In this document: positions 1 to 61,171 of the stretch, in pieces | How the letters are laid out: each line of letters begins with the position of its first letter | How positions within the stretch are numbered: the stretch's first letter is position 1 | From: Pseudomonadota bacterium | GTDB lineage: Bacteria > Pseudomonadota > Alphaproteobacteria > Rickettsiales > RGZB01 | Length of the DNA stretch: 61,171 nucleotides | Assembly (NCBI GenBank): GCA_010031735.1 | Contig: RGZB01000007.1 | Location: 1 to 61,171, forward strand | Direction: 5' to 3' | Made by a program: the position numbers and the translations under genes | Notes under the pieces: model-generated | What the model was told of the DNA's origin: nothing | Database searches by the model: none | The model's input: only the letters and a program-made list of their open reading frames with translations

Positions 1-411
1 CGTACGGGCGTTGCGATCAAAGGCTTCGAAGGTGGTCAGACCCCGCTGCACCGTCGTCTTCCGAAACGCGGCTTCAACAACTTCAACCGCACGGAGTTCG
101 AAGTCGTGAACACCGGCAGCATCCAGAAGTGCATCGAAGCGGGTTCGCTCGACGCGAAAAAAACCATTAATGCTGAAGCGCTTGCTAACGCGGGTCTGGT
201 GAAACAAGATCTCACCGGCATCAAGCTGCTCGCTAAAGGTGATCTCAAAACCGGCATCACGATCGAAGTATGCCGCGCTTCTGCCTCTGCTGTGAAAGCG
301 GTGGAAAAAGCCGGTGGTAAAGTGACCGTGACGAATCCGAAAGTGAAAGCGGAAGCAAAAGCGGATAAGCCGAAAAAGGCGAAAAAGAAGGCTGCTGAAA
401 CCGAAGAATAA
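1..411 (+). CDS. rplO: Large ribosomal subunit protein L15 (uL15), 5' end outside window
   Basis: The reading frame is open from base 1 and the start codon lies upstream of the window. The first visible residues are [25 protein letters not shown], the conserved L15 core that threads into 23S rRNA. The protein ends in a lysine/alanine/glutamate-rich tail of about 25 residues after the usual L15 end, similar to tails on L31 and L21 in this window. It is followed after 43 bases by secY, the normal spc-operon order. Identification is secure; only the N-terminal part is missing. Confidence 0.97.
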
Positions 412-454
412 TAACCCCTTACGGTAATAACTTTACAATAAAGGGCACTCCCCC

Positions 455-1795
455 ATGGCTACTGCCGGTCGCGCACCTTCCATTGACTTTTCCGTTTTCG
501 GGAAAGCCGAAGAACTCAAAAAACGTATCTGGTTCGTAATCGGGGCACTCGTTGTCTACCGTATCGGCACCTACATCCCGCTCCCGGGTGTGGACGCTCA
601 CGTCCTTGCACAGATGTTCAAGCAACATTCCGGCGGCATCCTCGATATCTTCAATATGTTCTCCGGCGGCGCACTGGGACGCATGACCATTTTCGCACTG
701 AACATCATGCCCTACATCACGGTATCGATCGTGATGCAGCTCTTGACCGTCATGATCCCTTCCCTCATGGCGCTTAAAAAAGAAGGTGAAGCAGGCCGTC
801 GTAAGATCAACCAATATACACGTTATGGCACCGTCTTCATGGCTTCCTTCCAAGGCTACGGTATCGCGACGTTCCTGCAGACCATGGCGGGCCCCTCGGG
901 CGCTGTGGTGCATAATCCTGGTATCTTCTTTGTCGCAAGCACGGTCATCACGCTCGTCACCGGCACCATGTTCCTGATGTGGCTCGGTGAGCAGATCACC
1001 AGCCGCGGCATCGGTAACGGTATCTCTCTCATCATCTTCGCGGGTATCGTCGCGAATCTTCCGCGCGCGCTTGCTACCACCATGGAACTCGGCTGGACCG
1101 GTGCCTTATCGGGTGCGTTCATCATCATCCTGTTCGGCCTCGTCTCCGGCATGATCATCTTCATCGTATTCATGGAGCGTGCGCACCGCCGCGTGATCGT
1201 GCAATATCCGAAACGCCAGGTCGGCAATAAAATATACGGCGGCGAAGCCTCCCACATGCCACTGAAGCTCAACAGCTCCGGCGTGATCCCGCCGATCTTC
1301 GCAAGCTCGCTCCTGCTTTTCCCGGCAACCATCGCGGGCTTCTCCGGCGGTAATGGCCCAGAATGGTTGCAGATGGCAACGCTCTATCTCGGCCATGGCA
1401 AACCGCTCTATATCGTAGCGTTCGTTGCCCTCATCGTATTCTTCTGCTTCTTCTATACCATTCACGTCTTCAACCCGAATGAGACGGCAGACAACCTGAA
1501 GAAATACGGCGGCTTCATCCCAGGTATCCGTCCGGGTAAAAACACTGCTGACTACCTCACCTATATCATGACGCGCCTGACCGTGGTGGGTGCTGCTTAT
1601 ATTTCACTCGTGTGCGTCATACCTGAAATCCTGATTGCCGAATACTCGATCCCGTTCTATCTTGGCGGTACGAGCTTACTGATCGTGGTTAACGTGACGA
1701 TGGATACGGTTGCACAGATCCATTCCCACCTGATCGCACACCAGTATGAAGGGCTAATCCGCAAAACCAACGGCAAAGGCCGAAGGTTCGCGTAA
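455..1795 (+). CDS. secY: Protein translocase subunit SecY
   Basis: Central channel subunit of the SecYEG translocon in the inner membrane. At 446 residues it has the usual length. Roughly ten hydrophobic segments can be read, starting with W-F-V-I-G-A-L-V-V-Y near residue 26. Recognisable family stretches are the P-L-P-G-V-D loop after helix 1, I-M-P-Y-I in helix 2, the G-E-Q-I-T-S-R-G-I-G-N-G-I-S segment near residue 180, and the cytosolic loop with Q-Y-P-K-R-Q-V. It sits between rplO and adk, as in most Alphaproteobacteria, and is presumably cotranscribed with them. Confidence 0.98.
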   Translation: MATAGRAPSIDFSVFGKAEELKKRIWFVIGALVVYRIGTYIPLPGVDAHVLAQMFKQHSGGILDIFNMFSGGALGRMTIFALNIMPYITVSIVMQLLTVMIPSLMALKKEGEAGRRKINQYTRYGTVFMASFQGYGIATFLQTMAGPSGAVVHNPGIFFVASTVITLVTGTMFLMWLGEQITSRGIGNGISLIIFAGIVANLPRALATTMELGWTGALSGAFIIILFGLVSGMIIFIVFMERAHRRVIVQYPKRQVGNKIYGGEASHMPLKLNSSGVIPPIFASSLLLFPATIAGFSGGNGPEWLQMATLYLGHGKPLYIVAFVALIVFFCFFYTIHVFNPNETADNLKKYGGFIPGIRPGKNTADYLTYIMTRLTVVGAAYISLVCVIPEILIAEYSIPFYLGGTSLLIVVNVTMDTVAQIHSHLIAHQYEGLIRKTNGKGRRFA

Positions 1796-1813
1796 GATTT
1801 CAGGAACGGTTTA

Positions 1814-2464
1814 ATGGCGAATATCATTCTTTTTGGCCCTCCGGGCGCTGGTAAGGGTACCCAGGCGAAACGCCTACAGGAGATGCTCCACATCCCTCAC
1901 CTCTCCACCGGTGATATGCTCCGCGCTGCGGTTGCCGAAGGCACCGAGGTCGGCAAGAAAGCGGAAGCCATCATGAAAGCCGGCAAATATGTATCGGACG
2001 ATATCATGGTTGCCATGATCGCTGAACGCATCGCGAAGCCGGATTGCAAAAAAGGTTTCATCTTAGACGGTTTCCCACGCACGCAGGCACAAGCCGAGGC
2101 GCTCGATGCCATGCTCACCAAAAACGGAAACAAGATCAGCCATGTGATCGAGATCACGGTGGATGATGATGCACTGATCGAGCGTATCGCGAATCGCTTC
2201 AGCTGCAAGAAATGCGGTGCGAGCTATAACCGCATCACCAACCCGCCGAAAAAAGCCGGTGTGTGCGATGAATGCGGTTCGACCGAGATGGTCTTCCGTC
2301 CGGATGATAAGGCAGAGACGGTTGCTGAACGCCTGAAAGTCTATAACCAACAGACCGCACCGGTGCTTCCCTACTATAAGAAGAAGGGTCTGCTCCGCCA
2401 GGTAGACGGCATGGAAGACATCGACCATGTAACCGCTGCCTGCAAAAAGGTCCTGCTTGGCTAA
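1814..2464 (+). CDS. adk: Adenylate kinase, zinc-binding long form
   Basis: Catalyses ATP + AMP = 2 ADP in the cytosol. The P-loop G-P-P-G-A-G-K-G-T is at residues 8-16, the AMP-binding T-G-D-M-L-R at 32-37, and D-G-F-P-R-T at 85-90. The LID domain carries four cysteines (131, 134, 151, 154), the Cys4 zinc site of Gram-positive-like and some proteobacterial long-form enzymes. The gene begins 18 bases after secY. Its end overlaps the next reading frame by 8 bases. The expected next gene, rpsM, is displaced about 2 kb downstream. Confidence 0.98.
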   Translation: MANIILFGPPGAGKGTQAKRLQEMLHIPHLSTGDMLRAAVAEGTEVGKKAEAIMKAGKYVSDDIMVAMIAERIAKPDCKKGFILDGFPRTQAQAEALDAMLTKNGNKISHVIEITVDDDALIERIANRFSCKKCGASYNRITNPPKKAGVCDECGSTEMVFRPDDKAETVAERLKVYNQQTAPVLPYYKKKGLLRQVDGMEDIDHVTAACKKVLLG

Positions 2465-2864
2465 TCCCTCCTTAGTCATCTCCCAAAGAAAACCCCTGCT
2501 CCGTCTTTGCCGCATTCTATTGTGCGTCGTTTTACTGAACATCGCCGGCGTAGCTTTTGCAAAAGAGCTGACCGAAAGCGATAAAATCACCTACCTGCTG
2601 AACACGGTCGGGAATGCGCATGTCATGTTCCAGAGGAACGGCAAAAACTATTCTGCTACCGAAGCCAAAGACCATCTGAAGATGAAGTTGGATAAAGCGG
2701 GAGATCGTATAAAAACCGCCGATGCCTTCATCGATTATATCGCGAGCAAATCAAGCATGACGGGCGAGCCCTACTACATCATCCTGGCAGATGGCAAAAA
2801 AGTACCCTCGGCTGAATGGCTGCACGCCAAATTGGATGGCTTAGAAAAAACGAAGAAACATTAG
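2457..2864 (+). CDS. Secreted DUF5329-like protein
   Basis: A 135-residue protein with a basic N-terminus and a hydrophobic stretch around residues 18-34 ending V-A-F-A, a probable Sec signal peptide. The mature part contains Y-L-L-N-T-V-G-N, F-x-R-N-G-K-x-Y-S, A-x-x-H-L-K-M-K, K-T-A-D-A-F-I-D-Y-I-A-S-K-S and E-P-Y-Y-I, which I associate with DUF5329, a periplasmic family of unknown function. The start is taken as TTG at 2457, overlapping adk by 8 bases. AAAAAGG lies 6 bases upstream and no later start would keep the signal peptide. Its stop overlaps the convergent ferritin-like gene by 4 bases. Confidence 0.75.
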   Translation: MANPSLVISQRKPLLRLCRILLCVVLLNIAGVAFAKELTESDKITYLLNTVGNAHVMFQRNGKNYSATEAKDHLKMKLDKAGDRIKTADAFIDYIASKSSMTGEPYYIILADGKKVPSAEWLHAKLDGLEKTKKH

Positions 2865-3592
2865 GCCGCGCGTTTTTCGTTAAGCATCGCTTGCAGGCGC
2901 GTTTTGGTCTGGATGAGTCGTGCATCCCACATCTTCGCCCATTCCTCATCTGGCAGGCGACCATGCTTCAACATCAGTTCTGGATCGGCTTTTTCTACCA
3001 GACGCTTCTTTTCCCAAGAAAATGCCGTCGGGCGACGATAGCTATCAATCTCTCGAAGTGAAGTCTCGATCGCCGGGCGCACCTTTTCTGGATTACGTTC
3101 ATAGAGATATTCAAGTACCGCCCAGGAGAACGCCGCATGCCCCCGCTCCTCACGCGCAATCTGCTCGAGCACGAACCGTGTGGCAGGTTCTTTACACACC
3201 GCCTCACATGCAAAAGCGACATCGGCGTTGAACTCTTCGAGCTGGCAGCCATCTTTCAGGCTTTCGGTCGCAAGCGTCACGACCGGGTCACCTTCCATAT
3301 CCAACCCGCAGAGTAAGAGATCGGGCATTGGCTTCACCGAGTGTGACCTCCCGCCATATCCGGCAGCGAGCGCAAAACAGATCCGCGTGTGTTCGATCTC
3401 TTCTAGCCCACAGCGGTATGCCCATTCCATCAGATCCGCCGGCGCACCGATGGCAGCGAGCATCCATGTGATGCGTGAAAATGCCGGGACAGAGGCATGT
3501 TCTTTCTGCGCATCATGCAGCCATAGGGCTTCAAGCGCCGCCCGTGTGTCTTTATCGAGTTCGGAGGATCGGGTTTGGGTCCTTGCGTCCAA
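2861..3592 (-). CDS. Ferritin-like diiron protein (possibly the C-terminal half of a split gene)
   Basis: A 243-residue helical protein with the ligand pattern of a diiron four-helix bundle: E31-H32, E65-x-x-H68 in E-E-I-E-H-T-R, acidic residues near 119-130, and E148-x-x-x-H152 in E-E-R-G-H-A. An oxidase or iron-binding role follows from the family; the substrate is unknown. The only start able to give the whole bundle is TTG at 3592, two codons after an in-frame TAG. GGGAGG lies 7 bases upstream, so independent initiation is plausible. The first 163 bases overlap the upstream membrane protein in another frame. This may be a true overlap or a one-base indel splitting one gene. Confidence 0.7.
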   Translation of the reverse strand: MDARTQTRSSELDKDTRAALEALWLHDAQKEHASVPAFSRITWMLAAIGAPADLMEWAYRCGLEEIEHTRICFALAAGYGGRSHSVKPMPDLLLCGLDMEGDPVVTLATESLKDGCQLEEFNADVAFACEAVCKEPATRFVLEQIAREERGHAAFSWAVLEYLYERNPEKVRPAIETSLREIDSYRRPTAFSWEKKRLVEKADPELMLKHGRLPDEEWAKMWDARLIQTKTRLQAMLNEKRAA

Positions 3593-4161
3593 TCGCTACC
3601 CTCCCGCAGTTCGGGGTGCACTTGTTGGCCCTTCACCCTGAGCGGACGACCCCAACCACCACCCATCATTGCTAAAAATGGGATGGCACTCGCAAACGCA
3701 TAGAGCGGCGTGGTGAGTATGGCCAAGGTGCCTCTGCGACGTGATACAGGTTTGGCGATCGCAATCAAACCGAACAACAACTGCAGTGCCGTTGCGCCGA
3801 GAGCGATGATGATACCGCCTACGATCACAAGGCCCGGCCAGTACTCGCCCTGCACTACATAATGGTAATATCTGGTAGCGTAGATGAATAGGCAAATTGC
3901 ACTATAGAAAACCACGAGGAACAGGATGTTCCCCAGCATCACCCATTTGATGTATTTTCTGATGTCATGCTTGCCCTTTACCGGCTCTTGCGGTGTTACA
4001 CCTGCGGGCGCCGGTACAGACCCCGTCGTTTTGATACAGAACTGCACCAACCATATAGCGAACGCGATAAATATCCCCCAAAGAATGATCGGGGTGGGGA
4101 CATTAACAGCATTATGTGAGCTATGGCCATTAATCGAATGATCAAAACTAAATACCAGCAT
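3430..4161 (-). CDS. Four-helix membrane protein running out of frame into the ferritin-like gene
   Basis: Hydrophobic segments are at about residues 25-42, 72-93, 108-133 and 148-165. ATG at 4161 is preceded by AGGTGG at good spacing. From about residue 192 onward the sequence becomes low-complexity and basic, because this frame now runs antiphase to the ferritin-like frame, until the stop at 3430. Residues 168-191, including G-W-G-R-P-L-R-V, look like a hydrophilic connector. My reading is that the real protein is membrane domain plus connector, with the ferritin domain supplied by a -1 shift or by an indel. I do not recognise the membrane domain. Confidence 0.5.
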   Translation of the reverse strand: MLVFSFDHSINGHSSHNAVNVPTPIILWGIFIAFAIWLVQFCIKTTGSVPAPAGVTPQEPVKGKHDIRKYIKWVMLGNILFLVVFYSAICLFIYATRYYHYVVQGEYWPGLVIVGGIIIALGATALQLLFGLIAIAKPVSRRRGTLAILTTPLYAFASAIPFLAMMGGGWGRPLRVKGQQVHPELREGSDWTQGPKPDPPNSIKTHGRRLKPYGCMMRRKNMPLSRHFHASHGCSLPSVRRRI

Positions 4162-4512
4162 ACAACCACCTATAATAAGAATATATGTCAGTAGCTTACT
4201 GATATCCGAACGTAAACTCCAACACTATCTCATACGAACAAGGCGGTTTACATTTATTCACACATCTTATATTAACGCTGCACCTCGCGGTGTTTTCACC
4301 TGTAACAGAAGGGGTAAAACGGCCCTCTTAAGGGATTAAGCATTATCGTTATTTTCCAAATGCATGACTACGCTGCCCAATCCCCCTATACTCCCAAAAA
4401 TTTAAATTAATTTAAATATTGACTTGCCTCGATTTATGACTATTATTTGCGCTCCTTTCGACACAGGTAGGGTTGGAAGAGCAGGACCCAGAAACATAAT
4501 TTTTGCCAGATT
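4162..4512. other. Divergent intergenic region between the membrane/ferritin pair and rpsM
   Basis: About 350 AT-rich bases with no convincing gene. Next to the leftward gene there is a perfect dyad, TCAGTA at 4188-4193 and TACTGA at 4197-4202, with a 3-base loop, which could be an operator. On the right is the rpsM promoter (separate entry), preceded by an AT-rich palindromic tract around 4400-4418. Nothing else is supported. Confidence 0.6.
4419..4447 (+). promoter_or_regulatory. Promoter of the rpsM-rpsK-rpoA-rplQ operon
   Basis: TTGACT (4419-4424) and ATTATT (4442-4447) are separated by exactly 17 bases, with an AT-rich tract just upstream that could act as an UP element. It gives the alpha operon its own start point, as expected because the preceding genes are either on the other strand or more than 1.6 kb away. 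Read from sequence only. Confidence 0.65.
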
Positions 4513-4536
4513 TTGGCACCTTTTACGGAGTATAAC

Positions 4537-4911
4537 ATGGCTCGTATTGCCGGCGTAAACATCCCAACGAACAAACGCGTAGTGATCGCGCTGACCTATA
4601 TCTTCGGTATCGGTCCGGCTTTCTCCCGCAAAATCCTCAAAGAAGTCAGCATCGACGAATCGAAACGCGTGCAAGACCTCTCCGAGGCAGAAGTCATCCG
4701 CATCCGCGAAGTGATCGACCGTGATTATACGGTAGAAGGCGATCTGCGCCGTGAAGTATCCATGAACATCAAACGCCAGATGGATCTCGGCACCTACCGT
4801 GGCCTGCGCCACCGTAAGAAACTGCCGGTCCGTGGCCAACGTACCCGTACCAACGCGAAAACCCGCAAAGGCCGTTCTAAGCCGATCGCTGGTAAGAAAA
4901 AAGTCGCATAG
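4537..4911 (+). CDS. rpsM: Small ribosomal subunit protein S13 (uS13)
   Basis: Head protein of the 30S subunit that contacts the P-site tRNA and 5S-side bridges. It begins [10 protein letters not shown] and contains [16 protein letters not shown] and a C-terminal [14 protein letters not shown], all S13 hallmarks. At 124 residues it has the normal length. I use ATG 4537, with ACGGAG 6 bases upstream, and reject an in-frame extension to 4513 that would add eight unconserved residues. Confidence 0.97.
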
Positions 4912-4942
4912 TTAATTAACATTTATAGTCTAGGGAAGTCTC

Positions 4943-5380
4943 ATGGCTGAAGCTCAGAAAAAAGAAAAAGAAGTATCTGCCGCCACTGGTGGTGCAGAGA
5001 AAGCCGCGCCGAAGAAGCGCAAAAGCAAAAAGAACATCACGAACGCTGTGGCGCACGTGAACGCATCTTTCAACAACACCATCATCTGCATCTCCGATAT
5101 GCAGGGCAACACGATCTCGTGGGCTTCTGCGGGCATGATGGGCTTCAAAGGCTCGCGTAAATCCACGCCGTACGCTGCACAGGTCGCTGCGGACGCTGCG
5201 GGCCGCACGGCACAAGAGCATGGTGTGAAAACCGTTGAGATCATCGTAAAAGGTCCGGGTTCAGGTCGTGAATCCGCACTCCGTGGTCTGCAGGCTTGCG
5301 GTTTCGTGATCACATCTATCCGTGATATCACGCCGGTGCCACACAATGGCTGCCGTCCGCCGAAACGCCGCCGCGTCTGA
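4943..5380 (+). CDS. rpsK: Small ribosomal subunit protein S11 (uS11)
   Basis: Platform protein of the 30S subunit. The core is unmistakable: [39 protein letters not shown] and [18 protein letters not shown]. At 145 residues it is about 15 longer than usual because of a lysine/alanine/glutamate-rich N-terminal extension (residues 1-30). It lies 31 bases after rpsM in the same operon. Confidence 0.97.
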
Positions 5381-5438
5381 TTTTTGATTATTTATACCAT
5401 CTCTCTTTAAGAGTAACTCGTAGCTAGAGGAAAAGACT

Positions 5439-6449
5439 GTGATCGCGAAGAACTGGAAAGAACTGATTAAACCGTCCAAAGTGGATATCGATGACCAAAA
5501 ACCGAATCACAAATCCGTGATTGTGGTGGAGCCGCTGGAACGTGGCTTTGGTATCACCCTGGGTAACGCGCTGCGCCGCGTACTGCTCTCTTCGCTGCAA
5601 GGTTCTGCAGTGACCTCGATCAAGATCGATGGCGTTCTCCACGAGTTCTCTCCGCTCCCGGGCGTGATGGAAGACGTGACCGAGATCGTCCTCAACCTGA
5701 AAACCCTTGCGCTCAAACTGCACTCCAACGAACGCCGCCGCATCTCCATCAACGTGGAAGGCCCGGCTGTCGTCACCGCTGGCATGATCAACGCGCCGGC
5801 GGATGTCGAAGTGATCAGCAAAGACACGGTGATCTGCACGCTCGATAAAGGCGCTACGTTCAACGCGGAAATCACCGTAGAAAACGGTAAAGGCTACGTT
5901 CCTGCGACGCAGAACCGTAACCCGGACAGCGCTATCGGCGTGATCCCGATCGATGCACTCTACAGCCCGGTCCGCCAGGTCAGCTACAAAGTGGAAGAAG
6001 CACGCGTAGGTCAAGTGACCGACTACGACAAGCTGATCCTGAACGTGGAAACCAATGGCACGATCTCTCCGGAGAACGCAGTGGCTTTCGCGGCGAAAAT
6101 CATCCAAGACCAGCTGCAAGTCTTCGTGAACTTCGATGAAGTCGAAGTGAAAGAAGAGAAGAAAGAAGAACAGCTGCCGTTCAGCCCGTACCTCCTCAAA
6201 AAGGTGGACGAACTGGAACTCTCCGTGCGCTCTGCGAACTGCCTGAAAAACGACAACATCGTTTACATCGGCGATCTGGTCCGCAAATCGGAAGGCGAAA
6301 TGCTGAAAACGCCGAACTTCGGTCGTAAATCGCTCAATGAAATCAAAGAAGTCCTCGCTAGCATGGGCCTGCGTTTCGGTATGGATGTACCGGGATGGCC
6401 GCCGGAGAATATCGAAGAGCTCGCGAAGAAATTCGAAGATCCGTACTAA
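5439..6449 (+). CDS. rpoA: DNA-directed RNA polymerase alpha subunit
   Basis: 336 residues. The N-terminal dimerisation domain (about 1-230) contains [16 protein letters not shown]. The C-terminal domain (about 260-325) contains S-V-R-S-A-N-C-L-K and [10 protein letters not shown], the UP-element and activator contact surface. The start is GTG at 5439 with AGAGG about 8 bases upstream; no ATG is placed as well. Flanked by rpsK and rplQ as expected. Confidence 0.98.
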
Positions 6450-6478
6450 GTTATTAACAAAAGGAAGTAGGAGGCATT

Positions 6479-6916
6479 ATGCGCCACCGTATTAAAGGAC
6501 GTAAACTCGGTCGTACGACCAGCCACAGACAAGCGATGCTCGCAAACATCGCCGTGTCGCTGATCACGCACGAGCAAATCGAAACCACGCTGTCGAAAGC
6601 CAAAGAGCTTCGCCCGTACGTGGAAAAACTCATCACGCTGGGTAAAAAAGGTGGCCTGTCGAATCGCCGTATCGCGATCGCACAACTGGCAAACCAGGCT
6701 GAACCGGCGGCGAAACTCTTCACGACCCTGGCTGAGCGTTACAAAACGCGCGCTGGTGGTTACACCCGCATCATCAAAACCGGCTACCGTGTCGGTGATA
6801 ACGCGGATGTGGCAGTGATTGAATTCGTGGACCGCGACGTGACGGCGAAAGGCAAGAAAGACATTGCCGACGCTAAAGCACGCCAAGCTGCACAAGAAGC
6901 TGAAGCGGTCGCGTAA
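6479..6916 (+). CDS. rplQ: Large ribosomal subunit protein L17 (bL17)
   Basis: 145 residues starting [17 protein letters not shown], the standard bL17 N-terminus, with [11 protein letters not shown] and [12 protein letters not shown] further on. It closes the alpha operon and is followed by a strong terminator. A short alanine/glutamate tail ends the protein. Lysine codons are mostly AAA, which is the host preference. Confidence 0.97.
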
Positions 6917-6943
6917 GAATCCCCCATTAGAAGACCTTTTTGG

Positions 6944-6983
6944 AACACCCCGCCCGAGCAATCCGGCGGGGTGTTTCGTTTTT
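6944..6983 (+). terminator. Rho-independent terminator of the alpha operon
   Basis: AACACCCCGCC (6944-6954) pairs perfectly with GGCGGGGTGTT (6965-6975) around a 10-base loop, followed by a T-rich run to 6983. It ends the rpsM-rplQ transcript 28 bases after the rplQ stop. Confidence 0.92.
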
Positions 6984-7121
6984 AGCACAGCGGTGGATTA
7001 AATCACAAAACCGCGTGTTAGGGAACGGTTCCATATGCATTGCTTATTGAAAGAAAGGCAAAAAACGTGTAAGGCTCTTGGTATATTTTATTGAATTATA
7101 GCGCTTACGGAGTTATCCCCC

Positions 7122-7640
7122 ATGTTTAAACACCTTCTTTCTGTCCTGGCCCTCGCTCTCCTGGTGACTGCCTGCTCTTCAACGGATGCTGATAATCGCG
7201 ATGCGAACCGTCCTGCGAACACCGATATCACGGAAGGTTCAGGCCTGAACACGCTGGATAGCCCGATGCCGGATTATGTCGAAGGCACGCAGGAAGCACT
7301 CGTGGCCCATGTCGGCGACCGCGTATTCTTCGCGTATGACAGCGCTGAACTGAGCTCGAACGCGCAACGTACGCTCCAACGCCAAGCGCAATGGATGGAA
7401 ATGAACCCGAACCTCCGCGTGACCATCGAAGGCCATACGGATGAACGTGGCACCCGCGAATACAACCTGGCACTCGGCGAACGCCGTGCGTCGGCTGCGA
7501 AAAACTACCTCGTGAGCCTCGGCATCTCCGGTGACCGCGTCGCGATCATCAGCTACGGTAAAGAACACCCGGTCGATCCGGAATCCAGCGAAGTCGCTTG
7601 GAGCAAAAACCGTCGCGCAGTCACGGTTGTTAACCAATAG
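7122..7640 (+). CDS. pal: Peptidoglycan-associated lipoprotein Pal
   Basis: Outer-membrane lipoprotein of the Tol-Pal system, which anchors the outer membrane to peptidoglycan during constriction. The signal peptide ends in the lipobox L-V-T-A-C, with the lipidated cysteine at 18. The OmpA-type domain covers about residues 65-172 and has F-A-Y-D-S-A-E-L, T-I-E-G-H-T-D-E-R-G-T-R-E-Y-N and the N-R-R-A-V-T-V-V end, the diaminopimelate-binding surface. The tolQRAB genes are not in the window. CpoB follows, as in the canonical tol-pal order. GGAG lies before the ATG. Confidence 0.96.
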   Translation: MFKHLLSVLALALLVTACSSTDADNRDANRPANTDITEGSGLNTLDSPMPDYVEGTQEALVAHVGDRVFFAYDSAELSSNAQRTLQRQAQWMEMNPNLRVTIEGHTDERGTREYNLALGERRASAAKNYLVSLGISGDRVAIISYGKEHPVDPESSEVAWSKNRRAVTVVNQ

Positions 7641-7662
7641 CCTGATTTGACCAACTGATTTC

Positions 7663-7699
7663 AAAGGCCCTGCGCAGAACGTCTTCGCGGGGCCTTTTT
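7663..7699 (+). terminator. Terminator-like hairpin between pal and cpoB
   Basis: AAAGGCCC-T-GCG pairs with CGC-GGGGCCTTTT over an internal mismatch, followed by TTTTT up to 7699. It could end or attenuate pal transcription and lower read-through to cpoB. Confidence 0.7.
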
Positions 7700-7714
7700 G
7701 CATCCAGAGGAACT

Positions 7715-8533
7715 ATGAAAAAAACCCTGCTTTTTGCTACCACCACCCTCTTCTGCTTCACGGCCCATGCCCAACCTGCACCCTCGAACACCGAAGTGCG
7801 CCTTGGCATCATCGAGGAGCAGATGCGTGACCTGACCGGCAAGATCGAACAGTTGGAGCATGAGAACCAGGAGCTGAAATCCCAGCTTGGGAATGGTGCA
7901 GCACAACAAGCGCCTTCCTCCACCGAACAAGTCATCATCCGTAAGCCGGCAGAAACGCCGCCAGAAAACTGGACACCGGATACCGCCCCTGCTGCAGGTG
8001 TGGTTCCCCCACCCGCGCCAAAAGAACCGGAAGCGAAAGAAACTGCTAAGCCTGCCGCGAGCAAAACGGATAGCAAAACCCCTTCTGCGGATGGCACCAA
8101 AACCTTAGGCACGATTCCCGCCACCAAAGCACCGGAAGCACCTGCTGCCAGCACGCCAGAAGGTGAATACGACGATGCGTTCAGCCTGCTACGCGAAGAG
8201 AAATATGATGATGCGATCGCCGCTTTCGAACACTTCAATGAGAAATACCCGGACAATACGCTCGTCGGGAACGCGCATTACTGGATCGGTGAATGCTACT
8301 ACGCCAAGAAAGAATACGATCAGGCCTCCGTGCATTTCCTGAAAACCTACCAGAAATACCCGAAAGGCCAGAAAGCGCCGGATACACTTCTGAAACTCGC
8401 GATGTCGCTGCAACAACTCGACAAGAAGAAGGAAGCCTGCACCACCCTCGAGAAACTCTACCAGGATTTCCCGAAAATGCCGTCATCCGTGCGCCAGAAG
8501 GCCGATGCCGAACGTAAACGCGGCTGCAAATAA
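7715..8533 (+). CDS. cpoB: Cell division coordinator CpoB (YbgF)
   Basis: Periplasmic partner of Tol-Pal that links outer-membrane constriction to septal peptidoglycan synthesis. A signal peptide ends near A-H-A-Q (residue 20). A short coiled coil follows (E-E-Q-M-R-D-L-T-G-K-I-E-Q-L-E), then a proline/alanine/lysine-rich linker (about 65-150), then tandem TPR repeats (about 150-270) containing Y-D-D-A-F-S-L-L, G-N-A-H-Y-W-I-G-E-C-Y-Y and A-P-D-T-L-L-K-L-A. At 272 residues it is near family length. The stop overlaps the tilS start as TAATG. Confidence 0.93.
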   Translation: MKKTLLFATTTLFCFTAHAQPAPSNTEVRLGIIEEQMRDLTGKIEQLEHENQELKSQLGNGAAQQAPSSTEQVIIRKPAETPPENWTPDTAPAAGVVPPPAPKEPEAKETAKPAASKTDSKTPSADGTKTLGTIPATKAPEAPAASTPEGEYDDAFSLLREEKYDDAIAAFEHFNEKYPDNTLVGNAHYWIGECYYAKKEYDQASVHFLKTYQKYPKGQKAPDTLLKLAMSLQQLDKKKEACTTLEKLYQDFPKMPSSVRQKADAERKRGCK

Positions 8534-9843
8534 TGCGTAGTCCTCACTTCGAGGCCTTGCTGACACCGTATCTGAACCTTTCGCGGAAACCCCGGCTTGC
8601 GGTCGCCGTTTCGGGTGGTGCCGACAGTATGGGCCTGGTGCTGCTCGCTGCGGAACTCGCCAAGGCCAAGCGCCTGCAGCTCGTCGCGATCACCGTCGAT
8701 CATGGCTTGCGGAAAGAAGCAACGAAAGAAGCCGCGAAAGTCGGTGAATGGCTGAAAGCGCACGGCATCAAACACCAGACGCTAACGTACAAAGGTTTGG
8801 CTCCTGAAAGCAATATCCAGGAATTCGCACGTGAGTTGCGTTACCGTCTGATGGCAGAATACTGCAAAGCGAATAAGATCGCGAATCTGCTCGTCGCACA
8901 TACGATGGAAGATCAAGTGGAAACCCTGCTCATGCGTTTGGAGCGTGGCAGCGGCATCGATGGCTTATCGGCCATCCCCGCCGTGCAGGAAATGGCAGGT
9001 ATCACGCTTATCCGTCCACTCTTGTCGGTTCCAAAAGCGTCGCTTCAAGACTACCTTAAATCCCGCAAGCAGAAATGGATTTCCGATCCATCGAATACCA
9101 ACACCCAATTCGCGCGCGTGCGCGTGCGCAACCTCATGAACGAACATGCCGATGCGCTCTTCACTAAACGTATGTTCGACACCGCCGTGAATGCGGGCCG
9201 TGCGCGCCATGCACTCGAGGTACAGGTCAATGCGCTGATCGCCGCATGCACAAACCTAAACCCTGCTGGATTTATTACGATCGACAGCAATCTACTTTTA
9301 AAAGCACCGGAAGAGATTGCGCTGCGCCTCTTGAGTGCTGCACTCATGTGCATCAGTGGGAGCGAAGAGAAGCCGCGTTTCGAGAAACTGCAGCGTCTCT
9401 ATGCGGGACTGCACCAGAGCACGGTAGCTCTCACACTCCACGGTTGCACGCTCCTGAAAGGCGGCAACACCATCACCGTGCTGCGCGAACCCGCGCGCGC
9501 TGCGTCAATGAAAGAAACTTTGGCCGCCGGTGCAGAAGTGGTATGGGATGGCCGGTTTACGCTATCGCTGAAAGGCCGCACGCTCACATCCCTTACCGTC
9601 AAGGCCCCCACGGCGAACGATCTCGCCGCTTTACGTAAAAAACATAAATCCTCCCTGCCGCGTGAGGTGTTACTCTCTGCACCAGCACTTTACCGAGGAG
9701 ATGCCCTGGTCGCCCTGCCGCTTATCGGATATTTTGAAACCCCGGTGCTCAGACGTGCGGTTAAAGTGGCACACACCCCGCGCTCAGCGCTTGTTTGCAC
9801 TCCTTTTAGGTATTGTGTGCACGCAGCAAATACGCTAGTCTGA
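8533..9843 (+). CDS. tilS: tRNA(Ile)-lysidine synthase
   Basis: Modifies cytidine 34 of the AUA-reading tRNA-Ile to lysidine using ATP and lysine. The PP-loop S-G-G-A-D-S is at residues 27-32 in [14 protein letters not shown], followed by the conserved [14 protein letters not shown]. At 436 residues it includes a divergent C-terminal part. Its start overlaps the cpoB stop. ftsH follows after 19 bases, the common alphaproteobacterial order. Confidence 0.95.
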
Positions 9844-9862
9844 AACCACAGGAGATTTGCAC

Positions 9863-11797
9863 GTGGGAAATATCGGAAAAAATGTTGCACTTTGGGTACT
9901 TGCGGTCGTTTTGCTAATCGGCGCGTATGATTTCTTCGCCGGTGGCAGCACCAAAACCAGCCGCCTCGCTTTCTCGGATTTCCTGACCGAGGTGGAAGCA
10001 GGCCGCGTATCGAGTGTCAACATCCAGGGCAAGAATGTCGATGGCCAGTTCACCGACGGCGGCAATTTCAGCACCTATGCACCGGATTATCCGAATCTCG
10101 TCGAAAAACTGCATGAGGGTGGTGTGCGCATCAACGCAGCGCCGCTCGATTCTGGCATGGGTTCGTTCATGGGCGTATTGCTCGGCTGGTTCCCGATTAT
10201 CCTGCTGATCGCTGTCTGGGTGTTCTTCATGCGCCAGATGCAGGGTGGCGGTGGTAAAGGCGGCGCGATGGGCTTTGGTAAATCCCGCGCCCGTATGATG
10301 ACCGAGAAGACCGGCCGCGTGACATTCGTCGATGTCGCGGGTATCGAAGAAGCGAAGGATGAACTGGTCGAGATCGTCGATTTCCTCCGTGATCCGCAAA
10401 AATTCACCAAACTCGGCGGTAAGATCCCGAAAGGCTGCCTGCTTGTCGGCTCTCCGGGTACCGGTAAAACACTGCTCGCACGCGCGATCGCCGGCGAAGC
10501 GAACGTGCCGTTCTTCACCATCTCCGGTTCCGATTTCGTTGAGATGTTCGTCGGTGTCGGTGCAAGCCGTGTACGCGACATGTTCGAACAAGGCAAGAAA
10601 AACGCACCCTGCATCATCTTCATCGATGAGATCGATGCCGTCGGCCGTCACCGTGGCGCAGGCCTTGGCGGTGGTAACGACGAGCGCGAACAAACGCTGA
10701 ACCAACTCTTGGTCGAGATGGATGGCTTTGAAGCGAACGAAGGTGTCATCATCATCGCGGCGACCAACCGTCCGGACGTGCTCGACCCTGCGCTACTCCG
10801 CCCGGGTCGTTTTGATCGCCAGATCGTGGTGCCGCTACCGGATATCATCGGCCGCGAGAAAGTGTTGAACGTACACCTGCGTAAAGTACCGACCGGTCCG
10901 GATGTGGATGCGAAAGTGATCGCGCGCGGCACGCCAGGTTTCTCCGGTGCCGATCTTGCGAACCTGGTGAACGAAGCGGCCTTACTTGCTGCACGCCGCA
11001 ACCGCAAAGTGGTGACGATGCGTGAGCTTGAAGAGGCGAAAGACAAAGTCATGATGGGTGCGGAACGCAAATCCATGGTGATGAGCGAAGAAGAGAAGAA
11101 ACTGACCGCGTACCATGAAGCGGGCCACGCGATCGTCTCGATCCACTGTCCGGCCTCCGACCCGATCCATAAAGCGACGATCATCCCGCGCGGCCGTGCG
11201 CTGGGTATGGTGATGCGCCTGCCGGAACGCGACCGTCTCTCTGTCACGAAAGAAAAGCTCGAAGCGGATCTTGCGGTTGCCATGGGCGGCCGTGTGGCCG
11301 AAGAGCTGATCTTCGGTGCCGAGAAAGTCACGAGCGGTGCATCGTCCGATATCAAATACGCGACCAGCATGGCACGCAACATGGTGGCGGCATGGGGTAT
11401 GAGCGACAAGATCGGCCCCCTCTTCCATGGCAACGACAATGACGAAGTGTTCTTAGGCCACCAGATCATGCACCAAAAGCAAGGTTCGGAAGAGACTGCG
11501 AACCTGATCGACGCCGAAGTGAAACGTTTTGTGGAAGCCGGCTATAACCGCGCGACGAAAATCCTGAAAGACAATGCCGCTGAGCTCGAGACGCTCGCTA
11601 AAGGTTTGCTTGAATACGAAACGCTGACAGGCGATGAGATCAAAGACCTGCTTGCGGGCAAGAAGATCGATCGTAAATCGATCAACGATGCATCCGACGA
11701 TAGCGGCACGCCCGCGGTCTCTACTATTCCGAAAACCGGCAAGCCGAAGAAAGACGGCAGCTCCGGCGACGCGGATACCAAGCCCATACAGGCATAA
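9863..11797 (+). CDS. ftsH: ATP-dependent zinc metalloprotease FtsH
   Basis: Inner-membrane AAA protease that degrades misassembled membrane proteins and regulators, including LpxC in many proteobacteria; lpxC is in this window. Transmembrane segments are at about residues 8-26 and 105-125. Walker A G-S-P-G-T-G-K-T and Walker B I-I-F-I-D-E-I-D are present, with the zinc site H-E-A-G-H in the peptidase domain. I choose GTG 9863 (644 residues) because AGGAG ends 8 bases before it; a TTG six bases earlier would be too close to that site. The C-terminal tail is basic and polar. Confidence 0.97.
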
Positions 11798-11811
11798 ATA
11801 TCAGGCACCCC

Positions 11812-13167
11812 ATGGCGAATCGCAAATACTTTGGCACAGACGGCATCCGCGGACAAGCGAACCAGGCCCCGATGGATGCAGAGACCGCTATGAAGGTCGG
11901 CCGTGCGGCGGGCTTCCTCTTCAAGAAAGGTACGCATCGCCACCGTGTTGTGATCGGCAAAGATACCCGTATCTCCGGCTATCTGATCGAGCCGGCCTTG
12001 ACCGCAGGCTTCATCTCTGTCGGCATAGATGTGGTGCTCGTAGGTCCGATGCCGACACCCGCGGTCGCCATGACCACGCGTTCGCTTCGTGCCGATCTGG
12101 GTGTGATGATTTCCGCTTCGCACAACACGTTTGAGGATAACGGCATCAAACTGTTCGACCCGAACGGCCTGAAACTTTCCGATGAGGTCGAACGTAGTAT
12201 CGAGGCACTGATGCACGAAGACCCGGAGAACATGACCGTGCCGCCGCAGAAACTCGGCCGCGCAAAACGACTGGACGACGCCGCCGGCCGTTACGTCGAA
12301 TTCGTGAAATACACGTTCCCGAAAAAACGCCGTCTGGATGGCCTGCGTATCGTGATCGACTGTGCGAATGGTGCGGCTTACCGCTTAGCACCTGCGATCC
12401 TGTGGGAACTCGGCGCGGAAGTGATCCCGATTTCCGTGGAACCGAACGGCTTCAACATCAATAAGGAATGCGGCTCCACCTATCCGGACCTGATCCGCGA
12501 AAAAGTGAAAGAGCACCGCGCGGATATCGGTATCGCGCTCGATGGTGATGCCGATCGCCTGATCGTATGCGATGAAAAGGGCCAGCTGGTCGATGGCGAC
12601 CAGATCATGGCGCTGATCGCGAAATACTGGCAGAGCAAGAACCTGCTGCAAGGTGGCGGCATTGTCGCAACGCAGATGTCGAACTTAGGGCTCGAATATT
12701 TCCTGAAATCAAGCAACCTGAAGCTCGAGCGCACCAAAGTGGGCGACCGTTATGTGGTCGAGGCGATGCGGAACAAGGGCTATAACCTCGGCGGCGAACA
12801 ATCCGGCCATATCATCTTCAACGACTATACCACTACCGGCGATGGCTGCGTTGCAGCACTCCAGGTGCTTGCAGCATTGATCGCGAGCGGTAAGCCTGCA
12901 AGCGAAACCCTCCATGTTTTCACACCGTTCCCGCAAGTGCTGAAGAACGTGCGCTTTGCTAAGGGCGCGAAAGATCCGCTCTCCAATAAAAAGGTGCAGC
13001 AAGTCATCAAAGAGGGTGAGAAGACCCTGGGTGGCAAAGGCCGCGTGTTCATCCGGAAATCCGGCACCGAGCCGCTGATCCGCATCATGGTCGAGGGCGA
13101 AAGCCAGAAGATCATCCGCAAGATTGCAGGCGATATCGCTAGCGAAATCGAAGCCATCACGAAGTAG
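11812..13167 (+). CDS. glmM: Phosphoglucosamine mutase
   Basis: Converts glucosamine-6-phosphate to glucosamine-1-phosphate on the way to UDP-GlcNAc, which feeds MurB-F and LpxC products in this window. The active serine is S103 in [11 protein letters not shown]. The metal-binding D-G-D-A-D-R and the phosphate-binding [10 protein letters not shown] near the C-terminus are present. At 451 residues it has normal length. It follows ftsH after 14 bases, a standard arrangement. Confidence 0.97.
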
Positions 13168-13168
13168 C

Positions 13169-13972
13169 ATGGCACATACCTTAAAAGGCCGCGTGCTCAT
13201 CATCGCCGGTTCCGACCCAAGTGGAGGCGCGGGTATCCAGGCCGATATCAAAGCCTGCACCGCAATGGGCGCTTATGCCATGACAGCGATCACGGCGCTT
13301 ACCGCCCAGGACACGAACGGTGTCACGGGTGTGCATGAAGTGCCGGAAACCTTCATTGCCGAACAGATCAAACTCTGCTTGGACGATATCGGTGCCGATA
13401 CCATCAAGACCGGGATGCTACACAGAGCAAGCGTCATCCAAGCCGTATTCGATGCCACGCAAGGCCATGGCCGCGGGATACCCCTTGTACTCGACCCGGT
13501 GATGGTCGCCAAAGGCGGCTCCCCGCTCCTGCAGAAAGATGCGGTACATGCCCTACAAACGCTCTTGATACCCATCGCCGCACTCATCACACCCAATATC
13601 CCGGAGGCAGAGCTTCTCTCCGGCATGACCATCGAAACCGACGCGGATATGAAAAAAGCAGGCCAAGCCATCCTCAAGAGGGGTGCGAAGGCCGTATTGA
13701 TGAAAGGCGGCCACCGCGAGGGTGCGGAAGTGACCGATATCCTTCTCACAGAAGGGGGGGCAAAAACCTTCCGAAGCCCGCGTATCAAGACCCGCCAGAC
13801 GCATGGTACGGGCTGTACGCTCGCTTCTGCCATTGCCGCATCGCTGGCACAGGGTATGGCGCTCGAAACCGCAGTGGAACGCGCACGTAACTATGTATGG
13901 AATGCGATCAACACCGCCCCGGGCTATGGCTCAGGCCACGGGCCTTTGAACCATCTGGCCGATGCGGATTAG
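13169..13972 (+). CDS. thiD: Hydroxymethylpyrimidine/phosphomethylpyrimidine kinase
   Basis: Phosphorylates HMP and HMP-P for thiamine synthesis. It has the ribokinase-like motifs I-A-G-S-D-P-S-G-G-A-G-I-Q-A-D near the start, N-I-P-E-A-E, and the anion-hole T-H-G-T-G-C-T-L-A-S-A. Start ATG 13169 lies one base after the glmM stop and gives 267 residues; an in-frame extension inside glmM is rejected. The stop overlaps the convergent small gene by 4 bases. Confidence 0.95.
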   Translation: MAHTLKGRVLIIAGSDPSGGAGIQADIKACTAMGAYAMTAITALTAQDTNGVTGVHEVPETFIAEQIKLCLDDIGADTIKTGMLHRASVIQAVFDATQGHGRGIPLVLDPVMVAKGGSPLLQKDAVHALQTLLIPIAALITPNIPEAELLSGMTIETDADMKKAGQAILKRGAKAVLMKGGHREGAEVTDILLTEGGAKTFRSPRIKTRQTHGTGCTLASAIAASLAQGMALETAVERARNYVWNAINTAPGYGSGHGPLNHLADAD

Positions 13973-14301
13973 TGTTGGGTCGGTTCTTGGAGATCTGTAT
14001 TAAGGATATAAAGGAACAGCTCGAAGAACGAGATATCCTTGCGGATGGCCAGATTGTATAGCCCACTCAATGATTCTTTGATTTTCTCAGGAAAGGTACA
14101 ATTTTCTTGCTCGAGTTGTGCCTGCCAGTCAAGATCGAAGCGGTAACGCTTAGGCACGTTCATCCCTACACTGAAGGCTCGCTTTCCTTGCCGGTATTCT
14201 CCGTCCTGAATCCACAACACCGGCATATATACAGTCCGCGACTCCCCAGAGAATTTTTCCCATAATTTCAGTGTCTTAACATTTTTCTGGGATGTATTCA
14301 T
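13969..14301 (-). CDS. Small uncharacterised protein
   Basis: A 110-residue soluble protein with no signal peptide or membrane segment. GGAGG lies 6-7 bases upstream of the ATG, so it is a real gene. Visible stretches are V-Y-M-P-V-L-W-I-Q-D-G-E, P-K-R-Y-R-F-D-L-D-W-Q and a hydrophobic F-F-E-L-F-L-Y-I-L near the end. I do not recognise the family. The gene stands alone on the minus strand between thiD and rpmE. Confidence 0.7.
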   Translation of the reverse strand: MNTSQKNVKTLKLWEKFSGESRTVYMPVLWIQDGEYRQGKRAFSVGMNVPKRYRFDLDWQAQLEQENCTFPEKIKESLSGLYNLAIRKDISFFELFLYILNTDLQEPTQH

Positions 14302-14424
14302 AAGAGCCTCCGAGGGGTAAGGGGTTGGGTTTTAAATAACCCGCTTAGCATAATAAAAAGCCACCCTAACCGGTGTGAAGATTTTATGACATTCCAAGGG
14401 GTTTGAACGACGTTAGATAACTGC

Positions 14425-14453
14425 TTGCAATCCTGGGAAAGCTGGTGTATAAA
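14425..14453 (+). promoter_or_regulatory. Promoter of rpmE
   Basis: TTGCAA (14425-14430) and TATAAA (14448-14453) are separated by 17 bases. The start point would be near 14460, giving a leader of about 45 bases. The preceding gap (14302-14424) shows nothing else that I can support. Confidence 0.75.
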
Positions 14454-14505
14454 CCCGCCCTCACGCGCGAAAATGCCGTGAAACCCAGATTTTTAGAGGC
14501 TTCGT

Positions 14506-14811
14506 ATGAAAAAAGGCATTCACCCGGATTACCATGAAATCACCGTTATCATGACGGATGGTACCAAATTCCAGACCCGTTCCACCTATGGCAAAAAAGG
14601 TGATGAACTGCGTCTCGACGTGGATCCGAAAACCCACCAAGCGTGGACCGGCAACATCGAAGTGAAAAACCAAGGTCGCGTGGCAGACTTCAACAAACGT
14701 TTCGGTGGTCTCGGCAATGTGACCAAAGCGAGCGCGCAAGCGGCTGGTAAAAAAGAAGACAAAGCTCCGAAGAAAAAAGCCGAAGACAAAAAAGACTCTG
14801 CAAGCGCGTAG
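14506..14811 (+). CDS. rpmE: Large ribosomal subunit protein L31 (bL31), cysteine-free form
   Basis: It begins [14 protein letters not shown] and has T-R-S-T-Y-G-K, D-P-x-x-H-x-A-W-T-G and F-N-K-R-F-G-G-L, as in alphaproteobacterial bL31. The zinc cysteines of the C+ form are absent. At 101 residues it is about 25 longer than usual, owing to a lysine/alanine/aspartate-rich tail from residue 77. It stands alone with its own promoter, three bases from a convergent gene. Confidence 0.95.
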
Positions 14812-14814
14812 GCA

Positions 14815-16392
14815 TTATACCTGACGCACGCTTCTTTGTGGCACATGCTCCTCACCGGAGTGTTCGTTTACCCGTTTTACCACCGCCGCCACTTCTTCAA
14901 CCAATGCTGTGAAGGCCGCACGCGTCTTCTCAGGCAGGCTATCCTGTTTACCTTTAAGCTCTGTGCAGTATAGCGCATAGGCATTACAAACCACTTCTTC
15001 GCGTGATGTATCTGGCTTCTTCTTACGATAATTCTCGTAAAGGCCAGAGAGCGAGTTCAATACCTGTGAAAGATTATTGGTGTCGATAGTAGTAAGCATC
15101 TGCGTCATCATTGGGTCGGCCGCTTCTTCGCGCACTGCTTTGCCAAGAGCAGATGCAAGCTCCATCAGCTCCGCGTTCCGGTCAACCCCGCCAGGCACGT
15201 GTTTATTCATGATATCGATAGCAACATGCACCAGTTCATGAATCCCTGTCTGCGCAAGTGTAAGATTGCTTTCCTCATCGCTCGTGAATACGCGCGGCTT
15301 ATCTTCATGTTTATCCAGACCATGCGACATAAACAGCGTATAATAACGGTCGAGGCGCGCTCCTTTGCTGCCTCGCGTCTCTTCTGTACCTTTAGGGCTT
15401 AGGCCCGGTAGGTTACCTTCCGGCAGGATATCGCTGATATTCTTTGAAGGTGTATACACCACATGGTAACGTTGGGTGATAAGCAGACGAAGTAAGTCAT
15501 CTGGCATATGTTCGAATACAGCGCGCGCAAGTTTCTGGTGCTCCGCATGCTGGAATATGGACTGATCAATCATATCCGCAAGGTCATGAAAACCTGCGTG
15601 CGCATTTCTACGCATACGGTATTCACGCAGTAATCCGCCCGTATGAATACGTTCGGAGACATCTTCTTTGTTTTTGACCATATATGTCGTGTACTTGAGC
15701 GCATCAGTATCTGATTCAAACTGCTCAGCATAAGGTTTATTACCAAGCGCATAGGAGATCGGCAGGTTCATACCCAGAATCTGCTGACGCATCGCGATAT
15801 CTCGCGCAAGTTCTGCATAAGAACCGTATACATCGCCGTTATTGGCAAAATGACGCTCACCTGCGATTGTATAGGCCCCTGTTTGTGCCCATTCCGTGAC
15901 GACCCTTTTCTGGTCATCTAAAAGTTTGGCTTGATCCAGTGCACTTAAAACTTTGGTGAGAAGTCTATCCCGATCTACCTCATCATCAATCTTAAGCCCG
16001 GCCTCGGCCGTACGCATCGCGCGGAGAATGGTCATATCCCGATTCAGATGACTGCACGCATCCGCAAGATAAAGATAGAGCCCGAGCGTCATATAATGAT
16101 TCCCCGCCTCCGGTGGCAGGTATTGCAGGGCGTTGAGATTATCGTCATCGACAAACGCCGTAGCATATTCAAGCGCCATCCATATTTTCTCAATAAAAAT
16201 ACGGCTGCGCTCTGGATTAAAATCAGCCGGCACAAGCAAAACAGCAGTACTGTTATTGAGAATGAGACGCGAAGGCCCTGTTGTGAAGCGTTCTGCGGCC
16301 TCTGCAAGAAGTTCGTCACGAGTGCTCAGATCGACATCCGGTTTCGGATAACGTTCACTAATAATAGCCTTGATAAAATCGCTTTGAGTCAT
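14815..16392 (-). CDS. Uncharacterised protein with HExxH zincin motif
   Basis: 525 residues, no signal peptide and no membrane segment, so probably cytosolic or exported by another route. H385-E-L-V-H389 lies in T-L-A-Q-T-G-I-H-E-L-V-H-V-A, and about 77 residues later R-E-E-V-V-C-N-A-Y-A-L-Y (E465/E466) could supply the third zinc ligand, as in gluzincins of the anthrax-lethal-factor-like type. The rest is mostly helical and unfamiliar. Codon use looks more AT-rich than the neighbours. Peptidase activity is inference from the motif; the family is not recognised. Confidence 0.7.
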   Translation of the reverse strand: MTQSDFIKAIISERYPKPDVDLSTRDELLAEAAERFTTGPSRLILNNSTAVLLVPADFNPERSRIFIEKIWMALEYATAFVDDDNLNALQYLPPEAGNHYMTLGLYLYLADACSHLNRDMTILRAMRTAEAGLKIDDEVDRDRLLTKVLSALDQAKLLDDQKRVVTEWAQTGAYTIAGERHFANNGDVYGSYAELARDIAMRQQILGMNLPISYALGNKPYAEQFESDTDALKYTTYMVKNKEDVSERIHTGGLLREYRMRRNAHAGFHDLADMIDQSIFQHAEHQKLARAVFEHMPDDLLRLLITQRYHVVYTPSKNISDILPEGNLPGLSPKGTEETRGSKGARLDRYYTLFMSHGLDKHEDKPRVFTSDEESNLTLAQTGIHELVHVAIDIMNKHVPGGVDRNAELMELASALGKAVREEAADPMMTQMLTTIDTNNLSQVLNSLSGLYENYRKKKPDTSREEVVCNAYALYCTELKGKQDSLPEKTRAAFTALVEEVAAVVKRVNEHSGEEHVPQRSVRQV

Positions 16393-16454
16393 GGATGTGC
16401 TTTCCTACCGCAAATTCCATTCTAAAGCGCAAATATTAATGAATTATTAATGGA

Positions 16455-17504
16455 TTAGAGGAAATAGTCTTTGATATCGACCGAGGATTCGCAACCTACC
16501 TTGGCCGCGTTCTTCTTTACCCAGTCTTCTGCGCTCTGGCGGCCGATTTCCTTCAAGTGGACCAAGAAGTCCCAATCCGCATTGAATTTGCTCGCATGAC
16601 CGAGGCCCGCCATGATCTCGTCGGCCTCGATCAGGTGCAGCCGGATATCCTTGTACTCATCCTCTTTCACCTTGCCTTTTTTCAGCAGTTTACTGACGAA
16701 GGAGATCGCCCGCACCTCGCGCATGAGGTTCGAGTTGAAACTGATCTCGTTCACACGGTTCATGATATCGTTGGCGGTGGTCGGCACATGGTCGATATTG
16801 ACCGCGTTGATCTGCACGATCAGCACGTCCGTCGAATTACAGCTATAGATGAGCGGGAACAGTGCCGGATTGCCGGAATATCCCCCATCCCAATAGGGCT
16901 GGCCATCGATCTCGACCGTTTTGAAGATGAAAGGCAGGCAGGCCGATGCCATCAGTACCTTCGCGTCGATCTCATGCACTTCGAACACTTTGATCTTCCC
17001 GGAGAGTACGTTGGTCGCGTTGATGAACAAGCGCTTGTTGCTTTGTTGCAGGATATCGAAATCGATCACTTCCTTCAGCACATCCTCGAGCGGGTTCAAG
17101 TCGAAGTAATTGAGTTGGTACGGCGAGAACATTCGCGTCAAGTAATCCATCGCCATGAAAGATGGCGACATACTCATATCGGTGTTACCCATCATCTTGT
17201 CGAAGATCGTTGGTTGCAGGGGCGAAAGGACCGCAGCGGCACTCACCTTGCGCCAGAACATGTCCATCGCTTTCTTCGCTTCAGAAACACCGTTGGCCGC
17301 GCCCCCTTTTGCGATGCCGTACACCGCAAGCGCGGCATTCATCGCACCTGCGCTCGTTGCCGTGATGCCATCGATCGAAAGCGAGTCTTCCTCAAGCAGG
17401 CGGTCGAGCACGCCCCAGGTGAAGGCGCCGTGGGCACCGCCGCCTTGCAGTGCAAGGTTCAGGTGTTTGTGGCCACTCAGTTTACAGACTTGTTTCTCAG
17501 GCAT
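16455..17504 (-). CDS. Patatin-like phospholipase
   Basis: About 349 residues. The oxyanion-hole G-G-G-A-H-G lies in L-A-L-Q-G-G-G-A-H-G-A-F-T-W-G-V-L. The nucleophile serine is in T-A-T-S-A-G-A-M-N-A, and the catalytic aspartate in Y-W-D-G-G-Y-S-G-N-P. The Ser-Asp dyad implies lipid acyl hydrolase activity; the substrate is unknown. An upstream GTG at 17513 adds three residues (M-L-A) and cannot be excluded. The gene is divergent from rnhA. Confidence 0.92.
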   Translation of the reverse strand: MPEKQVCKLSGHKHLNLALQGGGAHGAFTWGVLDRLLEEDSLSIDGITATSAGAMNAALAVYGIAKGGAANGVSEAKKAMDMFWRKVSAAAVLSPLQPTIFDKMMGNTDMSMSPSFMAMDYLTRMFSPYQLNYFDLNPLEDVLKEVIDFDILQQSNKRLFINATNVLSGKIKVFEVHEIDAKVLMASACLPFIFKTVEIDGQPYWDGGYSGNPALFPLIYSCNSTDVLIVQINAVNIDHVPTTANDIMNRVNEISFNSNLMREVRAISFVSKLLKKGKVKEDEYKDIRLHLIEADEIMAGLGHASKFNADWDFLVHLKEIGRQSAEDWVKKNAAKVGCESSVDIKDYFL

Positions 17505-17586
17505 GGCAAGCACACTACTGCCAACCTGTTATTTTGCAACTTAAAAAGATTTGCGCGTCGCACAAGAAATGGTTAGATGTTCTACG

Positions 17587-18033
17587 ATGATTCATCACGA
17601 CGAGATTGTACGTATTTATACCGACGGCGCCTGCTCCGGCAACCCGGGCCCGGGTGGCTGGGGTGCCATATTGCGCTTCAAGGGTAAAGAGAAGGAACTC
17701 TCCGGCGGCGAAGCGGACACCACCAACAACCGTATGGAACTCATGGCGGCGATCATGGCGCTTGAAGCACTGAAGAAAACCTCGACCGTGCATATCTATA
17801 CCGATAGCAGTTATGTGATGGACGGCCTCACCAAATGGCTTCCGAACTGGAAAAAGAACGGCTGGCGTACCGCCGATAAGAAACCCGTAAAGAATGCAGA
17901 ACTCTGGCAGCGCCTAGAAGAAGCTGCGGAAAAACACGCAGTGAAATGGCATTGGGTGAAAGGCCACAGCGGCCACCCGGAGAACGAACGCGCCGATGAG
18001 CTGGCTCGCGGCGGCATCCCGAAGAAAAACTGA
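17587..18033 (+). CDS. rnhA: Ribonuclease HI
   Basis: Cleaves RNA in RNA-DNA hybrids. The carboxylate set is complete: D in [12 protein letters not shown] in N-R-M-E-L-M-A, D in Y-T-D-S-S-Y-V and D in N-E-R-A-D-E-L-A, with the flexible-loop K-G-H-S-G-H. Start taken at ATG 17587 (148 residues), matching family length; a 12-residue extension to 17551 exists but is unlike the family. It ends directly against the convergent transporter gene with no spacer. Confidence 0.95.
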
Positions 18034-19338
18034 TTACTCTTCTTCCTCTTCGCGATAATCATCATCGCGCTCTACGAGCTTGCTGATCCTGAGACGCGCG
18101 AGTTGATGCTGCTGTTTATGCAGCACCTCAAAACGGTAGCCCTGGAAATGGAACACCTGGCCCGGATCGGGGATACGCTGTGCTTCATGGATCAGGAAAC
18201 CCGCGATCGTCGCTGCCTCATCGTCCTTGATGTTCCAATCCATCTCGCGGTTTAGATCGCGGATTGTCACCGCGCCGTCCGCGACACAGGTATTGTCTGG
18301 CTCTTTGATGATGGTTTGCATACGCGTGCCGGAATAATGTTCGTCATCGATCTGACCAACGATCTCTTCGATGATGTCTTCTAGCGTCACCAACCCTTGC
18401 AGGTCGCCGTATTCATCCACCACGAGTGCCATGTGGCTCCTCCTCTCGCGGAACGCATGCATCTGTTCTTTCAGCGTGATGCTCGAGGGCACGAACCACG
18501 GCTCGAGGATGGCAAGCGACAGATCGAACGGTTTACCCTCGATCTCCGTTGCACGCAGCAGCTTCAGGAATGATTTCACATGGATGATGCCGACGATATT
18601 ATCCGGATTATCCTTCCACACCGGTATACGTGTATAGGGCGCGCTTAATATCTGGCGGGAGATCTTATCCTGCTTCTGGTTGAGGCCGATGGTGAACATC
18701 TTCTTACGGTGCACCATGATATCCGCAACCGTGTTCTGCGACATATCGAGGATACTGCCGAGCATGTTGCGGTCTTCTTTCACCACCGCACCTTCCTGGT
18801 GGTGTAGATCGATCGCGCCGCGGAGTACATCCACACCGGCGACCATGTCCCCCTTGCCCTTGCGCACACCCACTACCCAGAGCGCTTTGTTCACGATCTT
18901 ATGGACCGTTGCCGTGATGGGGGTCAGCAACCATACGAGCGGACGCATGAGCGGTGCCACCCCGAGTGCGACTTTCTCCGGGAAATTGAACGCGTAGGAT
19001 TTCGGCAGCACTTCACCGAAGATGAAGACCATCACCGTCATCACTGCGGTCGCGTATAAGATACCGTCGTCACCGAACAGCTGGATCGCCATCGCCGTCA
19101 TCATCGCGGAAGCACCGATGTTGAGCGTGTTATTGAGAAGCAGGATCGCCGCAATCAGCTGCTCTTTCTCGGAACGCAGTTTCTCGACCAGCACCGCTCG
19201 CTTGTTACCCTCGGTCTTGAGTTTATGGATCTTCGCACGGGAAACCGCGGTAAGGCCTGTCTCCGCGGCAGAGAAGAACGCCGCGATCAGTAGCAGTACG
19301 AACGTCCCTATAATCGTATAGATGTTCTCTTGCGTCAT
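18034..19338 (-). CDS. CNNM/CBS-domain membrane protein (CorB/YfjD type)
   Basis: 434 residues. The N-terminal CNNM transmembrane domain (about 1-190) has F-F-S-A-A-E-T-G-L-T-A-V-S-R and F-G-E-V-L-P-K-S. It is followed by a CBS pair (about 205-340; P-V-W-K-D-N-P-D-N-I-V-G-I, L-V-V-D-E-Y-G-D-L-Q-G-L-V-T-L-E-D) and a CorC_HlyC domain at the C-terminus. Related proteins move or sense Mg2+/Co2+; the substrate here is not visible. Start ATG overlaps the aroB stop (TAATG), so the two are coupled. Confidence 0.92.
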   Translation of the reverse strand: MTQENIYTIIGTFVLLLIAAFFSAAETGLTAVSRAKIHKLKTEGNKRAVLVEKLRSEKEQLIAAILLLNNTLNIGASAMMTAMAIQLFGDDGILYATAVMTVMVFIFGEVLPKSYAFNFPEKVALGVAPLMRPLVWLLTPITATVHKIVNKALWVVGVRKGKGDMVAGVDVLRGAIDLHHQEGAVVKEDRNMLGSILDMSQNTVADIMVHRKKMFTIGLNQKQDKISRQILSAPYTRIPVWKDNPDNIVGIIHVKSFLKLLRATEIEGKPFDLSLAILEPWFVPSSITLKEQMHAFRERRSHMALVVDEYGDLQGLVTLEDIIEEIVGQIDDEHYSGTRMQTIIKEPDNTCVADGAVTIRDLNREMDWNIKDDEAATIAGFLIHEAQRIPDPGQVFHFQGYRFEVLHKQQHQLARLRISKLVERDDDYREEEEE

Positions 19339-20465
19339 TACTCTTTCACCGCCTGTTTCAGCAGTGCCAGCACATCTTCTTCCGCCACGTCTTCGGCGAT
19401 GAAGGATTCGCCGATCCCGCGCGCCAGGATGAATACCATCTTGCCGTCTTTCACTTTTTTATCGCCGCGCATGTGGTGCAGCAGCAGTTTCGCATCCATC
19501 GGTTTCCCGATCTGGGAAAGCGTATAGGGCAGCCCCACCGCTTTCATGTGTTCAATGACGCGGTCGAGATCCGCTTTCTTGCAAAGCCCTAGTTTCACCG
19601 AGAGTTTGAACGCGAGCACCATGCCGAGCGCCACCGCCTCGCCATGCAAGAGTGCATCCGAGAAGCCGGTTTCCGCTTCGAGCGCATGGCCGAACGTGTG
19701 GCCGAGGTTCAGGAGTGCACGCACCCCACCCTCTTTCTCGTCTGCACTCACGATATCCGCCTTGGCCTTGCAGCTATGCAGGATCATGTGATGCAGGTGT
19801 TGTTCGCCGCCGCCGGTCACGACCGTGGAATCCTTTACCTTCGCCGCCTCTTTCTCCAGTGTCGCGAAGAATTTCGCATCGTTGATGAGGCCGTATTTCA
19901 ATACCTCTGCATAACCCGCGAGCAACTGACGGTGCGGCAGGGTGGAAAGCACGCTTGTATCCGCAATCATCAGTTTCGGCTGGTAGAACGCGCCGACCAG
20001 ATTCTTGCCGTGGCGCGTATTGATACCGGTCTTGCCACCGACCGAACTATCGACCATCGCGAGGAGCGTCGTCGGGATCTGGATGAAGTTGATGCCGCGC
20101 AGCACGATGCTCGCCGCAAAGCCCGTGAGGTCGCCCATCACACCACCACCGAGGGCGATCAGGGTGCTTTTGCGCTCCGGTTTTTGGTCAAGCACCTCTT
20201 CCACTACTTCTTCCAAGAAGGTGAAACCTTTCGTGCGCTCACCGGCGGGCAGGATGATCGCATGGTGTTTGATGCCTGCTTTATCGAGGCTCATCTCGAG
20301 CGTTTTCAGATGGAACGAGGCCACCTGCTTATCCGTCACGATGATCACCTTCGGGGAAAGCTTCAGTGCCTTGATATATTCACCCGCATTCGCAAGGAGA
20401 TCGCGGCCCACGAGTATATCGTAGCTCCGCTCGCCAAGGCTCAGTTTAATTTTTTCGGGTGCCAT
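19338..20465 (-). CDS. aroB: 3-dehydroquinate synthase
   Basis: Second step of the shikimate pathway, using NAD+ and a divalent metal. Conserved stretches include A-L-G-G-G-V-M-G-D-L-T-G-F-A-A-S, the catalytic L-A-M-V-D-S-S-V-G-G-K-T-G-I-N, and L-N-L-G-H-T-F-G-H-A-L-E with metal-binding histidines. 375 residues. The start overlaps aroK by 20 bases and the stop overlaps the CNNM gene by 1, so aroK-aroB-CNNM is one operon. Confidence 0.97.
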   Translation of the reverse strand: MAPEKIKLSLGERSYDILVGRDLLANAGEYIKALKLSPKVIIVTDKQVASFHLKTLEMSLDKAGIKHHAIILPAGERTKGFTFLEEVVEEVLDQKPERKSTLIALGGGVMGDLTGFAASIVLRGINFIQIPTTLLAMVDSSVGGKTGINTRHGKNLVGAFYQPKLMIADTSVLSTLPHRQLLAGYAEVLKYGLINDAKFFATLEKEAAKVKDSTVVTGGGEQHLHHMILHSCKAKADIVSADEKEGGVRALLNLGHTFGHALEAETGFSDALLHGEAVALGMVLAFKLSVKLGLCKKADLDRVIEHMKAVGLPYTLSQIGKPMDAKLLLHHMRGDKKVKDGKMVFILARGIGESFIAEDVAEEDVLALLKQAVKE

Positions 20466-21030
20466 ACGTCTTCAATGCTGTGACAATCTGTTCTACGACC
20501 CGTTCATGCGGCCCGGTCGTGGTATCGACCACGATATCCGACTGCGCGTAAACAGGATAACGCTTCTCCATCAAGTCCTTCAGGATAGCGGCCTTGTCGC
20601 CTTTTTCAAGCAAAGGACGTGTTTTCTTGCGTGAAACCCGCTCAAGCAGCGTGTCGAACTCTGCCCTGAGCCACACCGAGCGTCCTTTTTTCTTGATGAG
20701 TTTGCGGGTGGCAGGCTCGATGAACGCCCCGCCGCCGGTCGCCAGCACCACGGGTTCTGCCTGCTGCAGGTAACGCGAGATCACCTGGCGCTCGAGTTTG
20801 CGGAAATAACGCTCGCCCTTCTTGTCGAATATCTCGGAAACCGTTGCTTTCTGTTCTTTTTCGATGGTATGGTCGCTGTCGACGAACGGTATCTTCAGGC
20901 TTTCCGCCAATTTCTGGCCCACGGTGGATTTGCCAGCACCCATAAGACCCACGAGCACGATGGGGCGTTGTTTTTTCACACGCGTTTTGCTTTTACTTTG
21001 GGTAATCGTTCTATTTACTTCCGAAGCCAT
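20446..21030 (-). CDS. aroK: Shikimate kinase
   Basis: Phosphorylates shikimate at C3. P-loop G-L-M-G-A-G-K-S-T is in I-V-L-V-G-L-M-G-A-G-K-S-T-V-G, with the shikimate-binding D-S-D in F-V-D-S-D-H and the G-G-G-A in V-L-A-T-G-G-G-A-F. Start placed at ATG 21030 (194 residues). The track can be extended to 21177 but that would cross the divergent small gene and add an unrelated stretch. The first 18 residues before the P-loop strand are basic and polar. Confidence 0.94.
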   Translation of the reverse strand: MASEVNRTITQSKSKTRVKKQRPIVLVGLMGAGKSTVGQKLAESLKIPFVDSDHTIEKEQKATVSEIFDKKGERYFRKLERQVISRYLQQAEPVVLATGGGAFIEPATRKLIKKKGRSVWLRAEFDTLLERVSRKKTRPLLEKGDKAAILKDLMEKRYPVYAQSDIVVDTTTGPHERVVEQIVTALKTYGTRKN

Positions 21031-21085
21031 TTGTGCATATAAATACACATTGGTAAAAAATGAAAGCGTTTTGTGGTGTAAACCT

Positions 21086-21229
21086 ATGGCAAAAAAGCGA
21101 ATAAAGAAATTTTTAGTGATCGTCATCCTGCTCGCGATCGGCGGCGGTGTAGGCTTCCTGGCACTCACCGACATCACCCCCCATCAGGAAAAAGTCACCA
21201 AAGTCATCGATAACGCACGGTTCAAATAA
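21086..21229 (+). CDS. 47-residue single-span membrane protein
   Basis: M-A-K-K-R-I-K-K is followed by a hydrophobic segment F-L-V-I-V-I-L-L-A-I-G-G-G-V-G-F-L-A-L (residues 9-27) and a short polar tail with T-P-H-Q-E-K-V. It looks like an N-in membrane anchor or uncleaved signal. Its stop overlaps the start of the next gene as TAATG, which supports it as a real coupled gene. Function unknown. It is divergent from aroK with about 55 bases between. Confidence 0.7.
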   Translation: MAKKRIKKFLVIVILLAIGGGVGFLALTDITPHQEKVTKVIDNARFK

Positions 21230-22404
21230 TGAAAATACGCCACATCGCTACCCTCGTGCTCTGCTCTATCCTGCTTAGCACAGTCCCTCTGCACGCCGCG
21301 GAGGAACAGGAGGAAGAGCAGGAAACCAAATCCATCGACGGATTTGGCACGCTTTCTGGCGGTGATGCCTTCAAACCCACATTGTGGAAAGGCACCGGCC
21401 GCCCGATCGTGGAGGAATTATTCCCGAAACTGCCTTCGAAGAGCAGTTCTCCGACCTTAAAAGCGCTTATCAGTAAACTGGCACAAAGCACCACCGAACC
21501 GCCGCAGGGCGATGGCACGCCGGGTCTGCTCTTCACCAGCCGCGTCGAACATCTGGTGAACGTGGGCCAAGGCGAAGCCGCGCTGAAGATGCTCGAGATC
21601 CTGCCAAGCGACCTGATGGACGACAAACGCAAAATGCTGAAGGATAAAGCGAACCTGATCGCGATGAATACGGGTGATGGCTGCCAGGGCGCGTATGACC
21701 GTGCCCATGAGAAAGAAGAGACCGCCTTCTGGAACGAAGCGAAAGTGCTCTGCCTTGCGGTCGAGGACGGCGCGGAGAAAGCAACCGGCGCGATCCAGGA
21801 ATACAAAGAAAAAAGCGGTAAGGATACGCTTCTTTGCTGCAGCAACATCAAGATAGCGGAAGTGATCGCAGGCCTCACGGGTGATAAGAAAACCGGGACG
21901 ATCCCTGCCCGTGCTTCGGCGGTCGAGGCCGCATTCCTGAAAAAAGCCGGCTGGACGGAATCCGACAAAACGCTCGCGCAACGTTTAGAGCTGTATTCCG
22001 CCTTCGTGAAAGTCAGCGATTCTGGAGCGACCTTCGATGCATCGGGTATCCCACTCTGGCTCAATACCAAAGCGGCCGAAGGTAAATCCAATGTCGCTGC
22101 AAAAGCACTCGTGCTGATGGAGTCGATGGGCGAGAAAGTGCCGCCGTCCGTATGGCAGAAGGTGAAGCCCTTAAGTCCACCGCCCCGTGGCACCAATGCC
22201 TACGAGGATATGCTCTGGAACATGGATAAAGCCGCATACGCGAGCCGCCAGGGCGAAACGATCCTCTATGCACTTGCTGCGATCGGCAATGGTGGTGTCA
22301 GTAAGCTCCATCCGGCGATCATGGGCCGTATCGTGAATGCGCTCAAGATGGTGGGACTCAAGAAAGAAGCATCCCTCCTCGCCGCAGAATCGCTTCTGGA
22401 CTAA
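21229..22404 (+). CDS. Secreted helical protein of unknown function
   Basis: 391 residues. A signal peptide ends at L-H-A-A|E (about residue 24), followed by an acidic E-E-Q-E-E-E-Q-E patch. The rest is helical and looks repeat-like, with a four-cysteine content that includes C-C in L-L-C-C-S-N-I-K. I remember similar proteins between aroK/aroB and xerD in other Alphaproteobacteria, but no function. Overlaps both neighbours (TAATG), so the 47-residue protein, this one, xerD and the esterase form one operon. Confidence 0.75.
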   Translation: MKIRHIATLVLCSILLSTVPLHAAEEQEEEQETKSIDGFGTLSGGDAFKPTLWKGTGRPIVEELFPKLPSKSSSPTLKALISKLAQSTTEPPQGDGTPGLLFTSRVEHLVNVGQGEAALKMLEILPSDLMDDKRKMLKDKANLIAMNTGDGCQGAYDRAHEKEETAFWNEAKVLCLAVEDGAEKATGAIQEYKEKSGKDTLLCCSNIKIAEVIAGLTGDKKTGTIPARASAVEAAFLKKAGWTESDKTLAQRLELYSAFVKVSDSGATFDASGIPLWLNTKAAEGKSNVAAKALVLMESMGEKVPPSVWQKVKPLSPPPRGTNAYEDMLWNMDKAAYASRQGETILYALAAIGNGGVSKLHPAIMGRIVNALKMVGLKKEASLLAAESLLD

Positions 22405-23348
22405 TGCACAGCACGATCGGCGCATTCTTAGAGGCCTTATCAGCCGAACGTGGCGCCAGCCGTAATACCCTGGATTCCTACCGCACCGACCTTGCCGATT
22501 TCGATCGTTTCGTGACCGAGAGTCGCATCACTCCGCTCGAAGCCACCACCGAGACCATCGAACGGTATCTGCAATCGCTTGCGAAACGTGAATTCACCGC
22601 CAGTACACAGGCGCGCAAACTCTCGAGCATCAAACAATATTATATCTTCCTCTTCAGCGAGAAGTACCGCAGTGATAATCCTGCTGCCACGCTTGAAGGC
22701 CCGAAACGCGCCAAGTCGCTTCCGAAATTCTTGACCGAAAAAGAGGTGGAGGCACTCATCAACACCGCGCATGCCAATACCAAGCCGGATGGTGTGCGCC
22801 TATCGGCACTCTTAGAAACACTCTACGCCTCAGGCCTTCGCGTGTCGGAACTGGTGGAACTCAAACTCTCCACCTTGCAATGGGAAGAAGGCAAGAAAAC
22901 GCTGAAACCCTTCCTGATCGTCACGGGCAAAGGTAATAAAGAGCGCCTTGTACCGCTCAATGGTAAAGCGATCGAAAGCCTGCTGGCGTATCTCTCGCTT
23001 CGCCCGCATTACATGGATGCAAGTGCGGATTCGCCGTGGCTGTTCCCTTCCGGCGGTGAAAGTGGCCACCTCACACGCCAACGTTTAGGGCAGCTGCTAA
23101 AAGCCCTCGCGCGCGAAGCCAACATCGATCCAGCGAAGATATCACCTCACAAACTGCGCCACTCGTTTGCAAGTCATCTACTCACCAACGGGGTCGATCT
23201 CCGCGTCCTGCAGGAATTGCTCGGCCACGCCGATATCTCCACCACGCAGATCTATACGCATTTATCGAGCGAGCACCTCCAACGCATGGTGAGTGAAAAA
23301 CACCCGCTCGTCCAGAAACTCTACACTTCACGAAAGGCTCCCGCATGA
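22404..23348 (+). CDS. xerD: Tyrosine recombinase XerD (or XerC)
   Basis: Site-specific recombinase that resolves chromosome dimers at dif. N-terminal SAM-like DNA-binding domain (about 1-90), then a catalytic domain with Arg in Y-A-S-G-L-R-V-S-E-L, H-x-x-R in H-K-L-R-H-S-F-A-S-H-L-L, and the nucleophile in H-A-D-I-S-T-T-Q-I-Y-T-H-L. 314 residues. Location next to aroB/aroK and the end of the catalytic domain suit XerD better than XerC, but the paralogue cannot be fixed from one copy. Confidence 0.9.
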   Translation: MHSTIGAFLEALSAERGASRNTLDSYRTDLADFDRFVTESRITPLEATTETIERYLQSLAKREFTASTQARKLSSIKQYYIFLFSEKYRSDNPAATLEGPKRAKSLPKFLTEKEVEALINTAHANTKPDGVRLSALLETLYASGLRVSELVELKLSTLQWEEGKKTLKPFLIVTGKGNKERLVPLNGKAIESLLAYLSLRPHYMDASADSPWLFPSGGESGHLTRQRLGQLLKALAREANIDPAKISPHKLRHSFASHLLTNGVDLRVLQELLGHADISTTQIYTHLSSEHLQRMVSEKHPLVQKLYTSRKAPA

Positions 23349-24049
23349 AATCCCTCAAAGGCCCTGAAATCCCCGCCGCATCGGGCAAAACCAAACAGCT
23401 GATCGTTTTCCTGCACGGTGTGGGTGCGGATGGTAATGATCTGATCAGCCTTGCCGATATTTTCTCGGAAGCGTTCCCGAATGCGCATTTCTGCTCGCCC
23501 CATGCACCTTTCGCATTCGATATGGCACCTCCCGGATTCGCCGCCGGCTACCAATGGTTCTCGCTGCAGGAATATATGCAGCAATCACCCGAAGCGGTGA
23601 TGAAGAACCGTACCACCTCCAGGAATCTTCTCGCGGGTGCGGCAGAAGCAGCCCCTTACCTCAATGATTTCATCGATGCGAAATTAAAAGCATTGGGCTT
23701 GGATGATTCCGCCCTCATCCTGATCGGCTTCTCGCAGGGTACCATGATGGCACTATATACCTCGCTTCGCCGCAACAAGCCATGTGCAGCGGTCATCGGC
23801 TATTCCGGTGCATTGCTCGGTGCCGATGTGCTGGCCAAAGAGATCGTCTCCCGCCCACCGGTCTGCTTGATTCATGGTGCAGTGGATATGGTGGTACCAC
23901 ACCAGATGATGCGTGATGCCGAAGCGGGCTTGAAGGCAAACAAGGTGCCGGTGGAGGCACACACGCGTCCGCAGCTGGCCCACGGCATCGACCCGGAAGG
24001 GGTTGGAATTGCCATACGTTTCCTCGTAAAACACCTCCAAATGGCATAA
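23345..24049 (+). CDS. Alpha/beta hydrolase, phospholipase/carboxylesterase family
   Basis: 234 residues, cytosolic. The nucleophile elbow G-F-S-Q-G is in I-L-I-G-F-S-Q-G-T-M-M-A-L, the acid in I-H-G-A-V-D-M-V-V-P, and the histidine in L-A-H-G-I-D-P-E-G. The early H-G-V-G-A-D-G-N-D-L is the family oxyanion region. Related enzymes hydrolyse short acyl esters or lysophospholipids. The start overlaps the xerD stop by 4 bases (ATGA). Confidence 0.92.
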   Translation: MKSLKGPEIPAASGKTKQLIVFLHGVGADGNDLISLADIFSEAFPNAHFCSPHAPFAFDMAPPGFAAGYQWFSLQEYMQQSPEAVMKNRTTSRNLLAGAAEAAPYLNDFIDAKLKALGLDDSALILIGFSQGTMMALYTSLRRNKPCAAVIGYSGALLGADVLAKEIVSRPPVCLIHGAVDMVVPHQMMRDAEAGLKANKVPVEAHTRPQLAHGIDPEGVGIAIRFLVKHLQMA

Positions 24050-24092
24050 AAATCACGTTCTAGGCCCCTCTTCAAAGCCATTAGTGATTTTT
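24048..24092 (+). terminator. Possible terminator after the esterase gene
   Basis: AAAAATCAC (24048-24056) pairs with GTGATTTTT (24084-24092) across a long 27-base loop, and the 3' arm runs into T residues. The stem is short and AT-rich and its 5' arm starts in the stop codon, so the call is weak. Confidence 0.35.
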
Positions 24093-24155
24093 TAACCTGT
24101 TTTTGCTATAGTTAGAGTATGGAAACAGCGAAAGCGAACTCAGGTAGAGGTAGCC

Positions 24156-24419
24156 ATGACCAGTTTTGAACAATTCCTCAAGGATTACCGGCTGACCACC
24201 GCCGAGATTCTTTACCATATGCCCGATCATCCCAGCCTGCTCCAGACCTATGTCTGGCAAGAGCTCGATATCTCGCCGGAATTCCCGGTCTTGAAAAAGT
24301 TCCTGCATTTCTGGGAACGTAGCTTGGATGGCAAACTGCACTCGGTGCAAGTGGCGAGCTGCGAGATCATCAAACCGGCGGAATTCCAGTACGCCCGTGC
24401 CAAATTCTATTTACAGTAG
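24156..24419 (+). CDS. usg: Usg-family protein
   Basis: 87 residues. The pattern Y-R-L-T-T-A-E-I-L-Y-H-M-P-D-H-P-x-L-L-Q-x-Y-V-W-Q and P-x-F-P-x-L-x-x-F-L-x-F-W matches Usg, a small family typical of Alphaproteobacteria and often near tryptophan genes, function unknown. A TATAGT hexamer at 24107-24112 may serve as its -10. It stands between two operons. Confidence 0.85.
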   Translation: MTSFEQFLKDYRLTTAEILYHMPDHPSLLQTYVWQELDISPEFPVLKKFLHFWERSLDGKLHSVQVASCEIIKPAEFQYARAKFYLQ

Positions 24420-24447
24420 CAGGCCACTCCTTTAGTTTTCAGGGCCT

Positions 24448-25500
24448 ATGGCCCACTACTTCAACATCATGCTCGGCCGCGGGTTGGGCGGCATCGAACG
24501 CGCATTCATCAACTGCGCAGAAGCGCTACTCGCGCGTGGGCACCGCGTCACCTGCGTGGCTTCACCCAAAGCAGCCGTGATCGACGAACTCGGAAAAATA
24601 AAACATCCCAATCTGCAAATCGAGTTACTACGCAATTTCGCCGTATGGGATTGTTTTGCCATCCAGCGTTTGAGTAACCGCATCACCAAACTGAATCCTG
24701 ACGCCATCCTTACGCACGGCACACGTGCAGCGACTTTCGCCAGGCGCGCGGCGAAACATGTACCGGTCGCTGCCTTCGCGCATAATTACAGCATCCGCCG
24801 TCTGCTGGGTGCGGAAGTCATCTTCGCTATCTCGAAGCATCTGAAAGAAACAATCGAAGCCGCGGATGCCACACAAAACGTCGTGATGATCCCGAACATG
24901 ATCCGCATGACGAACACTGAAGTGGCACAGAAGCCGTTTCAGAATCCTCCGGTGATCGGCAGCATGGGACGATTCGTGCAGAAGAAAGGCTTCGCCGATC
25001 TCCTGGATGCGCTGGCACTACTTAAGAAAAACAACATCAGTTTTAAAGCTATGATAGCAGGTGACGGCGAAGAATCTGCTGCCCTCAAAGAAAAAGCCGA
25101 GAAGCTCGGCCTCTCCGCGCTCGTCTCTTTCCCCGGCTGGATCAAGAACCCGGACGACTTCTATAACCAGATCGATTTCTTCGTACTCCCTTCGCTGCAT
25201 GAACCCTTTGGCATCGTGCTCTTGGAGGCTTTTGCCAAGGCGCTCGGCGTCGTCTCCACCGATACCGAAGGCCCGAGCGAGATCGTGACCCGCGGCAAGA
25301 ATGCACTTGTGGTCGAGCGCGGCAATGTGCAGGCACTGGCAGATGCCATGAAAACCCTGCTCTACGATCCGGCATACGCGCACAATCTCGGCAAAGCCGG
25401 GCTTGAAACCGTGAAAACGGAATACGATATGAACAGTGTGGGCAGGCGCATCGAAACCGAACTGCAACAACTGGTACTTGCAAACACGAAGGCCGCATAA
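24448..25500 (+). CDS. Glycosyltransferase, GT4 (GT-B) type
   Basis: 350 residues with a two-domain GT-B build. N-terminal acceptor part: L-G-R-G-L-G-G-I-E-R-A-F. C-terminal donor part: I-G-S-M-G-R-F-V-Q-K-K-G, then S-L-H-E-P-F-G-I-V-L-L-E-A (the E-x7-E motif), then T-D-T-E-G-P-S-E-I-V. Likely transfers a nucleotide-sugar unit in envelope glycan synthesis; donor and acceptor are not visible. The stop abuts the next start. Confidence 0.92.
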   Translation: MAHYFNIMLGRGLGGIERAFINCAEALLARGHRVTCVASPKAAVIDELGKIKHPNLQIELLRNFAVWDCFAIQRLSNRITKLNPDAILTHGTRAATFARRAAKHVPVAAFAHNYSIRRLLGAEVIFAISKHLKETIEAADATQNVVMIPNMIRMTNTEVAQKPFQNPPVIGSMGRFVQKKGFADLLDALALLKKNNISFKAMIAGDGEESAALKEKAEKLGLSALVSFPGWIKNPDDFYNQIDFFVLPSLHEPFGIVLLEAFAKALGVVSTDTEGPSEIVTRGKNALVVERGNVQALADAMKTLLYDPAYAHNLGKAGLETVKTEYDMNSVGRRIETELQQLVLANTKAA

Positions 25501-26279
25501 TGGAATATCTGACATTAGACAGGGCAGTGATCGAGATCAGCGGAGACGATAAATCGCCCTTCCTGCAAGGCATCATCAGCAACGACATCACGAAAGTGAC
25601 GGATGGGAGTAGCATCTACACCTGTCTCCTCTCGCCTCAAGGCAAATACCTCTTCGATTTTTTCGTCACGGGTAAAGAGGGGAAATTCCTGCTCGATGTA
25701 CCAAAGCGCCACGCCGCTGAACTCATCAAACGTCTCACGATGTATAAGCTCCGCTCCAAAGTGGAAATCAAAGACGTATCGAACATCTATTCTGTATTCG
25801 CTTGCTACGGAAGCGGTGCCGAAAAAGTCGGCATCCCGGATCCGCGCGATGCGCGCTTAGGGAGTCGTGTGATTGCGTCCGATGCACCCATTGGTAAAGC
25901 GGGCAGTATGGAAGCCTATGATGCACTCCGCATCTCACTTACTATTCCCGATAGCGAGAAGGATCTGGAACAGGATAAATCCTATCCACTGCATTACCGC
26001 ATGGAAGCACTCCACGCGATAGATTTCGACAAAGGGTGCTATGTCGGACAGGAGGTCACGGCGCGCATGAAGCACCGTAATGCGGTGAAGCAGATGCTCT
26101 ACCGTGTAAAGGCCAATGCACCGCTGCCTGCGCCCGGCACGGTGATCACCGCCGATGGCATCTCAGCAGGCGAACTCCGCAGCATCTCCGGCAATGAAGG
26201 TCTAGCCCTTCTCGAAGTAGCGGCACTCGAGAAAAAACAGCCACTCAAAGCAGAGGCACTCGAGATCATACCATGTTAG
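25500..26279 (+). CDS. ygfZ: Folate-binding YgfZ/IBA57-family protein
   Basis: 259 residues. Helps assembly or repair of some iron-sulfur clusters with tetrahydrofolate. The N-terminal part has F-L-Q-G-I-I-S-N-D-I and the C-terminal signature K-G-C-Y-V-G-Q-E-V-T-A-R-M-K-H-R contains the conserved cysteine. Start ATG overlaps the glycosyltransferase stop by 1 base. The gene end overlaps the next by 7 bases. Confidence 0.94.
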   Translation: MEYLTLDRAVIEISGDDKSPFLQGIISNDITKVTDGSSIYTCLLSPQGKYLFDFFVTGKEGKFLLDVPKRHAAELIKRLTMYKLRSKVEIKDVSNIYSVFACYGSGAEKVGIPDPRDARLGSRVIASDAPIGKAGSMEAYDALRISLTIPDSEKDLEQDKSYPLHYRMEALHAIDFDKGCYVGQEVTARMKHRNAVKQMLYRVKANAPLPAPGTVITADGISAGELRSISGNEGLALLEVAALEKKQPLKAEALEIIPC

Positions 26280-27112
26280 AGGGTTTTGGGTTCTTTTACG
26301 CAGCAAGCTTCCTGCCGGTTCTGGTCGTCATCATCAAGATGCTGACCTATCGCAACAAGCCATCCGCCACCCCGTCTAAACCTTCCCGCATCGGCAGGAT
26401 ACGTTCCAACCGCGCCTTCGCGCTCGGCTGTGTGGTCGGCGCACTTGCATTGTTACCCACTTTCTTCAAAGGCAATTTCCTTGCACCCCTGCTGTGGGTG
26501 ATCGTGGGCCCCGCAACGGGCTGCGTCTTCATCTTGGCGGCCATGCTCATCAACACCATCTTCCGCCTGACGCCAAAGCCAGAAAAGCCCGTGGCCAATG
26601 CCCTGCCGATATCCCCGCCACCCGCACCCTACGGCTTGATTCGCAGTTTCCTGATTCGCTTCCGCATCGTATTGCTCCCACTTTTCGTTGTTTATCTGGT
26701 GGCAGGACTCTGGGTATTGAAATCCATCAGCCATGAGCGCCATGTGTACGGCACGGTAATGGATCCCAAACCGCTCGCGGAGGAAACGATTATCGAGGCT
26801 TATAGTCATTGGTTCGTTAGGAACGATAACATGATCCTGCGGAACATCCTCTTGTATGAGAAAAGCCCGGAGATCCCCGTGGAAGTGATCGAGGACATCT
26901 ATAAGAACAGCGATGATTACAGTGTGCTATCTGCGGTGGTGGTGCATGCCAAGACTCCTTGCGGCATCTTTGCAGACTTTCTAGAGAAGCGTTATCCTGC
27001 GGGTATGAACAGCTGGGGTGTTAAGCATGGTTGGCGCGCGCACCAAAATAAAATGAACATGGATTCGCTCAAGCACATGGCGGAAGACGCGCAGAAAAAG
27101 CGCTGCGAGTAA
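26273..27112 (+). CDS. Uncharacterised multi-span membrane protein
   Basis: 279 residues. Hydrophobic segments at about 5-24, 50-66, 70-92 and 132-150, then a soluble C-terminal domain of about 120 residues with two cysteines (one in K-T-P-C-G-I-F, one in the terminal K-R-C-E). Overlaps ygfZ by 7 bases, so it is translated from the same message. The stop abuts the convergent obgE stop with no gap. No family recognised. Confidence 0.65.
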   Translation: MLEGFGFFYAASFLPVLVVIIKMLTYRNKPSATPSKPSRIGRIRSNRAFALGCVVGALALLPTFFKGNFLAPLLWVIVGPATGCVFILAAMLINTIFRLTPKPEKPVANALPISPPPAPYGLIRSFLIRFRIVLLPLFVVYLVAGLWVLKSISHERHVYGTVMDPKPLAEETIIEAYSHWFVRNDNMILRNILLYEKSPEIPVEVIEDIYKNSDDYSVLSAVVVHAKTPCGIFADFLEKRYPAGMNSWGVKHGWRAHQNKMNMDSLKHMAEDAQKKRCE

Positions 27113-28201
27113 CTATTCTTCTTCGCCGTAATATTCGGTGATTTCCTGCGCCTGTTCTTCCGATTCTTCGGCTTCTTCGGCAGCGGCTTCCGCTTCTGCC
27201 TCGGCTGCGCGGAAGGCCTTCACCGCATCATTCATCGTATAAAGAATGCCGCGCACGCCCTCACCCGTTGCACCGGAAATGGTCTTCACTTCTTTCTTCG
27301 ATGCTTTTTCGAGCGCCTTCTTCTTTAGAGCGATCTCTTCTTCCGAAAGCGAATCGCATTTATTGAGCGCCACGATTTCTTCCTTGCCTGCCAAGACCTC
27401 GCTATACGCTTTCAGTTCCTTACGGATGGTTTTGTAATTGAGCGCCACATCGTCCGCCGTGCCATCGATCAGGTGCAGCAGGATGCCGCAACGCTCCACA
27501 TGTTTCAGGAACTGATGGCCAAGCCCATGGCCTTCGGATGCACCTTCGATCAAACCCGGAATGTCGGCCAGCACGAACGAATTACCCTCCGTCACATTCA
27601 CCACACCGAGTTGCGGTTTTAATGTGGTGAAGGGATAATCGGCGATTTTCGGTTTTGCCGCAGAGACGGCCGCGAGGAACGTGGATTTACCCGCGTTCGG
27701 CATGCCGACGAGGCCCGCATCCGACAAGAGTTTCAAGCGTAGCCACACCCATTGCTCCGTACCCGGCCAGCCTTTGGTGTGCTTGCGCGGTGCACGGTTG
27801 GTGGAGGTTTTGAAATGCATGTTGCCGTAGCCGCCATCCCCGCCTTTGGCGAGTACGAAGCGCTGACCCGGACGTTTGATATCCATGATCAGTGTTTCAC
27901 CGTCTTCTTCGAATACTTGTGTACCCATCGGCACCTGGATGATGAGGTCTTCGGCGAATGCGCCGTGCCGGTCGCTACCCATGCCATTACCGCCCTTCTT
28001 GGCTTTGAAGTGCTGCTTGTAGCGATAGTCGATCAGGGTGTTAAGGCCGGAGATACATTCGATGATGACGCTACCGCCACGGCCGCCGTTGCCGCCGTTC
28101 GGGCCGCCACGCGGCAGGTTCGCTTCACGGCGGAATGCGGTGCATCCATCGCCGCCGTCACCGCTTTTCACGAATATCTTCACCTCATCGATGAACTGCA
28201 T
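27113..28201 (-). CDS. obgE: GTPase ObgE/CgtA
   Basis: Essential GTPase of 50S assembly and stress control. The glycine-rich Obg fold is at residues 1-158 ([13 protein letters not shown]). The G domain has G1 [10 protein letters not shown]3 D-I-P-G-L-I-E-G-A and G4 N-K-C-D. The C-terminus is strongly acidic (E-E-A-E-E-S-E-E). 362 residues. Lies downstream of rpmA, with a terminator-like hairpin between them. Confidence 0.97.
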
Positions 28202-28215
28202 AGGAACCCTAGCCC

Positions 28216-28258
28216 TTAAAATGAAAACGGGGCCGGCTTTATTGAAAAAGCAGCCCCG
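28216..28258 (-). terminator. Terminator or attenuator between rpmA and obgE
   Basis: On the minus strand CGGGGC (28258-28253) pairs with GCCCCG (28233-28228), and an inner GCTTT/AAAGC stem is present, followed by TTTTCATTTT. It would end most rplU-rpmA transcripts 34 bases after rpmA and let some through to obgE. Confidence 0.75.
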
Positions 28259-28291
28259 CTTCCAGCGTTATTCTTTGTAAGCTCTAAAGCC

Positions 28292-28558
28292 TTAGTTCGC
28301 TTGTGCAGCCGGAACGACGTTCACATAGCGTTTGCCACCGGCTTTACGCTTGAATTCTACTTTACCTTCGACGAGTGCGAAGATCGTGTGATCTTTGCCC
28401 ATACCGACGTTAGCACCCGGATGGTATTCCGTGCCACGTTGGCGGAGAATGATGTTACCTGGGATCACGAGTGAGCCGCCCGCGCATTTCACGCCAAGCC
28501 TTCTGCCAGCGGAATCGCGTCCGTTACGTGAACTACCACCTGCCTTCTTATGTGCCAT
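28292..28558 (-). CDS. rpmA: Large ribosomal subunit protein L27 (bL27)
   Basis: 88 residues starting [16 protein letters not shown], with [17 protein letters not shown] and [12 protein letters not shown]. The N-terminal tail reaches the peptidyl transferase centre. No cleavable staphylococcal-type extension. Follows rplU after 11 bases. Confidence 0.98.
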
Positions 28559-28569
28559 GGTCTATCTCC

Positions 28570-28974
28570 TTATTGTTTGTCAGCCGCCGGCTTCTTAGCC
28601 GCTGCTTTTTTCGGTGCTGCTGCTTTCGCTTCCGTTTTGCTTTCAGCTTTCGGAGCGGCTGCTTTTGCTTTCAGGCCTTCGCCGATTTCCTGGATCTTCA
28701 CCCAGGTGATCGGTTGGCGGTGGCCACGTTTACGACGGTAGTTGTGGCGACGTTTTTTCTTGAAGATCAGAACTTTGTCGTCTTTGGTCTGATTGATGAT
28801 CTCCGCGGATACTTTCGTAGAGCCAGCAGCTTTAAGACCATTCGCATCACCTACAGCGAGAATGTTATCGAATACAACGACGGCACCCTTTTCGCCTTCG
28901 AGTTTTTCGACTTTCAGTACGTCGCCTGCTGCGACTTTGTACTGCTTTCCGCCTGATTTAAATACTGCAAACAT
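28570..28974 (-). CDS. rplU: Large ribosomal subunit protein L21 (bL21) with Lys/Ala-rich tail
   Basis: Start ATG 28974, with M-F-A-V-F-K-S-G-G-K-Q-Y-K-V and AAGGA about 8 bases upstream; a 13-residue extension to 29013 is rejected. The core ends near residue 103 with R-K-R-G-H-R-Q-P-I-T-W-V-K-I. After it comes a 30-residue tail of lysine, alanine and proline (K-A-A-A-P-K-A-E-S-K and similar). 134 residues in all. Confidence 0.96.
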   Translation of the reverse strand: MFAVFKSGGKQYKVAAGDVLKVEKLEGEKGAVVVFDNILAVGDANGLKAAGSTKVSAEIINQTKDDKVLIFKKKRRHNYRRKRGHRQPITWVKIQEIGEGLKAKAAAPKAESKTEAKAAAPKKAAAKKPAADKQ

Positions 28975-29040
28975 AGGAGTATCCTTGCTAATTCCGTAAA
29001 TCTCTATTCCCATTTTGGGGAGCCCTTTTCGGGAAGGGGT

Positions 29041-29068
29041 ACTATAGTTATGGCGAAAGCTTTGTCAA
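29041..29068 (-). promoter_or_regulatory. Promoter of rplU-rpmA
   Basis: On the minus strand TTGACA (29068-29063) and TATAGT (29046-29041) are 16 bases apart, a near-consensus sigma-70 promoter. The leader to the rplU start would be about 60 bases. It is the strongest promoter match in the window. Confidence 0.88.
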
Positions 29069-29167
29069 CCGTAAATATCGGGCTTTTTATGGCTTTCTTA
29101 GGGCAAACGGGCATTTGGCAGCTTATTAAGCCAGAACACACCGCTATTATATAACTAATTCAATATG

Positions 29168-30930
29168 TTATGCTAGTGGCACCGTCGCGCGTGCAAGCCA
29201 CTCACGCTCATATGCAGAAAGCCCATTACCACCCAATTTCTGAGCGACTTTCTTATGGTAGTCATTCAGCCACTTCACTTCTTCCTTGGTGAGCAGCGTA
29301 AGATCGATCAGTTTACGATCGAGCGGCACCATCGTGATCGTCTCGAACTCATAATACGTACGGAACGTATGTTTCTCTTTGCTTTCCTTCACCACCACGA
29401 GGTTTTCGATACGGATGCCGTATTTCCCCGCCTCGTAATAACCCGGCTCGTTCGATAAGATCATGCCGGGCTCTAAGGGCACATGGCTCACGCGGCTGAT
29501 GCGCTGCGGCCCTTCATGCACGCTTAAGTAACTGCCCACACCGTGCCCTGTGCCATGGTCGAAATCGAGGCCATGGTGCCAGAGCGGCATACGTGCGAGT
29601 GCATCGAGTTGCGCGCCGCTCGTGCCTTTCGGGAACTTTGCACTGGCAAGCGCGATATGGCCTTTCAGCACCCGTGTGAAATTCTTCTTCTGCTCGGCGG
29701 TCGGCTGGCCGATCGCGACCGTGCGGGTGATATCGGTCGTGCCATCGGGATATTGCCCGCCGGAATCCAACAGCAACAGGCCATTCCCTTTAATGCTAGC
29801 ATTGGTCTTGTTGGTCGCACGGTAATGCACGATCGCCCCATTCCCACCGAACCCTGCAATCGTATCGAACGAAAGGTCGCGCAGCTCCTTGCTCTCTTTA
29901 CGGAACGATTCCAGCCGGTCAGCGACCGAGATCTCGGTGAGTTTACCTTTTTTCACATTAGCATCGAGCCATGCGAGTAATTTCACCACCGCACGGCCAT
30001 CGCGGATGTGCGCGGCCTTCGCGCCATTCACTTCCACTTTGTTCTTCCGCGCCTTCATCAGCTGGCACGGGTCGGTTTTATTGACGATATCCGCACCCGC
30101 ACGTGTGAGCGCCGCGAAGAAACCATGTGCCGCTTGGGATGGGTCAAGCATCACTTTTCGACCACGGAGATCAAACAGTGCATCGTTGAGTTCCGAAGGA
30201 GAACGGAGCGTCACGCCCTTCCCCAGATGGCGCTTCACCGAAGCACTGACGCGCTTTGCATCGATAAACCACTCCACCGCCCCTTCTTTATCAATGATGG
30301 CATGAGCCAAAATGAAGGGGTTGTGCGGCACGTCTTCCCCACGGATGTTCAGTAACCAGCAGATGGAATCCGGTGCTGTCAGCACCATATATTCTGCACC
30401 GGCTTCGATCATCGCTTCCGCGACCGCCTCGCGTTTGCCCGCCGATTCCCAACCCGAATAACGGATAGGGTGACTCACGACGTGCGAACGCGGCGGCTTT
30501 GGGCGGTGTTTCCACACGCGGTCGATCAGGTTCTCGGTCGGTACCATGCGGCAGGAGCGTTTCGCCGCAGCCGCCATGTAACGTTGGATGGATTGTTCGG
30601 TGAACAACCACGGGTCGAATGCGATGCGATCATCCGCATTCGCGTGGTTCTCCAGCCATTCGGCAGGGCTGATATTCGCGATGTTATGCACCACGAAGCC
30701 TTTCGCGATCTCGTTCCGTGCTTGGAGCGTGTAACGACCGTCAGTGAAGAACGCGGCTTTGCTTTTGAGCACGATCGCCAAGCCCGCCGAACCGCTGAAA
30801 TGTGTGAGCCATTCCAAGCGGCGCGCGCAGGCGGGCACATATTCGCCCTGGAACTCATCGCTCGAAGGGATAATGAACCCATCCAGGTTCTGGCGTTTCA
30901 GTTCTGCCCTGAGTATCGCTACATGTTCCA

Positions 30931-30931
<1 letters not shown>
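29168..30931 (-). CDS. pepP: Aminopeptidase P family Xaa-Pro peptidase, long form
   Basis: M24B metallopeptidase that removes an N-terminal residue before proline. Two creatinase-like N-terminal domains precede the catalytic pita-bread fold. Metal ligands appear in L-L-D-S-G-G-Q-Y, D-G-T-T-D-I-T-R-T, G-L-D-F-D-H-G-T-G-H-G-V-G, N-E-P-G-Y-Y and I-R-I-E-N. At 587 residues it is the three-domain form. I choose ATG 30931, which overlaps the ligA stop as TAATG, over ATG 30958 inside ligA. Confidence 0.94.
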
Positions 30932-34679
<3,748 letters not shown>

Positions 34680-34689
34680 CTCGGTTCCC

Positions 34690-35592
34690 CTACTCAAAGA
34701 GTTTGCCGAACCACGACGAATCTTTACCTACGGTCTTACAGCCTGCAGCGCTTTCTGCGCAGTCATAGGCATCCGGGCTTTGCTCGAAAGTCAGTGCGTC
34801 TTCGATCCAGCTCGGTTTCGACGGACGTTTTGGGCTGTTCCTGCCCTCCTCCGTGATGCGGTACGCATACGTATACCACTTGCTATTCGGATAGTTATGT
34901 CCAAGCACCGCCGCATATTTCTTCGCTTCTTCGGTGACACCGAGCGCCATATAGGTCTCGGTCAGACGGTAGAGCGCTTCGGTGATGTGGCTCGTTGTCT
35001 CGTATTTCTGCACCACGACCTTGAAACGGTTGATCGCGGAGATGTATTTACCCTGTTTCTGGTAGAAACGGCCGATCTCCATCTCTTTACCCGCCAGATG
35101 GTCGAAGGCAAGGTCGAGTTTCAGTTTTGCATCGCGGGCATAATCCGTCTCCGGGAAACGCGCCGATACATCGCGGAGAGCCGCCAGCGCCTTCTCGGTC
35201 ATACCTTGGTCACGGCGCACATCGGCGATCTGCTCATAGTAAGAAAGTGCCAGCAGATAGTACATATACGGGATGTTCTTGTTGCCTGGGTTCAGGCGTA
35301 CGAACTGCTCGATCACGTCGATCGCATCATCGTAGTTCTGCTCGCGATAGTAAGCATAGGCAACGTTCACCTGCGCGCGGGTCGCAAGCGGTGAGTACGG
35401 ATATTGTTTCTCGATCTCGCGGAAATCGTCGATCGCGGATTTGAACTTCTTATCGTTCATGGCATCCATCGCGGAGTTATACATCTCCTCGGCGGAACGG
35501 TTATCGACTTTGGTGTCTTCCTCGGTCGTGCTGCAGGCAGCGACGAGTAAAATAACCGCGAACACGGATAAAAAGGTGCGTAGTAAGCTCAT
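34690..35592 (-). CDS. bamD: Outer membrane assembly lipoprotein BamD
   Basis: Essential partner of BamA in inserting outer-membrane proteins. The signal peptide ends with lipobox L-V-A-A-C (C20). Tandem TPR repeats follow, with Y-N-S-A-M-D-A-M-N-D-K-K-F, A-I-D-D-F-R-E-I-E-K-Q-Y-P-Y-S, A-Y-A-Y-Y-R and the family-typical Y-Y-L-L-A-L-S-Y-Y-E-Q-I-x-D-V-x-R-D-Q. 300 residues, with a longer C-terminal tail than E. coli BamD. Confidence 0.96.
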   Translation of the reverse strand: MSLLRTFLSVFAVILLVAACSTTEEDTKVDNRSAEEMYNSAMDAMNDKKFKSAIDDFREIEKQYPYSPLATRAQVNVAYAYYREQNYDDAIDVIEQFVRLNPGNKNIPYMYYLLALSYYEQIADVRRDQGMTEKALAALRDVSARFPETDYARDAKLKLDLAFDHLAGKEMEIGRFYQKQGKYISAINRFKVVVQKYETTSHITEALYRLTETYMALGVTEEAKKYAAVLGHNYPNSKWYTYAYRITEEGRNSPKRPSKPSWIEDALTFEQSPDAYDCAESAAGCKTVGKDSSWFGKLFE

Positions 35593-35655
35593 GCCCCTAG
35601 TTATAAGGCGAGCCTATGAAAATACAAGGAATTTAAGCGGGAAAAATGGTCGTGC

Positions 35656-36561
35656 TTACGCGTTTCCAACCGTGGTCAGTGTCACTTCCACCGGAGCTTC
35701 CACGATACGCCATGCATCCTTATCCGCGAAGAAGGTGCGCAGCAGCTTGTTGTTGATCGCGTGGCCGGAACGGAAGCCGTGCAGACGGCCGAGCAGATAC
35801 GCCCCGCCGGTCAGGTTGAAGTCGCCGATGCAGTCGAGCACCTTATGGCGCACGAACTCATCGCGGTAGCGGAGTCCGCCTTCGTTGATGACACCTTCTT
35901 TACCCACCACGATCGCGTTATCGAGCGAGCCACCCAGCGCCAGACCCTTGGATCGCATCACATCCACTTCGTTTTCGAAGCAGAAGGTACGCGCGCGGCA
36001 GAGGTCGGTCTTGAAAGAGACGTCGCTTGAATCAAATACGCAGGTTTGGTGCGAGATGATGCGGTCGTTGAAATCGATCTCCAGAGAGACCGTGAAGCTT
36101 GAAGCCGGCATGATCGCCACGCGCTTGTTGTCTTCGCTTACTTCGACTTTTTTCAGCACTTCGACCATGCGGCGGTGCTTATGTTGTTTTTTGATGCCGG
36201 CGCATTCGATCAGGAATACGAACGGCTCCGAACTACCATCCATCACCGGGATTTCCGGCCCATCGAGCTCAACGATCGCGTTATCGATACCACAGCCCCA
36301 GAAAGCCGCCATCAGGTGCTCCACGGTTGCGACACTGACGCCTTCTTCGTTGGAGAGGGTCGTGCCAAGCATGGTATTGGAGACATTCATGTAATTCGCG
36401 GCTACGCGCGGATTCTTGTTCTTCACGTCGCGACGCACGAACACCACGCCGGTATCCACTGCAGAAGGATGCAGCGTCATACGGATCGTATTGCCGGAAT
36501 GCAGGCCAATACCCACGCAGTCAACGGAGTGAAGAAGTGTTTGCTGGAACGGAAGTGTCAT
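35656..36561 (-). CDS. lpxC: UDP-3-O-acyl-N-acetylglucosamine deacetylase
   Basis: First committed step of lipid A synthesis, zinc dependent. Zinc ligands in V-A-T-V-E-H-L-M-A-A and in R-H-K-V-L-D-C-I-G-D, with the general acid histidine in S-G-H-A-I-N-N. 301 residues. The presence of LpxC confirms an LPS outer membrane. Separated from bamD by 63 bases and preceded by unusual repeats (36582-36648). Confidence 0.97.
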   Translation of the reverse strand: MTLPFQQTLLHSVDCVGIGLHSGNTIRMTLHPSAVDTGVVFVRRDVKNKNPRVAANYMNVSNTMLGTTLSNEEGVSVATVEHLMAAFWGCGIDNAIVELDGPEIPVMDGSSEPFVFLIECAGIKKQHKHRRMVEVLKKVEVSEDNKRVAIMPASSFTVSLEIDFNDRIISHQTCVFDSSDVSFKTDLCRARTFCFENEVDVMRSKGLALGGSLDNAIVVGKEGVINEGGLRYRDEFVRHKVLDCIGDFNLTGGAYLLGRLHGFRSGHAINNKLLRTFFADKDAWRIVEAPVEVTLTTVGNA

Positions 36562-36581
36562 AATATATGTACAGTCTTGAA

Positions 36582-36648
36582 TTAAGAGTTACTCTTAACT
36601 GTACTTGTAACACACTGATTTGTAGATAGTTGTTACAAATTGTTACAA
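36582..36648. repeat. Dyad and direct repeats upstream of lpxC
   Basis: A perfect 8-base dyad TTAAGAGT-T-ACTCTTAA spans 36582-36598. Two copies of the palindromic TTGTTACAA lie at 36630-36638 and 36640-36648, ten bases apart, and a related TTGTAACAC at 36605-36613. All are in the 108-base gap between the glycosyltransferase and lpxC. They look like protein-binding sites, but no regulator is known to me. Confidence 0.55.
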
Positions 36649-36669
36649 TAAATCGTCTTTACGTCACGT

Positions 36670-37473
36670 TTACCAAGTCTTTAACAGGCGGGCACGCAAT
36701 TTTTTAAGCCAAAGTGCGAGGCTTACCGGCATCGTCAGCATCAATAACGTAATGAGGATACCACAATAACTATAAGGATTTCGTGCGTCGAAGTAGCGGC
36801 ATTGTATTTTTAGGCGTGCCTTATATTGTTTACTTCTGGATGTATTGGTGATGGAATCCGGGTTGCCGATGTAGTAGCGGGTCAAGAGCTTCGGGATGTT
36901 ATGACCCTTCGTGACCTGTAACATCCGCATGAAGATTTCATAATCCTCCGCTGCAGGGTAATCATCTCTGTAATACCCTATTTCCTTGATCACGCTCGTG
37001 CGATACATCACCGCAGGGTGCTGAAAGGGATTGCTGATGTGCATGCGGTTACGTATTTCATGGTCGGTTTCTGCAAAACGCAATGGAAACACAGAACCTT
37101 TGTCAGTGAACATATCGACCCAGGAACCGACCAAACCTACATCTGGATGAGATTCAAGGAAGTTCAGCTGTTCTGCAAAGCGGTTTTCCACCACGATATC
37201 GTCCGCATCCACCCGTGCGATATAAGGGATATCCTTCTCGATGATATATTCAAGACCCTTGTTCAGGCCTTCCACGATGCCCACGTTTTTTTCCAGCACC
37301 AGCACCGTTTGCTTGAGGCTCGTATTCAGCATGATCGGCGGTCTGCTGCCATCATCCACCACCACTACCTCAAGGCCCTCTATCGCATTCGCTTCAATCG
37401 AGCGCAAAGTAATATCGAGCCCCTTCTGGTTGTTGAAAACCGGGATCAGTACTGCGATCTTCGAGTCAGCCAC
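36670..37473 (-). CDS. Family 2 glycosyltransferase (GT-A)
   Basis: 267 residues. V-L-I-P-V-F-N-N near the start, the nucleotide-binding V-V-V-D-D-G-S, and the metal-binding D-A-D-D in R-V-D-A-D-D-I-V. Acceptor region A-A-E-D-Y-E-I-F-M-R. A hydrophobic stretch near residues 238-256 may attach it to the membrane. It transfers an unidentified sugar. Its base composition is more AT-rich than ftsZ and lpxC on either side, and it is not part of the usual cluster, so it may be a later insertion. Confidence 0.9.
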   Translation of the reverse strand: MADSKIAVLIPVFNNQKGLDITLRSIEANAIEGLEVVVVDDGSRPPIMLNTSLKQTVLVLEKNVGIVEGLNKGLEYIIEKDIPYIARVDADDIVVENRFAEQLNFLESHPDVGLVGSWVDMFTDKGSVFPLRFAETDHEIRNRMHISNPFQHPAVMYRTSVIKEIGYYRDDYPAAEDYEIFMRMLQVTKGHNIPKLLTRYYIGNPDSITNTSRSKQYKARLKIQCRYFDARNPYSYCGILITLLMLTMPVSLALWLKKLRARLLKTW

Positions 37474-37481
37474 GGTAGGTG

Positions 37482-39038
37482 CTAGTTCGTCTTACGGCGA
37501 AGGAATGCAGGAATGTCGAGCAGATCTTCTTTCGGCAGCGCTTCTTCTTTCGAACGCATACCACTCTCGCGCACGGTTGCACCTGAAATAACCTTCTCGA
37601 GGGCTTTCTGCGTGCTTTCCTGCACCGCCTCTACACGCTTCTTACCGCCAAGACCGAAAAGACCCATGGTTTTCTTCGCTTCAGCGACAGGAGCGCTCGC
37701 CGTCGCTTGCGGCTTATAGGTTTGTTGTGCCGATACGCGCGGGGCATCCACCGTACGGGAAGGTGCTGCCGCAGAAGCAGCGGAAATAGCCGCATTGGTA
37801 TCCTGACGGCTGCTGAACACGGGCGGTGCTGACGGCGCAAGCGGTTCCGGCGCGATGAATGCATCGTCGTCACTTTCATCCAGTGCGAATTTCGCTTTGC
37901 TGGATTCCGGTTCATAATATTGGGATGCAGAGGGGCGGCGCGAAGCCGTCGTGCTGGCACGGTTGAAATATTCGTTATCCGCATCGTCCTCTTCGATTTT
38001 AGCAGAAATCCTTACTTCGTTACGTTCGGAGCTGCGGGTCGCCGAGGCGTAGAGCCTGGCATTATCATCGGACACATTATCGATACCGGTCGCAACGACC
38101 GATACGCGGATGATGCCTTCCAAGGATTCATCGAACGCAGAACCGAAGATGATGTTCGCTTCCGGATCGACTTCTTCGCGCACGCGGTTTGCCGCCTCGT
38201 CCACCTCGAAAAGGGTAAGATCCGGGCCACCGGTGATGTTGATCAGTACGCCACGCGCGCCTTTCATCGATACATTGTCAAGCAGCGGGTTCGAGATTGC
38301 CGCTTCCGCCGCCTCGATCGCACGTTTATCGCCTTTGGCTTCGCCGGTACCCATCATCGCTTTGCCCATCTCGCCCATCACGGAACGGATATCCGCGAAG
38401 TCGAGGTTGATGAGGCCTGGCATCACGATCAGGTCGGTCACACCCTGCACGCCGGAGCGGAGCACGTTATCCGCCAGTTTGAAGGCGTCTTTGAAGGTGG
38501 TGTTCTTATCCACCACGCGGAAAAGATTCTGGTTCGGGATCACGATCAGTGTGTCCACATATTTTTGCAGTTCCGCGATGCCTTGCTCAGCGATACGCAT
38601 GCGCGGGGTGCCTTCGAATTGGAATGGTTTGGTGATCACTGCCACCGTGAGTATACCTTGCTCACGCGCCAGGCGCGCCACCACCGGGCCTGCACCGGTG
38701 CCCGTACCACCACCCATACCGGCCGTGATGAACACCATGTTGCTGCCTTGCAGATGGTCCTGGATTTCGTTCGTCGCCTCTTCGGCTGCTGCCTTACCCA
38801 CTTCCGGGTAGGAACCCGCACCCAGGCCTTGCGTGATGTTCTCACCGAGTTGGATGCGCTTCTCGCAGAGCGAGTTCTCGAGCGATTGTGCGTCGGTATT
38901 CGCCACGACGAAATTCACACCTTCGAGTTTCGCAGAGATCATATTATTGACTGCGTTACCACCTGCACCACCCACGCCGAACACGGTGATAGTCGGTTTC
39001 AGGAAGTTTTTCTTAGGCAACTGAAGGTTAAGCGTCAT
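37482..39038 (-). CDS. ftsZ: Cell division GTPase FtsZ
   Basis: Tubulin homologue that forms the Z ring. Nucleotide-binding [11 protein letters not shown] near residue 20, tubulin signature G-G-G-T-G-T-G-A near 108, and T7 loop N-L-D-F-A-D-I-R. At 518 residues it has the long alphaproteobacterial C-terminal linker (from about 320), ending in the peptide D-I-P-A-F-L-R-R-K that binds FtsA. Last of the dcw genes in transcription order here. Confidence 0.98.
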
Positions 39039-39164
39039 ACCTTGGCACTACTCAAGTAAGGGGTTAAGTTCAACGAGCTATATCAACATCTAGTAGGCTA
39101 TGCAACATAAACCTACCACATTTTATATACAAAATTTACCTTATGGGACAAAGAGATGTCCTGC

Positions 39165-39179
39165 TTAACGATTAATTAA
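39165..39179. promoter_or_regulatory. Candidate CtrA-binding site TTAA-N7-TTAA
   Basis: TTAA at 39165-39168 and TTAA at 39176-39179 with exactly seven bases between, the full consensus of the alphaproteobacterial cell-cycle regulator CtrA. It lies about 130 bases upstream of the ftsZ start and 48 bases upstream of the divergent orphan. The region is AT-rich, so chance cannot be excluded. Confidence 0.45.
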
Positions 39180-39226
39180 CCCGAATATGGTGAAATAGTT
39201 CGGATAACAAAACGATAGGGGTTTAT

Positions 39227-40354
39227 ATGGTCAGTTTATTTGACAGATTTAAATCGTTTGGCATCGCAGTTGGATTGGCGAGTACGCCTGCTTCTGGCAA
39301 TGCCATGGATTTTGTGCCCCCTACGGCAAAGGAAGAAGCCCGCTTTACCGCCGCGCAGATGTTTCAGGATGATATGGCAAAAGGTGCCACGCAAAGAGAC
39401 AGGCTTTGGATCCTCGACGACACCTATGGCCAACGTTACATGACGGCAGAGGAAACAGAGAAAGAATATAACGAACGCCGCGACAGGGCAGACCAGTTCG
39501 CTCAAGACCAGAAAGAAGGGAAAAAATCCGACCGAAGGGTGTATGACGATCCGGAATTCGGCAACCGCTATGCCACCGATAACGAGGTGAAGAAAGATCT
39601 GTATGTCCGCGTGCAGGCTGCCAATACACTGGAGCTCGAACTCCAGTCCCTGCCCGGCAATACTGTCGTCGATCGGGAAGTTTATAACGATCCCAAAATA
39701 GGCCGCCTGAGAAACCCTTTACCGATAGAGAACGCAGAGGTTAATGCAACATATGCTGTCAAAGCAGAGGTCGAGGGCATACTCGCTCAGCAGGAAGCTG
39801 CCGAAATTGCAGCGAAGAATGCGGCCCGTAAGGAAGCGGAAGCCGAACGCGATAGATTAAGGGATGCAGCACTCGGCCGCACAGCCGGAACGAGTAATGG
39901 TGCGGCTTCGCCAACCAACATGCTTGGCACTCAGATATCCACGCGTCCTGCGGATGACAATGGCATGACTCTCGCCGAACAGCAAGAGCAATACCAGCGA
40001 TTCCTGGACATGGACAAAAAACCGGCGGCCAATGAACCTGATAAGACGAGTGATGCCCCTACCAAGATGACACCGGAGATGCTCGCAGAACTCTCTCGTC
40101 AGGCGCGTGCATATGTGAATCGCGCACCTGAAACATCACCAGCCACGAACAATGATATCACACAGGTTAATCCGCCTTTTGACCCGACTGGTACTGTTAT
40201 ATCCACACGGGATGCAGTGATCCCGCCTGTGGTACAAGACGTCATCACGCCAATCGCAGATACGAAAGGCGACGATGGAACGCCCCTTAAACAGGTACGC
40301 GATCAGGTGAATAAAGGTCGCGATGTTGAGAAAGACGGCCCAAGGGTCAGTTGA
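39227..40354 (+). CDS. Orphan protein with three imperfect internal repeats
   Basis: 375 residues, hydrophilic, alanine- and charge-rich, with a weak hydrophobic N-terminus (F-G-I-A-V-G-L-A-S) that may be a signal. Three related units start near residues 61, 106 and 149: I-L-D-D-T-Y-G-Q-R-Y, V-Y-D-D-P-E-F-G-N-R-Y and V-Y-N-D-P-K-I-G-R-L-R, each followed by a charged helix. The rest is low-complexity linker. The only plus-strand gene in a 30-kb minus-strand block; it ends 6 bases from ftsA. No function known. Confidence 0.65.
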   Translation: MVSLFDRFKSFGIAVGLASTPASGNAMDFVPPTAKEEARFTAAQMFQDDMAKGATQRDRLWILDDTYGQRYMTAEETEKEYNERRDRADQFAQDQKEGKKSDRRVYDDPEFGNRYATDNEVKKDLYVRVQAANTLELELQSLPGNTVVDREVYNDPKIGRLRNPLPIENAEVNATYAVKAEVEGILAQQEAAEIAAKNAARKEAEAERDRLRDAALGRTAGTSNGAASPTNMLGTQISTRPADDNGMTLAEQQEQYQRFLDMDKKPAANEPDKTSDAPTKMTPEMLAELSRQARAYVNRAPETSPATNNDITQVNPPFDPTGTVISTRDAVIPPVVQDVITPIADTKGDDGTPLKQVRDQVNKGRDVEKDGPRVS

Positions 40355-40360
40355 TATTCT

Positions 40361-41617
40361 CTAGAAATTCTGCTGCAGCCAGCGGATCACGCGGCCGATC
40401 GCATTCTCCGGCAAAGGCAGCGATACACCCGACTTCTCCGGGCCTGCAAGCACCGTATCATCCTTACGCACCGCATATTTGAGCATCCCCACACAGGTGG
40501 AGAACGCTGCCCCCTTGGTCGATTCCGCCATCCCCTCGACCTGGATCGGGCGCGAGATACGGATCGGGCGGCCGAATACTTCCTGCGCCACGTCTTTGAT
40601 GCCGACCAGCTGGCTCGTGCCACCGGTGAGCACGATGCGTGCCTGCGCGGCTTTATCCAAACCTGCCGCCTCGAGTTTCTTCTTCGCCAGTTCGAACACC
40701 TCTTCCACACGTGGGCGGATGATACCATTCACATCCGATTTCGACACATGCATCATCTCGCTCGCATTCTCGGATTCTTCTTCCGAATCGATGAGCGGCA
40801 CCTCGAGCACCTCCTGGCGATCGTTGTTCGTCACCACTGCGCTGCCATACATCGTCTTCAAACGCTCGGCATAGGTCACACTGGTGGATAATCCGCGTGC
40901 GATATCGCGTGTGATGTGCTGGCCACCGAGTGCGATACTGGTGGTGTACACCAAGATGCCGGAAACAAAGACCGCGATCGAGGTATTCCCGCCACCGATA
41001 TCGAGCAGTGTCACGCCGAGATTCTTCTCATCCTCCGTCAAACATGCAAGACCGGAGGCATAGGCAGACGACACACAATCCTCGATATCCAGATGGCAAC
41101 GCGCCAAACAGTTCGATAAGTTGCGGATCGCGGTCGAGGATGCCGTCACGATATGCAGGTGGGTCGAGAGTTTCTCGCCGAACATGCCGCGCGGGTCACT
41201 GATGCCATGCGTGTCATCGATACTATAATTGATCGGGATGCAATGCAGGATCTCCTGATCGTCTTCCGCGAAGTGACGGTAACCCTCCGCCATGATCTGC
41301 GCGATGTCGCGCTCCGTCACCTGGTGTCCGGAGATATTGTTTTCGACACTTAAGTTGCGGGAATTGAGATTAGAGCCCGAAACATTCACCAGCACGCGGT
41401 CGATCGTCTCACCTGCCATTTTTTCCGCCGCGTGTACGGCGGCCACGATGGAGCCTTCCGCCTGCTTGATATCGATGATGATGCCACCCCGGATACCCTG
41501 CGAGACCTGATGGCCGATGCCGACGATCTTGAGTTTTCCCGCCGGGTCGGCGTGCGCGATGAAGCACGCTACTTTCGTGCTGCCAATATCGAGTACTGCG
41601 ATGAGTCCGGTTTTCAT
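40361..41617 (-). CDS. ftsA: Cell division protein FtsA
   Basis: Actin-like protein that ties FtsZ to the membrane. Phosphate-binding D-I-G-S-T-K-V-A-C at the N-terminus, L-L-D-I-G-G-G-N-T-S in the middle, L-T-G-G-T-S-Q-L-V-G later, and a C-terminal amphipathic helix R-V-I-R-W-L-Q-Q-N-F. 418 residues. Between ftsQ and ftsZ as usual, but cut off from ftsZ by the orphan gene. Confidence 0.97.
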   Translation of the reverse strand: MKTGLIAVLDIGSTKVACFIAHADPAGKLKIVGIGHQVSQGIRGGIIIDIKQAEGSIVAAVHAAEKMAGETIDRVLVNVSGSNLNSRNLSVENNISGHQVTERDIAQIMAEGYRHFAEDDQEILHCIPINYSIDDTHGISDPRGMFGEKLSTHLHIVTASSTAIRNLSNCLARCHLDIEDCVSSAYASGLACLTEDEKNLGVTLLDIGGGNTSIAVFVSGILVYTTSIALGGQHITRDIARGLSTSVTYAERLKTMYGSAVVTNNDRQEVLEVPLIDSEEESENASEMMHVSKSDVNGIIRPRVEEVFELAKKKLEAAGLDKAAQARIVLTGGTSQLVGIKDVAQEVFGRPIRISRPIQVEGMAESTKGAAFSTCVGMLKYAVRKDDTVLAGPEKSGVSLPLPENAIGRVIRWLQQNF

Positions 41618-41678
41618 AACAGGCTGGCACTATATACTAATTGCATAGGAACTTCAGCCGCTAAAATGTTCCTTGAAG

Positions 41679-42488
41679 TCATTCCGGCGACTCCACGAAC
41701 ATGCGGTCCGGCAAACGGAGGTCGATCGACTTGATATGCGTGGATAAAATCTTCTTCTCGCGTTCGAGTTTGCCGAGGTATTTCCATGCGCGGTCCGGAT
41801 CGTCTTCCGGCAGCTTGATCTCGATCTCGTTGTTGAGCCTGACGTTCCAGCGGCGGTTGCCGACACGGATCATGGCGGTCACCTTGCGGAAGAGCTCCGG
41901 TTCGCTCGATAAGAAGTCTAAGAGCACACCGATATGGGAGTGCGCCTCCTCCCCTACGATGTACGGCAGGTTGGTGAAGTTCTCCGCCGCCCCCGCCGTG
42001 CCTTCGGTGATGATGGCACCTTCGCGGTCCACCAGCTTCACCTTGCCTTGGTATTGCCACACGGCCACGGGTTCGCGCTCGATGAGTGTGATATGGAGCG
42101 TGCTCGGCAACTCCCGCTCGATCCGCGCTTCCTTGATCCAGCCGACGGTTTCGATACGGCTTTTGAGTTCGCCTAGCGATACGCTGAAGATCGGTTGCCC
42201 CTGCTCGATATCGAGGGCTTTTTTGATATCTTCCATGCGCACGTTCTTTTGGCCCATGATATAGACGTTCTGGATGGAAAGCCCCATATTGCCGGAGAGT
42301 TCGACCCCCCATTCGCTGACCTGGGTGCGCACCTGTTCGAAACTGCCTTTGTACCAGATCCAGAGACCATCCACGACCACACCGACGATCACGATGACGG
42401 CAAGGATGTTGAGTGCACGACGCGTAATAAGGCGAAGTGTGCGGCGGTGTGCGATGCGTTTTGCGCGTTGCCGATAGGTGGGGAACAT
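41679..42488 (-). CDS. ftsQ: Cell division protein FtsQ
   Basis: Single-span protein of the divisome core (FtsQLB). Basic cytosolic start, a transmembrane helix near residues 26-45 (I-L-A-V-I-V-I-V-G-V-V), a POTRA domain (N-V-Y-I-M-G-Q-K-N-V ... L-G-E-L-K-S-R-I) and a beta domain with V-D-R-E-G. 269 residues. 21 bases separate it from ddl. Confidence 0.94.
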   Translation of the reverse strand: MFPTYRQRAKRIAHRRTLRLITRRALNILAVIVIVGVVVDGLWIWYKGSFEQVRTQVSEWGVELSGNMGLSIQNVYIMGQKNVRMEDIKKALDIEQGQPIFSVSLGELKSRIETVGWIKEARIERELPSTLHITLIEREPVAVWQYQGKVKLVDREGAIITEGTAGAAENFTNLPYIVGEEAHSHIGVLLDFLSSEPELFRKVTAMIRVGNRRWNVRLNNEIEIKLPEDDPDRAWKYLGKLEREKKILSTHIKSIDLRLPDRMFVESPE

Positions 42489-42509
42489 AACGCGCGGGAA
42501 CCTTCCGGT

Positions 42510-43439
42510 TTAGCTGTTATCGCAGCGGGCTTCTTTGATCAACTTCTCAAGAAGCGTCGCGAAATCGATGCCGGCATAGGCAGCCATTTTCGGGGTGAGT
42601 GAAAGCGGCGTCATACCCGGATGCGTATTCACCTCGAGCAGATAGAGGCCGGAAGCCCCCTTCTTCGAATCGTCGTAGCGGATATCCGAGCGCGTCACAC
42701 CCCGGCAGCCGAGCACGCGATGGGCGTCTTCCGCCATTTTCATCGCGGCTTTCTTCACGGCAGGCGGGATCTGCGCCGGTAGAATATATTCTGTATTCCC
42801 GGAGGTGTATTTGTTTTTGTAATCGTAGAAACCGGCTTTCGGACGGATCTCGATCACGGCCAGCGCCTTACCACCGAGCACCGCTACCGAAAGCTCCTTA
42901 CCGGGGATGAATTTCTCTACCAGGTATTCCTGTTCGTCTTCGAGTAGCTCCGTATCCATCGTGCGGTTGTCGCCTTTGACGAAAATCTGTACGCCCACAC
43001 TGGAGCCGTTATTGGTCGGCTTCACCACGTAAGGCAGCGGGATCGGATGTTTACCTTTCAGGTTCGCCAGCTGCTCACCGGTGAACACTTTGCCCGAAGC
43101 ACAGCGGATGCCCGCCGATTCGAACACATATTTCGCAAACGGTTTATTCATCGCGATCGCGGAAGCGAGTACGCCGGAATGGGTATACGGTATCTGAAGG
43201 AATTCGCACACGCCTTGGATACAGCCATCTTCGCCATACGTACCATGGAGCGCATTGAACGCCACATCCGGTTTCAGTTTCTTCAAGACTTCTGCTACGT
43301 CGCGGCCGACATCCACCGATGTCACTTCATAGCCCATACCCCACAGTGCGGTGTGCACGGCTTTGCCGGATACGAGCGACACATCACGTTCCGCCGATAA
43401 ACCACCTAACAATACTGCGACATGTTTTTTCTTAGCCAT
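42510..43439 (-). CDS. ddl: D-alanine-D-alanine ligase
   Basis: Makes the D-Ala-D-Ala used by MurF. ATP-grasp enzyme of 309 residues: L-L-G-G-L-S-A-E-R-D-V-S at the start, V-V-K-P-T-N-N-G-S-S-V-G-V, G-K-E-L-S-V-A-V-L and the catalytic L-E-V-N-T-H-P-G-M-T near the end. Between murB and ftsQ, the standard alphaproteobacterial order. Confidence 0.97.
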   Translation of the reverse strand: MAKKKHVAVLLGGLSAERDVSLVSGKAVHTALWGMGYEVTSVDVGRDVAEVLKKLKPDVAFNALHGTYGEDGCIQGVCEFLQIPYTHSGVLASAIAMNKPFAKYVFESAGIRCASGKVFTGEQLANLKGKHPIPLPYVVKPTNNGSSVGVQIFVKGDNRTMDTELLEDEQEYLVEKFIPGKELSVAVLGGKALAVIEIRPKAGFYDYKNKYTSGNTEYILPAQIPPAVKKAAMKMAEDAHRVLGCRGVTRSDIRYDDSKKGASGLYLLEVNTHPGMTPLSLTPKMAAYAGIDFATLLEKLIKEARCDNS

Positions 43440-43443
43440 CTGC

Positions 43444-44352
43444 TCACTCTATGTTCAAACCAATGCGTTTTACTTCCCACTCAAGCTGTATGCCGCTTTT
43501 TTCCTTCACCTTGCGGCGAACTTCCTCGCCAAGCTTCTCGAGGTCGGCAGCGGTCGCACCGCCCGTATTGATCATGAAATTGCAATGTTTCTCGGACATC
43601 TGCGCGCCGCCTATTTGTAATCCGCGGCAACCGGCTTCGTCAATAAGCTGCCATGCTTTTTTGCCCGGTGGGTTAGCGAATGTGCTGCCAGTGGTGCGTT
43701 CGCGTATCGGTTGGGTGGCCTCACGCGCATCATTGATCTCTTTGATGCGTGCCGCAATCGCTTCGGGCTTGCCCTTTTCGCCTTTAAATACCGCACGTGT
43801 GTAGATCCAATCTTTCGGCAGGTCATTGCCGCGGTAACGGAATTTCATCTTGTCGGCCTGTATCACGAACAGGTTGCCTGCGGCATCCAGCGCTTCCGCG
43901 CGGATCAACACATCCTTCACCTCTTTGCCGTAAGCGCCCGCATTCATCGCGAGTGCACCGCCGACCGTGCCCGGGATGCCACTTAGGAACTCTAGGCCCG
44001 CCAAGCCTTCCTGCGCTGCGAAGAGTGCCACGTTCACATCGAGCGCTGCACCGCCCGCATGCACTTCATCATTCACGCGGTTCATAAAAGTGAAGCCGCG
44101 GCCCAAGCGAATCACCACGCCATTGATACCACCATCGCGCACGATGATGTTCGAGCCGACACCGAGCACCGTCACCGGTACATCTGCCGGTTTATGCTTC
44201 ATGAAATGTGCGAGGTCTTCGGCATCTTCCGGGCGGAAAAGCACTTCAGCCGGGCCGCCTACCTGGAACCAGTTGATCTTCGAGAGTGCATAATTCGGTC
44301 GGTAAGGCCCACGTACCTGTGGCAGTCGCTTAATGAGCCCTTCACCGTCCAT
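43444..44352 (-). CDS. murB: UDP-N-acetylenolpyruvoylglucosamine reductase
   Basis: FAD enzyme that makes UDP-MurNAc with NADPH. FAD-binding V-L-G-V-G-S-N-I-I-V-R-D-G-G and I-P-G-T-V-G-G-A-L-A-M-N-A-G; proton donor serine in T-G-S-T-F-A-N-P-P. 302 residues, type IIa-like. MurA is not in the window. The start is 3 bases after murC. Confidence 0.97.
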   Translation of the reverse strand: MDGEGLIKRLPQVRGPYRPNYALSKINWFQVGGPAEVLFRPEDAEDLAHFMKHKPADVPVTVLGVGSNIIVRDGGINGVVIRLGRGFTFMNRVNDEVHAGGAALDVNVALFAAQEGLAGLEFLSGIPGTVGGALAMNAGAYGKEVKDVLIRAEALDAAGNLFVIQADKMKFRYRGNDLPKDWIYTRAVFKGEKGKPEAIAARIKEINDAREATQPIRERTTGSTFANPPGKKAWQLIDEAGCRGLQIGGAQMSEKHCNFMINTGGATAADLEKLGEEVRRKVKEKSGIQLEWEVKRIGLNIE

Positions 44353-44355
44353 CGC

Positions 44356-45864
44356 TTAACTAACTTTACTCTTGCGGATACGCGCGAGTTCGGATGGCAG
44401 CGCATGCGCCCACGTGGTCACCGTACCGGCACCAAGACACACGATAAGGTCATTCGGTTTCGCGATGCGGTTGATGAGTTCCGCGAGTTTTTCAGGTGCT
44501 TCCAGATAATGGGTATCTTTCTTGGTGCGCTTCACTACTTCCGAGAGCGCCTTTCCGGTGACACCCGGGATCGGCGTTTCGCCTGCCGCATAGACTTCCG
44601 AGATCACCACTGCATCAGCATCACCAAAGCATTTGCTGAACGAATCGAACAGGTTGTTAAGGCGCGTATAGCGATGCGGCTGACAGACAGCGATCACGCG
44701 GCCTTTGCCACTTTTCTGCACATCACGAGCAGTCGCAAGTGTCGCTTTGATCTCGACCGGATGGTGGCCGTAATCATCGATGACCGTGATTTTGTCGACC
44801 ACGCCCGTCTTGGTGAAGCGGCGTTTCACACCGGCGAATTTCTCGAATGCGCGGGTGATGACCTTGTCATCAAAACCAAGTTCCAAGCCAATCGCGATAG
44901 CCGCGAGCGAGTTCTGCACGTTGTGACGGCCCGGCACTGGCAGCTTCACGCCTTTCAGTTTGCGTGCTTTACCGCCTGTCGCATGTTCGGAAATCTCCAC
45001 ATCGAAGAGTGAGCCTGCGACGGTCGAGCGGATATTCACCGCTTTGATGTCCGCATCTTTCTTCACCGCGTAGGTCAGGATACGGCGATCCGTGATTTGT
45101 TTTGCGAGTGTCCGTACTTCCGGGTGGTCGTTGCAGAGCACGCCGAGGCCGTAGAACGGCAGGTTATCGATGAACGTGCGGAATGCCGCGCGGAGCGCAT
45201 CGAAGTTGTTCCAGTAATCCAGATGTTCCGGGTCGATGTTGGTCACGACACCGATGGTGGATGGGATCTTGATGAATGTGCCATCCGATTCATCGGCCTC
45301 TACCACCAGCCATTCGCCTTTGCCGAGGTACGCGTTGGTGCCGACCGTGTTGATGATACCGCCGTTGATGACGGTGGGGTTCGTACCACCCGCTTCGAAC
45401 ATCATGGCGACGAGCGACGTCGTCGTCGTTTTGCCGTGCGTACCCGCGATCGCGACCGAGGCTTTGAGGCGCGTCAGTTCCGCGAGCATTTCTGCACGTT
45501 TCACGACCGGGATACGCTGCTCACGTGCGGCGATGATCTCCGGGTTGCTGTTCGGCACCGCGGTCGATTTCACCACCACTGCCGCACCGTTCACGTTCTC
45601 GGCTTTATGGCCGATATGCACTTCGATGCCCAGTTTTCTAAGACGCTGCACGTTATAGTTCTCCGTCATATCAGAGCCTTTGACCTTATAGCCGAGGTTA
45701 TGCAGGATTTCCGCGATGCCGCTGATGCCGATACCGCCGATACCAATCAGGTGGATGACACCGACGCCGAGCGGCATGGTTTTCGATGGAATCGAACGAC
45801 GGAAAACGGTTGCCGTTTTCTTCGCTTTCGCTTTTGCCCCGGATTTGGATTTGGTTTTACTCAC
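44356..45864 (-). CDS. murC: UDP-N-acetylmuramate-L-alanine ligase
   Basis: Adds L-alanine to UDP-MurNAc. N-terminal UDP-binding G-I-G-G-I-G-I-S-G-I-A-E, ATP-binding G-T-H-G-K-T-T-T-T, then E-A-D-E-S-D and D-D-Y-G-H-H-P-V-E. The first 30 residues are a basic K/A/S-rich extension not typical of MurC. 502 residues. Overlaps murG by 4 bases. Confidence 0.97.
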   Translation of the reverse strand: MSKTKSKSGAKAKAKKTATVFRRSIPSKTMPLGVGVIHLIGIGGIGISGIAEILHNLGYKVKGSDMTENYNVQRLRKLGIEVHIGHKAENVNGAAVVVKSTAVPNSNPEIIAAREQRIPVVKRAEMLAELTRLKASVAIAGTHGKTTTTSLVAMMFEAGGTNPTVINGGIINTVGTNAYLGKGEWLVVEADESDGTFIKIPSTIGVVTNIDPEHLDYWNNFDALRAAFRTFIDNLPFYGLGVLCNDHPEVRTLAKQITDRRILTYAVKKDADIKAVNIRSTVAGSLFDVEISEHATGGKARKLKGVKLPVPGRHNVQNSLAAIAIGLELGFDDKVITRAFEKFAGVKRRFTKTGVVDKITVIDDYGHHPVEIKATLATARDVQKSGKGRVIAVCQPHRYTRLNNLFDSFSKCFGDADAVVISEVYAAGETPIPGVTGKALSEVVKRTKKDTHYLEAPEKLAELINRIAKPNDLIVCLGAGTVTTWAHALPSELARIRKSKVS

Positions 45865-47003
45865 GCAGCCTCCTTGTGACCGTTGCCGTTATGGCCGTTG
45901 GTGTTCGGTAAAATCATCTGTTCAACCATATCTGCCAGACGTGCAGCCGCTTCCGGCTCGCCTGCAGCACGGGATTTCTCTGCTGCTTCTTTAAGCGTTG
46001 CAGGCAGGTTCAGGAACGATTCGATGCGGGTTGAGAGTGCATCCGCCGTGAAGGCATCTTGCGGCATCACCCATCCCGCACCCGCATCTTCGAGCGTGTC
46101 AGCGTTCACTGCCTGGTGGTTATCCATCGCATGCGGATACGGCACCATGATGGCAGGACGGCCGGCCACCGTGATTTCCGCCAGTGTCGATGCACCCGAG
46201 CGTACGATGAGCAGATGCGCCTTCGCGATCCGCTCTGGCATGTCGTTGAAGAAGGTGGTGAGATACGCATCCACCCCGATATCTTTATAGGCTTTCTTCG
46301 CCTGCTCCAGATCGGCCGGGCGGCATTGTTGATCGACGCGCACACGGGCTTTTAAGGCCGGCGGGAGTTTATGGATCGCTTCCGGGATCACAGTCGAGAA
46401 AATGGTCGCACCTTGCGAACCACCGGTCACCAGGATGTTGAAGTCCGAATGTTCCGAGAGTTCCGGGTATGGTGCATCCCTGAGCGCACGGATCGCCGCA
46501 CGCACGGGATTGCCCGTAAACACCACTTTCTTTTTATCCGATTCTTCGATGCCTTTTACTTCGGCGAAGGAAGTCGCGATCTTCTGCACTTTCTTGGCAA
46601 GCACGATATTCGCACGGCCGAGTAGAGAGTTCTGTTCATGGATGATGGTTTTGATGCCGAGGTGCGTCGCCGCGAACATCGTCGGGAACGAAGGATAGCC
46701 ACCGAATCCCACCACCACCGCCGGCTTGATCTTGCGCAGCATACCGAGCGCCTGCATATAGCCGACACCCATATCCACCACACTACCGATCTTCTTCACC
46801 AGACTGCCCGAAGGTGTACTGGTGCGGATGGTGTAGGCTTCGAAATTACGCAGGTTCCCGCGGTAATCCTCGTAGCGTTTGTCGGTGATGAGCACGGGTT
46901 CGAAGCCCCGGATTTTCAGTTCCTGTGCAAGCGCTTCTGCTGGGAATATGTGACCACCCGTACCGCCGGAAGCGAGGACAATCGAAGGTTTTTTATCTGT
47001 CAT
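45861..47003 (-). CDS. murG: UDP-GlcNAc:lipid I N-acetylglucosaminyltransferase
   Basis: Makes lipid II on the inner leaflet. GT-B enzyme of family GT28: G-G-T-G-G-H-I-F-P-A at the N-terminus, G-F-G-G-Y-P-S-F-P, H-E-Q-N, V-T-G-G-S-Q-G-A and R-S-G-A-S-T-L-A-E. 380 residues with a histidine/asparagine/glycine-rich end (N-G-H-N-G-N-G-H). Five bases from ftsW. Confidence 0.97.
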   Translation of the reverse strand: MTDKKPSIVLASGGTGGHIFPAEALAQELKIRGFEPVLITDKRYEDYRGNLRNFEAYTIRTSTPSGSLVKKIGSVVDMGVGYMQALGMLRKIKPAVVVGFGGYPSFPTMFAATHLGIKTIIHEQNSLLGRANIVLAKKVQKIATSFAEVKGIEESDKKKVVFTGNPVRAAIRALRDAPYPELSEHSDFNILVTGGSQGATIFSTVIPEAIHKLPPALKARVRVDQQCRPADLEQAKKAYKDIGVDAYLTTFFNDMPERIAKAHLLIVRSGASTLAEITVAGRPAIMVPYPHAMDNHQAVNADTLEDAGAGWVMPQDAFTADALSTRIESFLNLPATLKEAAEKSRAAGEPEAAARLADMVEQMILPNTNGHNGNGHKEAA

Positions 47004-47008
47004 AACTG

Positions 47009-48127
47009 CTAATACATTACACCAAATCTGCGACGTGTGAGTGCAAGCACCATACCCATCGCAATCGATACCGCCAGCATAGAGGAACCGCCGTAACTAA
47101 TAAAGGGCAAAGTCATGCCGGTGTTGGGTAACATATTGAGTGCCACACCCATGTTCACGAGCGCCTGGAAGCCGAAGAGAATCAACAGCCCCGACGCGGA
47201 ATAGATGGTGAAAAGATCCGTCTCCTGCAACAGGCGCGCAAAGCCACGCACCACCACGAACGCGAAGATCAGCACGATGATGATCGAGGCGATGATACCA
47301 AGTTCCTCCCCTGCCACTGCAAAGATGAAGTCCGTGTGCGAATCGGGGAGTACGCTTTTCACTTCACCCTCACCCGGCCCTTGCCCGAGGAACCCCCCAT
47401 GTGCGAAGGCTTGCAGCGATTTGGCGCTCTGGAAGTTATCACCGGCCGTCGGGTTGATGAAAGTGTTGATACGCTGCTTGACGTGATTGAGCGTGAAATA
47501 CGCACCCGTGATACCAAGGATACCACCGACACCCATGAGCACGAACCACATGATCGGAAGGCCGGATAAGAACAGCATCGCGCCCCACACGACGGTTACC
47601 ACGAGCGTCATGCCGACGTCCGGTTGCAACATCAGCAGGAGTACGAACACGAGATAGACCCCGATCGAGATGCTATAGCCAGCGAAATCCTCTTTCACCT
47701 GCTTGAGGGATAAAATCCACGCCGTCGTCACCACAAAGAAGGGTTTGGCGAATTCCGAGGGCTGCAGGCTGAAACCGAGCAGGCTGATCCACTGGCGGGA
47801 ACCTTTGATTTCCGAACCTACGAGTTGCACAAGCACCAGGAGCAGGAAACTCACGAGCAATCCGATCACCGAGAAGCGCCGCACCCAGGTCGTGTTCATC
47901 ATCGAGACTAAGGTAAGGATAGAGGCACCGAGCACCAGAAAGGCCATCTGGCGGTTGGCAAAATAGAACGGGTCGACACCGATGCGTTCTGCCACCGCGT
48001 GGCTGGAGGCCAGAATCAGAATCGCACCAAGTGCCATCAGGATACCCACGGCCGCGAGCATGAGACGGTCCACCGTCCACCACCATTGGCCGACGAATCC
48101 GGTATTGGTGCGGTCCAGGCGTATCAT
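47009..48127 (-). CDS. ftsW: Lipid II polymerase FtsW (SEDS family)
   Basis: Septal glycan polymerase. About ten membrane segments. SEDS signatures: G-S-R-Q-W-I-S, L-Q-P-S-E-F-A-K-P, Q-P-D-V-G, G-P-G-E-G, D-F-I-F-A-V-A-G-E-E-L-G and P-F-I-S-Y-G-G-S. 372 residues. Works with FtsI encoded further up the same operon. Overlaps murD by 4 bases. Confidence 0.97.
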   Translation of the reverse strand: MIRLDRTNTGFVGQWWWTVDRLMLAAVGILMALGAILILASSHAVAERIGVDPFYFANRQMAFLVLGASILTLVSMMNTTWVRRFSVIGLLVSFLLLVLVQLVGSEIKGSRQWISLLGFSLQPSEFAKPFFVVTTAWILSLKQVKEDFAGYSISIGVYLVFVLLLMLQPDVGMTLVVTVVWGAMLFLSGLPIMWFVLMGVGGILGITGAYFTLNHVKQRINTFINPTAGDNFQSAKSLQAFAHGGFLGQGPGEGEVKSVLPDSHTDFIFAVAGEELGIIASIIIVLIFAFVVVRGFARLLQETDLFTIYSASGLLILFGFQALVNMGVALNMLPNTGMTLPFISYGGSSMLAVSIAMGMVLALTRRRFGVMY

Positions 48128-49530
48128 GCGGATTTAGCGCCTGCGGAAGTGATGTTGCCAACGTGCGCACAGAACTGCGCGCCGCGGTCTTCATAACTCT
48201 TGAACTGGTCCCAGGATGCGCACGCGGGCGAGAGCAGCACGACCGGTTTCTTGCCTGAAGTGTCTTTGGCCGCCATGGCATTCGCCTCGGCGACCGCTTT
48301 CTCGAGCGTGCCTACTTTGGTGTATTTCACTTTGCCATCCAGCGTTTTTGCGAAGGCATCTGCCGCCTCCCCGATCAAGAATGCATGATGGATTTTCTTG
48401 AATAACGGTTCAAGCATCGTGATGCCGCCCGCCTTCTGCTGTCCACCCAGGATCCAGTATATATTGTCGTAGGCAAGCAGCGCCTTCTCGGTCGCTTCTG
48501 CATTCGTCGCTTTGGAATCGTTGATGAAGAGTACACCATTCTTCTCCGCTACGAACTGCGCGCGGTGCGGCAGCCCTACGAAACTCTGGATGGCTTTCTC
48601 GATCGTGGCTGCATCGACCCCCACGGCGAGTGCTGCCGCTGTGGCCGCTGCGATGTTCTGCGCGTTATGGTCGCCTTTCAGGTGTATGAGGTCGCCAAGC
48701 GCGATATCCTTTTTCTCGTTCGGAAGTGCGATCGACAATGTCTTGTTTCTGACAGAGATACCTTGTTTCAGGCTCTGGGCGCTCGAGACCTCTATAACCT
48801 GCTGTGCGCCTTTGGCCTTTAGGTCTTTCGCGATCGTGCGCGTATGGTCGTCATCCACCGCGATCACCGCCGTATCGCTTTTTTGCTGGCGATCGAAGAT
48901 ATGCATCTTCGCTTTGATATAACCCGGGATATCGCCGTGGCGATCGAGATGGTCCGGCGTGATGTTCAGGAACACCGCCACGTTGCAGCGCATTTTCGAA
49001 AGCAGGTCGAGTTGATACGATGAAAGCTCGATCACATACACACCACCCTTACCCAGCGTGCGGAGTTCCGAGGCGGCGATACCGATATTCCCGCCTACTT
49101 CGGTGTCGCGGCCTGCCGTTTTCATGATATGGCCGATCAGCGCTGTCGTGGTCGATTTCCCGTTCGTGCCGGTGATGCCGATGAAGGTCGACTGCGGACT
49201 TGCCCGGTAGAGCAGTTCCACGTCACAGATGATCGGTACCTTCGCACCCTGCGCCAGCTTCACGATCGGGTTCGGGGCGGGATGCGTGAAGGGTACACCA
49301 GGGGATAACACCAGTGCCGCTATGCTTTTCCAGTCGTAGGTCTTGGGTTCCGCCAAGGTGACTTTCTTGCCGTAATCCTGCGCGAGCAAGCTATTCCTGC
49401 CTGCTTCGCCGTCATCCCATGCGAACACGTTCGCGCCGGAATTGAGAAGCGCCTTCACGGCAGCGTTCCCTGCTTTGCCTAAACCGAATACGGCAACGTT
49501 CTTACCGCGGAACTCTTCTACGACGATCAT
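48124..49530 (-). CDS. murD: UDP-N-acetylmuramoyl-L-alanine-D-glutamate ligase
   Basis: Adds D-glutamate. UDP-binding V-F-G-L-G-K-A-G-N-A-A, ATP-binding G-T-N-G-K-S-T-T, then E-L-S-S-Y-Q-L-D and N-D-S-K-A-T-N. 468 residues. One base after mraY. Confidence 0.97.
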   Translation of the reverse strand: MIVVEEFRGKNVAVFGLGKAGNAAVKALLNSGANVFAWDDGEAGRNSLLAQDYGKKVTLAEPKTYDWKSIAALVLSPGVPFTHPAPNPIVKLAQGAKVPIICDVELLYRASPQSTFIGITGTNGKSTTTALIGHIMKTAGRDTEVGGNIGIAASELRTLGKGGVYVIELSSYQLDLLSKMRCNVAVFLNITPDHLDRHGDIPGYIKAKMHIFDRQQKSDTAVIAVDDDHTRTIAKDLKAKGAQQVIEVSSAQSLKQGISVRNKTLSIALPNEKKDIALGDLIHLKGDHNAQNIAAATAAALAVGVDAATIEKAIQSFVGLPHRAQFVAEKNGVLFINDSKATNAEATEKALLAYDNIYWILGGQQKAGGITMLEPLFKKIHHAFLIGEAADAFAKTLDGKVKYTKVGTLEKAVAEANAMAAKDTSGKKPVVLLSPACASWDQFKSYEDRGAQFCAHVGNITSAGAKSA

Positions 49531-49531
49531 A

Positions 49532-50623
49532 CTAACGAAGCTTCAAGGTAGATAGACCGATGAGCGCGAAGATCACCGCCAGGATCCAGAAACGGATCAC
49601 CACGGTCGGTTCGCTCCAGCCTTTTTTCTCGAAATGGTGATGGATCGGCGCCATCAGGAAGATGCGCTTCTTGTTGCGGTAGCGGTAAGAAGCGACTTGC
49701 AGGATCACCGAGAGCGCCTCCATCACGAACAGGCCGCCGATGATCGCAAGCACGATCTCATGCTTGGTGATGACGGCGATGGTGCCGATCATGCCACCGA
49801 AGGCAAGCGCACCCACGTCACCCATGAAGATACGTGCCGGCGGGGCATTGAACCAGAGGAAGCCAAGACCCGCACCCACGGTCGCCGCACACACGACTGC
49901 GAGTTCACCCGCACCCGGAACGGCGTGGATCTGCAGGTATTCGGCGAACACGGCGTTACCGACAAGATAGGAGATGAGCGCAAAGCAGCTGCACGCGATC
50001 ATGATCGGGACGATGGCAAGACCGTCCAAACCATCCGTCAGGTTCACCGCGTTCGAGGCACCCGTCATCACCACCATCGCGAAGATGAAATAGAGATAGC
50101 CAAGATCGAGGAGTACTCCCTTAAAGAACGGGAATGCAAGGTGCGTCGCCTGGTTCGGCGTTGCAAGCGACGATATCCATACCGCCGCGATCGCGCTGAT
50201 CACGAATTGGCCGAGCAGTTTCTTTTTGCCAGCCAAACCCTTGGTGTTGCGCTTGCTGATCTTGAGGTAATCATCCAGAAAACCGAGGAAGCCATAGCCG
50301 AAGGTCACCATCAGCACGATCCAGACATACGGGTTCGCGAGGTTAGCCCAGAGGAGGGTGGAGACCAGAATCGACGTTAAAATGATAAGCCCGCCCATGG
50401 TCGGCGTGCCTTGTTTGGTGAGTAAGTGCGAAGCGGGCCCGTCTTCGCGGATCGGCTGGCCTTTGCCCTGTTTCACCTTCAGCCACGCAATCAGGCGTGG
50501 GCCAAACAGGAAGAAGAACAGCATGGCCGTGAGCGTCGCCCCACCCGCGCGGAACGTGATGTACTTGAAGACGTTCAGCACACTGTATTGATCGGCAAGG
50601 GCGTAGAGGTAGTAGTAAAGCAC
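49532..50623 (-). CDS. mraY: Phospho-N-acetylmuramoyl-pentapeptide transferase MraY
   Basis: Makes lipid I by moving phospho-MurNAc-pentapeptide to undecaprenyl phosphate. About ten membrane segments; cytosolic loops with [35 protein letters not shown] and P-I-H-H-H-F-E. 363 residues. Confidence 0.98.
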
Positions 50624-50632
50624 GCTATTCTC

Positions 50633-52048
50633 CTATTTCATTTTGGCTTCGTCGGCATCCGCGATCAGTGCGTCCACCAGCTTCCAGGTACCGGTGCCGT
50701 TCGAACCTTTGATCATGACGATGTCGTTATTCTCGATCTGGCGCTCCAGGATACCGAGTAGTGCGAGCGGCTCGGTCGCATGGCGCGCTTGTTTGCCCTT
50801 CGGTAGCCCATCAAACAGATACTTCATGAAGTTGCCGGCGCAGTACACGCGGTCGATCTTGTTATCCACCACATCGCCGATCAGGCTCTTATGGAGCTTT
50901 TCGGATTCATCGCCAAGCTCCCGCATATCGCCCAGCACCGCGACCGTGCGGCCACCGGAAATCTTCTTGAGTGTGGAGAGCACTTCAAGCCCCGCGCGGA
51001 TGGAAGCCGGGGAAGCGTTATAACTATCATCGATCAGCGTGAATACCTTACCACCCAGCTTCAGGTGATGCAGGCGGCCACGACCTTTTTCCGCCGTGAT
51101 CTTGCCGAGTGTCTTCGTCGCTTTCTCGATATTCGCACCCGCTGCAGAAATCGCGGCAAGCACCGCAACGCTGTTCTGCGCATGGTGTGTGCCGAATGTC
51201 TTCAGCTGGTATTTCAGTTTCTCACCGCCGATATCCGCTTCCACCTTGATGCCTTGCGGCGTGATGGTGGTATCGATCAAGCGGTATTTCGCATCTTTAT
51301 GGCGGCCGAATGCGCGTACATCCTTGATGCCGAGCGATGCCGCTTTCTTCTTGAGGATCGGGAAATAAGCATTGTCGCGGTTCAAGACCACCGAACCTTT
51401 TTTATCCACGCCTTCCATGATCTCGGCTTTGGCTTCGGCAATGCCCTCGACCGAATCGAAGAATTCGAGATGCACGGCTTCGACCGTCGTCACCACCGCC
51501 ACATGCGGGCGGAGGATGGCGGTTAGGTGCGATAGTTCACCCGCATGGTTCATGCCGAGTTCGAACACACCGTATTTTGCTTCTTTCGGCATCCGGCAGA
51601 TGGAAAGCGGCAGGCCGATATGGTTATTGAGATTCCCTTTGTTGGCGTAAGTCTCTCCCTGGTCTTCAAGCACCGCACGGATCGCCTCTTTCACACTCGT
51701 CTTGCCGACACTGCCGGTGACCGCGATCAGTTTCGCTTTGGTATTCTCACGTCGTGCCTTCGCCAGTTTCACCAGCGCCTCTAAGGCATCATCCACCACG
51801 AGCACGCTCGCGTCTTTCTTGACGCCATCGATCTTCTTCTCGGATATAGCGGCCACTGCGCCTTTGAGTAAGGCTTCTTTGACGAACTCACTGCCGTCGA
51901 AACGATCGCCTTTGATGGCGACGAAGATATCACCTTTCTCGATCGTACGGGTGTCGATGGAAACGCCGGTCGCTTTCCATGCCGTCTTGGATTTTGCATT
52001 CAGGATTTGGCTGACTTCTTCCGAAGTCCATAAAATATGTTTTGTCAT
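50633..52048 (-). CDS. murF: UDP-MurNAc-tripeptide-D-alanyl-D-alanine ligase
   Basis: Adds D-Ala-D-Ala to the tripeptide. N-terminal D-T-R-T-I-E-K-G-D-I-F-V-A, ATP-binding G-S-V-G-K-T-S, F-E-L-G-M-N-H-A-G and D-D-S-Y-N-A-S-P. Start placed at ATG 52048 (471 residues); a GTG nine bases upstream is also possible, neither with a strong ribosome site. Follows murE by about 18 bases. Confidence 0.96.
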   Translation of the reverse strand: MTKHILWTSEEVSQILNAKSKTAWKATGVSIDTRTIEKGDIFVAIKGDRFDGSEFVKEALLKGAVAAISEKKIDGVKKDASVLVVDDALEALVKLAKARRENTKAKLIAVTGSVGKTSVKEAIRAVLEDQGETYANKGNLNNHIGLPLSICRMPKEAKYGVFELGMNHAGELSHLTAILRPHVAVVTTVEAVHLEFFDSVEGIAEAKAEIMEGVDKKGSVVLNRDNAYFPILKKKAASLGIKDVRAFGRHKDAKYRLIDTTITPQGIKVEADIGGEKLKYQLKTFGTHHAQNSVAVLAAISAAGANIEKATKTLGKITAEKGRGRLHHLKLGGKVFTLIDDSYNASPASIRAGLEVLSTLKKISGGRTVAVLGDMRELGDESEKLHKSLIGDVVDNKIDRVYCAGNFMKYLFDGLPKGKQARHATEPLALLGILERQIENNDIVMIKGSNGTGTWKLVDALIADADEAKMK

Positions 52049-52066
52049 GAAATTCACTATGCTGAA

Positions 52067-53548
52067 TTATCGTAAATTCTGCAAGAGTTTAGTGGTGATC
52101 TCTACTTCATCGAACGGCAATGTTTTCTCACCGATGATCTGATACTTCTCATGCCCCTTGCCGGCGAGCAATAAAACATCCCCTTTTTGGAGCGAGCGGA
52201 TGGCTTGTTTCATGGCCTCTTCCCGGCCCGCCACTTCGGTTGCTTTCGCGTCGCATGCCGCCATGATTTCCTTGCGGATGGTCGCGGCCACCTCGGTGCG
52301 CGGGTTATCATCCGTCACGATCACCTCGTCCGCGAGTCTACACGCAAGCTTGCCCATTTCCGGACGTTTGCCTTTGTCGCGATCGCCACCGCAACCGAAC
52401 AATACTTTCAGTTTCCCCTTTCCTGCGACATGCGGGCGCAGGGCTTCGAGCACTTTCTCGAGCGCGTCTGGCGTGTGCGCATAATCGATATAGATGCTGG
52501 CACCACTCGGATGGTCACCGGCCTTATCCAGCCTGCCCGTCACCGGCAGCACCTTTTCCATCTGCGCGATCACACTACCTGCATCTTCACCGGCGGCAAT
52601 CAACATCATCGCTGCGCACAGCAGGTTGCTCACCTGGAACGCGCCGACGAGTGGCAGGTTCACGATATGGGTTTTCGCATCATAGGTGAATTCCACACGC
52701 TGTCCGGAGGGTTGCGGCGTGATTTTCACCAGCTTCATATATTTCGCCTTGAAGCCGAAATCATAGACACGGTGGCTATGCTTCAGGCAGATCTTCTCGA
52801 TCTTCTTATATTCCGGGATGTCGGCATTAATGACAGCCGCCCCCTTCTCCATCGCCACCGTGAAGAGTTTCATCTTCGCATCGAAATAGTTCGCTTCGGT
52901 GCCGTGGTAATCCAGATGGTCGCGGGTGAAGTTCGTAAACGCCCCGACTTTGTAAGGAACACCGGCAACGCGTGCCTGATCAAGCCCGTGGCTCGAGGTT
53001 TCCATCGCCACATGCGTCACACCTTCTGCAGCAAGATCATGGAGCGCTTTATGCAGGAATACATTGGGCGGCGTGGTCATCGAGCGCACCGTATCGTCGA
53101 TATGCGTCGCCATACCTTTCAAGACCCCGAGCGTACCCATGCTCGCGGATTTCTTACCCATCAGGTGCCAGAGTTGGCGGCAGAAATGCACGGTCGAGGT
53201 CTTGCCGTTCGTGCCCGTCACCGCGATTATCGTTTCCGGTTCCGGCGCATAGAACTTCGCAGCCATCATCCCAAGCGCATAGCGCGGGTTTGGATGCACG
53301 AGGATAGGCACGATCGCATCCACCTTCACATCCGATTCCACCAAAATAGCCGATGCCCCGAGTGAAATAGCCTTAGGGATAAATGCCGTGCCATCGAATT
53401 TTGCGCCTTTCACGGCCACGAACACGAATCCGTTCTTCACCTCGCGGGAGTCTTCGGTAAGCCCCGTCACCGCCGGGTTGCCTATCTTATCCCCCGTACG
53501 CACCAGTCCTTCGATACCCTGTATCAAATCAGTTATCTTCAAGGACAT
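52067..53548 (-). CDS. murE: UDP-MurNAc-L-Ala-D-Glu:meso-diaminopimelate ligase
   Basis: Adds meso-DAP. D-S-R-E-V-K-N-G-F-V-F-V near the start, ATP-binding G-T-N-G-K-T-S, then the D-D-N-P-R motif whose arginine recognises DAP rather than lysine. 493 residues. Overlaps the ftsI end by 20 bases. The DNPR motif is the best evidence here for DAP-type peptidoglycan. Confidence 0.97.
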   Translation of the reverse strand: MSLKITDLIQGIEGLVRTGDKIGNPAVTGLTEDSREVKNGFVFVAVKGAKFDGTAFIPKAISLGASAILVESDVKVDAIVPILVHPNPRYALGMMAAKFYAPEPETIIAVTGTNGKTSTVHFCRQLWHLMGKKSASMGTLGVLKGMATHIDDTVRSMTTPPNVFLHKALHDLAAEGVTHVAMETSSHGLDQARVAGVPYKVGAFTNFTRDHLDYHGTEANYFDAKMKLFTVAMEKGAAVINADIPEYKKIEKICLKHSHRVYDFGFKAKYMKLVKITPQPSGQRVEFTYDAKTHIVNLPLVGAFQVSNLLCAAMMLIAAGEDAGSVIAQMEKVLPVTGRLDKAGDHPSGASIYIDYAHTPDALEKVLEALRPHVAGKGKLKVLFGCGGDRDKGKRPEMGKLACRLADEVIVTDDNPRTEVAATIRKEIMAACDAKATEVAGREEAMKQAIRSLQKGDVLLLAGKGHEKYQIIGEKTLPFDEVEITTKLLQNLR

Positions 53549-55262
53549 GCTGGGTCACATCATCTTCGATTTTCTTCGCGGCCATTTGCTGCTTCGGCTC
53601 TTCCGGCACATTCACGGGTGCCACACCCAGCATCGGCGCGATACGCGCTATGATATGCGATACGGCAGGTGCTGCCGTCCAGCCACCCGTTGCGTAACCG
53701 AACGTCTCTTTGGTCGGTTTCGGCTCATCGATCATCACGAACACGACATATTTCGGGTTGTTCATCGGGAATGCGCCGACGAAGGAGGACATCCTCGCAT
53801 CCGGGTTATAATGGCCGTTGATGAGTTTTTCCGCCGTACCCGTCTTGCCGCCAACGAGATAGCCCGGAACATCGGCCTTCTCGCCCGTACCTTTGGTCAC
53901 AACGAGCCTGAATAATTTCTGCATGATGCGCGAGGTGGCGGGCTTGATCACCTGTTTGCCCGGGTCTTTTTCGAAGGATTCCTGCGAGCGTTTTAAGAGC
54001 GTCGGCGTATGATAGACACCACCGTTGATCATCGCCGAGATCGCGCTGACTAAGTGCAGCGGCGTCACCGCGATACCGTGGCCGAAGGCAATGGTCATCG
54101 AGTTGATCTTCCGCCAGTGCGAAGGATACATCGGCGTACCACGTTCCGGGATCTCGAGTACGGCCGGGTCGAGTAACCCGATCTTCTGCAGGAACTCCTT
54201 CTGGCGTTGCTCGCCGATATTCATCGCGATGCGCGCCGTGCCGATGTTCGAGGAATGCACGAAGATCTCTGGCACCGTCAGCCATTTGCCTTCCGGGTGG
54301 AAATCGCGGATCGTGTGTTTGGCGAATACGAGCGGCTTCGTCGCATCATAGCTATCAGAAAGCTGCGTGATGCCCTGATCAAGCGCCTGCGCGAGCGTGA
54401 AGGTTTTGAACGAGGAACCCATCTCGTAGACACCGAAGCTTGCACGGTTGAATGTCGCATCCGGTGCGATACGCGCCGGGTTGTTCGGGTCGAAATCGGG
54501 CAGGCTCACCATGCCGAGCACTTCGCCTGTATGCGCATCCATCACGAGTCCCGCACCGCCGATCGCGCGGAATTGGTGGATAGCGGAAGCGATCTCGCTC
54601 CTGAGCACATCCTGCACACGCACGTCGATCGAAAGATTCACCGGCTCGAATGAAGTACGGCCGGACAGCAGTTGTGTATCGAATTGTTTTTCCACACCGG
54701 AGAGTCCATGCCCGTCGGTACCCACCACACCCATGATGTGCGAAACCAGCTCCGCATGCGGGTAGATGCGCTTTTCCTCGCGTTTGAAATAGAGGCCAGG
54801 AAGACCGAGATTGTTCACCGCATATTGTTCTTTCGGCGGCAGTTTGCGCTTGATCCACACGAAGGTTTTGCCGGAAGAAAGTTTCTCGAGCAACTCATCG
54901 TATGGGATTGAAGGGAAGAGATCATGCAGCGAATCCGCCGCTTCTTTCGGGTCTAAAATCTCTTTCGGGTTCGCGTAGAGCGACGAGGTGATCAGGTTCG
55001 TCGATAACATCACGCCGTTGCGGTCGCGGATCTCGCCGCGCATGAGCTCCAGTCGTGCGATGCCGGGTACGGAGAGTTCGCGGTTGCCCTCGCTGCCATC
55101 CAAGCCGATATCGAACAGGCGTATCACGAGCGCGGTATAACACAGCAATACCACCACACCGACGAATATCAGGCGGTTTCTAGAGACTTCGAGCTGCAGT
55201 TTGATCGTGCCGTCTAAGGCAATATGCTTATGCCGAATCTGGGAAGGCTGAACCCCTGCCAC
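53529..55262 (-). CDS. ftsI: Septal peptidoglycan transpeptidase FtsI (PBP3)
   Basis: Class B penicillin-binding protein. One membrane helix near residues 30-50. Dimerisation/pedestal domain follows, then the transpeptidase with S-x-x-K in G-S-S-F-K-T-F, S-x-N in S-S-N-I-G-T and K-T-G in G-G-K-T-G-T-A-E. 577 residues. Start GTG shares a base with the ftsL stop (TAGTG). Confidence 0.97.
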   Translation of the reverse strand: MAGVQPSQIRHKHIALDGTIKLQLEVSRNRLIFVGVVVLLCYTALVIRLFDIGLDGSEGNRELSVPGIARLELMRGEIRDRNGVMLSTNLITSSLYANPKEILDPKEAADSLHDLFPSIPYDELLEKLSSGKTFVWIKRKLPPKEQYAVNNLGLPGLYFKREEKRIYPHAELVSHIMGVVGTDGHGLSGVEKQFDTQLLSGRTSFEPVNLSIDVRVQDVLRSEIASAIHQFRAIGGAGLVMDAHTGEVLGMVSLPDFDPNNPARIAPDATFNRASFGVYEMGSSFKTFTLAQALDQGITQLSDSYDATKPLVFAKHTIRDFHPEGKWLTVPEIFVHSSNIGTARIAMNIGEQRQKEFLQKIGLLDPAVLEIPERGTPMYPSHWRKINSMTIAFGHGIAVTPLHLVSAISAMINGGVYHTPTLLKRSQESFEKDPGKQVIKPATSRIMQKLFRLVVTKGTGEKADVPGYLVGGKTGTAEKLINGHYNPDARMSSFVGAFPMNNPKYVVFVMIDEPKPTKETFGYATGGWTAAPAVSHIIARIAPMLGVAPVNVPEEPKQQMAAKKIEDDVTQHVLEDN

Positions 55263-55633
55263 TACCGGCCACCGTTTGCAGTGACATCACGCGGCGTGAC
55301 GTAAGCGAGGCTTGCAGCCTGGGTCGCTTTTTTCGGTTGAGCGCCCGCATCGGCCACCGCCGTCGGTGCACGGAGCGTATCGAGGTTCTTCACCTGCGCA
55401 TACGAGACATTCTGCATCGAGAGATGGGCTTGTGCGAGTTCTTTCAGGCGTTCCGGACGGTTTAGATATACCCATTCGGCATCCAGCACATGGATGTCTT
55501 CTTCACCTGCCAGAATCTGTTTGTTCACGCCTTCGAGCTCCGAACGCATTTCACGCACCTCATACTCCACTTGATAGACACCAAATGCGAGTGCGCCAAG
55601 TAAAAAGAAACCTGCGATCCACGTTTTCTTCAT
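55262..55633 (-). CDS. ftsL: Cell division protein FtsL
   Basis: 123 residues: M-K-K-T-W, membrane helix I-A-G-F-F-L-L-G-A-L-A-F-G-V, a coiled coil (V-E-Y-E-V-R-E-M-R-S-E-L-E-G-V), and W-V-Y-L-N-R-P-E-R-L-K-E-L-A, the typical FtsL end motif. Start ATG 55633 overlaps rsmH by 4 bases; an upstream start is rejected. Identified mostly by position and pattern. Confidence 0.92.
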   Translation of the reverse strand: MKKTWIAGFFLLGALAFGVYQVEYEVREMRSELEGVNKQILAGEEDIHVLDAEWVYLNRPERLKELAQAHLSMQNVSYAQVKNLDTLRAPTAVADAGAQPKKATQAASLAYVTPRDVTANGGR

Positions 55634-56631
55634 ACGCGTGCTCCCTTGGTATCGGAGACCCAAGCCGGGGCTGAAGTGCGCTCAGCAGCACGCAACTTTG
55701 CGGAGCGTGAACGCACATTGGCATCCACCTCGGCATCCGTGGGTTTCAAAGCCTTTTTGGAGAGAAGTTTGAAACTCGGCTGCTGAGCGTCTTTGGATGG
55801 AATCGGCATATAGCGCGAAACACTGTCTTCTTTGCCGGAACGGTCCTGGAGGAAACCTTTCACGATTGCGTCTTCTTCGGAATGAAAGCTCACTACGACG
55901 ATACGACCACCCGGAGACAGCACCTTCTCTGCTGCCACGAGTGCTTCGGAAAGTTCGGAGAGCTCATTGTTCACCCAGATGCGGAGTGCCTGGAAAGTGC
56001 GCGTCGCCGGGTCGATCTTGTCATTATAGCTGCGCACCGTGCGACGGATCAGGTCCGCGAGTTCCAGCGTACGTGTGAAAGGTTGCGTCGTACGCGCCTC
56101 GACGATCGCACGCGCGATCTTGCGGGAGAAGCGTTCGCCGCCATAACGGTAGATGATGTTCGCGAGTTCCGCTTCATCGGCGCTGTTTACCACATCCGCA
56201 GCCGATTCGCCCTGATCGCTCATGCGCATATCGAGCGGGCCGTCATGCATGAACGAGAAGCCGCGACGCGGCGTGTCGATCTGCATCGAGGAGACTCCCA
56301 CGTCCAGTACCACACCATCGACTTTCTCAATGCCACGTGCAGCAAGCAAGCCCTGCATCTCGCTGAATTTTCCTGGAATGAACGTGAAGCGGGAGGTGAA
56401 TTCCTCGCCCACTTTCGCCGCAAACACTTCGACATACGGATCACGGTCGATGCCGATCACCTTACATTCCGCCGCCTTCAGGATGGCTTTCGTGTAACCA
56501 CCCGCGCCGAACGTACCATCGACATAGGTCTCGCCTTTTTTCGGAGAAAGATATTCAAGCACTTCTTTCAGCATCACCGAGGTATGCGCAGCGGGCGTCA
56601 CATTATACGGGTTTTGCGAAACCGCGCTCAC
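55630..56631 (-). CDS. rsmH: 16S rRNA m4C1402 methyltransferase RsmH
   Basis: SAM-dependent enzyme that N4-methylates C1402 at the decoding centre. Y-V-D-G-T-F-G-A-G-G-Y-T binds SAM; D-V-G-V-S-S-M-Q-I-D, R-G-F-S-F and V-V-S-F-H-S-E-E-D are family landmarks. 333 residues. Sits between mraZ and ftsL as is standard, overlapping both by 4 bases. Confidence 0.97.
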   Translation of the reverse strand: MSAVSQNPYNVTPAAHTSVMLKEVLEYLSPKKGETYVDGTFGAGGYTKAILKAAECKVIGIDRDPYVEVFAAKVGEEFTSRFTFIPGKFSEMQGLLAARGIEKVDGVVLDVGVSSMQIDTPRRGFSFMHDGPLDMRMSDQGESAADVVNSADEAELANIIYRYGGERFSRKIARAIVEARTTQPFTRTLELADLIRRTVRSYNDKIDPATRTFQALRIWVNNELSELSEALVAAEKVLSPGGRIVVVSFHSEEDAIVKGFLQDRSGKEDSVSRYMPIPSKDAQQPSFKLLSKKALKPTDAEVDANVRSRSAKLRAAERTSAPAWVSDTKGARV

Positions 56632-57095
56632 GATGGGCCTCCGGTTTTCGGACTCAGGCGGAGCACGGCGCGCTCTTGTTTTGCAAGCGTGCGTGCTTTT
56701 TCAGAATACGCGTCGAAGCGTTTGGGTTCCCAGATCTCGAAGGTGGCGCCTTTGCCGACAAACACCGCCTGTTCTTTCAAGGCAGCGACTTCGATCAGCG
56801 ATTCCGGGAGGCTGATCCGCCCTTCACTGTCGAATGCGATCTGCAAGCTGCCACCCAGGATAGAAGTGGCGAATGCGTCGCGTTGTTCAGAGAAGGGGTC
56901 TAGGTTATCGATGCTTTCGCTTAAGCGTTCGATCCGCGAGATACCGCAGGCCTCGACGCAATCATGAACGAAAGAGGGGTAGGCAATAATGCCAGGGAAG
57001 CGCTCATTGACAAGGACCGTGCGGAATTGTGCCGGAACCGACACCCTGCCCTTTTTGTCAACTTTGTTGACATATGTGGATAGAAATAAACTCAT
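56628..57095 (-). CDS. mraZ: Transcriptional regulator MraZ
   Basis: DNA-binding repressor of the dcw cluster. Two AbrB-like halves, with D-K-K-G-R-V-S-V-P near residue 13 and D-S-E-G-R-I-S-L-P near residue 89. 155 residues. It heads the operon, and TGGG repeats that fit its known binding pattern overlap the promoter upstream, so autoregulation is likely. Confidence 0.96.
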   Translation of the reverse strand: MSLFLSTYVNKVDKKGRVSVPAQFRTVLVNERFPGIIAYPSFVHDCVEACGISRIERLSESIDNLDPFSEQRDAFATSILGGSLQIAFDSEGRISLPESLIEVAALKEQAVFVGKGATFEIWEPKRFDAYSEKARTLAKQERAVLRLSPKTGGPS

Positions 57096-57352
57096 GCTTC
57101 CCTTCCAGAACCCGGCCAGCCTGCAGAGCCACCCCGAGTCATTTCCGCCTTTTACCAGGCCCCGCTTTGAAGGGGGGAGAGGGGCCTGGCGAAAAGCAAC
57201 CTTTCAAAACCAAGTTCGCTACCCCGAGGACCAGTCGGTTATCTAAACCTGTTTTGAACCCATGGATTCACGAGCCATCTTTGCTCGCCCAGTTTGACCA
57301 CCAAATTCATTTTAGCACTCAGGCCAAATGGGTTTTCATGGGATTAAATGGG
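57096..57352 (-). other. Long 5' leader of the dcw operon
   Basis: About 250 bases between the inferred start point and mraZ. No gene is supported. It contains a perfect 9-base inverted repeat, CCAGGCCCC (57155-57163) and GGGGCCTGG (57181-57189), with a 17-base purine-rich loop on the plus strand. No U-tract follows, so it is not a simple terminator. A leader regulator or a mobile palindrome are both possible. Confidence 0.5.
57329..57352. promoter_or_regulatory. MraZ operator: three TGGG boxes in 10-base phase
   Basis: TGGG at 57329, 57339 and 57349 on the plus strand, exactly 10 bases apart. This matches the TGGGN-N5 direct-repeat array known for MraZ. It directly follows the -10 of the minus-strand promoter, covering the start point. 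A fourth TGGG at 57390 lies upstream of the -35. Confidence 0.8.
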
Positions 57353-57381
57353 ATAGTATCCCTTTGAATGACATTTGGCAA
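57353..57381 (-). promoter_or_regulatory. Promoter of the dcw (mraZ) operon
   Basis: On the minus strand TTGCCA (57381-57376) and TACTAT (57358-57353) with a 17-base spacer. Transcription would begin near 57346, inside the TGGG repeats, the arrangement expected for repression by MraZ. Confidence 0.8.
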
Positions 57382-57503
57382 GAGGAAAATGGGATAAGAC
57401 TACATTCCTCCCACCCCCGCAAAACGTGGGCAGAAACACCCCTCCTCTGCTATATCGTTCAAAAACCGTTGTTTTTTTATGGCAATCTGTCTAGAAGAAG
57501 GGC

Positions 57504-58349
57504 ATGAAATTTTTTTCGTTCTTGGCCGCCATACCGCGCAGTTTCTTTTCCCGCGCCCTCTACCGCGAGGCAGGACGTAGCTGGAGAGGCTACGGCGCAC
57601 TCTATTTATTCGGCATTATTTTCGTGCATTTGCTGGTGACCTACGGCGCATTCGAGATTGGTTTCGATGTCGATGAGATCAAGCGCCACCAACAGAAAGA
57701 AAGCAAATCGCTCTCCACCAGCCTGGACAATGTTTCCGGCTATATCGCCGATATTGCAGAGCAGTTTCCTGACCTCACCATCAAAGATGGCAAAGCGCAT
57801 ATCGAGAGTGATTCGGTATATGTATTAAAAGATGTCCAAAGCGGCAGCCAGGATCCCATCATCCTTATCGACACCACGGGAAACACGCAGTCTCTCAAGG
57901 GTTCCGGGGCAGTGATGCTGATTACGGATGAGCGTGTCATCGTACGCGATCAGAACGGCGACAAGGAATATTATACCTTCGCCAAAGCGCCGGACATGGT
58001 CATCAATAACGATAAAATCCTCCACTGGTTGCGCTACTTGCCTATTGCCGTGCTGCCGGGCGATTTCCTGGGTCTTTATCTCTATATTTTCACGCTATCG
58101 CTGATCTTCGGTTTATTGGGCGGTCTATTCTGCCAGATCAACAAAGTCGAAGGCATGTGCTACCGTGATTTAGTGCGGATTTCCATGGTTGCGGCCACTC
58201 CCGGCCTGATGCTCGAAGCCCTCTCGAATGCCATCGGAATCGAGTTCTTTCACCACCCGGAACTCATCTACTTCCTGATGCATGCCGCCTATGTCTACCA
58301 TGGCGTGGAAAGCAACAAAACCGCGCCTTTCAGCAAGCCAACAACCTAG
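57504..58349 (+). CDS. DUF1189-like membrane protein
   Basis: 281 residues. N-terminal F-F-S-R-A-L-Y-R-E-A-G-R-S-W-R-G-Y-G-A-L-Y-L, a membrane helix (about 32-50), an extracytoplasmic domain of about 120 residues containing F-P-D-L-T-I-K-D-G-K, then further helices from about 175 to 270. This layout matches DUF1189, whose function is unknown. GAAGGG precedes the ATG. It is divergent from the dcw operon. Confidence 0.75.
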   Translation: MKFFSFLAAIPRSFFSRALYREAGRSWRGYGALYLFGIIFVHLLVTYGAFEIGFDVDEIKRHQQKESKSLSTSLDNVSGYIADIAEQFPDLTIKDGKAHIESDSVYVLKDVQSGSQDPIILIDTTGNTQSLKGSGAVMLITDERVIVRDQNGDKEYYTFAKAPDMVINNDKILHWLRYLPIAVLPGDFLGLYLYIFTLSLIFGLLGGLFCQINKVEGMCYRDLVRISMVAATPGLMLEALSNAIGIEFFHHPELIYFLMHAAYVYHGVESNKTAPFSKPTT

Positions 58350-58426
58350 CGGCACAACCCTGGATTGGTTCATAATTCCTTCATATTTTGCATATATATT
58401 ATGTGCATTAAAAAACGGAGGACCTT

Positions 58427-58726
58427 ATGAGCGAAAAAACCATTGCACAAATCCTGTTTGATGAACTGGCCGCTGCCGGACGTTTGGAACGGGGTAGCGA
58501 TCTCTATACGCGCATCAATGCTCATTTCGCAGGTCTTGATGACCAGTATTATGCCGCCCAAAAAGCAAACAGTACACCTCCCGCACTTTCACCGGATGAT
58601 GAGAAACTGCAGCTGGCTTATATGAATGCGATGCATGCGGGACATATCGCGGAAACCGCCAAATTCATGGCCGGTCTCAAAGACGCCCCGCCGCGCCCAC
58701 GCAGCACTGAAAACGAAGTATCCTAA
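58427..58726 (+). CDS. Small uncharacterised soluble protein
   Basis: 99 residues with CGGAGGA about 6 bases before the ATG. Contains A-Q-I-L-F-D-E-L-A-A-A-G-R-L-E-R-G and a proline-rich end. No family recognised. All five lysines use AAA, the host habit. Its stop at 58724-58726 is 4 bases from the 3' end of the convergent RNase P RNA. Confidence 0.7.
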   Translation: MSEKTIAQILFDELAAAGRLERGSDLYTRINAHFAGLDDQYYAAQKANSTPPALSPDDEKLQLAYMNAMHAGHIAETAKFMAGLKDAPPRPRSTENEVS

Positions 58727-58730
58727 AAAC

Positions 58731-59084
58731 CCCAGACGGCCTGTAAGCCGGGTTCTGTCGAAGACAATCATTCATCTGGGATGGCTGTTGCCAGCCACCT
58801 CGAGCGACCTACCCGGATAGCGAGCGCGGAAAAACGCCTGTACCGAAGTACGTGCTATCCCTATTTGGTCTTGCTCCCGGCGGGGTTTTCCCTGCCATTC
58901 CTGTTACCAGAAACGCGGTGCGCTCTTACCGCACCTTTGCACCCTTACCTACAGAGTAGGCGGTCTATTTTCTGTGGCACTATCCCTGGAGTCGCCTCCG
59001 GCGGGTGTTACCCGCCACCGTTTTTCCGTGGAGCCCGGACTTTCCTCCCTCACCTAAATGAGAGCGATCATCCAGCCGTCTGGG
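58731..59084 (-). ncRNA. rnpB: RNase P RNA, bacterial type A
   Basis: Catalytic RNA that matures tRNA 5' ends. On the minus strand the 5' part has CCCAGACGGC (59084-59075), which pairs perfectly with GCCGTCTGGG (58740-58731) to form P1. The universal GAGGAAAGTCCGGGCTCC is at about 59047-59030, and the 3' AGAACCCGGCTTACAGGCC at about 58756-58738. Length of about 354 is normal. Ends may differ by a few bases. Confidence 0.96.
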
Positions 59085-59410
59085 AGGGGCAATCTACCCC
59101 AAATACACCCTTTTCGTCCAGAATATAAGAAACAGGCCATTTCCGGGCTATTTGAGGGGGGGTATCTGTAACAAATACGTCATATGGAAATGCTATTATC
59201 TAGCTATGACTTGATTGATTCCAGTGCACCGCCTGCAAACACTACGCAGGTATCTTTGTAAAGGTGCAAAAACTGTGCGGCTGTAGCCAAACAGGGAGTC
59301 AGTCTAAGATGGATGGAGGACAAGCGGTGTCTCCATAGGGTTCGGCAAAAACCCTCTCGCCATCTCCCCGAGTCTCCACCCAACTCAGACTTGGGCTTCT
59401 GGAGGAAAAC
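59085..59410 (+). other. Intergenic region with structured leader of the alien gene
   Basis: The part near rnpB (59085-59200) is AT-rich host-like DNA that should hold the rnpB promoter on the minus strand; I see no strong match. From about 59215 the sequence becomes GC-rich. Two hairpins stand directly side by side: 59313-59322 with 59328-59336 (ATGGAGGACA/TGTCTCCAT, one bulge) and AGGGTT 59337-59342 with AACCCT 59350-59355. A smaller CCTGC/GCAGG pair lies near 59236-59254. No known riboswitch was recognised. Confidence 0.5.
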
Positions 59411-60133
59411 ATGTACCGCTGCATCCCGTTGGCGATGGTGATGGCGATGGTCTGCGCGCTGAGCAACACGAACGCGCAGGACGACGCCAAGAAGACGAAG
59501 ACGGACGACAAGGTGGTCAAGCTGGCCGGCACCGACTACAAGGTGACGAAGACGGGGCTGAAGGCCGAGTTCGGTGAGTTGAACATCGACGGCAGCACCT
59601 TCAAGACCGACAGCGACGACAACACGGTGACGTTCAAGGCGGGCAAGGCGACGGAGTGCTACTGGAAGAACGTGGCGCTCCGGGCGACGATCAACGACAA
59701 GGCGATCTCCAGCTTCCAGATGACGCAGGACCGTCAGGGCTACACGCACCTGCCGGAGCTGAGTGAGGATGACGAGGTGGCGCTGAAGCTGCTGACGGCA
59801 GCGGAGGCGCGCGTGTTCAGCGTGAAGGACGCGCTGGCCGGTTCCGGGAATATCTACTGGGGCTACATTCGCATCTGTGGGATGAGTGCGAAGGACTGCG
59901 AGCAGGCCGACGTGAAGATCGACGGCAAGACGCTGACCGTGACGGTGACGCTGAGTGAGAAGTGCGTCGTGGTGACCGACCTCGGGAACAAGACCGGGGG
60001 TGGTGAGGTGATCATCGAGGTGGACGAGGGCAAGAAGACGACGCTCGAGCCGAAGTTCGGGGTAGAACAGAAGACCGTGATCCCCGCGCGACGCGAGGTG
60101 ACGTTCAAGGTGACGTCCATCGGCAACCCGTGA
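59411..60133 (+). CDS. Secreted protein of unknown family with foreign codon usage
   Basis: 240 residues. Signal peptide about 1-22 (M-V-M-A-M-V-C-A-L-S-N-T-N-A|Q). The mature part begins with a lysine/aspartate-rich stretch, then beta-rich sequence with repeated short motifs of the T-V-T-F-K-A and T-V-T-V-T-L kind, and four cysteines (83, 156, 163, 185). GGAGG lies 6 bases before ATG. All 25 lysines use AAG and third positions are mostly C or G, unlike every flanking gene. It has its own hairpin terminator. Transfer from a high-GC donor, or an assembly join, is likely. No family recognised. Confidence 0.75.
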   Translation: MYRCIPLAMVMAMVCALSNTNAQDDAKKTKTDDKVVKLAGTDYKVTKTGLKAEFGELNIDGSTFKTDSDDNTVTFKAGKATECYWKNVALRATINDKAISSFQMTQDRQGYTHLPELSEDDEVALKLLTAAEARVFSVKDALAGSGNIYWGYIRICGMSAKDCEQADVKIDGKTLTVTVTLSEKCVVVTDLGNKTGGGEVIIEVDEGKKTTLEPKFGVEQKTVIPARREVTFKVTSIGNP

Positions 60134-60190
60134 CGAATGGTACATGAGACGAGTTAATTTCCCAAGCGCGGACGCGTGAGGGACACAGGC

Positions 60191-60220
60191 GGCCACCCGA
60201 AAGGGTGGCCGTTTGTGTTT
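60191..60220 (+). terminator. Terminator of the alien gene
   Basis: Perfect 8-base stem GGCCACCC/GGGTGGCC around a GAAA tetraloop at 60191-60210, followed by GTTTGTGTTT. Located 57 bases after the stop codon. Confidence 0.85.
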
Positions 60221-60248
60221 GTAGGTATTTTTCTTATGATGATGGCGT

Positions 60249-60264
60249 ATATGCCGAGGCATAT
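60249..60264. repeat. Short perfect inverted repeat
   Basis: ATATGCC and GGCATAT with a GA centre, 16 bases. Lies between the terminator and the parS-like site. Purpose unknown; could be a binding site. Confidence 0.5.
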
Positions 60265-60274
60265 CTTGCCTGAA

Positions 60275-60290
60275 TGTTCCACGTGGAACA
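60275..60290. promoter_or_regulatory. parS-like ParB-binding site
   Basis: TGTTCCACGTGGAACA is a perfect 16-base palindrome that fits the bacterial parS consensus TGTTNCACGTGNAACA at every fixed position; the palindrome extends one base on each side (60274-60291). Intergenic, as most parS sites are. ParB bound here would help chromosome segregation. parA and parB are not in the window. Confidence 0.8.
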
Positions 60291-60366
60291 TGTTACAGAA
60301 GTCTTAATTTCCCGGTAACGAAGCTGCAACAAAATGTAATGGCTTCCGCCAAAACAAAATATCATT

Positions 60367-60454
60367 GCAGATCACGTTAAAGTGATCCTGTTAGATCATT
60401 GCAGATCACAGCGGTGATCCTGAGGAATTATGGCAGATCACAGCGGTGATCCTG
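60367..60454. repeat. Three tandem dyads GCAGATCAC-N-GTGATCCTG
   Basis: Copies at 60367-60390, 60401-60422 and 60433-60454, with periods of 34 and 32 bases. The second and third are identical over 22 bases; the first differs in its loop (GTTAAA rather than AGCG or similar). Each has a GATCAC/GTGATC stem. They end one base before the stop codon of the convergent amidase gene. No U-tract. Confidence 0.75.
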
Positions 60455-60455
60455 C

Positions 60456-61171
60456 TTAAGAAACCTGTGCCAGCAGGTTTTTGAGTGCCGCATCGAGATG
60501 CGTGTTCCACATACCGTCGATCATCGAACCGACACCACCGAAATGGCGCTGGAACGCACGTACCACCCATTCGGTCTGGTCGTGGAAATTGCCATCCACT
60601 TTGATATCGTAGCCGTAAGACGCAAGCGCACGCTGCATCTCCATCACCGCATCGCTCTTATCGCCCTTTTTTAAAATCGGCAGGAACTTGATATCCTCCG
60701 CCACTTCCGGCCAAAGGCCAATCCCCTCGTCCGCGAGCCACTCCCAGTCGAACAGCTCACCCGGATCTTTCTTGCGCGCGGGCGCCACATCGGAGTGCGC
60801 AACCACGTTTCGTGCCGGAATCACGTGGCGTTTCAAGATGCCGTGCGAAAGCGCGATCAGCGCTTCCATCTGCTTCTCTTTGAACGGACGGTAGCCGCAC
60901 GTATGGCCGGGGTTCACCATCTCGATACCGATCGAGACATCGTTCGTATTGCTGCGGTTGCGCCAGAAGCTTAAGCCTGCGTGCCAGGCGCGCTTTTCTT
61001 CCGGCACATGGCGGTAGATGGTGCCGTCTTCATCGATCGTGTAATGGGAACTCACCTGCGCGGCCGGATCGCAGAGTTTGGACATCGCCTCTTCCGCCGT
61101 CGGCATATCCGTATAGTGGATGATGAGCATATTGATGGAGGCGGGACGGTCGTTGAAATTGGGCGAAGGAC
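60456..61171 (-). CDS. ampD: N-acetylmuramoyl-L-alanine amidase, AmpD-like, 5' end outside window
   Basis: The frame stays open to the window edge. Upstream of the first internal ATG it reads S-P-N-F-N-D-R-P-A-S-I-N, typical for the start of this family, so the gene begins beyond 61171. Zinc ligands in L-I-I-H-Y-T-D and V-V-A-H-S-D-V-A-P-A-R-K-K-D-P-G, catalytic region I-G-I-E-M-V-N-P. C-terminal peptidoglycan-binding domain from about residue 150 (G-D-K-S-D-A-V-M-E-M-Q-R-A-L). It cleaves the amide between MurNAc and L-Ala in wall recycling or remodelling. Confidence 0.93.
   Translation of the reverse strand, partial: PSPNFNDRPASINMLIIHYTDMPTAEEAMSKLCDPAAQVSSHYTIDEDGTIYRHVPEEKRAWHAGLSFWRNRSNTNDVSIGIEMVNPGHTCGYRPFKEKQMEALIALSHGILKRHVIPARNVVAHSDVAPARKKDPGELFDWEWLADEGIGLWPEVAEDIKFLPILKKGDKSDAVMEMQRALASYGYDIKVDGNFHDQTEWVVRAFQRHFGGVGSMIDGMWNTHLDAALKNLLAQVS

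Follow-up and report, generated by a model that had tools for sequence, protein, structure and literature searches.

The four TGGG boxes ahead of mraZ in the DNA analysed here very probably make up the MraZ autoregulatory operator that heads the dcw operon, lying over the −10 hexamer and the start point, repressing mraZ-rsmH-(ftsL)-ftsI and running in reverse relative to the gene. The regulator MraZ is conserved very widely among bacteria, and as an MraZ operator the array is ordinary; its reversed polarity and altered box, which extend across the class, are a variant for which we found no description in the literature searched. The reading draws on the boxes, their phase and their uniqueness, on an MraZ gene and the predicted fold of its product, and on the phase, polarity and promoter register conserved among relatives. 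The window, as the term is used below, is the whole stretch that was analysed, 61,171 nucleotides of contig RGZB01000007.1 (assembly GCA_010031735.1) from an alphaproteobacterium of the Rickettsiales.

The box array and its promoter

The features of the window referred to in the text are the following.

53529–55262, minus strand: ftsI-like penicillin-binding protein (PF00905 and PF03717)
55262–55663, minus strand: ORF in the ftsL position, labelled by position only (no Pfam match)
55630–56631, minus strand: rsmH (mraW; PF01795, 337.7 bits)
56628–57095, minus strand: mraZ, the presumed box-binding repressor (PF02381, 76 bits; cut-off 23)
57096–57345, minus strand: predicted 250-nt mraZ leader, counted from the predicted start
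57329–57332, plus strand: box 3, TGGG, 10 bp from box 2
57339–57342, plus strand: box 2, TGGG, 10 bp from box 1
57344–57347, minus strand: predicted transcription start, from the spacing to the −10 hexamer; the A at 57345 or 57344 is most likely
57349–57352, plus strand: box 1, TGGG (CCCA on the mraZ strand), directly adjoining the −10 hexamer
57353–57358, minus strand: −10 hexamer TACTAT of the predicted mraZ promoter, from a promoter scan
57376–57381, minus strand: −35 hexamer TTGCCA of the predicted mraZ promoter, from a promoter scan; TTGAC stands at about the same offset in 38 relatives
57390–57393, plus strand: box 4, TGGG, 41 bp from box 1 and upstream of the −35 hexamer
57504–58349, plus strand: divergent DUF1189 gene (PF06691)

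On the plus strand each of the four boxes reads ATGGG, and mraZ lies on the minus strand. Followed along the mraZ strand from 57393 downward, the order is CCCA (box 4), then, 41 bp further along, CCCA N6 CCCA N6 CCCA (boxes 1 to 3), with TTGCCA-N17-TACTAT between box 4 and the other three. The earlier note on this DNA had described this layout, and its three TGGG boxes in exact 10-bp phase after the promoter (57329, 57339 and 57349), its fourth box upstream of the −35 hexamer (57390–57393) and its placement of TGGG on the strand opposite mraZ (minus, 56628–57095) were all borne out. The pattern TGGG N6 TGGG N6 TGGG occurs a single time in the window (57329–57352, plus strand) and a single time in the whole 2.38-Mb assembly, where the pattern read backwards has no occurrence; none of 100 dinucleotide shuffles contained one, and 3 of 100,000 mononucleotide shuffles of 57097–57400 held such an array on either strand. 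As expected of an MraZ operator, there are at least three direct repeats with a TGGG core and a 10-bp period, and they are located at the −10 hexamer and start of the mraZ promoter, here a predicted one. The GTG reported in each box for E. coli, B. subtilis and mycoplasmas is absent from the four ATGGG boxes, and TGGG is absent from the mraZ strand of the array, its presence there in E. coli and the other groups sampled being an observed regularity rather than part of a stated definition. A perfect palindrome, GGGATAGTATCCC, encloses the −10 hexamer at 57350–57362; by eye, it is not shared by the relatives compared.

The predicted promoter (57381–57353, minus strand) matches 9 of the 12 consensus bases and was the sole promoter-like site found in 57050–57520 (shuffle mean, 0.3). 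Position 57346, which the earlier note had proposed as the start, falls within the range predicted from spacing, 57344–57347; with +1 at 57346, the boxes would span −6 to +18 and −47 to −44. An Rfam search of 56900–57600 gave no match up to E = 1, with no UpsM-like or riboswitch call, and the 250-nt leader folds about as its base composition would lead one to expect, with a z score of −0.83 and 42 of 200 shuffles equalling or bettering it. The predicted leader does include, at 57155–57189 on the minus strand, a strong hairpin rich in G and C (CCAGGCCCC ... GGGGCCTGG), with no T run after it.

The mraZ gene and its neighbours

The first gene behind the array encodes MraZ by its PF02381 match, and rsmH and ftsI follow by Pfam assignment, the ORF between them being ftsL by position only. 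A model of the MraZ protein built from 26 aligned sequences (mean pLDDT, 93) had as its best structural matches five Mycoplasma MraZ entries, with Z scores of 17.5 to 18.7 over 138 to 139 residues; among its PDB matches were cryo-EM entries of M. genitalium MraZ, one titled with its promoter and another with a 4-box promoter. In the VIA-align comparison of the model no other family was listed with a Z score above 5.1, an absence that is uninformative. Elsewhere in the window, two long ORFs overlap on opposite strands (59204–60262, minus, 352 aa; 59411–60133, plus, 240 aa).

Polarity of MraZ boxes across bacteria

The loci compared were a non-random sample: 69 from the 198 matching genomes of the class and 49 of the 66 matching genomes labelled 'same phylum', in both cases mostly the best scoring, 29 of the 42 relatives in the same order that had a match, and the best 80 of 555 named relatives, the nearest of which were mostly Rickettsiales and other alphaproteobacterial metagenome genomes, then Pelagibacterales. 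Some same-order genomes are the same contigs as named-relative loci (e.g., G003:C213 and L059), and near-duplicates (14 alphaproteobacterial, 2 other) were removed from the raw sets of 182 alphaproteobacterial and 63 other upstream regions. The window itself, locus L122 (no mraZ by profile) and locus L094 (58 nt upstream) were excluded from the polarity counts, and 13 stretches, L122 among them, were judged by eye only, outside the counts. Group labels of part of the loci were assigned by kinship; the 'same phylum' genomes are probably mostly Gammaproteobacteria, and all of the best 80 of 555 were counted as alphaproteobacterial, some of them carrying titles of only Pseudomonadota or Proteobacteria and one of Bdellovibrionales (L106).

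Within the order, 43 of 55 genomes have MraZ, counting that of the window. Within 500 bases upstream of mraZ at the same-order loci (n = 30, own counted), exact in-phase CCCA boxes on the mraZ strand numbered at least three in 13 loci, two in 10 and none in 7, and three TGGG boxes in 10-bp phase on that strand occurred in 0 of the 30. Among the named relatives (best 80 of 555), 43 of 80 loci had exact in-phase CCCA runs of at least three on the mraZ strand and 0 of 80 had TGGG runs of that length; in relatives that lack exact CCCA runs, CCA or TCCA boxes are often present in identical phase. The earlier note had staked its reading on conservation of the phase in relatives and had thought the box strand worth comparing with other species; the 10-bp phase is conserved, and the strand separates the groups. 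In the de-duplicated set the longer 10-bp run on the mraZ strand was CCA in 162 of 168 alphaproteobacterial regions and TGG in 0 (6 ties), as against TGG in 51 and CCA in 0 of 61 other regions (10 ties). When GTG and CAC were also counted, 163 of the 168 alphaproteobacterial regions were reversed (5 ties), and 57 of the 61 others were forward, 3 tied and 1 was reversed (Mycoplasmopsis, a run of 2 with no array). Runs of at least three at period 10 were present in 148 of 168 alphaproteobacteria and 43 of 61 others; over the periods tested, 5 to 15, the signal appeared at 10 alone, with at most 2 rows at other periods or on the wrong strand. The exceptions were a TGG run of three in 1 of 168 alphaproteobacteria and a CCA run of three in 2 of 61 others.

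Named genomes outside the class had a forward run of at least three in 12 of 14 cases (E. coli, Bacillus, Paenibacillus, Nonomuraea, Tsukamurella, Microbacterium, Phocaeicola, Bacteroides, Monoglobus, Subdoligranulum, Burkholderia and Aeromonas), with a run of 2 in Legionella, and CCA runs of 4 or 5 were present in all five alphaproteobacteria from the plasmid collection (Shinella, Tistrella, S. meliloti, R. leguminosarum and Sinorhizobium sp.). Several 'plasmid' records with mraZ-rsmH look like pieces of chromosome, for example those of Bacillus velezensis (0.8 Mb) and Nonomuraea (11.9 Mb). In this sample, then, the reversal marks the Alphaproteobacteria, with the Gamma- and Betaproteobacteria, Bacillota, Actinomycetota and Bacteroidota on the opposite side. 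We found no statement on MraZ-box polarity in the literature searched, which covered Eraso et al. 2014 and Fisunov et al. 2016 through passages that cite them.

The strict three-box pattern was present somewhere in the genome in 147 of 198 alphaproteobacterial genomes in which mraZ was found, being absent in 51, and in 12 of the 42 that yielded no mraZ (odds ratio of 7.2 over the 240 genomes, Fisher P = 4e-8, tallied by hand). One genome with no mraZ found has an operator-like site, CCCATTGACGCCCAGCTATTCCCA, at G185:C4:7168-7191; either its mraZ was missed or the site outlived the gene.

Set beside known systems, the window shares with the E. coli K-12 mraZ promoter, the MraZ operator described by Eraso et al. 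2014 (via excerpts of PMC8475190), three TGGG boxes of 10-bp period beside the −10 hexamer and start of the first dcw promoter. The mraZ strand of E. coli reads TGGGAAATTGTGGGGCAAAGTGGG; by our own reading of this sequence its boxes are GTGGG on that strand, the first of them starting 8 bp beyond the −10 hexamer, unlike those of the window, which are ATGGG on the other strand and abut it. In Burkholderia cenocepacia, MraZ shifts a fragment holding four 10-bp-spaced repeats over the start, a site assigned by motif; this PmraBc operator consists of four 7-nt repeats with 3-nt spacers (PMC7761207, excerpt). It resembles the window in its 10-bp period over the start and differs in having GTG boxes, and in the B. 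stagnalis record four consecutive GTG boxes stand on the mraZ strand. The mollicute boxes, AAAGTG[T/G] (Fisunov et al. 2016, via excerpts of PMC8475190), are likewise direct repeats ahead of the cluster but contain GTG, unlike the window's; no clear array was seen in the one mycoplasma sampled. Rickettsiales, Pelagibacterales and Rhizobiaceae have arrays upstream of mraZ that agree with the window in polarity, core and period, and many of those in the order also have its −35/−10 register. Many relatives' arrays have further boxes (−21, −42, +30), and Pelagibacterales and Rhizobiaceae use other promoter registers.

The earlier label, a textbook MraZ operator over the dcw start, is thus kept in part. 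An MraZ operator over the dcw promoter is very probable, but 'textbook' does not describe it, since polarity and box sequence (ATGGG, not GTGG) differ from those of E. coli and the other groups sampled.

Promoter register and box ladder in relatives

In 125 of the 148 alphaproteobacterial arrays the word TTGAC lies close by on the mraZ strand, compared with 8 for its reverse complement, sought over a span at least as wide, and 5 for a control word; this orientation indicates that the promoter points to mraZ. Its 130 occurrences cluster at offsets from the first box that are stepped by about one box: −31 to −29 (37), −20 to −18 (39), −8/−7 (17), +3 (18) and +13 (4). In registers −30 and −20 the gap before a box is filled by the −10 hexamer, and in register +3 the −35 hexamer fills the gap, with the hexamer 17 nt on being TATCCC in 15 of 18 and overlapping a box. 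Applied to the S. meliloti record, register +3 predicts a start 169 to 172 nt before the ATG, which matches the 170-nt leader mapped for S. meliloti mraZ and so supports reading the hexamers as a promoter, although its authors regard a part for that start in expressing mraZ as speculative (PMC5089854, excerpt). Leaders in the class vary from at most 70 nt in Caulobacter to 268 nt in R. sphaeroides (same excerpt), and agrobacterial mraZ is one of the genes for which at least one species shows a secondary start (PMC10469942, excerpt); a single start point for mraZ is therefore not to be assumed.

The 38 alphaproteobacteria with TTGAC at −32 to −28 have extra boxes at −21 (27), −42 (9), −41 (4) and +30 (32), over a mean background upstream of 2% per position in this register. 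Smaller peaks are at −26 (5 of 38, as part of TTGACCA) and −78 (3 of 37). In the window TTGCCA stands at −30 and the boxes are those at −41 and the core three only, an array leaner than most of its register in lacking the −21 and +30 boxes. Boxes in 21-bp steps are kept on one DNA face, and box 4 looks like the outer rung of a same-face ladder laid across the promoter.

Proposed mode of action and alternative readings

For this array we infer MraZ binding and repression of the operon, by analogy with E. coli, Burkholderia and Mycoplasma, together with the probable start point and the direction of the ring. The MraZ subunit ring would grip consecutive boxes 10 bp apart on one DNA face; the bound ring would cover, and so block, both the −10 hexamer and the start point, and accumulating MraZ would then shut off mraZ-rsmH-(ftsL)-ftsI. 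Box 4 would extend the site upstream of the −35 hexamer. With the array backwards relative to the gene and its boxes ATGGG, the ring is expected to lie end-for-end compared with that of E. coli.

We lean towards a reading in which the operator of Alphaproteobacteria was turned end-for-end with respect to transcription, reversed once and kept since, with GTGG becoming ATGGG, the −35 or −10 hexamer set into the box gaps, and the same ring arriving from the opposite direction; polarity would be either irrelevant to repression or compensated by the protein. A possible but rather unlikely alternative has no reversed operator at all: the alphaproteobacterial MraZ would have changed its specificity so that a ring facing the usual way reads CCCAT on the mraZ strand. 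The base before TGG does differ in the manner that such a change would leave, being A in 73% and G in 2% of 584 alphaproteobacterial boxes and G in 86% of 145 others (the base after TGG is G in 73% and 51%, respectively), and it is because this base is A that the window lacks the GTG regarded as conserved across distant bacteria and reported in E. coli, B. subtilis and mycoplasmas (PMC7761207, excerpt). MraZ residues 6, 54 and 73 are also class specific. The TGG core, however, is retained and merely reversed, and locus L135 of an alphaproteobacterium, whose MraZ has an FRG start like that of E. coli, nevertheless has CCCA polarity. Moreover, D13, K15, R17 and P21 of the conserved loop, which we take to be the DNA-contacting loop, are identical in all 168 alphaproteobacterial and all 61 other aligned MraZ sequences, and R25 is present in 168 and 59 of them; a common DNA contact is therefore plausible.

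The remaining alternatives concern what the boxes do rather than how the protein reads them. A DNA loop between two MraZ rings, joining box 4 (57390) to the core boxes, had been raised as possible in the earlier note and would suit a 41-bp spacing of about four helical turns, but 41 bp is short for a loop and the box that lies between at −21 in 27 of the 38 same-register relatives, 13 of which have a box at −42/−41, makes a continuous ladder the simpler arrangement; looping is unneeded and we judge it improbable. Service to the divergent DUF1189 gene (57504) would give the boxes the usual forward polarity, with TGGG reading toward that gene in the window. We rejected DUF1189 as the target, a very small probability remaining to it, on the promoter scan, in which 57050–57520 has no promoter-like site on the plus strand, and on the −35 word of the 148 alphaproteobacterial arrays, which is oriented toward mraZ in 125 and away in 8. 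Hardly more credible is that the repeats bind another factor or merely reflect promoter constraint, given that the period and core recur ahead of mraZ, that the pattern co-occurs with the gene, and that repeats of this kind are the reported site of MraZ action in Burkholderia (PMC7761207, excerpt).

On the favoured reading of a reversed operator, the class-wide turning of the row is a natural experiment on whether ring direction matters relative to RNA polymerase. The box pattern also supplies a search rule for alphaproteobacterial MraZ sites, which a GTGG-forward rule derived from E. coli would miss. If MraZ specialists already know of the reversal, the window is an ordinary member.

Residue 6 of MraZ is S in 151 of 168 alphaproteobacteria and G in 61 of 61 others; it was ruled out as the cause of the polarity by nine alphaproteobacteria that have G at this position and retain CCA polarity. 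At residues 54 and 73 (window numbering), R54/D73 is found in 115 of 168 alphaproteobacteria and E54/R73 in 35 of 61 others, a charge swap that looks like a reversed salt bridge.

Follow-up and report, generated by a model that had tools for sequence, protein, structure and literature searches.

Organization and codon usage of the locus

The window that we analysed, 61,171 nt in length, is a whole contig (C208) of a genome, G000, of 2.38 Mb in 251 contigs. Its minus strand carries rnpB, the class A RNase P RNA (58728-59083; RF00010, 328 bits), and an N-acetylmuramoyl-L-alanine amidase gene (60456-61130; PF01510) that in relatives is adjacent to rnpB by synteny. Between the two, on the plus strand, a gene at 59411-60133 codes for a 240-aa protein, predicted to be exported, with a signal peptide at about residues 1-23 and two all-beta domains of about 100 aa each, the first weakly TIG-like.

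In this gene all 25 lysines are encoded by AAG, an outcome with a chance probability of about 1e-10 given the background AAG frequency of 0.40 in G000, and GAG (14/15) and GAC (18/19) are favoured in a similar way. Its GC3 is 0.93, versus 0.47-0.76 in the other long ORFs of the window, and ranks first among 1478 ORFs taken from 1.67 Mb of G000 (mean 0.613, sd 0.079). An earlier sequence-only reading of this DNA had attributed alien codon usage to a module at 59215-60220 and had proposed a codon comparison as a check; the comparison bears the attribution out.

As for the layout, we located all the parts of the complete module that had been claimed (leader, Shine-Dalgarno sequence, gene and terminator), and in addition a promoter element, at 59191-60218. 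Precisely, an extended -10 element, TGCTATTAT, was assigned by eye at 59191-59199 of the plus strand (a consensus scan found no sigma-70 pair at the module promoter), and transcription would start near 59206-59212. A structured leader from 59213, a Shine-Dalgarno sequence GGAGGA (59401-59406, plus strand) and the gene follow, and an inverted repeat, CGGCCACCC/GGGTGGCCG, forms an intrinsic terminator hairpin at 60183-60218 of the same strand. Given the positions of the -10 element and of the leader, the earlier start of the module, 59215, is about right. Neither integrase, IS nor transposase was seen at the module edges, nor were convincing direct repeats, in agreement with what had been reported from the sequence. 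An imperfect 11-nt inverted repeat at the edges (59232-59242/60215-60225) did not stand out from other pairs that arise by chance and was rejected, and an antisense ORF of 352 aa (59204-60262) was regarded as a side effect of the high GC content of the gene.

Insertion site

Comparison with relatives places the module inside a lineage-specific insertion between amidase and rnpB, because the gap measures 1372 nt in the window, whereas in seven sampled relatives (L087, L089, L091, L093, L097, L110, L112) at most about 32 nt separate the end of the amidase gene from the rnpB start, or the two slightly overlap. The genomes searched included none of the same genus or family as G000, therefore the exact edges of the insertion cannot be drawn.

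The same gap holds a copy of a dispersed repeat of about 80 bp (60249-60333, not assigned to a strand), which contains the 16-bp palindrome TGTTCCACGTGGAACA at 60275-60290. Copies of about 60-80 bp with this palindrome, 79-91% identical, occur across many contigs of G000, among them L182 11224-11303, L210 1585-1642, L227 14127-14185, L208 14731-14790, L207 18730-18786, L161 18871-18938, L229 12132-12205 and L201 17562-17587. Chromosomal parS is a 16-bp ParB-binding palindrome, and its sites cluster near the origin. Of the "parS-like" site of the earlier reading, then, the palindrome itself stands, but it is part of a repeat dispersed over many contigs, which may be a REP-like element or may have ParB sites embedded in it. 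Just before the amidase stop there are also three GCAGATCAC..GTGATCCTG hairpin repeats (60361-60454); in L227 a similar stretch (CGCTGTGATCTGCCAT) comes after the palindrome.

Leader RNA

Folding predicted a three-way junction at 59213-59309 of the plus strand, followed by TAAGA, and two or more stable hairpins in the rest of the 5′ leader (59310-59400, plus strand); the whole leader, of about 200 nt, has a folding z of -2.0. In the junction, P1 has 10 bp, a 2-nt linker leads to P2 of 6 bp, and a 4-nt linker, AAAA, leads to P3, which contains a 2x2 loop, ends in a tetraloop and is stacked on P1.

The only other relative of the window gene that we found among 217 genomes of the order, P0001 in genome G129, has a leader that folds independently to the same three-way junction, with GAAA in place of AAAA between P2 and P3 and again with TAAGA after it. 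A covariance model was built from the single sequence of the window leader. In about 20-23 kb its best non-self match was the G129 leader, full length and exactly upstream of P0001 (13.7 bits, E = 0.065). When either leader was shuffled 3000 times with its dinucleotides preserved, the full set of features never appeared, and the linker lengths appeared in 2 to 3 of the shuffles. In the alignment of the two leaders 12 pairs are changed on both sides and pairing is 100%, versus 33-43% when the alignment is slid, although this comparison is biased towards full pairing, since the structure of the window leader guided the alignment. No Rfam match was obtained for the window junction at E up to 10, and the G129 leader region gave only miRNA and snoRNA matches at chance level. 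Neither 1.6 Mb of G000 nor the rnpB and mraZ loci that were sampled yielded a further copy of the leader. We consider the leader a good candidate for a structured RNA class represented by two sequences. In the mRNA it would form the three-way junction and the hairpins, which would stabilise or regulate the message.

Encoded protein

The protein search that had been proposed for the gene product yielded a marginal PF01833 match and a remote homologue, P0001, and no significant PDB fold match. The likeness to IPT/TIG proteins consists in residues 55-102, which score 21.4 bits against PF01833, marginally above the Pfam gathering cutoff of 20.9, and in an all-beta prediction by structure models of low confidence (pLDDT 53 and 61; domain model 61). 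The protein differs from that family in that its match takes in only some half of the Pfam model, its homologue P0001 does not score, and the models have no confident match in the PDB, none being better than E = 0.07. Searches of genome_contigs, viral_contigs, plasmids, phages and PDB returned no homologues of the window protein. It is best described as a predicted exported, two-domain, weakly TIG-like protein. Once exported, the 240-aa preprotein would act as a two-domain beta-sandwich, with a putative binding or adhesion role either at the cell envelope or extracellularly.

A homologous module in a second genome

P0001 (G129:C9:32424-33098, 225 aa) was picked up by the genome search with E = 7.5e-6 and shares 31% identity with the window protein across 128 alignment columns. 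It consists of two tandem domains of about 100 aa, each resembling the window protein's first domain. Its gene too is alien in its host, with AAG for 25 of 30 lysines versus 36% in the neighbours and a GC3 of 0.88 versus 0.71. It favours C-ending codons whereas the window gene favours G-ending ones, which suggests that the two modules come from different donors.

The G129 module adjoins mraZ, in the middle of an 83-kb contig of a separate assembly. Its insertion there is recent, because in the close sister genome G110, whose mraZ is 92% identical, rpsD and mraZ are adjacent without the module; rpsD and mraZ are also neighbours without it in G116, G142, G055 and G076. In G129 a gene for 416 aa (L004 13082-14332) lies between rpsD and the module, and G149 has a 30%-identical relative of it upstream of mraZ; the rpsD-mraZ gap thus gains variable genes.

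We also considered that the window gene could be an old resident, whose unusual codon usage is kept by selection. That it lies at nearly syntenic positions in two families of this order is in favour of such an origin, but the gene is present in only 2 of the 217 genomes of the order and in 1 of 385 genomes sampled at class level (where no further family members were found), it is missing from the sister G110, and in both hosts AAA is generally the preferred lysine codon of native genes. An old resident gene is, with these data, improbable.

Other alien units in the genome

A codon log-odds scan was run over 1.85 Mb of G000 and isolated units were picked from it by inspection. In this way at least eight further alien units (M2-M9) with native genes around them were found, on contigs C2, C180, C192, C194, C47 and C175, so that with the window module (M1) there are nine units on seven contigs. 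These further units, the conserved structured leader and the dispersed repeat around the palindrome had escaped the earlier reading. The names of the native genes around them were read from translations, except where Pfam was run. M2, a lipoprotein gene (L167 6195-6707, G000:C2), lies between the solute-binding protein gene and the permease gene of one ABC transporter; the M2 region, L167 6195-7151, may affect the expression of the transporter that it splits. M3, which codes for a secreted protein, and M4, which codes for a pilin-like protein of the DUF1559 family, lie in L217 between acyltransferase and glycosyltransferase genes, M5 (L228 5136-5627) upstream of a transketolase-like gene, M6 at L230 14625-15017, M7 and M8 in L266 between a Y-family polymerase gene and tuf, and M9, a multi-TM protein, in L258 beside the malate synthase gene.

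All the units include a leader and end in a hairpin terminator, and most, like the G129 module, have a TATAAT-like element similar to that of the window. Terminator stems of the CCACCC/GGGTGG type recur in M1, M2, M5, M7 and M8. The leaders of M1-M3 have a common motif, GACTTGAT..AGTCAGT, and a 14-nt match is present between M6 and M8. A hydrophobic N-terminus was found in 9 of the 9 isolated units, versus 28% of ORFs, and all nine are predicted to encode exported or membrane proteins. This holds for isolated units only, because two further clusters of small high-GC3 ORFs, in L161 and L164, are not exported; they are possibly another class of acquired DNA. These clusters lie between native genes (L161 10399-11355 and 16555-19400; L164 9356-10904), some of which look like pyrimidine biosynthesis genes. 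Also with native genes on either side, L162 8805-8930 is a very basic ORF of 41 aa with AAG for 10 of 10 lysines and a GC3 of 0.98.

The alternative that the earlier reading had left beside acquisition was an assembly join. We considered it as a chimera in which assembly or binning had fused planctomycete sequence to the contig by mistake. The assembly is indeed fragmented (251 contigs) and its estimated contamination is 3.35%. A chimera, however, would need two joins per unit, all of them intergenic and each pair bracketing a complete promoter-to-terminator unit, and the homologous module lies mid-contig in a different assembly. With the empty sites in relatives, the G129 module and nine bracketed units, this explanation is very unlikely.

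Donor

DUF1559 (PF07596), a pilin-like family also named SBP_bac_10, is typical of planctomycetes. M4 matches it with 2.6e-23 and has a prepilin motif at its N-terminus, and among 72,556 plasmids it is matched by Singulisphaera only. The likeness to the planctomycete pilin-like proteins, in prepilin N-terminus and DUF1559 domain, belongs to M4, which is another unit of G000, whereas the window gene is not DUF1559. The pooled codon usage of the units is best fitted, in a panel of 43 PVC/Acidobacteria loci, by several high-GC Planctomycetota loci, which beat the host.

A two-sequence profile of the window protein found no donor homologue in 392 Planctomycetota, 102 Gemmatales and 32 further PVC/Acidobacteria genomes, and the assignment of the donor phylum accordingly rests on M4 and on codon usage. 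Three weak profile matches were rejected: they came from unrelated low-GC proteins with only an ELTEGDEVAL-like stretch in common. A high-GC member of the Planctomycetota is therefore a probable donor at best.

Origin of the units and significance

Of the two origins first proposed, acquisition from a high-GC donor is supported by the empty amidase-rnpB site in relatives, by the equally alien G129 module with its absence from G110, and by the presence of at least eight more units. We think it likely, from comparison of sequences, that the window module is an autonomous, moron-like single-gene unit that arrived fairly recently by horizontal transfer from a high-GC donor, with a planctomycete as the most probable source, and that it left its neighbours unharmed. 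For G000 as a whole, serial capture of such units would be the best reading. Capture would proceed via non-specific DNA uptake and illegitimate recombination, and selection would keep complete units at harmless intergenic sites.

Each unit spans the interval from transcription start to terminator, and GC content rises at the predicted start. Because of this, what was gained could have been transcripts and not DNA fragments: donor mRNAs with RNA leaders, reverse-transcribed and inserted behind host promoters. We hold such an RNA-mediated route to be very improbable.

The units could also be the cargo of a specific mobile system, such as integron-like cassettes, phage morons or a small element with the leader RNA as mobility signal. 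The single-gene architecture is uniform, the leader RNA is common to two genera, and in both genera the homologous module lies within 2.5 kb of mraZ, with different immediate neighbours. Shared ends, target duplications and attC-like arrays were not seen, however, the leader RNA occurs just once in 1.6 Mb of G000, and searches of phages, plasmids and viral contigs gave no homologues, which makes a dedicated system rather unlikely.

If serial capture is true, an organism that its gene content marks as a probable alphaproteobacterium repeatedly acquires whole single-gene units which encode exported proteins and stem from a distant phylum, and a conserved RNA leader travels with at least one gene family. 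It would then be a natural system for how single genes cross phyla intact and for why exported proteins are favoured, it would raise the question of whether the donor is prey, host or neighbour, and it would bring with it a new candidate structured RNA as well as a protein family that has no name yet.

Comparison with known systems

The module differs from an insertion sequence or transposon in having no transposase, and its 11-nt edge repeat is at chance level. Like integron gene cassettes, the units contain single genes, acquired one by one from distant donors; unlike cassettes, they are dispersed and not arrayed, and each has its own promoter. Neither attC site nor integrase was seen around the module in the sequence or in its repeats.

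Phage morons are accessory single-gene units in prophages (PMC7067206, PMC6469090). The window module differs from them in lying on a bacterial chromosome, with rnpB and amidase as neighbours and no recognisable prophage; neither phage genes beside it nor a phage homologue or phage family of its protein were found. It resembles a moron in being one gene of foreign composition with its own promoter (assigned here by eye) and terminator, in having a product of the often exported kind, and in being set between resident genes without disrupting them.
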